The notes under the pieces were generated by a model that was not told the DNA's origin, made no database searches, and worked only from the letters and a program-made list of their open reading frames with translations. From an uncultured Spirochaetota bacterium (GTDB taxonomy: Bacteria; Spirochaetota; Spirochaetia; Treponematales; UBA12059), in the NCBI GenBank assembly GCA_937873275.1, contig CALMRC010000122.1:1-37713 (forward strand): DNA of 37,713 nt, written 5' to 3'. Positions within the stretch are counted from its first letter, which is position 1. The number at the start of each line of letters is the position of its first letter. The position numbers and the translations under genes were made by a program. Below, in pieces: positions 1-37,713 of the stretch.

Positions 1-141
1 GGCGCCGGGGATCCGGCGGAGGACGGGCGCCCCGCAACCGGGGATCCGGATCCCCCGTCGGGCGTCGGCCCGGGGCAAGGCCGGGAATCCCGCGGTCCGG
101 AGACCTTCCGGCCCGGCCCGACGGCCTGGAGGGAGTTCCCC

Positions 142-606
142 GTGTCCGGAACCCGGGATCCCGAGGGGATCGCGGACCTTGCGGACCTGCTCCGGACCCT
201 CGCGGGGCGGAGCGGCGGCCGGCCGGATCCCCGACAACTCTTCAACGCCCGCTCCGGCCCGAAAGGCCGATGGATCTACGTTCCCTATCGGTTCGAACGC
301 GGGGGCGTTGCGTTTTCCGGCACCCTGCGTATACTGGTATCGGAAGGCGGGTCGTCCCCCTCCGTCCTGTCCGCGGACGTCCGGGTCGAGGGATCGGCCG
401 GGAACGGACGGTACGGGTTCGAACTCCGGGGGGCGGACGGAAACTTCCGCTTGGCCCTGTCGGCCCCCTCCCGGGAGGACCGGGACCGGCTGCAAAGCCG
501 CCGGGAGGACCTGGAACGGAGCCTTGCGACCTACGGCTGTCGGGTGGACATGACGGAGCCCGGGGAGCCGATGCCGGAGTATCCCGCGGTGGACGACCAT
601 GCTTGA
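142..606 (+). CDS. FliK C-terminal-like (hook-length control family) protein, possibly 5'-truncated by the window
   Basis: Not strongly recognised by motif. Residues ~25-145 have the pattern of a FliK C-terminal (Flg_hook) domain: a Trp-containing strand (RWIYVPYRF), alternating strands (GTLRILVS, SADVRVEG, YGFELRG) and a last helix with RLQSRREDLERSLATYGCRV. Context supports this, since the next gene is a stand-alone FlhB C-terminal domain, the same pairing as ylqG-ylqH of Bacillus. Start: GTG 142 has GGAGGGAG at 128-135 with good spacing. However, the frame is open with coding-like GC3 back to base 1, and the upstream residues are Gly/Pro-rich like a FliK linker. The true protein may therefore begin outside the window. 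It overlaps the next gene by 8 bases. A role in flagellar export or hook-length control is inferred. Confidence 0.6.
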   Translation: MSGTRDPEGIADLADLLRTLAGRSGGRPDPRQLFNARSGPKGRWIYVPYRFERGGVAFSGTLRILVSEGGSSPSVLSADVRVEGSAGNGRYGFELRGADGNFRLALSAPSREDRDRLQSRREDLERSLATYGCRVDMTEPGEPMPEYPAVDDHA

Positions 607-892
607 TGAGGAATCCCCCCGGAATCGGCCGATACTGTCGGGTAGGAAGTCCCGGGCCGTGGCCCTCCGGTACGACGACAGCCTGCCCGCGCCGTTCCTG
701 GTGGCCAAGGGCGCGGGACCGACGGCGGAACGGATGAGGAATCTGGCGGAGGAACTGGGCATACCCGTCCTTGCGGACGACGCCCTCGCGGGGTTTCTCT
801 TTCCCCTGGATCCCGGGGAGATGGTGCCCGAGGCGTACTGGGAGATCGTCGCGCGGGTATACGCATATATCGCGAAGTTGGAAGGTATATGA
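599..892 (+). CDS. Stand-alone FlhB cytoplasmic-domain-like protein (FhlB/YlqH family)
   Basis: 97 aa resembling only the C-terminal cytoplasmic domain of the flagellar export switch FlhB. It has AVALRYD (~20-26), then APFLVAKGAG (~31-40), an amphipathic helix (AERMRNLAEELGIPV), a DDALAGFLFPL stretch, and a terminal PEAYWEIVARVYAYI helix. These match the FlhB-C blocks KYD, P-VVAKG and P-LY-aVA-il. The membrane half and the NPTH autocleavage motif of full FlhB are absent, as in FhlB/YlqH proteins. It probably interacts with the flagellar type III export apparatus and may modulate substrate switching; this is inferred from the family. It overlaps the FliK-like gene upstream and ends in an ATGA overlap with the HD-GYP gene. 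The ATG at 599 gives the usual family N-terminus. Confidence 0.85.
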   Translation: MLDEESPRNRPILSGRKSRAVALRYDDSLPAPFLVAKGAGPTAERMRNLAEELGIPVLADDALAGFLFPLDPGEMVPEAYWEIVARVYAYIAKLEGI

Positions 893-2031
893 AAAAGAAG
901 ATCACCCTGGATCAGATAAAGCCGGGAGCGTCCTTCTCGGAGGACGTGTTCATCGACGATCAGAATCTCCTCGTACCCGCGGGGGTCCCGGTCAAGCAGA
1001 AGGACCTGGACATGCTCCAGAAATGGGGCGTCGCCTTCGTGTATACCGAGGGAACCCAGGTCGCCGGCGGTCCCTCCGCCCCCGATGCGCTTCGGACGGA
1101 CGGGGTCAATCCCTCCGCCTTCCTGGGGGACCGGGACCTGTACCACGCGTACACCGACATGGTGGACAAGCTAAAGGCCGTCTACGACCGTCTGGGCCGC
1201 CTGGAGGGTGTGGAACCCAAGATGGTGGACCAGATCTCCCAGGATGTCCTCCGGGTCGTGCGGGATAAGCAGTCCCGGGCCGTGGCGGCCATCCTGTCCG
1301 GGGACATGCAGGGATACAGCTACGCCCGGGCGGGGGTGAACACCGCAATCCTCTCGGTGGTCATCGGCGTCACCCTGAAACTCCCGCCCTACCGCCTGTC
1401 CTACCTGGCCACGGGTGCCCTGCTCCACGACGCGGGGATGCTCCGGATCCCGGACGCCATTGTCCGCAAGAAGGGGCACCTTTCTGAGGAGGAGCTCCAG
1501 AAGATGCGGGCCCACCCCCTGCTGACCTACAAGATCATCACGAAGGAGCTCCTGTACCCGGACGACGTCGGGATCATCGGCCTCCAGCACCACGAGCGCT
1601 GGGACGGTCAGGGCTATCCCCGGCGCGTCGCCGGTCCGGACATCGACGTCCTGTCCCGGATCGTCTCCGTGGCGGACGCCTTCGAGGCCATGGTCAGCGA
1701 AAAACCCTACCGCAACTCCATGATCGGCTACGCCGCCATGAAGGCCCTCCTTTCGGACAATTCCCGCCGCTTCGACCCCGAGATCCTGAAGGCCTTCATC
1801 CGCAGCATGGGCATCTACCCCATCGGATCCATGGTCCTCCTCAACAACGCGGCCATAGCCCGGGTCGTGGAGACCCACCCGGACGCGCCCCTGCGGCCGA
1901 AGCTCCGGATCCTGGTGGACGAATTCGGCAAGAGTTTCCCGGACGACCGGGGCGACCTGGTCGACCTGCTCTCGGAAAAGTCCCTCTTCGTGGCCCGCGC
2001 CCTGGATCCCAAGGAAATGGCCGCGGGATGA
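889..2031 (+). CDS. HD-GYP domain protein (cyclic-di-GMP phosphodiesterase family)
   Basis: 380 aa with no membrane segment. Residues ~1-55 look like the N-terminal DUF3391-type cap seen before HD-GYP domains. The HD-GYP domain spans ~130-300: H180-D181 in LLHDAGMLRIP, H209 in the MRAHP block, HHERWDGQGYP at 234-244, and D263 in VADAFEAM. HD-GYP enzymes use bound metals to hydrolyse c-di-GMP to pGpG or GMP. One oddity is that the conserved first ligand His, normally in an 'H-S-x-x-V' block about 30 residues before HD, is replaced: the aligned stretch reads YARAGVNTAIL with no His. Activity is therefore uncertain and a c-di-GMP-binding effector role is possible. Its place behind two flagellar-type genes suggests a link to motility (inference). 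It starts in an ATGA overlap and ends in an ATGA overlap with yraN. Confidence 0.9.
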   Translation: MKKKITLDQIKPGASFSEDVFIDDQNLLVPAGVPVKQKDLDMLQKWGVAFVYTEGTQVAGGPSAPDALRTDGVNPSAFLGDRDLYHAYTDMVDKLKAVYDRLGRLEGVEPKMVDQISQDVLRVVRDKQSRAVAAILSGDMQGYSYARAGVNTAILSVVIGVTLKLPPYRLSYLATGALLHDAGMLRIPDAIVRKKGHLSEEELQKMRAHPLLTYKIITKELLYPDDVGIIGLQHHERWDGQGYPRRVAGPDIDVLSRIVSVADAFEAMVSEKPYRNSMIGYAAMKALLSDNSRRFDPEILKAFIRSMGIYPIGSMVLLNNAAIARVVETHPDAPLRPKLRILVDEFGKSFPDDRGDLVDLLSEKSLFVARALDPKEMAAG

Positions 2032-2441
2032 CGGATTCCCCCGGGGAACCGGAGGGCTCCTCCGCGCCGGAGGGGGATCGGAAGCCGAGCCGAACCGAGA
2101 AAGGCCGTCGCGGGGAGGCCGCGGCGGCGGCATACCTGGTCGCGGGAGGGTGGACCGTGGTGGCCCGGAACTGGCGCTGTCCCGCGGGAGAGCTGGACAT
2201 CGTCGCCCTCCGGGGGGAGGACCTCGCCTTCGTGGAGGTCAAGACCGTGGACGCCTACGGTCCCGAATCGGCGGAACGGCTCCTGGGTCCCGCCAAGAGG
2301 CGCCGAATCGTAGATTCATCTAAATACTTCCTGGCGCTCAAACGAGAATATAACCGTATGCGCCCGCGATACGACGTAATCCTGGTCCGCGGCCCGGTCG
2401 TCTGCCGGCATATTCCGAGGGCCTTCCTGGAGCACCCATGA
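2028..2441 (+). CDS. yraN: YraN family (UPF0102) predicted endonuclease-fold protein
   Basis: 137 aa. After a variable 25-residue start it shows the UPF0102 signature in order: KGRRGEAAAAAYL, GWTVVARNWRC, then GELDIVA and FVEVKTVD. The core is that of a restriction-endonuclease-like fold, with E (GEAAA), D (GELDIVA) and E-x-K (VEVK) as the putative metal and catalytic residues. The family is widespread and often sits next to rnhB, but its cellular role is not settled; a Holliday-junction or repair nuclease is commonly suggested from the fold. It overlaps the HD-GYP gene by 4 bases and the following small gene by 4 bases, so it is translated as part of this operon. Confidence 0.9.
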   Translation: MTDSPGEPEGSSAPEGDRKPSRTEKGRRGEAAAAAYLVAGGWTVVARNWRCPAGELDIVALRGEDLAFVEVKTVDAYGPESAERLLGPAKRRRIVDSSKYFLALKREYNRMRPRYDVILVRGPVVCRHIPRAFLEHP

Positions 2442-2614
2442 GCTGTCCCGGCGAACGCAAGCACGATCCCAGGCGACTTGAAGAACTTCGCAGGAAGATG
2501 CAAGATGAGGAGTACATCGCCGGCGCCATCCAGCGTATCGCCCAGGTCCTGAGCGCCGAGATCACGAACGGATACGGAGTGCAGAATGGCGGACGAAAGG
2601 CGCGGCAACTTTAG
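2438..2614 (+). CDS. 58-aa hypothetical protein
   Basis: A small frame that starts with an ATG inside an ATGA overlap with the yraN stop and ends TAG at 2612-2614. The product is 58 aa, charged and mostly helical in appearance: an N-terminal PRRLEELRRKMQDEEY helix, then IAGAIQRIAQVLSAEI, then a short basic tail. It fills what would otherwise be a 144-base gap in a fully coupled operon. It has the same ATGA coupling as its neighbours, which argues that it is real. The end overlaps the next gene by 29 bases. I recognise no family. Cys3 is the only cysteine, so it is not a zinc finger. Confidence 0.65.
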   Translation: MSCPGERKHDPRRLEELRRKMQDEEYIAGAIQRIAQVLSAEITNGYGVQNGGRKARQL

Positions 2615-3008
2615 GAGATTCGGCAGGAGACGGAAGGGACGGGGAGACCGCCCCGCCGCGCCGCAGCAGCCCGGTTCCCCGGAGCCCGCCGAGGAAAGCG
2701 TCCGGCCGGGACCGCCCCTGGACTGCGGGTACTGTCACAAACCCATTTACGACCTTTCCACGGCCCTGGCCGACCGGGAAGGCGGCGGGCCCGTCCATTT
2801 CGACTGCGCCCTCCAGCGCGTCTCGGAGAGGGAGCCCCTGGCGGCGGGGGAGAGGATCGTGTACATCGGATCCGGAGTCTTCGCCGTCGTGGAGTACAAG
2901 GACCGTTCCGAGACGGCCTTCACGGTGAAGCGGCGCCTTCCCTTCGAGGAGGAGGGCAAGAAGCAGGACTGGCGCAAGGCCCTGTCCGCCCGGGTCTCGA
3001 GCCTCTGA
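2586..3008 (+). CDS. Conserved-looking hypothetical protein with a CxxC...HxxC zinc-binding module
   Basis: 140 aa. Residues 1-45 are basic, then Pro-rich and probably disordered. A compact cysteine module follows: C47-x2-C50 and H71-x2-C74 (DCGYCHKPI and VHFDCAL). It is spaced like a treble-clef or LIM-type zinc site in which the first pair annotates 'CxxC-x20-HxxC'. The C-terminal part forms short strands (RIVYIGSGVFAVVEYKD, AFTVKRRLPFEEE) and ends with a basic helix. No enzyme motif is visible. I do not recognise a named family; a small nucleic-acid or protein-binding role is a guess. It overlaps the 58-aa gene by 29 bases and is followed by the transporter after 23 bases. Confidence 0.75.
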   Translation: MADERRGNFRRFGRRRKGRGDRPAAPQQPGSPEPAEESVRPGPPLDCGYCHKPIYDLSTALADREGGGPVHFDCALQRVSEREPLAAGERIVYIGSGVFAVVEYKDRSETAFTVKRRLPFEEEGKKQDWRKALSARVSSL

Positions 3009-3031
3009 GCGCCCGCTCCCTCCGAACCGGC

Positions 3032-3943
3032 ATGCTTTCCGTCCTCCTGGCCCTTCTGAGCATTCTCGTCTGGAGCACCCTCGCCCTGTTCACCTCCCAG
3101 ACGGCCTCCCTTCCGCCCCTGTTCTCCGCCGGGGCCGCCCTGACGATCGGCGGCCTGGCCGGAATTCTCCGGATCCGGGACTGGAGGATCCCCCTGTCCA
3201 CCCTGGCGGTCGGCGTGGGAGGAATCTTCGGCTACCATGCCCTGCTGTTCGCCGCCTTCCGGCTCGCGCCCGCCGTGGAAGTCAACCTGATCAATTACCT
3301 CTGGCCCCTCCTGATCGTGGTGCTTTCCCCGGTCTACCTACCGGGATTTTCGCTGCGGCCCGCGCACCTGGCCGGGGCCTTCCTGGGCCTGTCCGGGGCC
3401 TTCCTCGTGGTGGGGGGCGGTCGGTTTTCCTTGAATCCCGCGGGACTTCCGGGACACCTCATGGCCGCCTCGGCGGCCTTCCTCTGGGCCACGTATTCCC
3501 TGTTGACCAAGAAGGTGCCCCCCTTCGGAACCGGCGCGGTCGGCCTGTTCTGCCTGGTGTCCGGGGCCCTGTCCTTGGGACTTTGGGCCGGATTGGAACT
3601 GGCCGGTCCGGGAAAGATCGTCCTCCCCGGGATGACGGGACGGGAGGCGCTGTTCCTCGTCCTCCTGGGGCTGGGGCCCATGGGCCTGGCCTTCTACACC
3701 TGGGACGCGGCCCTCAAGCGGGGGGATCCCCGGGTCATCGGTTCCCTGGCCTACCTGACGCCCCTGTTGTCCACCTTCAACCTGGTCGTCGTGGGGGGGA
3801 AGGAGCTGACCTGGGTCACCGGCGCCGCTCTGGCCTTGATCATGGCCGGGGCCCTGGTGGGATCCCGGGGAGGCCGGAGGCGGGCGGGGGACGGAGAAGC
3901 GCCGAGGGACGGCGCCCGTCCGGGGGGCCGTCCCGGCCGATGA
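3032..3943 (+). CDS. EamA/DMT superfamily transporter (YddG-like exporter)
   Basis: 303 aa, ten predicted membrane helices in two five-helix EamA repeats, with a basic tail (GGRRRAG...) at the C terminus. The first repeat has the SILVWSTLALF opening helix and a conserved VEVNLINYLWPLLIV block, which resembles the NYLWP segment of YddG-type aromatic amino acid exporters. The second begins near LMAASAAFLWATYSLLTKK. The family exports small metabolites across the inner membrane; the substrate here cannot be read from sequence. There is no good Shine-Dalgarno before ATG 3032 and it lies 23 bases after the previous gene, so it is probably translated from the upstream operon. It ends 6 bases from the end of serS on the other strand. 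Confidence 0.85.
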   Translation: MLSVLLALLSILVWSTLALFTSQTASLPPLFSAGAALTIGGLAGILRIRDWRIPLSTLAVGVGGIFGYHALLFAAFRLAPAVEVNLINYLWPLLIVVLSPVYLPGFSLRPAHLAGAFLGLSGAFLVVGGGRFSLNPAGLPGHLMAASAAFLWATYSLLTKKVPPFGTGAVGLFCLVSGALSLGLWAGLELAGPGKIVLPGMTGREALFLVLLGLGPMGLAFYTWDAALKRGDPRVIGSLAYLTPLLSTFNLVVVGGKELTWVTGAALALIMAGALVGSRGGRRRAGDGEAPRDGARPGGRPGR

Positions 3944-3949
3944 GCCGGC

Positions 3950-5230
3950 CTAGACCGACCGGGGTCGGATCTCCCCGAAACCCGTGTACGGCTTCAGGGC
4001 CGCGGGGATTCGGACGGAACCGTCCGCCTGCTGGAAGTTCTCCAGGATGGCGATGATGGCCCGGGAGCAGGCGATCGCGGTGCCGTTCAGCATATGGACG
4101 TACTTGCTCTTGCCGTCGTCGTCCTTGTACCGGACGTTGAGGCGCCGGGACTGGAAGTCCGTGCAGTTCGAGGTGCTGGTCACCTCTCCCCATTCCCCGC
4201 CGTTCCGGCCGGGCATCCAGGCCTCCAGGTCCCACTTTCGGTACGCGGGGGCTCCCAGGTCACCGGTGCAGGTGTCCACCACCCGGAAGGGGATCTCCAG
4301 GGCCGAGAAGATCTCCTCCTCGATGGCCCGGAGCTCCTCGTGGACCCGGTCCGAGTCCTCGGGCAGGACGTAGGCGAACATCTCGACCTTGGTGAACTGG
4401 TGGACCCGGTAGAGTCCCTTGGAGAACTGGCCGGCGGCCCCGGCCTCGCGGCGGAAGCAGTGGGAGACTCCCGCGAGCTTGAGGGGGAGGGCGGCCTTGT
4501 CCAGGACCTGGCCGGAGTGGTAGCCCCCCAGGGTGATCTCCGCGGTGCCGATCAGGCAGGTTCCCTCTCCCTCCACGGTGTAGACGTTGGACTCCGCTCC
4601 CCGGGGATTGAATCCGATGCCCTCCAGGATCTCCGTCTTGGCCACGTCCGGGGTGATGAAGGGGGTGAAGCCCTTTTCCCGAAGGCGGTCCAGGGCGAAA
4701 CGGACCAGGGCCAGTTCCAGGATCACGCCCTCGTTCTTGAGGTAGTAGAACTTCGTGCCGGACACCCGGGTGGCGGTGTCGAAGTCCAGGATGTCGAGGT
4801 CCTGGCCCAGCTGGACGTGGTCCTTGGGCTCGAAGGCGAACTCCGTGGGCTTCCCGACCCGCTTGACCTCGAGGTTGTCCTTGTCCTCCCGGCCGACCGG
4901 GGCCTCGGGATGGGCCATGTTGGGAATGCGGCGGCCCTCGACGTCCAGGCTCGCCTCCGCCTCGGCGTACTCCGCCTCCAGGGCCGCGATCCGGTCCTTG
5001 AGGGCCTTGCCCTCCTCGATGAGCCGTTTCCGCTCCTCATCCGGGAGCTTTCCCTTCATGGCGGCGGCGTTCTCGTTCCGCCTGCGGCGTTCGTCCTCCA
5101 GCTGGCGCAGGAGCTCACCCCGGCGGTCGAAGAGCCGGACGACGAGGTCCGGGTCGGCGTTCATGTTGCGGTCCGCGATGTTCTTCTTGACCGCGGCCAG
5201 GTTATCCTTGATGAATCGGTAGTCCAGCAT
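3950..5230 (-). CDS. serS: Seryl-tRNA synthetase
   Basis: 426 aa, normal length for bacterial SerRS. The N-terminal tRNA-binding coiled coil (~30-105; RRGELLRQLEDERRRRNE onward) is followed by the class II catalytic core. Motif 2 is in CFRREAGAAGQFSKGLYRVHQF, and the motif 3 region is HMLNGTAIACSRAIIAILENF near the C terminus. It charges tRNA-Ser, and tRNA-Sec if present, with serine in the cytoplasm. Start: an in-frame ATG lies 39 codons further upstream. That extension is Gly/Pro/Arg-rich and not conserved in the family, whereas ATG 5230 gives the standard MLDYRFIKDN start. It sits 8 bases behind a -10 box, so the mRNA is probably leaderless. It is divergent from the prfA operon. Confidence 0.97.
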   Translation of the reverse strand: MLDYRFIKDNLAAVKKNIADRNMNADPDLVVRLFDRRGELLRQLEDERRRRNENAAAMKGKLPDEERKRLIEEGKALKDRIAALEAEYAEAEASLDVEGRRIPNMAHPEAPVGREDKDNLEVKRVGKPTEFAFEPKDHVQLGQDLDILDFDTATRVSGTKFYYLKNEGVILELALVRFALDRLREKGFTPFITPDVAKTEILEGIGFNPRGAESNVYTVEGEGTCLIGTAEITLGGYHSGQVLDKAALPLKLAGVSHCFRREAGAAGQFSKGLYRVHQFTKVEMFAYVLPEDSDRVHEELRAIEEEIFSALEIPFRVVDTCTGDLGAPAYRKWDLEAWMPGRNGGEWGEVTSTSNCTDFQSRRLNVRYKDDDGKSKYVHMLNGTAIACSRAIIAILENFQQADGSVRIPAALKPYTGFGEIRPRSV

Positions 5231-5238
5231 GATGGGCG

Positions 5239-5268
5239 ATGATAGCCGAGGGGAGCGGGGCGATTCAA
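5239..5268 (-). promoter_or_regulatory. serS promoter (leaderless type)
   Basis: Minus strand: -35 TTGAAT (5263-5268), an 18-base spacer, -10 TATCAT (5239-5244), then 8 bases to the ATG at 5230. Transcription should start at or within a base or two of the ATG. No Shine-Dalgarno can fit. Confidence 0.65.
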
Positions 5269-5341
5269 GGCCGGGCCCGCCGGACCGCCGAAGGCCGACC
5301 GGGGACCCCGCGCGCGGGCCGTCCGCGGGCGGCGCGCTCCC

Positions 5342-5369
5342 TTGCACGAGTGCGGTACTATCCTATACC
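5342..5369 (+). promoter_or_regulatory. Promoter of the small four-Cys protein/prfA/prmC/rel operon
   Basis: -35 TTGCAC (5342-5347), a 16-base spacer, -10 TATACC (5364-5369), then 8 bases to ATG 5378. An overlapping TACTAT at 5356-5361 is an alternative -10. The spacing again predicts a leaderless or nearly leaderless transcript. Confidence 0.5.
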
Positions 5370-5377
5370 ATATCCCC

Positions 5378-5557
5378 ATGAAACTGGAGATCAATCCCCG
5401 CGGAAACGGCGCCTGCCCGATCTGCGCCTTCACGAAGGACTGCCGGATCAAGCGCCTGCTGATAGCCAACGCGGACTCCCTGGAGGGGAATCCCGACGAG
5501 TCCCTGGAGATCGTCATATACGGATGCCCGTACTTCAAGGAGAAGGCCGACCTGTGA
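5378..5557 (+). CDS. 59-aa four-cysteine protein (putative zinc or metal binding)
   Basis: Small protein with cysteines at 13, 16, 22 and 50 ([11 protein letters not shown] and GCPYFKE). They are arranged as CxxC-x5-C-x27-C, which could form one metal site. Function not recognised. An upstream ATG at 5342 would add 12 residues but would overlap the promoter boxes. ATG 5378 gives MKLEINPRG and lies 8 bases after the -10 box, so it is preferred. The stop overlaps the GTG start of prfA (GTGA), so expression is coupled to the peptide release factor. This is the first gene of the prfA-prmC-rel operon. Confidence 0.75.
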
Positions 5558-6624
5558 TCGACAAGCTCGAAGCCCTCGCGGAACGGCATCGGGAGCTGGA
5601 GGTCCGGGTCTCCGATCCCGGCCTGGTGAAGGACCCCGCGGCCTACCGGGACACCATGCGGGAGCACGCCCGGCTCTCGGAGACCATGGAACTCTACGGC
5701 GAGTACAAGCGCGCCCTCGCGGACCTGGAAGGCGCCCGGTCCCTGGGCCGGGACGAGAAGGACCCGGACATGCGGGCGATGGCCCAGGAGGAGGCGCGGA
5801 CCCTGGAGGAGCGGATCGAGGGCCTGGAGGCCCGCATCCGGGACCGCCTCATACCCCGGGACCCCCTGGACGACAAGAATACCATCATGGAGATCCGGGC
5901 CGGCACCGGCGGAGACGAGGCGGCCCTCTTCGTGGCGGACCTGTTCCGCATGTATTCCCGGTACGCGGATTCCCGCAAATGGAAGATCGAGGTGATGAGC
6001 CTCAACGAGACCGAGCTGGGGGGCTACAAGGAGATCGTATTCTCCATCTCCGGCGACTCCGTGTACGAGAGCATGCGATGGGAGAGCGGGGTCCACCGGG
6101 TCCAGCGGGTGCCCGAGACGGAGGCTTCCGGCCGCATCCATACCAGCGCCGTCACCGTGGCCGTCCTTCCCGAGGCGGAGGAGACGGAGGTGGACATCCG
6201 GCCCGAGGACCTCCGCATCGACGTCATGCGGGCCGGCGGTCCCGGCGGGCAGTGCGTCAACACGACGGACTCCGCCGTCCGGATCACCCACCTGCCCACG
6301 GGCCTCGTCGTCCATTGCCAGGACGAGAAGAGCCAGATCAAGAACAAGGCCAAGGCCCTGCGCATCCTCCGGGCCCGCCTGTTCGACCTGGAGGAATCCA
6401 AGCGCCAGGCCGAGCGGGCCGCGGAGCGTAAGAGCCAGGTCGGCACCGGGGACCGTTCCGAGCGCATCCGCACGTACAATTTCCCCCAGAACCGGGTCAC
6501 GGACCATCGGGTCGACCTCACCCTGTACAAGCTGGACCTGGTGCTCCAGGGCGACCTGGGCGAGATCGTGGAGGCCCTGAAGGCCGCCGCCCGGGAAGCC
6601 GTGCTGAAGGTCGACCGGCCATGA
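5554..6624 (+). CDS. prfA: Peptide chain release factor 1
   Basis: 356 aa, typical for RF1. It reads UAA and UAG in the ribosomal A site and triggers peptidyl-tRNA hydrolysis. Visible features are an N-terminal helical domain (1-100), the central domain, and the catalytic GGQ at residues 231-233 within [18 protein letters not shown]. The usual RF family block [17 protein letters not shown] follows, then a basic C-terminal helix region. Gln233 is the residue methylated by PrmC, whose gene follows directly. The frame extends well upstream of 5554 without a stop, but GTG 5554 gives the family start ([16 protein letters not shown]). It is coupled to the preceding gene by GTGA, and the end overlaps prmC by 4 bases. 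Confidence 0.97.
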
Positions 6625-7553
6625 CGGTCCGGGAGGCCCTGTCGCACGGGGCCTCCGTTCTTTCCGGAACCGGCTCCGAAACCCCCTACCTGGACTCCAG
6701 CCTCCTCCTGGCCCGGGCCGCGGGCTGCGGCCGGGCGGACCTCCTGGCCCGGAATCCCGAACCCTTGTCCCCCGGCGCGGAAGCCGGCTTCCTCGCCTTC
6801 CTCGCTCGCCGCTCCGAAGGGGAAAGCGTCGCCTACATCCTGGGGGAGAAGGAGTTCTTCGGACGAGCGTTCCGGGTGGACCCCCGGGTCCTGGTGCCGC
6901 GGCCGGACACGGAAATCCTGGTGGAGGCGGCCCTCCAGGCCGCACGGCGCATCCTGGAGTCCCGGTCGGAGCCCGATCCGGGACCCGGCGGCCGACGGAC
7001 CGGACCCGCCCCCGGGACCGGCCTCCGGATCCACGACGCCTTCACGGGTTCCGGCTGCGTGGGGATCACCCTGGCCGCGGAGCTTCCGGGCTCGGAGGTT
7101 TCCCTTTCGGACCTGTCCCCGGGGGCCCGGGACTTGGCGGCCCGGAACGCCCGGGACATCCTCGGCCGGGACCTGGCGGTCCTCGAGAGCGATGTCCTGT
7201 CCGGGGCTCCCGGACCCTATGACCTTCTGACCGCGAATCCACCCTACGTGGCGAGCGCCGAGACGAACCGGCTGTTGGGCCGGGACCCGACGAGGCGGAC
7301 CGGGGGCGCCGACGGTATCCGGCGGGAACCCCGGGCGGCTTTGGACGGCGGCCCCGACGGCCTGGACCTGTACCGGCGCCTGGTTCCGGAAGCGGAAATA
7401 AGGCTTGCCATCGGAGGCTTCCTGGCTGTAGAGATAGGGGAGGACCAGGGAGCCCCGGTTTCGGAACTGTTCCGGCTCGGGGGCTTCCGGGAGGTCGAGG
7501 TGATCCGCGACCTGGGAGGCCGGGACCGGGTGGTCCGGGGGATACGGGCATGA
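6621..7553 (+). CDS. prmC: Release factor glutamine methyltransferase
   Basis: 310 aa. It uses S-adenosylmethionine to methylate the Gln of the GGQ motif in RF1 and RF2. The N-terminal helical domain (1-80) is followed by the Rossmann methyltransferase core. The SAM-binding loop is [14 protein letters not shown], a D/S strand ([12 protein letters not shown]) follows, and the catalytic NPPY is at residues 206-209. Two Gly/Pro/Arg-rich inserts make it slightly longer than the usual ~280 aa. One lies before the SAM loop (~113-136). The other follows NPPY, where the normal 'E-P..AL.GG.DGL' block reads [16 protein letters not shown]. It directly follows its substrate gene prfA with an ATGA overlap and overlaps rel the same way. 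Confidence 0.95.
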
Positions 7554-9640
7554 AGGAACTGGAAGACCTGCGCAAGGCCGTCTCCGGCTGGGACCCGGAG
7601 GATCGGGCCAAGGTGGAGGCCGCGGTCGAGGTGGCCCTTCGGGTCCACGAGGGACAGGTACGGGCGTCCGGGGATCCCGCGGTCACCCATCCCCTGCGTG
7701 TGGCCCTCATCCTGGCGGAACTGGGCCTGGACTCGGACGCGGTGGCGGCCGCGGTGCTCCACCACGCCCCGGACGAGGACGGCCCGGGACGGACGGACCT
7801 GGCGGAGAGGTTCGGACCCACCACGGCCCTCCTGGTGGAGGAAACCTCCCGCCTGGCGGCCCTCAAGGCCAAGAACAAAACACTCCAGGCCGCGGAGACC
7901 ATCCGGAAGATGCTCCTGGCCATGACCCGGGACATCCGGGTCATCCTGGTCAAGCTGGCGGACAAGCTGGACAACATGCGCACCCTGCGCTGGCTCCCCG
8001 AGGAGGAGCGCAAGCGGATCGCCGCGGAATGCCTGGACATCTTCGCACCCTTGGCGGACCGCCTGGGCCTCTCGGCCGTCAAGGACGAGCTGGAGGACCT
8101 GGCCCTCAAGGAGCTCAATCGGGAGGCCTTCGACCAGATCAAGCTGATCGTGGCGGACAGGAAGGGCGAACGCGCGGGATTCCTGGAACGGGTGGAGACG
8201 GACATCCGGGCCGCCGCGGCCCAGGAAGGGCTGTTCGTGGAAGTAAGCTCCCGGGCCAAGCATTTCTATTCCATCTACCAGAAGATGCGGAAGCGGAACA
8301 AGAGCGCCGACGAGCTCTACGACCTCCTGGGAATCCGCTTGCTCTGCGGGACCGAAAACGACTGCTACGCCCTGCTGGGGGTCGTGCACCGGCTTTGGAA
8401 ACCCCTGGAAGGCCGGTTCAAGGACTACATAGCCATGCCCAAGGCCAACGGGTACCGGAGTCTACACACGACGGTCATGGCCTACGAGGGCCGCCTGCTG
8501 GAGATCCAGATCCGCACCTATGACATGCACCGGGTGGCGGAGTTCGGCGTGGCCTCCCACTGGCTGTACAAGAAGGGACGGACCCGGGAGATGGTGCGGG
8601 CGGAGGACCTGCCCCTGGTGAACAAGCTCAAGGACTGGGGCGGCATGCTCTCCTCCGGGGCCGAATTCCTCCAGGAGATCAAGCGGGAGCTCCTCAAGGA
8701 GTCCATCTTCGTCTTCACCCCCAAGGGCGACGTCGTGGAGCTTCCCGCGGGCTCGACCCCCCTGGATTTCGCGTACGAGGTCCATACGGCGGTGGGAAAC
8801 CGCTGCGTGGGCGCGAAGGCGGACGGAGCCATCGTGCCCCTAACCTACGAGCTCAAGAACACTCAGGTCGTGGAGATCCTGACCTCCAACCAGGCCCGGC
8901 CGAACATCGACTGGCTCCGGGCGGTGAAGACCTCCAAGGCCAAGTCCAAGATCCGGCAATGGTTGATCTCCAACGGCCAGGCCCTGGTGATCGACCGGAA
9001 CGTGGTGGCCAAGAAGAAATCCGACACGCCGGAAGCCAAGGGCGAGGCCCGGGCCCGGGGGGAGGGTCGCCCGGAGCCCGGAAGGGCCGGGGAACCCGCT
9101 TCCGACGCCCATCCCGCCGTACCGGAGACCGAGCTGTCCCCGGGCCAGTTCGAGATCCATCCGTACGTTCCCAAGGCCGTCCTTTCCAGCGACAAGGCGG
9201 GGATCTCCGTTTCCGGGGGCCGAGGCCTGATGATCCGCTTCGCCGGGTGCTGCCGGCCGACCACCGGGGATCCCATCGTGGGCTACGTCTCCCGGGGACG
9301 GGGGATCATCGTGCACCGCCGGGACTGCCGGAACCTCCCGTTCCTGGCGGACTTCAAGGAGCGGGCCATCGAGGTGGTCTGGGAGACCCGCCACCCCGGG
9401 CTCACCCGGCGGTTCCGCATCATCGCCAAGCGCATCCCCGACCTCTTCGGGGAGGTGGAGACCGCGGTCAAGAAGATCCAGGGTCACCTGATAGAAGGCA
9501 AGCTGGAGGAGGACGGGGATCGCCTGGTCGGGTGGTTCACGGTGCGCATGGAGCGCCCCGAGGACGGCCGCAAGATCGAGCGCTCCGTCCGGGGCGTCCC
9601 GGCGATTCTGAAGGTGACGGTGGTGAACAGTGAACAGTAA
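7550..9640 (+). CDS. rel: Rel/SpoT family (p)ppGpp synthetase with altered HD hydrolase motif
   Basis: 696 aa. Domains: HD hydrolase-type (~25-160), synthetase (~220-345), TGS (~390-450), zinc-finger-like CC region (FAGCCRPTTGDPIVG, ~562-576) and C-terminal ACT (~610-690). The synthetase domain is intact: RFKDYIAMPKANGYRSLHT, EIQIRT and AEFGVASHWLYK. It carries the RxKD motif of bifunctional Rel enzymes rather than the ExDD of RelA. In the hydrolase domain H47, H71, D138 and N142 are kept. The family's HDxxED reads HHAPDE (71-76), so the metal-binding Asp is His and the next two acids are swapped. Hydrolysis may be lost or changed. Start ATG overlaps prmC. The last codons (VVNSEQ, stop TAA) come from a heptamer repeat array. 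Confidence 0.95.
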   Translation: MKELEDLRKAVSGWDPEDRAKVEAAVEVALRVHEGQVRASGDPAVTHPLRVALILAELGLDSDAVAAAVLHHAPDEDGPGRTDLAERFGPTTALLVEETSRLAALKAKNKTLQAAETIRKMLLAMTRDIRVILVKLADKLDNMRTLRWLPEEERKRIAAECLDIFAPLADRLGLSAVKDELEDLALKELNREAFDQIKLIVADRKGERAGFLERVETDIRAAAAQEGLFVEVSSRAKHFYSIYQKMRKRNKSADELYDLLGIRLLCGTENDCYALLGVVHRLWKPLEGRFKDYIAMPKANGYRSLHTTVMAYEGRLLEIQIRTYDMHRVAEFGVASHWLYKKGRTREMVRAEDLPLVNKLKDWGGMLSSGAEFLQEIKRELLKESIFVFTPKGDVVELPAGSTPLDFAYEVHTAVGNRCVGAKADGAIVPLTYELKNTQVVEILTSNQARPNIDWLRAVKTSKAKSKIRQWLISNGQALVIDRNVVAKKKSDTPEAKGEARARGEGRPEPGRAGEPASDAHPAVPETELSPGQFEIHPYVPKAVLSSDKAGISVSGGRGLMIRFAGCCRPTTGDPIVGYVSRGRGIIVHRRDCRNLPFLADFKERAIEVVWETRHPGLTRRFRIIAKRIPDLFGEVETAVKKIQGHLIEGKLEEDGDRLVGWFTVRMERPEDGRKIERSVRGVPAILKVTVVNSEQ

Positions 9641-9751
9641 GCGGTGAACGGAAGCGACCTACGTACCCGGCCATCGCGACCGCATATGCCGCGGAGCTGA
9701 CCGAAGTCGGCCGCTCATTCCAGTTCACCGTCCACTGTACACCGTTTACCG
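9623..9751. repeat. Inward-facing pair of heptamer arrays between rel and the M16 gene
   Basis: Left arm 9623-9654: GTGAACA, GTGAACA, GTAAGCG, GTGAACG, then GAAG. Right arm 9717-9751 is the same type on the other strand (GTAAACG, GTGTACA, GTGGACG, GTGAACT, then GGAAT). The ~62-base spacer codes for nothing recognisable. The left arm holds the rel stop codon and the right arm holds the stop of the M16-like gene. No classic GC-stem/U-tract terminator is visible here; the partly complementary arms could form a long hairpin in RNA. Confidence 0.75.
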
Positions 9752-11269
9752 ATACTCCCCCGCCGGCACCCGCTTCAAACCCGCCTCGTCGCTGACGATC
9801 ACCCACCGGAAGGTCTGGTCCAGGAACCAGGTCTTGTAGACCCTGCGGATGTCCGCAGGGGTGACGGCGGTGATCCGGTCCGGGGTACGCAGGTAGTCCG
9901 CGGGATCCCCGGCGTACACGACGCTCCGCACCACCTGGGCCGCGATGTCCGAGTTGGTGCGCTGGTTGGCGAAGACGGCGTTCACGTACTTGTTCCGGTA
10001 CGCCGGCAGGCGGTCCTCCACGGAGGCCAGGACGTACTGCCCCGTGCCGGGATCCTTGGACCGGATCAGCTTCCCCGCCGTCAGGTAATCCGCGGCCTCC
10101 TTCACGTACTTTCGGATGCCCTCGATGTCCGAGGCCTGGTAGATCCAGAGGATTCCGTAGGAGGCGGCCGCGGGACGGAATACGGCGCCCACGGAGTAGC
10201 AGGCCCCGTACTTCTCCCGGACCACGTTGAACATCAGGTCGTCCAGCATGTCCGCGGCCAGGGCGAAGGGGACGTAGTCCCGGTCCTGCCGCCCGGGGAT
10301 GCGGAAATATCCTTGGATGTAGGCCACGCCCTCCGAGGCCGGATGGGCTTCCAGGATGGGGGGACCGGAGGTCGAGGGAGGCGCCGAGACGGGGGAGACG
10401 GGGCCCTTCCGGGGGATGCCCCCCAGGGCGGTCTCCAGCTTGGCGGCCAGGGCGTCCACGTCGAAGTCGCCCACCGCGGCCAGGAAGATCCGGTCCGCGT
10501 TCAGAAGGGACCCGTGATGGGCCCGGATGTCTTCGAGGGTGATCGACTCCAGGGACTCGGGGGTGCCCGCGGGATCCGACGCGTAGGGGTGCCCCGAGAA
10601 GATTGCCTGGGTGCCCAGGTACCGGGCCCGCTGGTCCGGGTCCCCCATGCGGGCTTCCCGGGCCTGGGCCGCTTCGTTCCGCACGTCCTCGAACCGCTCG
10701 GGTCGGAGGGAGGGGCGGAGGAATCCGTCCAGGTAGATGTCCAGCAGCTCGGGCAGGTAGGTGTCGATGCAATTGAGGTCGTAGCTGGAGTAGTCGTAGC
10801 CCGCGGAATAGGAGATCGAGGAGGAGCTGCGGTATTCCGCGTCCAGGATGGTCGGGTAGTCGTAGGCCGCGGAGCCCCGGGACAGGAGGGCCAGGGTCAT
10901 CCCGTCCAGACCAGCCTTGGCCGGGGGCACGGCGGAGGCCCCGCCCAGGACGACCAGCTTCAGGTTCAACACACGGTTCGTCCGATTCCTCTTGACGAAG
11001 AGCTTGATCCCGTTGGACAGGGTGCGGGTCTCGAAGTCCCCGATGTTGGCCTTGTAGAAGGGACCCGGCTCCGGGGCCGGGGTCGAGGGGGAGGACGCCC
11101 GGGGGGCGGCCGAACCCGGGCCGCTCGACGGAACCGCGGATCCCGGGGCCGAGGCGTCCGGAGCCGGGGAGGACACGCATCCGGAGGCGAGAACCAGCAG
11201 GAACGCCGCGAAGAGGGCCGGGACGAACCGGCCGTTCCGGATGGTCGTGGGAATCGTGTGGGGTGTCAT
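9746..11269 (-). CDS. M16-family peptidase-like lipoprotein lacking the zinc site
   Basis: About 507 aa. It begins with a lipoprotein signal (FVPALFAAFLLVLASGC; Cys at residue 31 from this start), then a Ser/Pro/Ala-rich linker of ~40 residues. Two M16 half-domains follow (FETRTLSNGIKLFVKRN..., and a second from ~IQGYFRIPGRQDRDYVPF). The position of the HxxEH zinc motif reads GLDGMTLALLSRGSAAYDYP, with no His or Glu ligands. It is therefore an inactive subunit of the type that pairs with an active M16 partner, which is encoded just upstream. An alternative ATG at 11290, overlapping the upstream stop (ATGA), would add 7 residues; 11269 has GAGG about 10 bases upstream. Probably anchored to a membrane facing the periplasm. 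The last residues and TAA come from a heptamer array. Confidence 0.88.
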   Translation of the reverse strand: MTPHTIPTTIRNGRFVPALFAAFLLVLASGCVSSPAPDASAPGSAVPSSGPGSAAPRASSPSTPAPEPGPFYKANIGDFETRTLSNGIKLFVKRNRTNRVLNLKLVVLGGASAVPPAKAGLDGMTLALLSRGSAAYDYPTILDAEYRSSSSISYSAGYDYSSYDLNCIDTYLPELLDIYLDGFLRPSLRPERFEDVRNEAAQAREARMGDPDQRARYLGTQAIFSGHPYASDPAGTPESLESITLEDIRAHHGSLLNADRIFLAAVGDFDVDALAAKLETALGGIPRKGPVSPVSAPPSTSGPPILEAHPASEGVAYIQGYFRIPGRQDRDYVPFALAADMLDDLMFNVVREKYGACYSVGAVFRPAAASYGILWIYQASDIEGIRKYVKEAADYLTAGKLIRSKDPGTGQYVLASVEDRLPAYRNKYVNAVFANQRTNSDIAAQVVRSVVYAGDPADYLRTPDRITAVTPADIRRVYKTWFLDQTFRWVIVSDEAGLKRVPAGEYR

Positions 11270-11286
11270 CGAAGTGTGTCCTCGCA

Positions 11287-12744
11287 TCATTTTTTCCACC
11301 AGAAGGCGTTGTCCGCGGCCAGGGTCTCGAACCCGGCGTCCGCGAAGGCCTTCTTCTCGGCCTCGTAGACGCTGGGGTGGACGCGGACGGCCACGATCTC
11401 GAGGTTCTTGTGGATGTACCGGTCCAGGAAGGCGGAGATCTCCCGGTACCCGACTTTCTTCATGTTCTCGACGTATCCGAAGAAATACTCCGTCGAGGCC
11501 GAGGCCCACCAGAACCGCAGAGTCCCCAGGAATCCCTCGACGGTTTCCAGTTCCAGGATGCGCTGGTTCTCGATCAGGCGTTTGACGGTTTCGTACTCCT
11601 CCTCCCCGAAGTAGCCCCGGTCGATCTTCATGTTCGTGAGCTCCGAGGCCCGGATCTTCTCCTTGAGCTGCTGGACCCGCTGGGCGAAACTCTGCCCGGG
11701 CTTGGCCAGGAGGTAGGCCCAGAACACGATCTGACCCCCGTCCTTCTGGGTCCAGTAATACGCGCCCGTGTAGTTCGGGTCCGGGATGCCCAGGTCGGCG
11801 CCCACCAGTCCCGTCTTGTATCGTCCCGAGGGATTCTCCACGAGGTATCCCCACACGTCCGCGGCGTAGGTGGCACCGGGATCCCGGCCGACGTCGGGGC
11901 CTCGGTAGTAGAGCTGGGCGATCCCGAACCGGGGATTCACCGTGGGATCCGGGTAGACCAGGAAGGCGGTCTTCCGGACCGCCGGGAAGGCCTGGGGTTC
12001 CTGGGGCTTGGCCCAGGGATCCGGGCCCCGTTCCCAGGTTCCGTAGACTTCCCGGACCTGCCGGAGCACGTCGTCGGCCTTCACGTCCCCTCCGACGAAG
12101 AGGGCGGCGTTGTTCGGTATGTAGTAGGTCTTTTGCATCGCCCGGAGCTTTTCCGCCGTGACCCCCCGGATGGCCTCCACGGTCCCTCCCGGGTCCCGGC
12201 GCCAGGGATACTTCGGGAAGAGCCTCCGGTCGATTCCCGCCGCGAAGATGCTCCGGGGCTCGGAGAAGTTCCCGGTTATCTCGCTGATTACGACGCCCTT
12301 CTCGGACTCGATCTCCCCGGGATCGAGCAGGGGCTCCCGGATCGCGTAGGACCAGAACTCCAGTCCCTCCCGTAGGCGGTCGGAGGGAACCGTGAAGTAG
12401 TAGTTCACGTACTCGGATCCCGTGGAACCGTTCCAGGACGGCACCCCCAAGTCCAGGTATGCCGAGCTGACCTCGGCGGCGGTCCGGTACCTCGAGTTCC
12501 CCTTGAACATCATGTGCTCGTAGAAGTGGAAGACCCCCGCGGTCTCCGGGGTCTGGGCGATGCCGCCCCCCCGCACGGCGATTTCGATGTACGCCAGGGG
12601 AGCGGAGGGGTTCTCCAGGACGAAGAGCTCCAGACCGTTGTCCAGCACGAAGCGGTGGAGGCCCGGAACCGCGGTTTCCTCCGAGACTGCGAAGCCCGTC
12701 GAAAGGACGAGCAGCAAGGCTAGCGCGAGAAGGACTTTTTTCAT
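11287..12744 (-). CDS. Secreted M16 zinc metallopeptidase, active subunit
   Basis: 485 aa with a cleavable signal peptide (MKKVLLALALLLVLSTGFAVS). The first M16 domain starts at HRFVLDNGLELFVLEN and carries the inverted zinc motif HFYEH (HxxEH) in AGVFHFYEHMMFKG, with the distal Glu in the EIESEKGVVISEI block. The second half (from ~240) lacks a metal site, as usual. M16 peptidases form clam-shell chambers that degrade peptides. The partner chamber half is probably the inactive lipoprotein encoded downstream, with overlapping stop and start. Promoter at 12793-12821 and a GGGGAGG Shine-Dalgarno ahead of ATG 12744 support this start; the frame continues upstream but only as non-conserved sequence. 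Confidence 0.93.
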   Translation of the reverse strand: MKKVLLALALLLVLSTGFAVSEETAVPGLHRFVLDNGLELFVLENPSAPLAYIEIAVRGGGIAQTPETAGVFHFYEHMMFKGNSRYRTAAEVSSAYLDLGVPSWNGSTGSEYVNYYFTVPSDRLREGLEFWSYAIREPLLDPGEIESEKGVVISEITGNFSEPRSIFAAGIDRRLFPKYPWRRDPGGTVEAIRGVTAEKLRAMQKTYYIPNNAALFVGGDVKADDVLRQVREVYGTWERGPDPWAKPQEPQAFPAVRKTAFLVYPDPTVNPRFGIAQLYYRGPDVGRDPGATYAADVWGYLVENPSGRYKTGLVGADLGIPDPNYTGAYYWTQKDGGQIVFWAYLLAKPGQSFAQRVQQLKEKIRASELTNMKIDRGYFGEEEYETVKRLIENQRILELETVEGFLGTLRFWWASASTEYFFGYVENMKKVGYREISAFLDRYIHKNLEIVAVRVHPSVYEAEKKAFADAGFETLAADNAFWWKK

Positions 12745-12792
12745 CCCCGGAACCTCCCCTGCCGGGACGGATTCGGCAGTATTAGGATCAAA

Positions 12793-12821
12793 ATCTAAGA
12801 AGCCCGGGGTGCTCCTGTCAA
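12793..12821 (-). promoter_or_regulatory. Sigma70-type promoter of the M16 operon
   Basis: Minus strand: consensus -35 TTGACA (12816-12821), 17-base spacer, -10 TTAGAT (12793-12798). Predicted start near 12786 gives a ~40-base leader containing GGGGAGG before ATG 12744. Confidence 0.75.
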
Positions 12822-12845
12822 GGAAGATCCCCGGGATCCCTCCGC

Positions 12846-12875
12846 TTCCCCAAATCGTCCGGTCCGTGGTATATT
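12846..12875 (+). promoter_or_regulatory. Possible mtgA promoter
   Basis: TATATT (12870-12875) is a good -10 box in very GC-rich DNA. The matching -35 (TTCCCC, 12846-12851, spacer 18) is poor. It would give a ~60-base leader before ATG 12942. Confidence 0.35.
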
Positions 12876-12941
12876 CCCCCCCGTCGGCCGCCCGTTCCGG
12901 GCGGATCCCGAAACCTTTCCTACCCGGAGCTATTCCCGTCC

Positions 12942-13946
12942 ATGGACACGACACCCCTCGCCCTCCTCCTCTTCGGAACGCCCGTGGAACGGGCCCTGGG
13001 CCGGGCGAGCGCCGCGGCCCTGGTGTCCCGGGGGGCGGGTCCGCGCATACCGCCTCCGACCGGGGCCTCCGGGAAGAAGAAGGCCCGGAAGCCGGGCGGG
13101 AACGCGGTGCCGGAGTCCGGGGAGGCTCGGATCCCGGGGGAATCGCCCCGGCCGGCACGGGGCCCCGCAGGGCCGCGCAGGCTTCGGGCCGCCTTGCGCG
13201 GAGCGCTTCGCTGGGCGGCGCTTGCCCATGCCTGGTACGTCCTGACGGTGGCCCTCCTCCTCCTGGTATACCGGACCGTCGATCCCCCGGTCACGGTGCT
13301 GATGGCCTGGCGATCCGCGGTGGACGGCTGGAAACTGGCTCCCCAGAGGAACGTCCGACTTGCCAAGGTGCCCGTCCTGGCCCGCCGCATGGTGGTATCC
13401 GTGGAGGACGGCAAATTCTACAGCCATCACGGGGTGGATCTCGACGCCATCCTCTACGCCCGGCAGGTGAACAAGCAGGTGGGCCGGCCCCTGTACGGGG
13501 GATCCACGCTGTCCATGCAGACCGCGCGCACCCTCTTCCTGGTGCCCTTCAAGAGTTACCTGCGCAAATACCTGGAGCTCATCGCGACGGTGGAGATGGA
13601 GCTCATCCTGTCCAAGCAGAGGATCCTGGAGATCTACCTTTCCTGGGCGGAATGGGGGAAAGGCGTGTTCGGCATCGAGGCCGCGGCCCGGAGATTCTAC
13701 GGAAAGAGCGTAGCCCGGCTGGACCTGGACCAGACGGCCCGCCTGGTGGCTCTCCTGTCGTCCCCTATCCGGTATACGCCGGAGACTCTGCACAGGAACG
13801 GGATCCTCCGTACCCGGTACCAGTACCTGGTTGGGAAATACGGGGAGAAGAAGGAACCCGACGTCAGGTCTCAGGACTCCGGGACCGACCCGTCGACGGC
13901 GGGTCTGCCGGCATCGCCGACGCCCGAACCGAGCCCGGGGTCCTGA
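12942..13946 (+). CDS. mtgA: Monofunctional peptidoglycan glycosyltransferase (GT51)
   Basis: 334 aa. The first ~90 residues are Ala/Arg/Pro-rich, then comes one membrane helix (~97-117, AWYVLTVALLLLVYRTV). The GT51 domain has its motifs in order: VVSVEDGKFYSHHGVD (catalytic Glu in EDxxF), GGSTLSMQTARTLF (family GGSTITQQ), RKYLELIATVEMELILSK, then EIYLSWAEWGKGVFGIEAAARRFYGK. It polymerises lipid II into glycan strands at the outer face of the inner membrane. No transpeptidase domain follows, so it is the monofunctional type. The tail (~305-334) is Pro/Ser-rich and overlaps yaiI, which runs the other way, by 76 bases. The long N-terminal region before the helix is unusual; a later start is possible, but no better site is obvious. 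Confidence 0.88.
   Translation: MDTTPLALLLFGTPVERALGRASAAALVSRGAGPRIPPPTGASGKKKARKPGGNAVPESGEARIPGESPRPARGPAGPRRLRAALRGALRWAALAHAWYVLTVALLLLVYRTVDPPVTVLMAWRSAVDGWKLAPQRNVRLAKVPVLARRMVVSVEDGKFYSHHGVDLDAILYARQVNKQVGRPLYGGSTLSMQTARTLFLVPFKSYLRKYLELIATVEMELILSKQRILEIYLSWAEWGKGVFGIEAAARRFYGKSVARLDLDQTARLVALLSSPIRYTPETLHRNGILRTRYQYLVGKYGEKKEPDVRSQDSGTDPSTAGLPASPTPEPSPGS
13871..13946. other. 76-base convergent coding overlap of mtgA and yaiI
   Basis: The 3' ends of mtgA (+) and yaiI (-) overlap on opposite strands. Both tails here are low-complexity (Pro/Ser and Gly/Ser), beyond the conserved domains. There is no room for an intrinsic terminator for either gene. Confidence 0.75.
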
Positions 13947-14437
13947 CTCCCGGGTCCCGTCGCCCGGATCCTCCGCAACACTCTATCCAGCGTGTCCGCG
14001 AAGGCCTTCTTCTCCCGGGGTCCCCAGGACCGGGACCGGTTCATCGCGGCCAGGCCCGCCGCCCGAAGCCCCTCCATGAAATCCCGCCCGGACAGCCGCT
14101 CCCGCACGGAGTCCGCGGTCCATTCGTCGCCCCGGTCGTTGATCACCGCCCGGCCCTTCGCGGCCAGACGGGCCGCGAAGGGGATGTCCCGGGTCACCAC
14201 CAGGTCCCCCGGGGCGGAGAGGCCCTCGATCCGCCGGTCCACGGCGTCCGGGCCGCCCTCGTCCACGTGGAGGAATTCCGTGCCCGGGGGGATCGTCAGA
14301 GGACGGTTGGACGCGAATACGACGCGGATCCCCGATCCGGAACCGTCCGGGCCCGCCCGGCCCGCCGGACAAGCCCGACGGCCCAGGATCTCCCGGACCG
14401 GCGCGGGCAGGGAGTCCGCGTCCGCCCAGATCGTCAC
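13871..14437 (-). CDS. yaiI: YaiI/YqxD family protein (UPF0178, DUF188)
   Basis: 188 aa. Family blocks in order: TIWADADSLPAPVREIL (PIN-like Asp cluster), IRVVFASNRPL, GPDAVDRRIEGL, GDLVVTRDIPFAARLAAKGRAVINDRG, DSVRERLSGRDF, and a terminal FADTLDRVLRRI. The fold is PIN-like and an RNase role is suspected, but the function is not settled. Start GTG 14437 overlaps the manA stop (GTGA). The family ends near residue 160; the last ~28 residues (Gly/Ser/Pro-rich) are extra and lie antisense to the mtgA tail. Confidence 0.88.
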   Translation of the reverse strand: MTIWADADSLPAPVREILGRRACPAGRAGPDGSGSGIRVVFASNRPLTIPPGTEFLHVDEGGPDAVDRRIEGLSAPGDLVVTRDIPFAARLAAKGRAVINDRGDEWTADSVRERLSGRDFMEGLRAAGLAAMNRSRSWGPREKKAFADTLDRVLRRIRATGPGSQDPGLGSGVGDAGRPAVDGSVPES

Positions 14438-15657
14438 CCGGTAACCCCCGCCCGGAACACAAGGCCGTTCCCGGCGATCGAGTATTCCCGGACATCCGCC
14501 GGAACGAAGGCGCTGCCTCCCCGTTCCAGGGCCAGGCTGCCCCCGGGGCCGACCGGCTCCTCGGAGATAGTCGACCAGCCTTCCAGGCAGAGCAGGATCT
14601 CCGGACCGGGACGATGTCTCCGGACGGGCCGTCCGGGTTCGAGGCGGATCCGGTCCAGGCGGAACTCCGCGGCCCCGGATGGATACTCCTCCACGGAGTC
14701 CCCGGCCCGCTCCGGACCGAAGACCCGTACGCCCGCCGGGACGAAGGACAGGACGGACAGCAGTTCCGGGATATCGATGTTCTTGGCCGTCAGGGCTCCC
14801 CGGAGGACGTTGTCGGAGTTCGCCATGATCTCGAGGCCCGTGCCGCGGAGGTAGGCGTGGATCTGCCCGGGCTCGATGAAGACCGCCTGGCCCGGCGCGA
14901 GGCGGAAGCGGTTCAGGATCAGCGGAGCCAGGGCCCCGATGTCCCCGGGGTGGAGCCGCAGGAGGGTCAGGATCCAGGAGAGGGTTTCCCGGGTCTCGGC
15001 GTCGGGCCCGTGATCGAGGATGCGGCGTATCCGCCGCTCCGTGTAGTACAGGAGATCCCGCTTCAGGTTCGAGGAGTAGGACAGGAAGCGGTAGAACAGG
15101 ACGGACAGCTCCACCTTGCCGGGGTTTCGGGAAAGGCTGCCGGCGATCCTCTCGAATTCCCGGGGGGCCACGATCCCGATCAGCCGGAGGATCTCCGGGA
15201 TGGGCCGGAACCCGCACAGGCCCTCGAAGTCCTCCAGGGCCACCAGCATCTCGGGCTTGTGGTTCGGATCCCGGTAGTTCCGCTCCGGGGCGTCCAGGGG
15301 GACCGATTGGTCGTTCTCCTTCTCGAACCCCCGCTCGGCCTTGAGCTTCGGCGGATGGGCCTGGATCGAGAGGGGCTTCGCCGAGGACAGGACCTTGAAC
15401 AGGAAGGGCAGGGCGGGACCGAAGCGGTCCACGACGGGGGTTCCCAGGGCCGCGGCGGGGTCCCGGTCGATCAGGCGGTCCAGGGGAACCCGGCCCTCCC
15501 CGGTTTCCGCGATGGACGGGGCCTTGGGGTGGGCGCCCATCCAGAGCTCGGCGTAGGGACGGCCCCCGGGATTCTCGATCCCCAGCAGGGCGGGAATGGC
15601 GTCGGGGGTTCCCCAGTCGTAATGTTGGACCGGGTTCTGCAGGCGGAAGACGGGCAT
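14434..15657 (-). CDS. manA: Mannose-6-phosphate isomerase, class I
   Basis: 407 aa, standard length. It interconverts mannose-6-phosphate and fructose-6-phosphate using zinc. Visible family blocks are the MPVFRLQNPVQHYDWG start, WMGAHPKAPS, the zinc region SIQAHPPK with NHKPEMLVAL, and IEPGQIHAYLRGTGLEIMANSDNVLRGALTAK, which holds the remaining zinc His and the catalytic Arg. It provides mannose-6-P for glycoconjugates or lets the cell use mannose. The start ATG 15657 lies 6 bases after a -10-like TACACT, so it may be leaderless. Coupled to yaiI downstream by GTGA. Nothing in the sequence suggests a fused GMP transferase. Confidence 0.95.
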   Translation of the reverse strand: MPVFRLQNPVQHYDWGTPDAIPALLGIENPGGRPYAELWMGAHPKAPSIAETGEGRVPLDRLIDRDPAAALGTPVVDRFGPALPFLFKVLSSAKPLSIQAHPPKLKAERGFEKENDQSVPLDAPERNYRDPNHKPEMLVALEDFEGLCGFRPIPEILRLIGIVAPREFERIAGSLSRNPGKVELSVLFYRFLSYSSNLKRDLLYYTERRIRRILDHGPDAETRETLSWILTLLRLHPGDIGALAPLILNRFRLAPGQAVFIEPGQIHAYLRGTGLEIMANSDNVLRGALTAKNIDIPELLSVLSFVPAGVRVFGPERAGDSVEEYPSGAAEFRLDRIRLEPGRPVRRHRPGPEILLCLEGWSTISEEPVGPGGSLALERGGSAFVPADVREYSIAGNGLVFRAGVTG

Positions 15658-15663
15658 GAGAAT

Positions 15664-15691
15664 AGTGTAGCAAGATATCGGGAATAGTGAA
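15664..15691 (-). promoter_or_regulatory. manA promoter (leaderless type), -35 inside a heptamer array
   Basis: Minus strand: TTCACT (15686-15691), 16-base spacer, TACACT (15664-15669), 6 bases to ATG. The -35-like hexamer is part of the GTGAATA repeat read from the other strand. Confidence 0.45.
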
Positions 15692-15707
15692 TAGTGAATA
15701 GTGAACG
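15680..15707 (+). repeat. Variant heptamer array upstream of manA
   Basis: Three to four tandem 7-base units (GAATAGT ×3 then GAACGGC) between the dinG stop and the manA start. Same register as the GTGRACR arrays elsewhere, with AATA in place of AACA. No inverted partner is seen. Confidence 0.6.
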
Positions 15708-15724
15708 GCGCGGGGCGGAGCGGT

Positions 15725-18169
15725 TCAAGCCCCGTCGGTTGCGAAGAACCGGGCGATCTCGCCGCGGATCCGCTCCAGGGGACCGGTTTCCACCCGACAG
15801 CGCGGCAGGGACTCCAGGAACTGGCTCCCGTACCGCTTGTGGACGATCCGGGAGTCCAGGACCGCCACGACCCCCCGGTCCTCGGAATGGCGGATGAGTC
15901 GGCCGAAGCCCTGTTTGAACCGGAGTACCGCCTCCGGGAGTGAAAGCTCCAGGAAGGGATTGCCCTCCCGGCGTTCGATGGCTTCGGCCCGGGCCTGCTG
16001 GACCGGGTCCGTCGGAACCCGGAAGGGAAGCTTGGCGATGACGACCATGCGCAGGGTATCCCCCGGCGCGTCGACGCCCTCCCAGAAGGAGTCCGTGGCG
16101 AACAGGACGCTGGCCGCGTCGGCCTTGAAGGATTCCAGGAGTCGCCCCCGCTCGTCCTGGCCCTGCCGGAAGGCCGTGATGCCCAGTTCGGACAGGCGGG
16201 GCAGGGCCGCCTCGTAGGAGGAGCGGAGGGAGTCGTAGGAGGTGAAGAGGACCAGGGCGTGCCCCGCCGAGGCTTCCAGGAGCCGGATGACGGCGCGGTC
16301 CACCCAGGCCTGCCACCGGGGATCGTTCGGGGCCGGGGCGTCGTCCGGCAGGGCAACCAGGGCGTTTTCCTCGTAGGGGAAGGGGGAGGGATAGACGGCG
16401 GTCTCCACGTCCTCCTCCGTCCGGGCCAGCCCCACCCGCCGTTTCCAGTAGTCGAAGGAGCCCCCGACGGCCAGGGTCGCGGAGGTGCAGACGACGGAGC
16501 GGTAGGGGTGGAAGACCGCCTCGTTCATCATCCCCGAGAGATCCAGCGGCGTCGCGGTGTACTTGGCGAAGGGCTCCCCCTTGCTGGTCTTCTCCCGGGA
16601 AACCCAGAGCACGGATTCCGGGTACTCCTGGGGCTCCCGGAACTGGGCGCACAGGGAGGCCAGCTCCGAGAGCCTGCGCAGGATGAGCTTGGCCTCGTAC
16701 ACGGACGGGTCCGCCCCGGCCTCCTCCGGGAGGGGATCGAAGAGGTCCTTGAGGAGCTGAGCCAGGGCCACCAGGGCCTTCTCCAGGGCGGACAGGGGCG
16801 CGAAGAGGGACTCCTCCCAGGCGGGTTCGCGCCGGCGGACCCGGAGGGAGGGCTCGGCGGCCAGGAAGGCGACGGTCCGGGTGTCCAGGTCGTCCGCCGC
16901 GGCCCGGACCGCGGCGATCTGCCCGGGAACCTTGGCGAAGAGGTCCGCGGGAAGGCCTTTCAGGTTCTGGATCCGCACCAGGGCCCCGAAACGGCGGTCC
17001 CGCTTGGTGCGGAACAGGCGCCCCAGGGCCCGGAGGACGGAGAACCGGGTCAACTCCTCGGAGAAATAGCTCACCGCGCTGGATTCCATGGCGTGGGCCT
17101 CGTCGAAGACCAGGGCCTGGAAGGGGGGCAAAACCGCGGCGGCCTCGTACCCCGCCCCCCCCATGCGGGCCGCCAGGTCCGCGAACAGCAGGTGGTGGTT
17201 GGCCACGATGAGGTTGGCGTCCGCGGCCTCCCGCTTGGCCCGGAGCACGAAGCAGTCCCCCCGGCGGGAACACCGGAGGCCCAGGCAGGCGTCGGACTCC
17301 GAGCGCACCCGGCTCCAGGTCTCCTCGTCGGGCCAGAAGGCCAGGTCCGCCCGGTCCCCCGTGGGGCTGGCGTCCGCCCAGGCTGCGATCCGGCGGAGGG
17401 GATGCTCGTCCCCGCCCGCCAGGAGTCCCTCCTCGTCCAGGGCCTCGGCCAGGCGGTTCCGGCAGAGATAGTTCCCCCGACCCTTGGCCAGTACGGCCTT
17501 GAGCTTTTTCCGGAAGAGTTCCCGGACCACGGGGATGTCCTTGTCCATGAGCTGGCGCTGGAGGTTCAGGGTGGCGGTGGAAACCACGACCCGATCCCCG
17601 TTGCGGGCCGCCCAGGCGAAGGCCGGCAGTAGGTATGCGTAGGACTTCCCCACCCCGGTACCCGCCTCGGCGGCCAGGACGAGGCCCTCGTTGAAGGCCC
17701 GGGTGACGTGCCGGGCGAGCTCGATCTGGCTCTCCCGGGCCTCGTAGGCGGGGATGCGCCGGGAGAGCTTGCCCCCGGGCTCCAGGACCCCCGCGATCTC
17801 ATCCTCGTCCAGGGCCACCAGGGCCCGGCGTCGGGCGGGCTCCGCGATGACGTAGATCCGCTCCACCGGGTTGTCCACGATGTAGGAGCCGATCCCGCGC
17901 TCCCCGACGGAGGACGCCACGGAAAGGTCCGCCTGGCTGGGCTCCAGGACCCCGGACGGGTGGTTGTGGAGGATCACGTCTCCCCGGTCCAGGTAGGAGG
18001 CCAGGGCCAGGACCTCGTCCTTGCGGCCCCGGGCGGCCACGGTGATCTCCTCCACCCGGCCGTCCTCGTCCAGCCGCCCCGCGGCGAAGACCTCGTTTCC
18101 GCCCGCGTCCGCGATGGCTTCCCGGAGCGCCTCTGCGGCGGAGGCGGTCAGGCGCTCCGAGGCGGTCAT
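15725..18169 (-). CDS. dinG: JAMM (RadC-like) domain fused to a DinG-type Fe-S helicase
   Basis: 814 aa. N-terminal ~20-115 is a complete JAMM/MPN+ metallo-domain: Glu26 (GNEVFAAG), H68-x-H70, S78 and D81, spaced exactly HxHx7SxxD within LHNHPSGVLEPSQAD, which is RadC-like. A superfamily 2 XPD/DinG helicase follows: Walker A EAGTGVGKS (~168-176), and four Fe-S cysteines (YLC, ACLGLRC, GDCF) before IVANHHLLFADL. The DEAH box is LVFDEAH, with C-terminal motifs VLFATDSFWEGVDAPG and GFGRLIRHSEDRG. DinG unwinds D-loops, R-loops and G4 DNA 5'-3'; some Gram-positive DinG proteins carry an exonuclease instead. Start ATG 18169 overlaps the PNP stop; upstream in-frame sequence is a shadow of that gene. 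Confidence 0.93.
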   Translation of the reverse strand: MTASERLTASAAEALREAIADAGGNEVFAAGRLDEDGRVEEITVAARGRKDEVLALASYLDRGDVILHNHPSGVLEPSQADLSVASSVGERGIGSYIVDNPVERIYVIAEPARRRALVALDEDEIAGVLEPGGKLSRRIPAYEARESQIELARHVTRAFNEGLVLAAEAGTGVGKSYAYLLPAFAWAARNGDRVVVSTATLNLQRQLMDKDIPVVRELFRKKLKAVLAKGRGNYLCRNRLAEALDEEGLLAGGDEHPLRRIAAWADASPTGDRADLAFWPDEETWSRVRSESDACLGLRCSRRGDCFVLRAKREAADANLIVANHHLLFADLAARMGGAGYEAAAVLPPFQALVFDEAHAMESSAVSYFSEELTRFSVLRALGRLFRTKRDRRFGALVRIQNLKGLPADLFAKVPGQIAAVRAAADDLDTRTVAFLAAEPSLRVRRREPAWEESLFAPLSALEKALVALAQLLKDLFDPLPEEAGADPSVYEAKLILRRLSELASLCAQFREPQEYPESVLWVSREKTSKGEPFAKYTATPLDLSGMMNEAVFHPYRSVVCTSATLAVGGSFDYWKRRVGLARTEEDVETAVYPSPFPYEENALVALPDDAPAPNDPRWQAWVDRAVIRLLEASAGHALVLFTSYDSLRSSYEAALPRLSELGITAFRQGQDERGRLLESFKADAASVLFATDSFWEGVDAPGDTLRMVVIAKLPFRVPTDPVQQARAEAIERREGNPFLELSLPEAVLRFKQGFGRLIRHSEDRGVVAVLDSRIVHKRYGSQFLESLPRCRVETGPLERIRGEIARFFATDGA

Positions 18170-18978
18170 GCCAGCTTGGCGAGTATCTTGAGGAGCAGGG
18201 CCTTGAGCTCGGACTCCGCGCGCTTGCCGACCTCGACCACCTCGGCGTGGGCCAGGGGTGTCTTGCTGATGCCCGCGGCCATGTTGGTCACGCAGGAGAT
18301 GCCCAGCACCCGCATGCCCAGGTACCGGGCGGCGGTGGCCTCGGGCACGGTGGACATGCCCACCAGGTCCGCCCCGAGGGTCCGGAGCATACGGATCTCC
18401 GCGGGGGTCTCGTAGGATGGACCGGTCAGTCCCGCGTAGACCCCCTCCTTGAGGGGCTTCTCCGCGCAGCTCCAGGCAAGGGCCCGGAGGTCCTTGGAGT
18501 AGACCTCGCTCATGTCGAAGAAACGCTCCCCCAGGGGCTTGCCGGAGGGATCCGAGGGATTCGGCCCGATGAAGGCGTTCGTCCCCATCAGGTTGATGTG
18601 GTCCTGGATGAGCACGAGGTCCCCGGGAACGTACTTGGTGTTGATGCCCCCCGCTGCGTTCGTGAGGATCAGGTTCTGGACCCCCAGGGCCTTCAGGAAA
18701 AAGATCGGGAGAACCACGTCGTCCATCGGGTGCCCTTCGTAGAAATGGAAGCGTCCCGCCAGGATCGCGGCGTCCTTCGACAGGCACAGGAGCCCCTTGT
18801 GCCCCTGCACGGTGGGCCGCGGAAACTCGGGAATCTCGGAATAGGGAATCTCCTTGAATCCCAGACCCTCCACGATGCCCGACAGCCCGGAGCCCAGGAT
18901 CACGGCGGTCCGGGGTCGGTACTCCGGGGGAATCGCCGCGGCCGCCCTCTCCACTCGCTCTCCATATCCCTGCTTCAT
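18166..18978 (-). CDS. punA: Purine nucleoside phosphorylase (trimeric type)
   Basis: 270 aa, the size of trimeric PNP-I. It cleaves guanosine and inosine-type nucleosides with phosphate to the base plus (deoxy)ribose-1-phosphate. Motifs in order: ILGSGLSG, a PTVQGHKG phosphate-binding region, [63 protein letters not shown] (purine-binding Glu and the M-S-T-V-P-E block), then CVTNMAAG. The purine-site residue that separates trimeric PNP from MTAP lies in [13 protein letters not shown]. The Asn there (VTN) favours 6-oxopurines. Start ATG 18978 overlaps the MCP stop; the end overlaps dinG. The pairing with a chemoreceptor is unexplained. Confidence 0.95.
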
Positions 18979-20897
18979 ACGGTTTCCCTCCCTTTCGACG
19001 ATTCCCCGGCGGCCGATCCGTCCGGCTCCGGACCGGATCCCTCGGAAACCTTGAACCGGGCGACGAGCTCCCGGAGCCTCCGGACGGATTCCGAGTTTTC
19101 CGTGCCCGCCCGGGAGATGGCCTCGGCGGCCTTGTAGATCTCGTTGATACCGATCGTGATCTCCTCCATGCCGTTCTTGGTCTCCGAGGAGTAGTCGGAC
19201 ATCCGGCCCATGGCGTCCGAGATCGCGGCCACCCGGTCGTTCATCTCCCGGCTGGAGCCCTTGACCTCCTCGGTGGTGCTCACCAGGGTGCCCAGGGCCT
19301 CCAGGACCTCCCGGGCGCCCAGGGACAGCTCGTGGGTAGTGTTCTTCATCTCCGACATGGAGTCCGCCACATCCTTGACCTTCTCCACGATCTGCGTGAA
19401 GGCGGTGCCGGTCCGCTCGGTGCTCGCCTCGGATACCTTGATATACCCCATGACCTCTCCCAGGGAGTGGGTGATCTGGGCGGCGCTCTCGGCGCTGGAT
19501 TCCGCAAGGTTCCGGATCTCGTCGGCCACGACGGCGAACCCCTTGCCGTATTCGCCCGCGTGGGCCGCCTCGATGGCGGCGTTCATGGCCAGGAGGTTGG
19601 TCTTGGAGGCGATGCCCTGGATGATCTCGATCATCTCCAGGATGACCCCCGCGGACTGGGCGACCTTCTTGATGACCTGCTCGGTCTCCTCCATCTCCGT
19701 CTGGCCGCCCTGGGCCGTCGTCTCCAGCTCCGTCGAGATGCGGAGCTTCTCCTCCGCGGTCTTGGCTATGTTGTTGATGGACGCCCCCATCTGCTCGATG
19801 CTGGCGCTGGACTGGGTGATGGCCGCGGCCTGGTTCTGGATCAGCTCCGCCAGACGGCCGATGTAGTCCCGCAGGTCCCGGGCGGAGGTGGCGCTGTCCG
19901 AGATCTCCTCGTCCAGGCGGACGATCTTGTCCTTCATGTGCTCCGTGTTCGTCCGGATCTCGTGGAGGCTGGCGGCGGTCTCCTCGGAGCTGGCGGCCAG
20001 GTCCAGGGAGATGGCGCCCACGCCGTCGGATTCCGACTTCACCCGCTGGACCATGGATTCCAGGGTCCCGATGAAGTCGTTGAAGTAGTCCGCGACCTTC
20101 CCGATCTCGTCCCGGGCGCTTACCGCGGCCCGGACCGTCAGGTCCCCGCCCGCGGAACGCTCGAAGGCGAGGACGTATCCCGCGATCGGCCGGAGGACCA
20201 GCCGGACCACCAGGAAGAGGCTGGCGCCCAGCAGGGCCATCACCGTGAGGGTGAAGGCGGCGATGTTCCGGATCGCCTGGCTTCGGGCCTCCGAGGCGGC
20301 CCCCAGGGAGCTGATGATCTCGAAGGCGCCGTGCACCTCCCCGACCTTCCAGCCTTCCCGGACGCCGCCCACCGGATCCGGGCTGCCCGCGGGGTCCCCG
20401 TGGCAGATCATGCATTCCCGGGTCAGGCGGATCGGCCGGAAATACCGGACCTGGAAGCGTTCCCGGACGACGTATTCCTCCAGGGTTCCCGATTCCAGGG
20501 CCTTCAGGGCCTCGATCTCCGGACCCGCGGGGACGTTGGCGGGATTCCGGGGGGAAAATTTAGGCACCCTCAGGAGGTACCGGTTCGATTCCGCGTTCCG
20601 GCTGGCCACGTCGATGGCCGAAAGGATGGGCACCGCGGCGAGGATCTTCTCCCGATCCCCCTCCGCGGCCAGCTCCTCCAGGTCCCGGATGACACCCATG
20701 TCGAGCTTTGCCGCCATGGCGTCCCGGGTGGCTTCGGCGGTCATGACGATGATCCGGCTCTTTTCCAGGATCGAAGTATAGGCCATCTTGGCGATGTCCC
20801 CGATGTACACCAGGGCGATCAACACCGCGATCACGGCGATTCCCGCCAGGGTGATGCTAAGCACTTTCGCCTTCAGGCTCAGGTCGCGAATCCTCAT
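18975..20897 (-). CDS. Methyl-accepting chemotaxis protein with a periplasmic CxxCH heme-type sensor domain
   Basis: 640 aa. TM1 ~12-32, periplasmic domain ~33-210, TM2 ~212-234, HAMP ~235-290, then a long cytoplasmic signalling coil. The hairpin tip ([42 protein letters not shown]) is diagnostic of MCPs. The periplasmic domain ends in a CxxCH site (C162, C165, H166 in [17 protein letters not shown]), as in DUF3365 (Tll0287-like) sensors that bind c-type heme. It probably senses redox state, oxygen or NO-like ligands and signals to CheA/CheW. Start ATG 20897 has AGGAG 5 bases upstream and a promoter at 20940-20968. It heads the MCP-punA-dinG operon. Confidence 0.95.
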
Positions 20898-20939
20898 CCG
20901 GGCTCCTCTTGGCATCAAAGGAACGTTGCTCCGGAAACC

Positions 20940-20968
20940 AGTATATCCGGGGCCGCCGGGCGTCGCAA
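20940..20968 (-). promoter_or_regulatory. Promoter of the MCP-punA-dinG operon
   Basis: Minus strand: -35 TTGCGA (20963-20968), 17-base spacer, -10 TATACT (20940-20945). Start expected near 20933, leader ~36 bases ending in AAGAGGAG before ATG 20897. Confidence 0.75.
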
Positions 20969-21212
20969 GTTCGGGGTCGAAAGCTCCGCCCGGTCGGTCC
21001 TTTATTAATTACAGGTATACGTATTACTATAGGAGTGTCGGATACCGGACTCCGGCGGATACTCCGTCCCTCGAAGGCGCGGTTTTCCTGTGTGGATACC
21101 CGCCGCCTCCGCCGATATTGAAACGAAGGGGTCGATTTCTCGGCTCGAGCCTTGATACCCGCGAAACCGCGGTCTTCGCCGAACCCGAAGGCCGACCGGG
21201 AACAGGAACGAG
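20969..21212 (+). promoter_or_regulatory. Leader and AT-rich promoter island of the repeat-protein operon
   Basis: Intergenic DNA between divergent genes. Bases ~21001-21032 are a sharply AT-rich island holding TTATTA (21002-21007), a 17-base spacer and TACTAT (21025-21030), a weak promoter on this strand, plus GTATAC. It implies a ~175-base leader. I see no riboswitch I recognise and no small gene. AGGAACGAG precedes ATG 21213. Confidence 0.4.
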
Positions 21213-24200
21213 ATGACGACAGGCCAGAAGGCTTCCTTGAGTCTCCTCATTAGCGTGGTCCTGTTCGCGGGATTCGCGGTCCTGGGCTATTCCGGCCTCT
21301 TCGAGGCCGTGCAGACCCGGTTCTACAACCCCCGGGTGGCCTCGGCGGTGAACAAGTCCCTGGAAACCGTCGCCCGGGAATCCGAGACCTACCATTCCGT
21401 CCTGTCCGGACGCTTCCGATCCATCCTGGCCCTGGATTTCGTCCGACGGAGCGTCCTGCCGAACCAGAGTTCCGAGGACATCTTCAATCGCGCGTCCGCC
21501 TTCGGCCGCCTGGCGGAGGAAACCCCCGGCCTCCTGGGGGTGCGCCTGGTCGACGCGGACGGGAAGCGCATCCACTTCAGCACCTTCGAGGGGGATATCC
21601 TGCGCCGGGAGGAATTCCGGCAAGTCTACCGGAATTACGGCGACGAGGACACGCCCCTGGAGACCTTGGCCGTGCCGGACGGCGGTCCCGGCGCCGTCCG
21701 AATCCTGGAAGCCTCCAACTCCTTCGTCTACGCCTTCCCCTTCCGGGATTCCTTCGACGCGTACCGGGGCACCGCGCTCTTCCAGGTGACCCGGTCCGGG
21801 CTCCAGGAATACCTGGTCAAGGTGGGCGCCCTCCCGGTGGGGGAGGATTTCCTGCTGTTGGACGGCCGGGGCCTCCTGTTCGGAGCCCCCCGCCAAGGTC
21901 GCGCGGAGCTGACCGGAAGAGTGGCGGAGCTCTGGTCCGGACGTCTGGATTCGGAGCCCATTCCCGTGGGGTCCACGGAGGGGTCCGAAGAGCTGGTGCT
22001 CTTCTCCGTCCGTACGGAAGACCGGCTCTACGGCCGCATCGCCCCGTCCTCGTGGTTCATCCTTCCCAATTCCATGCGGATCGTGTTCCTGGGCACCTTC
22101 TTCGTGACCGCCTACCTCCTGTCCTTCCTCCTCCTGAACCTTCGCCAGGAAGACCTGGCGGTCATCTCCCACCGGGTCAAGAGCCTCCAGATCGGCCTGC
22201 TGGAGGAATACCTGGACCGGAAGGGCGACATGGACTTCGCCCGATGGAAGAACGAGCTGGAAGCGCGTAAGGGCGAGGTTCGCGCCGAGATCCGGGCCGG
22301 GATCGGCCGGATCCGCAAGTCCCGCCGCGCCCAGGTGGACGACCTGATCGATCGGGGCTGGGACGAGATCCTTCAGATCCTGGGAGCCCGGGCGGCTCCT
22401 TCCGACCAGCAGATCGACATCGCCCGCATCGAGGGCTTGCTGCGTCAGGCCCTGTCCAACGGATCCCTCGTGGTGTCCTCCCCGGTCCCGGTTACCGGCA
22501 AGAAGCCGAAACCCGCCTCGCCGCGGGCTCCGGAAGCCGAGGCCGTCGAAGAGGCGGAAGCCCTCGAGGAAGCCGAAGCCGTCGAGGAAGTCGAGGCGGT
22601 CGAAGAGGCGGAAGCCGTCGAGGAAGCCGAGGCGGTCGAGGAAGCCGAAGCCGTCGAAGAAGCGGAAGCCCCCGAGGAAGCCGAGGCGGTCGAGGAAGCG
22701 GAATCCGTCGAGGAAGCCGAGGCGGTCGAGGTAGCCGAGGCCGTCGAGGAAGCCGAGGCGGTCGAGGAAGCGGAATCCGTCGAGGAAGTCGAGGCGGTCG
22801 AGGAAGCCGAAGCCGTCGAGGAAGTCGAGGCGGTCGAGGAAGCCGAAGCCGTCGAGGAAGCCGAAGCCGTCGAGGAAGCCGAAGTCGTCGAGGAAGCGGA
22901 AGCCCTCGAGGAAGCCGAGGCCGTCGAAGAGGCGGAAGCGGTCGAGGAAGCGGAGGCCGTCGAGGAAGCCGAGGCTGTCGAGGTAGCCGAGGCCGTCGAA
23001 GAAGCGGAATCCGTCGAGGAAGTCGAGGCGCTCGAGGAAGCCGAGGCGGTCGAGGAAGCGGAAGCCCTCGAGGAAGCCGAGGCCGTCGAAGAGGCGGAAG
23101 CCCTCGATGAAGTCGAGGCGGTCGAGGAAGCCGAGGCCGTCGAAGAGGCGGAAGCCCTCGAGGAAGCCGAGGCCGTCGAGGCGCTCGAGGAAGCCGAGGC
23201 GGTCGAGGAGGCCGAATCCGTCGAGGAAGCGGAATCGGGCGGGGCGGAAGAAATGCCCACCCTGGCCGAAGTCGAAACCCTCGCGTTCGACCGATCCGTC
23301 CAGGATTGGGAGGATATTCCCGATACGGAATCCGCCGAACTTCCATCCCTAGACCTCGCGTCTCCCCTGGAGGATGCCCTCCGGACCATGGAAGAGGCCC
23401 CGACGGAGGAATCGGAATCTTCGGACATTATTGCATCCGGAGAAATCGCCCCGGAACCGCAGGATATGCAGGAAGCCGAGGAGGCGGAATTCCTGGAGGA
23501 TCTTTCGGAAGGCGAAGTTCTCGATGCCCGGAATCTCGTCCCGAGGTCCGCGGAGGCGGCTTCCGAGCGGGCCGCGGACCGGGCTCATGCGCTCTCGGGG
23601 GAGGACGAGGATATCCCGGTGATCCCGGAAGACCTCGGACTCGAGCTGGTGGATGAGACGGAGCTTTCCGAGATCAGCGAATATCTCGATGTCGAGGGAA
23701 CCCGCCTGGCGGCGCTCCAGGCTGCCGAAAGCCTCCAGGAGGCCCTGCCCACCCTCGAATTCGAAACGGCCGAGGGTGCGGCCGAGATAGAAGAAGAGGC
23801 CGGGATCGTCGAAGAGGCGGAGGCGGTCGAGGAGATCGAGGAAGCCGAGGTCTTCGAGGAAGCCGAAGTCGTCGAGGAAGTCGAAGTCGTCGAGGAAGTC
23901 GAGGCGATCGAGGAAGCCGAATCCGTCGAGGAAGCCGAATCCGTTGAGGAAGCCGAGGCGGTCGAGGAAGCTGATGCCGTCGAGGAATCCGAGGCGGTCG
24001 AGGAAGTCGAGGCGGTCGAGGAAGCCGAGGCGGTCGAGGAAGTCGAGGCGATCGAGGAAGTCGAGGCGATCGAAGAGGCCGAAGCCGTCGAGGAAACCGA
24101 GGTCTTCGAGGAGGCCGAAGCCGTCGAGGAATCCGAAGCCGTTGAGGAAGCCGAGGCGGTCGAGGAAGCCGAGGTGGTCGAGGAAGCCGAAGCGGTCGAG

Positions 24201-25013
24201 GAAGCCGAGGTCTTCGAGGAGGCCGAAGCGGTCGAGGAAGCCGAGGTCTTCGAAGAGGCCGAAGCCGTCGAGGAAGCCGAAGCCGTCGAGGAAGCCGAGG
24301 CGCTCGAGGAAGCCGAAGTCGCCGAGGAGGCCGAAGCGGTCGAGGAGGTCGTTGAAGCCGCCCAGTCTGTCGACCTGTCCGAGTTCGGGTTCGCCGGCAC
24401 CGTCGCGGGAATTCCCGACAACGACCTGCTGTCCCGGATCGAAGCCATGGAGTTCCCCGGATCCTCGTCCCAGGAGGCGGAGGAACTCCTCGAAGAGGTC
24501 GAGTTCGAAGTGTTCCTGAGCACCCTGGACCTTTCCGCCCTGGAGGGTTGGAACGACGAGGAGGGATTCCTCGACTTCGACCTGGCGGCGATCCGGGAAG
24601 ACATTCGGGAAGAGGAACTCGACGATATCCCCCTTGTCGGGGACGAGGTGGAGATCCTTTCCGACGAGGATCGCGAACGTTTGGAGGAGCTTCCCGCCTT
24701 CGAGGCTCCGGAATCGTCCGCGGAACTGGAAGCCTCCGTCGGCGCTATGCCCGCCTACGAGTACGTACCCTTCGACCGGCGCATCGTCTTCGCGTTCCAG
24801 CCCCAGGAGGGGGAACTGGAGAATCTCGGGGACGGGGACCTCCCGGAGGCGGAACCCTTGGAGGATTTCGTCGAGGAGGATGTCTCCGACGCGGAGGTGA
24901 TCGTCCTGGAGGACGGGATCTACACGATAAACCGGGACGCTGTAGCCCAGGACGGCACGAAGGACCCCTCCCTGGCCGCCCTCGCCGACGAGGTCCTGAA
25001 GAATCGATCCTGA
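21213..25013 (+). CDS. Large membrane-anchored protein with two acidic hexapeptide-repeat blocks
   Basis: 1266 aa. TM1 ~8-29, an extracytoplasmic domain ~30-287 with a Cache-like look (long N-terminal helix, strands [16 protein letters not shown] and [17 protein letters not shown]), and TM2 ~288-310. A basic cytoplasmic helix region follows (~311-420). Repeat block 1 (~440-677) has about 39 copies of a six-residue EAEAVE-type unit. An acidic unique linker separates it from block 2 (~866-1050), with about 31 looser copies. The C-terminal domain (~1055-1266) is acidic, with DLSEFGFAG and [13 protein letters not shown]. No catalytic motif is seen. The repeats would form a long charged helix or disordered spacer. 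It may be a sensor or scaffold linking the envelope to the cytoplasm (guess). Shine-Dalgarno AGGAACGAG precedes ATG. Confidence 0.85.
22532..23239 (+). repeat. In-frame 18-bp tandem repeat, block 1 (~39 units)
   Basis: Unit GAAGCCGAGGCGGTCGAG and variants, encoding E-A-E-A-V-E. Substitutions are mostly at V (L, P), at the third/fourth positions (V, S), and in synonymous Ala codons. One half unit (Ala-Leu-Glu, 9 bases) near 23180 breaks the register without breaking the frame. Copy number was counted from the translation. Confidence 0.9.
23809..24360 (+). repeat. In-frame 18-bp tandem repeat, block 2 (~31 units)
   Basis: Same 18-bp unit as block 1 but more diverged, with [18 protein letters not shown] and ETEVFE variants. 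There is a 9-base half unit (Glu-Ile-Glu) near its start. It is separated from block 1 by ~570 bases of non-repeat coding sequence. Confidence 0.9.
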
Positions 25014-25021
25014 GCCCCCGT

Positions 25022-25037
25022 CGGGAACGGTTTCCCG
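25022..25037 (+). terminator. Weak terminator-like hairpin after the repeat protein
   Basis: CGGGAA-CGGT-TTCCCG, a perfect 6-bp stem 8 bases after the stop. No U-tract follows, so it is at best a partial terminator. Confidence 0.25.
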
Positions 25038-25054
25038 GCACCTTCCGGCATCCC

Positions 25055-25083
25055 TTGACACCGCCGCCGGCAGTCCGTAGGCT
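25055..25083 (+). promoter_or_regulatory. Strong leaderless-type promoter before the 25090 gene
   Basis: Consensus -35 TTGACA (25055-25060), 17-base spacer, -10 TAGGCT (25078-25083), then 6 bases to GTG 25090. Transcription should begin at the GTG. Confidence 0.7.
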
Positions 25084-25089
25084 CTCCCC

Positions 25090-25851
25090 GTGAACGAATC
25101 CAGGATATTCGGAATCTTCCTCGTCCGCAGGCGCTCGGGACAGACCCTGATCCTCCATCCGTTCCGGCCCGGGGGGGATGTCTTCCGGGATCCGGACCAG
25201 GTCGTCCTGGACGGGCGGTACGCCTCGGAACCGGCTCCCGGGGAGGCGGAAACGATCCGTACGACCCTTCACGCGGAATTGGAGAAAGGCCTTCGAAGGG
25301 ACGCCCTGGATCGGGGCTTCTATCCCCGTCTCCTTCTTTCCGCCGCGATCTTTCTCTTTCTATATCTCTTCCTGTCCATCGTGATCCGGGATCCCGTTCC
25401 GCTGGTCGACGAGCTCCTCGTGGGGGGGCTCGGAGCCTTCGCGGCCTGGTTCGCCCTGGAACGGAGGTCCTTGTCGTCCGACTCGTTCGCCCGCAAGTCG
25501 GCGGCCCTCCGAAGGGCCCTGGATTCCTCGATGTTCCGGCCCAGCCGGTCCGCGGCCTACCTGGAGGAGATCCTGCAGGATGCGGAAACCCTGGATCCGG
25601 ATCGCCTGGCTGAGTACCCGATCGCCGTGGCGGAAGGGTTCTCCGAGGAGGATATCGGGGAACTCGCGGAGCTTGCCGCCGTCCTCGAGTCCCGCATTTC
25701 CCCGGAGGACGCGGCGGAGGCGCGCCGGTCCCTCGCAGGACGGGAGGACCTGCCTCGATTGATCCGCCGGATGTCCGGCCGGAAGAAGGCGGATCTCCCG
25801 ATCCTGGTTTCCTACCTCCGGATCCGGGCCCTGGTGGGAGCCGGCGATTGA
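25090..25851 (+). CDS. Hypothetical membrane protein
   Basis: 253 aa, not recognised. The N-terminal ~75 residues are soluble (strand-rich start [21 protein letters not shown]), then two close membrane helices (~79-97 [19 protein letters not shown] and ~107-123 [15 protein letters not shown]). The cytoplasmic helical C-terminal half (~125-253) has acidic patches and an [15 protein letters not shown] end. No catalytic motif is seen. GTG start directly behind a promoter, so probably leaderless. TGA overlaps the TTG start of the next membrane protein, so the two are likely made together. Confidence 0.75.
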
Positions 25852-26273
25852 GCCTTTCGGAACTGGCCGGGCGGGTGCTCCGGGGCTACGCCCGGATCCT
25901 GCGGTCCCTGGGGGAAACCTTCCTGGTCCTGGCCGGGATCTCCGCGACGGCCTTCGCGGTGGCCTTGCCCCTCTGGTGGCTGGCGGTCCATCGGAGGGGC
26001 CTGTACACGGCCCTGATAGCCGGCGCGGGATTGGCGGCGGCCTCGATCCTGGGGTACCGGAGGATCCGGTCACGACGCGGAGCGGTCTCCGGGGAGCTCC
26101 GGCCCCGGCCCGGCCGCATCCTGCCGGGACTTCTCATCGCGGCCGGCGTCTACGGATCCGCGGTGCTTTTCACCCGGTCCCTGGTCCTGGGACTGTCCGC
26201 GGCCGTCGTCCTGGCGGGGGTCGCGGGAGCGTGGGCCTTCGGCCGGGGCGGCCGGATCGACCGGAGCCGATGA
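25848..26273 (+). CDS. Small hypothetical membrane protein
   Basis: 141 aa, not recognised. Four membrane segments: ~22-47 (LGETFLVLAGISATAFAVALPLWWL), ~52-69, ~88-104 and ~109-130, with Arg-rich loops (GYRRIRSRRG) and a basic C terminus. The start is taken as TTG 25848 because it overlaps the previous stop (TTGA) and gives an N-terminus before the first helix. The end overlaps the M23 peptidase gene by ATGA. It sits in an envelope-type operon. Confidence 0.65.
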   Translation: MSLSELAGRVLRGYARILRSLGETFLVLAGISATAFAVALPLWWLAVHRRGLYTALIAGAGLAAASILGYRRIRSRRGAVSGELRPRPGRILPGLLIAAGVYGSAVLFTRSLVLGLSAAVVLAGVAGAWAFGRGGRIDRSR

Positions 26274-27199
26274 GGCCGAGGTCCGAGGCGTTCCTGCGCG
26301 GCCTTCTCGTCTTCTGCCTCGGCCTGGCCTGGACGGCCGCCCTCCCGGCCCAGGAACCCATGTATCCCCGCATCCTGCGGACCGAGTCCTCGGACCTGGC
26401 TTTCCGCCAGCTTTCCGACGCCGTGGCCCAGAGCCGCAAGGCGGAATTGACGGGGTTCCCCTTCCCGGACCTCATTTTCTTCAGCTACGTCCTGCCCGAG
26501 GACACGGACCTCATCGCCCTGGCCGCCCGGCTGAACCTCCCGTACGAGACCCTGGCCACCGCCAACCGGATCGGCGAATCCCGGGCGCTCCGCAGGGGCC
26601 AGGCCGTCGTCCTGCCCGCCGCCACGGGGGTCTTCGTGGCCGCGGCGCCCGGGAACGACCTGGAATACCTCATGGCGGCGTCCCGCGGCCCGTGGGAAGG
26701 GGAACGGCGGGTTCGGATCTTCGGGCCCGGCGGAACCTCGGAGTTCCGATTCCTCCCGGGCGCCCGGTTCACCCCGGCGGAACGGGCTTTCTTCCTGGGA
26801 ACGGGCTTCCGGTTCCCCCTGCCCAAGGGCCGGCTCACCAGCGGGTACGGACTTCGGGCCAGCCCGATTTCCGGGGAGATCCAACACCACGCGGGGATCG
26901 ATCTGGCCGCGCCCGCCGGAACCGACGTCTTCGCCGCCCGATCCGGAATCGTCTCGGAGGTCGGGGTTGATCCCGTCTACGGCGTGTACGTGCTCATCGC
27001 CCACGAGGGCGGGTGGGAGACCCTGTACGGCCACCTCTCGGAGCGCCGGGTCGAGTTGAACACCGTCGTGAAAAGCGGTATGATTATCGGGAACGTCGGA
27101 TCCACCGGGTTGTCCACGGGCCCGCACCTGCATTTCGAGGTCCGGATCCGGGGGGCCTCCCGGGATCCCATGCCGCTGCTTCCACGGTTGACCGAATGA
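26270..27199 (+). CDS. Secreted LysM/M23 peptidoglycan endopeptidase-type protein
   Basis: 309 aa. Signal peptide (~1-27, FLRGLLVFCLGLAWTAALPAQ). A LysM-like module ~70-116 (SYVLPEDTDLIALAARLNLPYETLATANRI...LRRGQAVVLP) would bind glycan. A complete M23 domain spans ~190-300: H207 and D211 (HHAGIDL, HxxxD), H255 (LYGHLS) and H286-L-H288 (GPHLHFEV), the zinc and catalytic set of lysostaphin-type endopeptidases. All ligands are present, so it should be active or readily activated, unlike degenerate EnvC/NlpD types. It cuts peptide cross-links in the periplasm. ATG 26270 overlaps the preceding stop; the long upstream open frame is a shadow. Its end overlaps the next gene by ATGA. Confidence 0.92.
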   Translation: MRPRSEAFLRGLLVFCLGLAWTAALPAQEPMYPRILRTESSDLAFRQLSDAVAQSRKAELTGFPFPDLIFFSYVLPEDTDLIALAARLNLPYETLATANRIGESRALRRGQAVVLPAATGVFVAAAPGNDLEYLMAASRGPWEGERRVRIFGPGGTSEFRFLPGARFTPAERAFFLGTGFRFPLPKGRLTSGYGLRASPISGEIQHHAGIDLAAPAGTDVFAARSGIVSEVGVDPVYGVYVLIAHEGGWETLYGHLSERRVELNTVVKSGMIIGNVGSTGLSTGPHLHFEVRIRGASRDPMPLLPRLTE

Positions 27200-28200
27200 A
27201 ACGTTGCCGCGACTTGAAGATACGCGCCGTGCTGTCGGCCCTGCTTCTCCTCCCCATCGCGCCCGCGGCTTCGGAAGGCGTGCGGACCGTCGTGGCCGCG
27301 GTGGTCGTCATTTCCGCGGACAAGCCCGAGGGGGATTCGGTCCTCCTGGGGTACGCGGAGGGTGTCGGCATCGTCCTCCCCGCCGGCTCTCCGTTCCTGC
27401 AGGGCATCGAAATCGACCTCCGGATCCCCAAACCCCTCCAGTCCGCCCAGGGGGCCTTCGCCTGGGCCCTGTACAAGACCGTCTCTCCGGCTCCCTCGGT
27501 CGACAAGTACGGCTACGACGGGGACCGCCTGCTCTTGCAGGCCCTTCCTCCCCGGGCCGGGATCGTCTTCCAGGTCCCCGTCTCCCCCCGGCATACCCTG
27601 CGCTCCGGTCCCTACGCCACGGTCCTTCCGGTGCTCGTGGAGTCCTCGGACTTCCCGATGCTCTTCAAGCTCTCCGCCCTGACCAAGGGTGTCACCCCCG
27701 AACAGGAAGCGGCGCGGTACCAAGTGCGCATCCGGCCTCTGTTCACGGACGAGGGGGCCCTCCGGCTCGTCGTGCTGGCCCCCGAGGGAGCCGATTCGGA
27801 CTTCGCTCCGTCCGTCTACGTGGACGAGAGGAAGCTGGAGTCCTGGCAGGATTTGGTATTCCTGAAGAAGGGGATGCACACCGTCCAGGTGTCGGGGGAG
27901 GGGGTGCGGGACGAGAGCCGTTCCGTGGCCCTCGAATCCGGCAAGGTCTTCAACCTGGAGATCAAGCTCCAGGGAACCAAGCCCGTCGTCGTGTTCGAGG
28001 CCCCCGCCAACGCGCTCATCTTCCTGGACGACCAGCCCGTGGACCACGCCGGGGGAGCCCGGATCCAGATCGAGCCCGGGGAGCGCACGGTCCTGTGCCG
28101 GATCGGGGACTACACCATCACCCGCCGGTTCACCGCCGTCCGGGGGAAGACCTACACCATCGTGTTCTCCGTGGACGTGAAGGTCCAGGAAAATCCGTAA
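27196..28200 (+). CDS. Exported hypothetical protein with a C-terminal PEGA-like region
   Basis: 334 aa. Signal peptide ~1-26 (LKIRAVLSALLLLPIAPAAS). The rest is strand-rich and has no cysteines apart from one (VLCRIGD). The last ~70 residues (KPVVVFEAPANALIFLDDQPV...IEPGERTVLCRIGDYTITRRF) resemble a PEGA-type β-domain, common in surface or periplasmic proteins. The middle has VSPRHTLRSGPYATVLPVLVE and YQVRIRPLF blocks. No enzyme motif is seen. Position directly after, and coupled to, the M23 peptidase suggests an envelope role. Family assignment is tentative. Confidence 0.75.
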   Translation: MKRCRDLKIRAVLSALLLLPIAPAASEGVRTVVAAVVVISADKPEGDSVLLGYAEGVGIVLPAGSPFLQGIEIDLRIPKPLQSAQGAFAWALYKTVSPAPSVDKYGYDGDRLLLQALPPRAGIVFQVPVSPRHTLRSGPYATVLPVLVESSDFPMLFKLSALTKGVTPEQEAARYQVRIRPLFTDEGALRLVVLAPEGADSDFAPSVYVDERKLESWQDLVFLKKGMHTVQVSGEGVRDESRSVALESGKVFNLEIKLQGTKPVVVFEAPANALIFLDDQPVDHAGGARIQIEPGERTVLCRIGDYTITRRFTAVRGKTYTIVFSVDVKVQENP

Positions 28201-28216
28201 GACCCCGGGAGGCCCC

Positions 28217-29002
28217 ATGCTCCGCATCGCTTCGTGGAACGTGAACGGCATTCGCTCGGCCCATTCCAAGGGCCTCCTAGACTGGATCGCATCGGAAAGT
28301 CCCGACGTCATCTGCCTCCAGGAGACGAAGGCCCAGCCGGACCAGCTTCCCAAGGAGCTTCTGAACCCCGTGGACGGCCGGGGGCGGCCCTACAAGGTCT
28401 TCTGGGCCAGCGCACGGAAGAAGGGATACTCCGGGGTTGCCCTCCTGTCCCGGTCGGAACCCCGTTCCGTGTCCTTCCTGGGGGTCCGGGAATTCGACGA
28501 GGAGGGGAGGGTCCTGGCGGCGGACCTCGGCGGGATCACGGTCATCTCCGCCTACTTCCCCAATTCCCAGGACGGGGGCGCCCGGCTCGGGTACAAGCTC
28601 GGCTTCTGCGCGGCCATCCGGGAGTTCTGCGACGGCATCGTAAACCGGGGGGGACATCTCGTCCTCTCCGGGGACTACAACATCGCCCATACCCCCATCG
28701 ACCTGGCCCGGCCGAAGGAAAACGAGGAGAACCCGGGGTACCTTCCCGAAGAGCGAGCCTGGATGGACGAATTCACCGGGGCGGGCTATATCGACACCTT
28801 CCGGGCCCTCCACCCCGGAGAGCCGGGACAGTATTCCTGGTGGTCCTACCGGACCCGGGCCCGGGAGCACAACGTCGGATGGAGGATCGACTACCACTGC
28901 GTGGATCCGGGGCTCCGGGCGCGGGTGCGGTCCGCCTCGATCCGGTCGGAGATCCTGGGTTCCGACCACTGTCCCGTGATGCTGGAACTGGAGGAAGCAT
29001 GA
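28217..29002 (+). CDS. xthA: Exodeoxyribonuclease III / AP endonuclease (XthA family)
   Basis: 261 aa, family length. It cuts 5' of abasic sites and removes 3' blocking groups and nucleotides from duplex DNA. Motifs: ASWNVNGIRSAHSKG (Asn), CLQETKAQ (metal Glu), the Tyr-rich ISAYFPNSQDGG, GDYNIAHTPIDLARPKENEENPGY (catalytic Asp and Asn), then GWRIDYHCVDPGL and GSDHCPVMLEL (final Asp-His pair). Sixteen bases after the previous stop, with GGGAGG before ATG 28217. The end overlaps the rhomboid gene by ATGA. Confidence 0.96.
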   Translation: MLRIASWNVNGIRSAHSKGLLDWIASESPDVICLQETKAQPDQLPKELLNPVDGRGRPYKVFWASARKKGYSGVALLSRSEPRSVSFLGVREFDEEGRVLAADLGGITVISAYFPNSQDGGARLGYKLGFCAAIREFCDGIVNRGGHLVLSGDYNIAHTPIDLARPKENEENPGYLPEERAWMDEFTGAGYIDTFRALHPGEPGQYSWWSYRTRAREHNVGWRIDYHCVDPGLRARVRSASIRSEILGSDHCPVMLELEEA

Positions 29003-29559
29003 AAATAAAGTACAACGCGCCCACCACCCTGACGTTCACCCTCGTCTGCGCCCTGGTCCTGGCCCTGGACACCCTCCTGGCCCCGTCCCTGGCGGAGACC
29101 TGGTTTTCCGCCCCCGGCCGGGGCGCCTTCCGGGGGGATTCGGTCCGGGACTTCCTCCGCCTCGTGACCCACGTCCTGGGGCACGCGGACCTCAACCACT
29201 TCCTCTCGAACTTCGCCTTCATCCTTCTCCTGGGGCCCATGCTGGAGCTGGCCTACGGGTCCCTGACCCTCTTCGTCATGATCCTGATCACCAGCCTCGT
29301 GACGGGGGTGTTGAACGTGCTTCTCTTCCCCGTCGGCCTCATGGGGGCCAGCGGTGTCGTGTTCATGATGATCCTCCTGTCCTCGTTCACGAACTTCGGG
29401 AAGGGGGAGATCCCCCTGACCTTCGTGCTGATCATGGTGCTCTACCTGGGCCGGGAGGTTCTGTCCTCCTTCCAGCGCAACTCCGTGTCCGAGTTCGCCC
29501 ACATCATCGGCGGCCTCTGCGGGAGCCTCTTCGGGTATTTCCGGCCCGCGAGGAGATAA
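28999..29559 (+). CDS. Rhomboid-family intramembrane serine protease
   Basis: 186 aa, about six membrane helices. The active-site set is complete: HADLNHFLSNF (HxxxN block of TM2), GASGVVFMM (GxSG, catalytic Ser in TM4) and FAHIIGGLCGSLFGY (catalytic His in TM6). There are no extra soluble domains. Rhomboids cleave membrane proteins within or near the bilayer; the substrate here is unknown. ATG 28999 overlaps the xthA stop. A long open frame upstream in the same frame is antisense-free shadow of xthA, not part of this protein. The next gene has its own promoter. Confidence 0.9.
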   Translation: MKIKYNAPTTLTFTLVCALVLALDTLLAPSLAETWFSAPGRGAFRGDSVRDFLRLVTHVLGHADLNHFLSNFAFILLLGPMLELAYGSLTLFVMILITSLVTGVLNVLLFPVGLMGASGVVFMMILLSSFTNFGKGEIPLTFVLIMVLYLGREVLSSFQRNSVSEFAHIIGGLCGSLFGYFRPARR

Positions 29560-29574
29560 GCCGGACCGGAACCC

Positions 29575-29603
29575 TTGCGTTTTGGTCCCTCGTGCCGGAT
29601 ACT
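29575..29603 (+). promoter_or_regulatory. Leaderless-type promoter of the PhoH-family gene
   Basis: -35 TTGCGT (29575-29580), 17-base spacer, -10 GATACT (29598-29603), then 7 bases to ATG 29611. Confidence 0.65.
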
Positions 29604-29610
29604 TGTTCTC

Positions 29611-30921
29611 ATGAGCTCCGGAGCCGATACCCACAAGACCTTCGTCATCGACACCAACGTCCTCATCCACTACCCGGAATCGATCATGTCCTTCAAGGAC
29701 AACGAGATAGTCTTGCCCCTCTGGGTCCTGGAGGAGCTGGACACCTTGAAGACCTACCAGGATCAGCGGGGCAAGAGCGCCCGGGAGGCCATCCGCTTCC
29801 TGGACTCCATAACCCGGAAGGGGAACCTCCACGACGGGGTCAAGCTGGAGAACGGCTCGGTTCTCCGGGTGTCCCTGCGCCTTCCCGCGGAAACCCCGGA
29901 GGGGGTGGAGCTGGAGAAGACGGACAACCGGATCATCCTGTGCGCCTACGGGCTCCAGCAGGAGGGGCGGACGGTCTTCTTCGTGTCCAAGGACATCAAC
30001 GCCCGGGTCAAGGCCACCGCCCTGGGACTCAAGGCCGTGGACTACGAGAAGCAGAAGGTCGACATCGCCTCCCTCTACCCGGGGGTCCGGGACGTGGACG
30101 TCGGCGAAGAGATGCTCCGGATCCTGGCCGAGACCGGGACCCTTCCCTGGAAGGAGCGCCTGCGGGCCAACGAGTTCGTGGTCCTCCACGACCGCTCGGC
30201 GGGCCGGGACATCGTGCTGCGGTACGATCCGGAGGCGGAGCTCCTCCGTCCCTCGGACCCGGAATCCCCCTCCGCCTCGGGGATCAGCCCCCTGAACGAC
30301 CGGCAGCGCATCGCCCTGGACCTTCTCCTGGACGACTCCATCCCCCTGGTGACCCTGGTCGGGAAGGCGGGTACCGGGAAGACCCTCCTGGCCATCGCCG
30401 CGGGTCTGCGGATGATCTACGACGACAAGAAATATTCCCGCATGCTCGTCTCCCGCCCCGTGGTGCCCATGGGCAAGGACATCGGCTACCTGCCCGGGGA
30501 GAAGCAGGCGAAGCTGGCCAACTGGATGCAGCCCCTCTTCGACAACCTGGAGTTCATCCTGTCCGCCCACAAGCGGGCGAACATCAAGAACGTGGAACAG
30601 CTCATCAAGGACAAGCAGATCGAGATCGAGGCCCTGACGTACATTCGGGGACGGTCCCTGCCGGGGCAGTACATCATCGTGGACGAGGCCCAGAACCTTA
30701 CCCCCCACGAGATCAAGACCATCGTCTCCCGGGCCGGGGACGGCACCAAGGTGGTCCTGACCGGGGATCCCTACCAGATCGACAACATGTACCTGGACGC
30801 GAACTCCAACGGACTGTCCTATCTGGTGGAGGCCTTCAAGGGGCAGAGGCTCTACGGTCACGTCACCCTGCTCCGGAGCGAGCGCAGCGAGCTGGCCGAA
30901 CTGGCCGCGAGTCTCCTATGA
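29611..30921 (+). CDS. PIN-domain/PhoH-family ATPase (YlaK-like)
   Basis: 436 aa. N-terminal PIN ribonuclease-like domain (~8-150) with VIDTNVLIHYPE (first acidic residue), LEELD and a later acid cluster in VSKDINARVK. The PhoH-type P-loop ATPase/helicase domain (~220-436) has Walker A GKAGTGKTLLA, a Q-motif-like LNDRQRIALDLL, SRPVVPMGKDIGYLPG, DEAQNLTPHEIKTIVSRAG (Walker B) and VLTGDPYQIDN. PhoH2-type proteins couple a nuclease to an RNA helicase and act in RNA turnover or stress; in vivo role here is inferred. An upstream in-frame ATG (29575) would span the promoter; ATG 29611 is preferred. Overlaps the next gene by ATGA. Confidence 0.93.
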   Translation: MSSGADTHKTFVIDTNVLIHYPESIMSFKDNEIVLPLWVLEELDTLKTYQDQRGKSAREAIRFLDSITRKGNLHDGVKLENGSVLRVSLRLPAETPEGVELEKTDNRIILCAYGLQQEGRTVFFVSKDINARVKATALGLKAVDYEKQKVDIASLYPGVRDVDVGEEMLRILAETGTLPWKERLRANEFVVLHDRSAGRDIVLRYDPEAELLRPSDPESPSASGISPLNDRQRIALDLLLDDSIPLVTLVGKAGTGKTLLAIAAGLRMIYDDKKYSRMLVSRPVVPMGKDIGYLPGEKQAKLANWMQPLFDNLEFILSAHKRANIKNVEQLIKDKQIEIEALTYIRGRSLPGQYIIVDEAQNLTPHEIKTIVSRAGDGTKVVLTGDPYQIDNMYLDANSNGLSYLVEAFKGQRLYGHVTLLRSERSELAELAASLL

Positions 30922-31208
30922 GAGACCGTCCCCTGAAGGTCCGGTTTTGCGGGGACTGCGGGCGTATGATCCTCGTGGGGTTCGACTTCTGCCCTTACTG
31001 CGGCTCCTCGATTCCCTCCGAGTCCGAGGGCGGGACCGTACGACCGCCCGATTCCGCCCCCGACGCTCCGGCCGTCTCGATGCCCTCCTCGGCCGCGGCC
31101 GTTCCCCGGGACGCCCGGGAGGCCCGGGCCCTCCTGGACCGCCTGATCCGGGAGCTCGAGATCCTGGAAGCCGAGATGGAGGAATGGGCGGTAAACGGTA
31201 TACGGTGA
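30918..31208 (+). CDS. Small zinc-ribbon protein
   Basis: 96 aa. Residues ~9-30 form a double-CxxC zinc ribbon (FCGDCGRMI...FCPYCGSS). Then a Pro/Ser/Ala-rich linker (~32-65) and a C-terminal helix (AREARALLDRLIRELEILEAEMEEW). No catalytic motif is seen. Coupled to the PIN-PhoH gene by ATGA, so it may be a partner of that ATPase (inference). The last codons (AVNGIR, TGA) lie inside a heptamer array, so the tail has been supplied by the repeat. Confidence 0.8.
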   Translation: MRDRPLKVRFCGDCGRMILVGFDFCPYCGSSIPSESEGGTVRPPDSAPDAPAVSMPSSAAAVPRDAREARALLDRLIRELEILEAEMEEWAVNGIR

Positions 31209-31237
31209 ACAGTGGACAGAGGACAGCGGACCGAAGT
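31189..31237 (+). repeat. Single heptamer array after the zinc-ribbon gene
   Basis: Units CGGTAAA, CGGTATA, CGGTGAA, CAGTGGA, CAGAGGA, CAGCGGA, then CCGAAGT. Contains the stop codon of the zinc-ribbon gene. The remaining ~80 bases to kbl hold a possible -10 (TATACA 31262-31267, TACTAT 31259-31264) without a good -35, and GGGAGGA before ATG 31319. Confidence 0.7.
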
Positions 31238-31318
31238 ACACCGGACGCGGAAATATGGTACTATACAATCCCCCAAGAAGAACGACTCATGCACCCTAGA
31301 CGGTAGCCGGGAGGAACC

Positions 31319-32551
31319 ATGTACGGCGCGATGAAGGATGATCTACGGAAGAAGCTGGACGATATCCGTTCGGAGGGATTGTACAAGAGCGAGCGGGTGA
31401 TCGCGTCCCCCCAGGGGGCCCTCATCCGCGTGCGGGACGGGAAGGAAGTCCTCAATTTCTGCGCCAACAACTATCTGGGCCTGGCCAACCACCCCGCGAT
31501 CCGGGAGGCTTCCCGGAAGGCCCAGGAGGAGTGGGGTTACGGGCTGTCCAGCGTCCGCTTCATCTGCGGGACCCAGGAGCCCCACAAACGCCTGGAGCGG
31601 TCGGTGGCCGACTTCCTGGGCACCGAGGACGCCATCCTCTTCTCCTCCTGCTTCGACGCCAACGGGGGCGTCTTCGAACCCCTCCTGGACGAGGACTGCG
31701 CGATCATCACGGACTCCCTGAACCACGCGTCCATCATCGACGGCGTCCGGCTGTGCAAGGCCCGGCGGTGGATCTGGAAGCACGGGGACCTCCGGGACGT
31801 GGAGGAGCCGGATCCGGACACCGGCAAGCCCGCCAAGGGCCTGGAGCGCTGCCTCAAGGAGGCCGCTTCCTGCAAGTACCGGATGATCGCCACGGACGGG
31901 GTCTTCTCCATGGACGGGGACATCGCGGACCTGGCCTCGGTCTGCGACCTGGCCGAGAAGTACGGCGCCCTGGTCATGGTGGACGATTCCCACGCCACGG
32001 GCTTCGTCGGTCGGACCGGACGGGGAACCCCGGAGCACTGCAAGGTGGCCGGGCGGGTGGACATCCTGACCACGACCTTCGGGAAGGCCCTGGGCGGGGC
32101 TTCCGGGGGCGTCGTGGCGGCCCGGGCGGAGATCGTCGAGTACCTCCGGCAGAAGGCCCGGCCTTACCTGTTCTCCAACACCCTGGCCCCGGGCATCGTC
32201 GGCGGCACCCTGGAGGCCCTGAGGCTCCTGTCCGCCAGCACGGAACTGCGGGACCGCCTGGAGGCCAACACCCGGCGCTTCCGGGAGGGCATGACCGCCG
32301 CGGGCTTCGACATCCGGTCCGGGGTCCATCCCATCGTGCCGGTGATGCTCTACCAGGAAAAGCTCGCCCACGAGATGGCGGATCGGCTCCTCGAGGAAGG
32401 CATCTACGTGATCGGATTCTCCTTCCCCGTGGTGCCGCGGGGCAAGGCGAGGATCCGGGTCCAGATCTCCGCGGCCCACTCGGAGGCGGACATCGACCGG
32501 GCCCTCGCGGCGTTCCGTAAGGTGGGGAGGGAATTGAACGTCCTGAAGTAA
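31319..32551 (+). CDS. kbl: Glycine C-acetyltransferase (2-amino-3-ketobutyrate CoA ligase) family
   Basis: 410 aa, PLP-dependent α-oxoamine synthase. It joins glycine and acetyl-CoA to 2-amino-3-oxobutyrate or runs in reverse in threonine breakdown. Blocks: [15 protein letters not shown] near the N terminus, [56 protein letters not shown], and the PLP lysine K256 in [13 protein letters not shown]. Overall match is to Kbl rather than to AONS or serine palmitoyltransferase, but this split is by eye. No threonine dehydrogenase (tdh) gene is adjacent. GGGAGGA lies 5 bases before ATG 31319. Confidence 0.9.
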
Positions 32552-32552
32552 T

Positions 32553-32682
32553 CGGTGGTCAGTGGACAGTGGACAGGAATGTCGTAAAGAGCCCTGTTGC
32601 CAATACCCGCAGCAGCGGTTGATTCGCCTGAATGGGGGAAGAACACTTCCGTTTACCGTCCACTGTCCACCGTCAACCGTCC
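32553..32682. repeat. Inward-facing pair of heptamer arrays between kbl and the J-domain gene
   Basis: Left arm 32553-32581 (CGGTGGT, CAGTGGA, CAGTGGA, CAGGAATG) begins 2 bases after the kbl stop. Right arm 32644-32682 is of the same type on the other strand (GTTGACG, GTGGACA, GTGGACG, GTAAACG, then GAAGTG). It encodes the last residues and stop of the J-domain protein. Spacer ~62 bases, non-coding. Confidence 0.75.
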
Positions 32683-33402
32683 CATCATCCATTCCGCGAT
32701 CCGCACGATCTCCGGCCGGGGTAGGCCGTGGAGTTCCACGAGCTCCACGGCCGCCTCCAGGCGCTCCCGGGCCAGGTCCGCGGTGACCTTGCGGCCCTCC
32801 TCCCGCCATCGCAACAGGTCGTCCAGCCCCGCTTCCAGCCGCTTGCGGGCTTCCCGCTCTGCCCGGGAGGTCGCGGTGGTTCTCAAGGGGCCCGCGTCCA
32901 CCCGGACGAGGAGTGCGAAATCCCGGGCGAGGGCGGGATCGACGAGGGAGGCCCAGTGCAGGACGGAGCGGAGGATCCGGCGGTTCCGGGCTCCCGTGGA
33001 GGCGCTGGCTACGGGCTTGGCCGTGGGGGATCCCGCCTGCCTCCACCGCTCCAGGGCGGCGAAGAGGCAGTCCTCCGGAGGCAAGGGTCCCCGCCGGCCG
33101 GTTTCCCGGACCGCCTGCCAGGGATCGAAGGGTTCCCCGGGGGCCGGCCCGGTCCCGGCTTCCCGACGCCCCGGATCCCCCGGGGCGGCGTCCCCCGCCG
33201 GCCTTCCCGGCTCCGCCTCCGACGCGGGTTCCGACGCCCGGCCGGCTTTCGCCTCCTCGTAGGCCTTCCGCAGCCGGAGAAAGTCCTCGTGGTTCCCGTC
33301 CGGGCCGTCCGGGTGGAGGCGCTTGGCCCAGGCGCGGTAGGCGCTCTCCAGGGCCGCGCCCCGCAGTCCCTGGAGGGCCTCCTCCGGGTTGGGGTAGAGC
33401 AT
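32653..33402 (-). CDS. J-domain (DnaJ-like) protein
   Basis: 249 aa. N-terminal ~1-50 is a J-domain: EEALQGLRGAALESAYRAWAKRLHPDG with the HPD tripeptide at ~30-32, then FLRLRKAYEEAK. A Glu/Pro/Gly-rich linker (~55-100) is followed by a helical C-terminal part with no zinc fingers. It should stimulate a DnaK-type ATPase for a specific client; the client is not visible. ATG 33402 gives the J-domain start and lies 6 bases after a -10 box. The longer upstream frame reads through a heptamer array (LFTVHRLL) and is not believable. The C-terminal LTVDSGR and TAA come from another array. Confidence 0.8.
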   Translation of the reverse strand: MLYPNPEEALQGLRGAALESAYRAWAKRLHPDGPDGNHEDFLRLRKAYEEAKAGRASEPASEAEPGRPAGDAAPGDPGRREAGTGPAPGEPFDPWQAVRETGRRGPLPPEDCLFAALERWRQAGSPTAKPVASASTGARNRRILRSVLHWASLVDPALARDFALLVRVDAGPLRTTATSRAEREARKRLEAGLDDLLRWREEGRKVTADLARERLEAAVELVELHGLPRPEIVRIAEWMMGRLTVDSGR

Positions 33403-33408
33403 GGGGGA

Positions 33409-33435
33409 ATAGTACAGTAAACGGTGGACGGTGAA
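33409..33435 (-). promoter_or_regulatory. Leaderless-type promoter of the J-domain gene, overlapping a heptamer array
   Basis: Minus strand: TTCACC (33430-33435) inside the array, 15-base spacer, TACTAT (33409-33414), 6 bases to ATG 33402. The -10 is good; the -35 is approximate. Confidence 0.45.
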
Positions 33436-33543
33436 CAGGGAACGGAGGATTTGGACGCACGCGGCCGCATCCCACGCTATTTCAGCTGGTGATGCCGGAT
33501 ACTGTCTATACTTCCGCTCACCGACCACCGTCCACTGTCCGCC
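33415..33543. repeat. Inward-facing pair of heptamer arrays in the J-domain/smc divergent region
   Basis: Left arm 33415-33448 (GTAAACG, GTGGACG, GTGAACA, GGGAACG, GAGG). Right arm 33510-33543 on the other strand (GCGGACA, GTGGACG, GTGGTCG, GTGAGCG, GAAGT). Spacer ~61 bases with no gene seen. Unlike the other pairs it separates divergent, not convergent, genes. Confidence 0.7.
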
Positions 33544-33556
33544 GCCTCGCCTTGCC

Positions 33557-33586
33557 TTGCCCCGGCCGCCCCGGACATGCTACTAT
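33557..33586 (+). promoter_or_regulatory. Probable smc promoter
   Basis: TTGCCC (33557-33562), 18-base spacer, TACTAT (33581-33586). Gives a ~60-base leader with CGAGGG 7 bases before GTG 33655. Confidence 0.45.
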
Positions 33587-33654
33587 TTCCGGACGCGTGT
33601 CCCGCCGGCCGGACCGGCCGCCGCATACGATAATCGACCGCCCCGAGGGTATTC

Positions 33655-36537
33655 GTGTTCCTCAAGAGTCTGGAAATACTGGGTTTCAAGAGCTTCGCCG
33701 ACCGCACCCGCATCGAGTTCTCCCCGGGCATCAGCGCCCTCCTGGGCCCCAACGGGTGCGGGAAGAGCAACGTCGTGGACTCCATCAAGTGGGTGGTGGG
33801 GGAGCAGTCCGCCCGCAGCCTCCGCGCCGAGAGTATGGAGGACATCATCTTCAACGGCACGGAGACCCGGAAGGCCCTCAACGTCGCCGAGGTGACCCTC
33901 ACCATATCCAACGAAAACTCCTCCCTGGCCCTGGACGCCCCGGAGATCGCCATCAAGCGCCGCCTGTACCGCTCCGGGGAGAGCGAGTACTACCTGAACG
34001 GCCAGCTGGTCAAGCTCAAGGAGATCCGGGAGCTCTTCTGGGACACCGGGATCGGCAAGAGCGCCTACTCCGTCATGGAGCAGGGCAGGATCGACCAGAT
34101 CCTCTCGTCCAAGCCGGAGGAGCGGCGCTACCTCTTCGAGGAGGCCGCGGGCATCACCAAGCACAAGGTGCGGTCCCGGGAGGCGGAGCTCAAGCTGGAG
34201 CGGACCGAGGAGAACGTCCGCCAGGTCCAGGGCATCCTGGGAGAGGTCAAGCGGAGCCACGACACCCTGAAGACCCAGTCCGAGAAGACCCTGGCCTACC
34301 GGAGTCTCCGGGACGAGATTTTCCAGGTCGAGCTGGACCTCCACCTCCTCCGGCTCCGGGGCTTCGTCCAGGACAAGGCCCGACGGGACGAGGAGGCGGC
34401 GGACAAGACCCGGGCCCGGGACGCGGTCAAGAAATCCATCGACGAGATCAACCTGAGCCTCGAGGAGAGCCTGGACGTCGTCAACACGATGGAGTCCAAG
34501 CTCGTGGAGCACCAGAAGACGATCTACGGCCTGGCGGTGGATCGGGCGGGCAAGGAAAAGCAGCACAAGCTCCTGGCCGAACGGGTCTCCGAGGCCAAGG
34601 CCAAGATCGACCAGGCCCGGCTCCGGCGCAAGGGCGCCCAGGAGCGCCTGGAGGGGCTCCAGGAGGAGGCCCAGGAGAAGGAGGGTGAGGTCCGAAGCCT
34701 CCGGGCCCGGATCCTGGAGATCGAGAAGAACATCGCCTCCTTCGAGTCCAACATCACCGCCGCGGACGGCCGCATCCGGGACAACGAGGCGGCCATCCTG
34801 AGGTCCGAGAAGGGCATCGTCGATTTGGAGGCCGGACAGGCCGAGGCCCAAAAGGAGCTGGACGCCATCACGGACGACATCGTCCGGGAGCTGGACGCCC
34901 GGCTCAAGGAGACGGGGTATTCCGCCAAGGAGCGGCGGGCCGCCGAGGAGGCCATCGACGGCCTCATTTCGACGGTCCACGCGCGGCTGGCGGGAAAACA
35001 GGCCCTCCTGGCCGACCTGGGCCGCCTCCCGGACTACAAGGCCGAGGACGCCCGGGCCCTCATCGAGAAGGCCCGGCTCGACCTGGAGGGCACCCAGGCC
35101 CAGGTCCAGGAACTCCGGACCCGGTACGAGGCCTACAAGCGCACGACGCCCTCCTTCATCGACGAGTTCCTGTCCCCCGAGGGCATCATCACCCAGAAAC
35201 GGGCCGTGGACGAGCGCATCGCCCGGATCAAGGACGAGATCGCCGCCCTCCGGGAGAAGATCCTGGGACTCCGGGAGGAGAACCGCCAGCTTGCGGAGCG
35301 GATCGACGAGTACCGCCGGACCCTCGAGGAGCTCCGGGGCAACCGGATCCGGATGCAGACCCAGGGGCAGGCCGCGGAGGAGGCCCTCGCCCTCCTGAAG
35401 CGCGAGATCGCCGTCCAGGAGGGGGTGCTCAAGGAGCTGGAGAACGAGGTCTACCTGGAGGAGAAGCGCCTGTCCGACGCCTCGGAGCAGCTGGCGGACC
35501 TGGACCAGGAGATCGCGGAGATCGAGACCAAGGGCCGCCGCCTGACCGCGGAGATGGAGAAGCTGGAGCGGGACATCGCCCTCAAGAACTCGGACCTGGG
35601 CAAGCGCCAGGAGGACCTCCGCAAGAAGATGGACCAGCTGGGACGGTTCCAGGCCGAACTCGAGCGCATCCACCTGACCCTGGCCCAGACGGACACGGAG
35701 ATCCGCAACATCAAGGACAATTTCCGGGAAGCCTATTCCCGGGAACTGGTGGAGTTCGAGGAGCGGATGTTCGAGATCCGGGTGCCCGTCCAGGATCTTC
35801 GGGACAAGCTCCAGGACCGCAGGACCAAGCTCAAGGACCTGGGGTCCGTCAACCTCATGGCCCCGGAGGAGTACGCGGAGGTCAAGGAGCGGTACGACTT
35901 CCTGTCCGGCCAGCTGGCGGACCTGGAGAAGGCCCGGGAGGACCTGAAGCGCATCACCGAGGAGATCCGCACCGAGAGCGCGGAGCTCTTCCTGGACACC
36001 TACAACAAGATCAAGAAGAACTTCCACAACATGTTCCGCCGCCTCTTCGGGGGCGGCCGGGGGGAGCTCCGGCTGGTGGACCCGGACCACGTCCTGGAGT
36101 CGGGCATCGAGATCTACGCCCAGCCTCCGGGGAAGAAGCTGGAGGCCATCAGCCTGCTGTCCGGCGGGGAGAAGAGCCTCACCGCCATCGCCCTCCTCTT
36201 CGCCACCTACATGGTCCGTCCCAGCCCCTTCTGCTTCCTGGACGAGATCGACGCGGCCCTGGACGAGGCCAACGTGATCCGTTTCGTCAACCTCCTGCGG
36301 GAGTTCGGGCGGATCAGCCAGTTCATCGTCATCACCCACAACAAGAAGACCGTGGTCGGCGCGGACGCCCTCCTAGGGGTGACCATGGAGGAGTCCGGGG
36401 TCACCAAGGTCATCGCCGTGCGCCTGGAGCGGGGGGACGAGAGCCGCCCCGCGGCGCCGGAGCCGGTGATCGACCTGGAGGACGAGGACGTGGAATACGA
36501 GTCCGGCCGGGAGCTGGCCCCGGACGGCGACTCCTAG
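33655..36537 (+). CDS. smc: SMC chromosome-segregation ATPase, short form without a recognisable hinge
   Basis: 960 aa, against ~1180 for most bacterial SMCs. N-terminal ATPase half: FLKSLEILGFKSFADRT, Walker A GPNGCGKSN, and VMEQGRIDQIL (Q-loop region). C-terminal half: LLSGGEKSLTAIALLFA (ABC signature), FCFLDEIDAALDEAN (Walker B), and the D/H-loop ITHNKKTV. Between them are ~700 residues of coiled coil. The centre (~490-510, RTTPSFIDEFLSPEG) is only a short turn; the ~150-residue globular hinge of canonical SMC is not visible. It compacts and separates chromosomes as a dimer with ScpA/ScpB partners, not encoded here. GTG 33655 gives the family start. Confidence 0.95.
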   Translation: MFLKSLEILGFKSFADRTRIEFSPGISALLGPNGCGKSNVVDSIKWVVGEQSARSLRAESMEDIIFNGTETRKALNVAEVTLTISNENSSLALDAPEIAIKRRLYRSGESEYYLNGQLVKLKEIRELFWDTGIGKSAYSVMEQGRIDQILSSKPEERRYLFEEAAGITKHKVRSREAELKLERTEENVRQVQGILGEVKRSHDTLKTQSEKTLAYRSLRDEIFQVELDLHLLRLRGFVQDKARRDEEAADKTRARDAVKKSIDEINLSLEESLDVVNTMESKLVEHQKTIYGLAVDRAGKEKQHKLLAERVSEAKAKIDQARLRRKGAQERLEGLQEEAQEKEGEVRSLRARILEIEKNIASFESNITAADGRIRDNEAAILRSEKGIVDLEAGQAEAQKELDAITDDIVRELDARLKETGYSAKERRAAEEAIDGLISTVHARLAGKQALLADLGRLPDYKAEDARALIEKARLDLEGTQAQVQELRTRYEAYKRTTPSFIDEFLSPEGIITQKRAVDERIARIKDEIAALREKILGLREENRQLAERIDEYRRTLEELRGNRIRMQTQGQAAEEALALLKREIAVQEGVLKELENEVYLEEKRLSDASEQLADLDQEIAEIETKGRRLTAEMEKLERDIALKNSDLGKRQEDLRKKMDQLGRFQAELERIHLTLAQTDTEIRNIKDNFREAYSRELVEFEERMFEIRVPVQDLRDKLQDRRTKLKDLGSVNLMAPEEYAEVKERYDFLSGQLADLEKAREDLKRITEEIRTESAELFLDTYNKIKKNFHNMFRRLFGGGRGELRLVDPDHVLESGIEIYAQPPGKKLEAISLLSGGEKSLTAIALLFATYMVRPSPFCFLDEIDAALDEANVIRFVNLLREFGRISQFIVITHNKKTVVGADALLGVTMEESGVTKVIAVRLERGDESRPAAPEPVIDLEDEDVEYESGRELAPDGDS

Positions 36538-36552
36538 GGGAAGGCGCGGAGG

Positions 36553-37182
36553 ATGGACCTGGGCGGCTGGATCGACCGAGTCCGGAAGGCCTCCTCGGCC
36601 TTGGCCGGCCGGGCGGGCAGCCTCGTCCGGCGGTCCGGGTCCCGGAAATCCGGCGCGGCCCCGGCCTCCCGGAATCCCTCCGGACCCGGCGCGCCCGCGC
36701 CGGGGGAGCCCGACGGGCTGGACGACCTCCTTTCGGGATCCGTTCCGGAAAGTCCCGGTGCGGAGGACGGGTTCCCCGGGTTCGCCCCGGCCCCCGGCCT
36801 CGGGGACCGGGTCCGGGCCTCGACGGAAGCCCTGGCCGGCCGGATCCGGGGGAATCCCCGGGCCCTCCTGGCCGCGGGGGGCGGGCTCCTGGCCCTCGGA
36901 CTGGCGCTCCTCGCGGTCTCCGCGATCCTGCGTCCCCCGAGGCCCGTGACTCCGGCACCCTCCGTGCCGGCCGAGGCCCTCGGGATCCTGCGCAGGATTC
37001 CGGTGCCCCGGCTGGATCCCCTGGAGGAGGAATCCTCCCTGGATCGCCCGCGGAAAGACCGATATACTGAGGAGGACGTCGTCCGGATGTGGCGGGACCT
37101 GGGGCTCCTCCCCGTGGAGGATCTGAGGGACCGCAACCGGGCGGAACTGCGGGACCTATTCTCGGCGTTGGAGAAGCGATGA
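36553..37182 (+). CDS. Hypothetical single-pass membrane protein
   Basis: 209 aa, not recognised. Cytoplasmic Gly/Pro/Ser-rich N-terminal half (~1-95; WIDRVRKASSALAGRAGSLVRR, LDDLLSG), one membrane helix ~104-124 (ALLAAGGGLLALGLALLAVSAIL), and a periplasmic tail with ILRRIPVPRLDPLEEES and an acidic helix (YTEEDVVRMWRDLGLL) at the C terminus. Starts 16 bases after smc; the only purine stretch (GGAGG) is directly against ATG, so coupling to smc is likely. Ends in an ATGA overlap with the lipoprotein gene. Confidence 0.75.
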   Translation: MDLGGWIDRVRKASSALAGRAGSLVRRSGSRKSGAAPASRNPSGPGAPAPGEPDGLDDLLSGSVPESPGAEDGFPGFAPAPGLGDRVRASTEALAGRIRGNPRALLAAGGGLLALGLALLAVSAILRPPRPVTPAPSVPAEALGILRRIPVPRLDPLEEESSLDRPRKDRYTEEDVVRMWRDLGLLPVEDLRDRNRAELRDLFSALEKR

Positions 37183-37713
37183 GCACGACGAGGCGCTGCG
37201 GCCTTTCCGGTCCGGGACGATACTCCCTGTGCCTGCTCCTGGCCTCCCTGTCCCTGCTCTCGGCCTGCGTGAGCTCGCCGGAACCCTCCCCCGAACCCGC
37301 CCCCGAGACGGCGTCCGCGGAATCTCCCGCGGACGTCCCTCCCGAGGTCGCGGAGATCCGGGGGCCCGTCCCCCTCCCGGTGCGCATGGTCCTCGTACTG
37401 CCGGACCCGGAACTCCCGGCGCCCCCGGGGTCCGCCGCCCGACAGCCGCCCCCGGCCGCGCCCGCCCCGGATTCCCTCGCCGCCGGGGAACCCACGATGC
37501 CGGTCCCGGAGCCTTCGGCCCCGGTCTCCGCGTCTCCCGTCCCGGCCCCGAAGTCCACGGAAACCCCGAAGGCGGCCCCGCCTCCGGCCGCCCCGAAATC
37601 CGCCGCGGCGCCGCCCGCCCCGAAGACCGCGGAGCCGAAGCCCGCCGCGCCGGTACCCGGCAAGGCCGCCCCGGCGAAACCCTCCGCGGCCGCGGCGGCA
37701 CCCGCCGCCCCGG
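37179..37713 (+). CDS. Lipoprotein with a long Pro/Ala/Lys-rich region, cut by the window end
   Basis: Open from ATG 37179 to the last base, at least 178 residues, with no stop. Lipoprotein signal (CLLLASLSLLSAC, lipid Cys at ~residue 30). Then Pro/Glu/Ala sequence with one ordered-looking stretch (PLPVRMVLVLPDPELP), followed by PAPKSTE...PKAAPPPAAPKSAAAPPAPK-type low complexity, as found before a C-terminal cell-wall-binding domain (e.g. SPOR or LysM). That domain, if any, is outside the window. The start overlaps the previous stop. Confidence 0.8.
   Translation, partial: MSTTRRCGLSGPGRYSLCLLLASLSLLSACVSSPEPSPEPAPETASAESPADVPPEVAEIRGPVPLPVRMVLVLPDPELPAPPGSAARQPPPAAPAPDSLAAGEPTMPVPEPSAPVSASPVPAPKSTETPKAAPPPAAPKSAAAPPAPKTAEPKPAAPVPGKAAPAKPSAAAAAPAAP

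Follow-up and report, generated by a model that had tools for sequence, protein, structure and literature searches.

The fused gene

The window, a stretch of 37,713 nucleotides from an uncultured Spirochaetota bacterium, contains a gene on the minus strand (15725..18169) that codes for a protein of 814 aa, in which profile and homologue matches identify a RadC-like JAB domain followed by a YoaA/DinG-type Fe-S helicase. The interval is exactly one intact open reading frame, with the ATG at 18169-18167 and the stop codon at 15727-15725, and all of the features described below lie on the same strand. Residues 1-112 (17834..18169) form the RadC-like JAB/JAMM domain, recognised by Pfam RadC, AlphaFold2 and matches to JAMM structures in the PDB. 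The sequence and the homologue alignment place the catalytic-type glutamate of the JAMM motif, E26, at 18092..18094, and the metal-site motif H68-N-H70-PSG-x4-S78-x2-D81, near-invariant in homologues, at 17927..17968. The linker helices (residues 113-141, 17747..17833) are also present in most JAB-less homologues. The helicase carries the Walker A motif EAGTGVGKS (residues 168-176, 17642..17668), the Fe-S cluster region with C236, C295, C300 and C306 (17252..17464; four cysteines in 135/135 homologues), a DEAH box that is also seen in the homologue alignment (residues 356-359, 17093..17104) and the Helicase_C_2 motor domain 2 (residues 628-790, 15800..16288; profile E 1.6e-47).

Homologues were found in all 80 of the best 80 genome-contig loci and in 37 of 39 relatives, mostly full-length and in a single frame. 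Pairwise dN/dS values of about 0.03-0.27 for the JAB domain and 0.04-0.23 for the helicase are low in both parts, indicating that both are under purifying selection. Taken together, the recurrence in a single frame and the low dN/dS in both halves exclude chance and frame error. An artefact of frame or assembly joining two genes has a negligible probability, since the frame is unbroken in independent assemblies, the closed genomes NZ_CP067089 and NZ_CP084606 among them; the fusion is confirmed as real and is no assembly accident.

Fold and family of the N-terminal domain

The Pfam RadC profile (PF04002) matches the full protein with 24.8 bits (cut-off 22.1, E 2.2e-5) and residues 1-145 alone with 30.5 bits, and it is matched by all 80 homologous N-termini. 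Full-length RadC models (PRK00024 / TIGR00608) fall short, with 22.1 against 180 bits and 17.3 against 133.85 bits. Two further RadC loci, both stand-alone genes, are located elsewhere in the same genome. Prok-JAB (PF14464) has no match in the window's own genome, and the N-terminus alone scores 13.7 against a cut-off of 25.

AlphaFold2 modelling of residues 1-145, with 80 homologues as input, yielded a JAMM fold (pLDDT 92). Its structural matches are JAMM proteins and span residues 4-110: BubCD (Z 11.3, rmsd 2.4, 107 aligned), CsRpn11 (Z 11.2, rmsd 2.5, 105 aligned) and PfJAMM1 (Z 10.4, rmsd 2.8, 100 aligned), and Foldseek also lists RadC (2QLC), with E 1.2e-3. In the PDB, matches to peptidase-type JAMMs are at least as strong as those to RadC. 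When sequence profiles are compared, RadC 2QLC is alone among solved JAB relatives in reaching significance (E 1.6e-6); archaeal JAMMs (E 0.2-0.3) and BubCD (0.54) do not. The 105 model residues aligned to CsRpn11 span ~134 residues of that protein, suggesting that the peptidases carry segments absent from the window domain.

The domain shares the fold and the E/H/H/S/D site with JAMM isopeptidases of the deubiquitinase type. These, however, have S/T between the two histidines, the peptidase motif being given in PMC300881 as EXnH(S/T)HX7SXXD, whereas the window domain has an invariant N69, and HNHPSG is of the RadC type. With RadC (PF04002; 2QLC), its best sequence match, it has the HNHPSG...PS..D JAB motif in common; unlike RadC it is short, fused to a helicase and weak against full-length RadC models. 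The JAMM matches and the RadC-like sequence together indicate a JAMM fold and a short domain of the RadC-like clade, rather than an orthologue of full-length RadC. The sequence-only reading from which this work started was therefore correct on several points: E26, H68-N-H70, S78 and D81 are all where it placed them, the HNHPSG context is of RadC type (N69, and Pfam RadC above its cut-off), the predicted JAMM fold is obtained and the fusion is genuine, with an unbroken frame.

The helicase

From about residue 134 on, the protein is an Fe-S helicase of the XPD/Rad3 class, and a complete one: Helicase_C_2, Walker A, DEAH and the four Fe-S cysteines are all present. The signature residues are invariant in 135 distinct proteins, except that two arginines are absent from one truncated row. 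The full-length model (pLDDT 89, pTM 0.81) has E. coli DinG with ssDNA (6fwr) as its first structural match. Among NCBIfam models, YoaA ranks top with 562 bits, ahead of DinG, a score below the equivalog cut-off of 680 for the YoaA model NF053712. Judged by these profiles, the helicase is nearer YoaA than DinG; of the earlier assignment to a complete Fe-S DinG helicase, the completeness and the Fe-S type stand. Models of exonuclease-DinG proteins align to the helicase part only, from residue 134 onward, and no DnaQ-type 3'-5' exonuclease was found at the N-terminus.

E. coli YoaA has the four Fe-S cysteines and the motor architecture in common with the window helicase. In complex with chi, on which its solubility depends, it separates the strands of forked DNA with 5'-3' polarity and also opens substrates whose 3' ends are blocked (PMC9826845). 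The window protein differs in its additional JAB domain, in scoring below the YoaA cut-off and in that HolC, the partner of YoaA, was not found: it was detected in none of 39 relatives, including the window's genome (assembly ~97% complete), while HolC-bearing control genomes were detected.

Distribution

A search for the fused architecture found it in most Spirochaetia. The best 80 genome-contig loci are all from spirochaetes by title, one being titled only 'bacterium', and the front domain is present wherever the contig covers that region. In 295 Spirochaetota genomes the helicase was matched in 263; the full architecture occurs in many families of Spirochaetia and in several families outside that class. 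In the window's own family the front domain is present wherever the gene is complete. Outside the phylum, Fusobacterium vincentii has a version of the fusion, and the same architecture is described in Desulfuromonas (Cheng 2025, PMC11981726).

Among the matches listed for phage and plasmid records, only F. vincentii (L110, gene at 2914-5382) aligned beyond the helicase; its record is filed as a plasmid and is chromosome-sized, at 2.1 Mb. A viral origin was considered and rejected, as a helicase of this type lies near none of the 80 viral JAB loci examined. The best explanation is a chromosomal gene that was inherited vertically, in step with its lineage.

Conservation and decay of the metal site

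The JAMM residues E/H/H/S/D are near-invariant in JAB-bearing proteins in the alignment of 135 distinct homologues. Position 26 is E in 123/135 of these, the remainder being gaps, one S and one V. One locus (L044) has an H68R substitution, and at the positions of E, H, H, S, D the spirochaete protein L130 (relative G181) reads V, S, H, S, D, having lost E26 and H68 and kept the domain. Its sister L146 has an intact metal site. The F. vincentii protein (L110) has S, R, T, S, E and is thus without E26, H68, H70 and D81; aligned across 144 columns, its front domain is a genuine homologue (hhalign 94.9%). The few lineages that keep the domain without its ligands show that a non-catalytic role can exist.

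Loss of the domain

A FastTree phylogeny of the helicase alone comprised 163 proteins, namely 125 with the domain, 35 without it and 3 set aside as degenerate. Presence and absence mapped on this tree, which has some long branches and unsure deep placement, require 13 changes, of which some 9 are forced by starred branches. Within Spirochaetota the domain seems to be ancestral, the helicase having been retained through about 9 or more clean losses; its presence in deep branches suggests that it was there from the start and was not regained. Several losses occurred inside one Treponema-like genus. The domain is usually intact or wholly absent: JAB-less proteins begin within or just before the linker leading into the helicase, and no split-gene remnants were found upstream of JAB-less homologues. 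Since the domain was repeatedly dropped and the helicase kept, the helicase has no need of it.

One protein of the 'pseudo' group in the tree, L174 (relative G210), was considered as a degenerate JAB and not counted as confirmed, only its linker having matched the profile. Its N-terminal ~105 aa, without a JAB-profile match, may be a fully decayed JAB or something else.

Gene neighbourhood

A purine nucleoside phosphorylase (PNP) gene lies directly upstream (18166..18978, minus strand; PF01048, E 5.9e-49), and its stop codon overlaps the helicase start codon as ATGA, an arrangement that suggests translational coupling of the two genes. Downstream are genes for a mannose-6-phosphate isomerase and a DUF188 protein. 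The PNP gene is itself adjoined by a gene (18975-20918, minus strand) for a methyl-accepting chemotaxis protein with a Tll0287-like sensor domain.

Among immediate upstream neighbours PNP forms the largest class, being present at 23/120 domain-bearing loci with enough flank, or 24/120 if L024 is added, whose neighbour, like that of L030, looks like a related MTA phosphorylase. The adjacency spans the window's family to the deep lineages L111 and L112, the helicases of which are 34-37% identical. PNP is beside none of the 33 domain-less loci; as these are mostly in clades that have no PNP neighbour anyway, this is no evidence of a link between PNP and the domain. Only 0-1 informative pairs are available for the association of JAB and PNP against the phylogeny, and PNP could be a passive housekeeping neighbour. 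Other common upstream neighbours, judged by eye from their sequences, look like a RelA/SpoT-type gene and a large, peptidase-like exported protein. Searches for a Prok-E2_B gene gave no match in 39 relatives, and the control genomes were equally silent.

Relation to known proteins

According to the sequence-only reading, the enzyme carried by known DinG fusions is an exonuclease. This has to be corrected: a 'RadC-like DinG' subgroup with putative catalytic E, H, H and D has been named (Cheng 2025, PMC11981726 section 3.8), and Aravind's group had already described fusions of RadC with DinG/RAD3 and proposed nucleic-acid processing (PMC5512222, citing a paper of 2011). As the architecture is already published, the window gene is a further member and no new fusion. 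The RadC-like DinG of Desulfuromonas soudanensis has, like the window protein, an N-terminal RadC-like domain with E, H, H and D, a YoaA-like helicase with a four-cysteine Fe-S domain and intact motifs, no HolC, and JAMM metalloproteases as structural neighbours; there is no categorical difference between them. Neither we nor the 2025 review (PMC11981726) know of a biochemical test on any RadC-like DinG.

ExoDinG / pExoDinG (S. aureus DinG, 8zef/9ii8) likewise place an N-terminal enzyme on a DinG-like helicase and, like the RadC-like group, include active and inactive versions; the ExoDinG enzyme is a 3'-5' exonuclease, whereas that of the window is a JAB. In other DinG-like subgroups, nucleases fill the N-terminal enzyme slot. 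The SF2 helicase/RadC polyvalent proteins of mobile elements (PMC5512222) likewise have RadC and an SF2 helicase on a single polypeptide, but their helicase type and domain order differ from those of the window's chromosomal gene. A protein resembling them was seen at L262 (3051-6941, minus strand; relative G037), where a 1296-aa part of a longer protein contains an SNF2-type helicase and RadC.

To our knowledge, neither the repeated losses, nor the Fusobacterium version without ligands, nor PNP as a neighbour has been reported before. The main text of Cheng 2025 (PMC11981726) mentions none of them, and no spirochaetes.

Possible function

The protein may be a chromosomal housekeeping repair helicase of Spirochaetota that serves in damage tolerance. 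Its YoaA-like Fe-S motor, presumably 5'-3', would open forked or gapped DNA whose ends are blocked. The RadC-like JAB, probably a catalytic, zinc-dependent hydrolase, would take the position that the exonuclease has in ExoDinG and work on the strand that the helicase is handling, where it would hydrolyse a nucleic-acid or nucleotide-type bond; its target could be an adduct, a released nucleotide or a blocked end. We infer zinc binding and 5'-3' unwinding from homology. The JAB activity would be accessory to the helicase, as suggested by the many lineages that dropped the JAB and kept the helicase; a hydrolase that is conserved yet often lost fits accessory end-processing or adduct-processing.

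A nucleic acid or nucleotide as the substrate of the JAB domain is a tentative assignment, with chances somewhat short of even. In its favour are the sequence, which is RadC-like, the HNH motif, the extra peptidase segments that appear to be missing, and the PNP neighbour. Counted against it are the PDB matches to peptidase-type JAMMs, the normal DNA-damage sensitivity of E. coli radC mutants (as cited in PMC11981726), the possibly passive nature of the PNP neighbour and the few lineages that keep the domain without ligands; a literature search found no paper on adduct or RadC activity. Of the roles suggested earlier, action on a nucleotide or nucleic-acid adduct is thus somewhat favoured, and no positive evidence was obtained here for an isopeptidase or for self-processing.

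The structural matches, of which the best are the deubiquitinase-type JAMMs BubCD, CsRpn11 and PfJAMM1, lean towards a peptidase or isopeptidase that would free crosslinked or conjugated protein from DNA or replication proteins while the helicase tracks the strand, and the domain has the residues of an active JAMM enzyme. This role is nevertheless unlikely: by sequence RadC is the only significant solved relative, the motif has HNH and not H(S/T)H, segments of the peptidases appear from the structural alignments to be absent, and RadC JABs have been argued by Aravind's group (PMC5512222) to be without the Ub-tail groove and placed where nucleases sit.

It is similarly improbable that the JAB is mainly a docking or regulatory domain with a structural metal, standing in, for example, for HolC as the link between YoaA and the replisome. 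The failure to find HolC in 39 relatives, with HolC detected in controls, the requirement of YoaA for chi for its solubility (PMC9826845), the homologous domain without ligands in F. vincentii and the loss of E26 and H68 in L130 would suit such a role; elsewhere, however, the metal site is near-invariant, and so is its E26, a catalytic-type residue that is not a ligand, and JAB-less homologues likewise live without HolC. Self-processing, in which the JAB would cut its own linker of about 25-30 residues between the domains and release the helicase, is very improbable, because the linker persists where the JAB is absent and is therefore better read as belonging to the helicase than as a cleavage site.

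The nucleic-acid reading has a bolder form, in which the RadC-like domain would be a new zinc hydrolase acting on helicase-opened ends or nucleotides and feeding the adjacent PNP. Such a unit of helicase, end-processor and salvage enzyme is a long shot; if true, it would give the RadC class its first activity.

JAB domains of the RadC-like kind abound in bacteria, and the window offers a case in which such a domain, its metal site conserved, shares one polypeptide with a repair helicase. The suggestion that the fusion hints at what RadC-like domains do is relevant, but not novel, the hint having already been used in print. Close relatives without the domain make one helicase comparable with and without the JAB, and the ligand-less Fusobacterium version, if general there, would be a natural catalytic null. 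The window gene and its relatives make the RadC question more testable.
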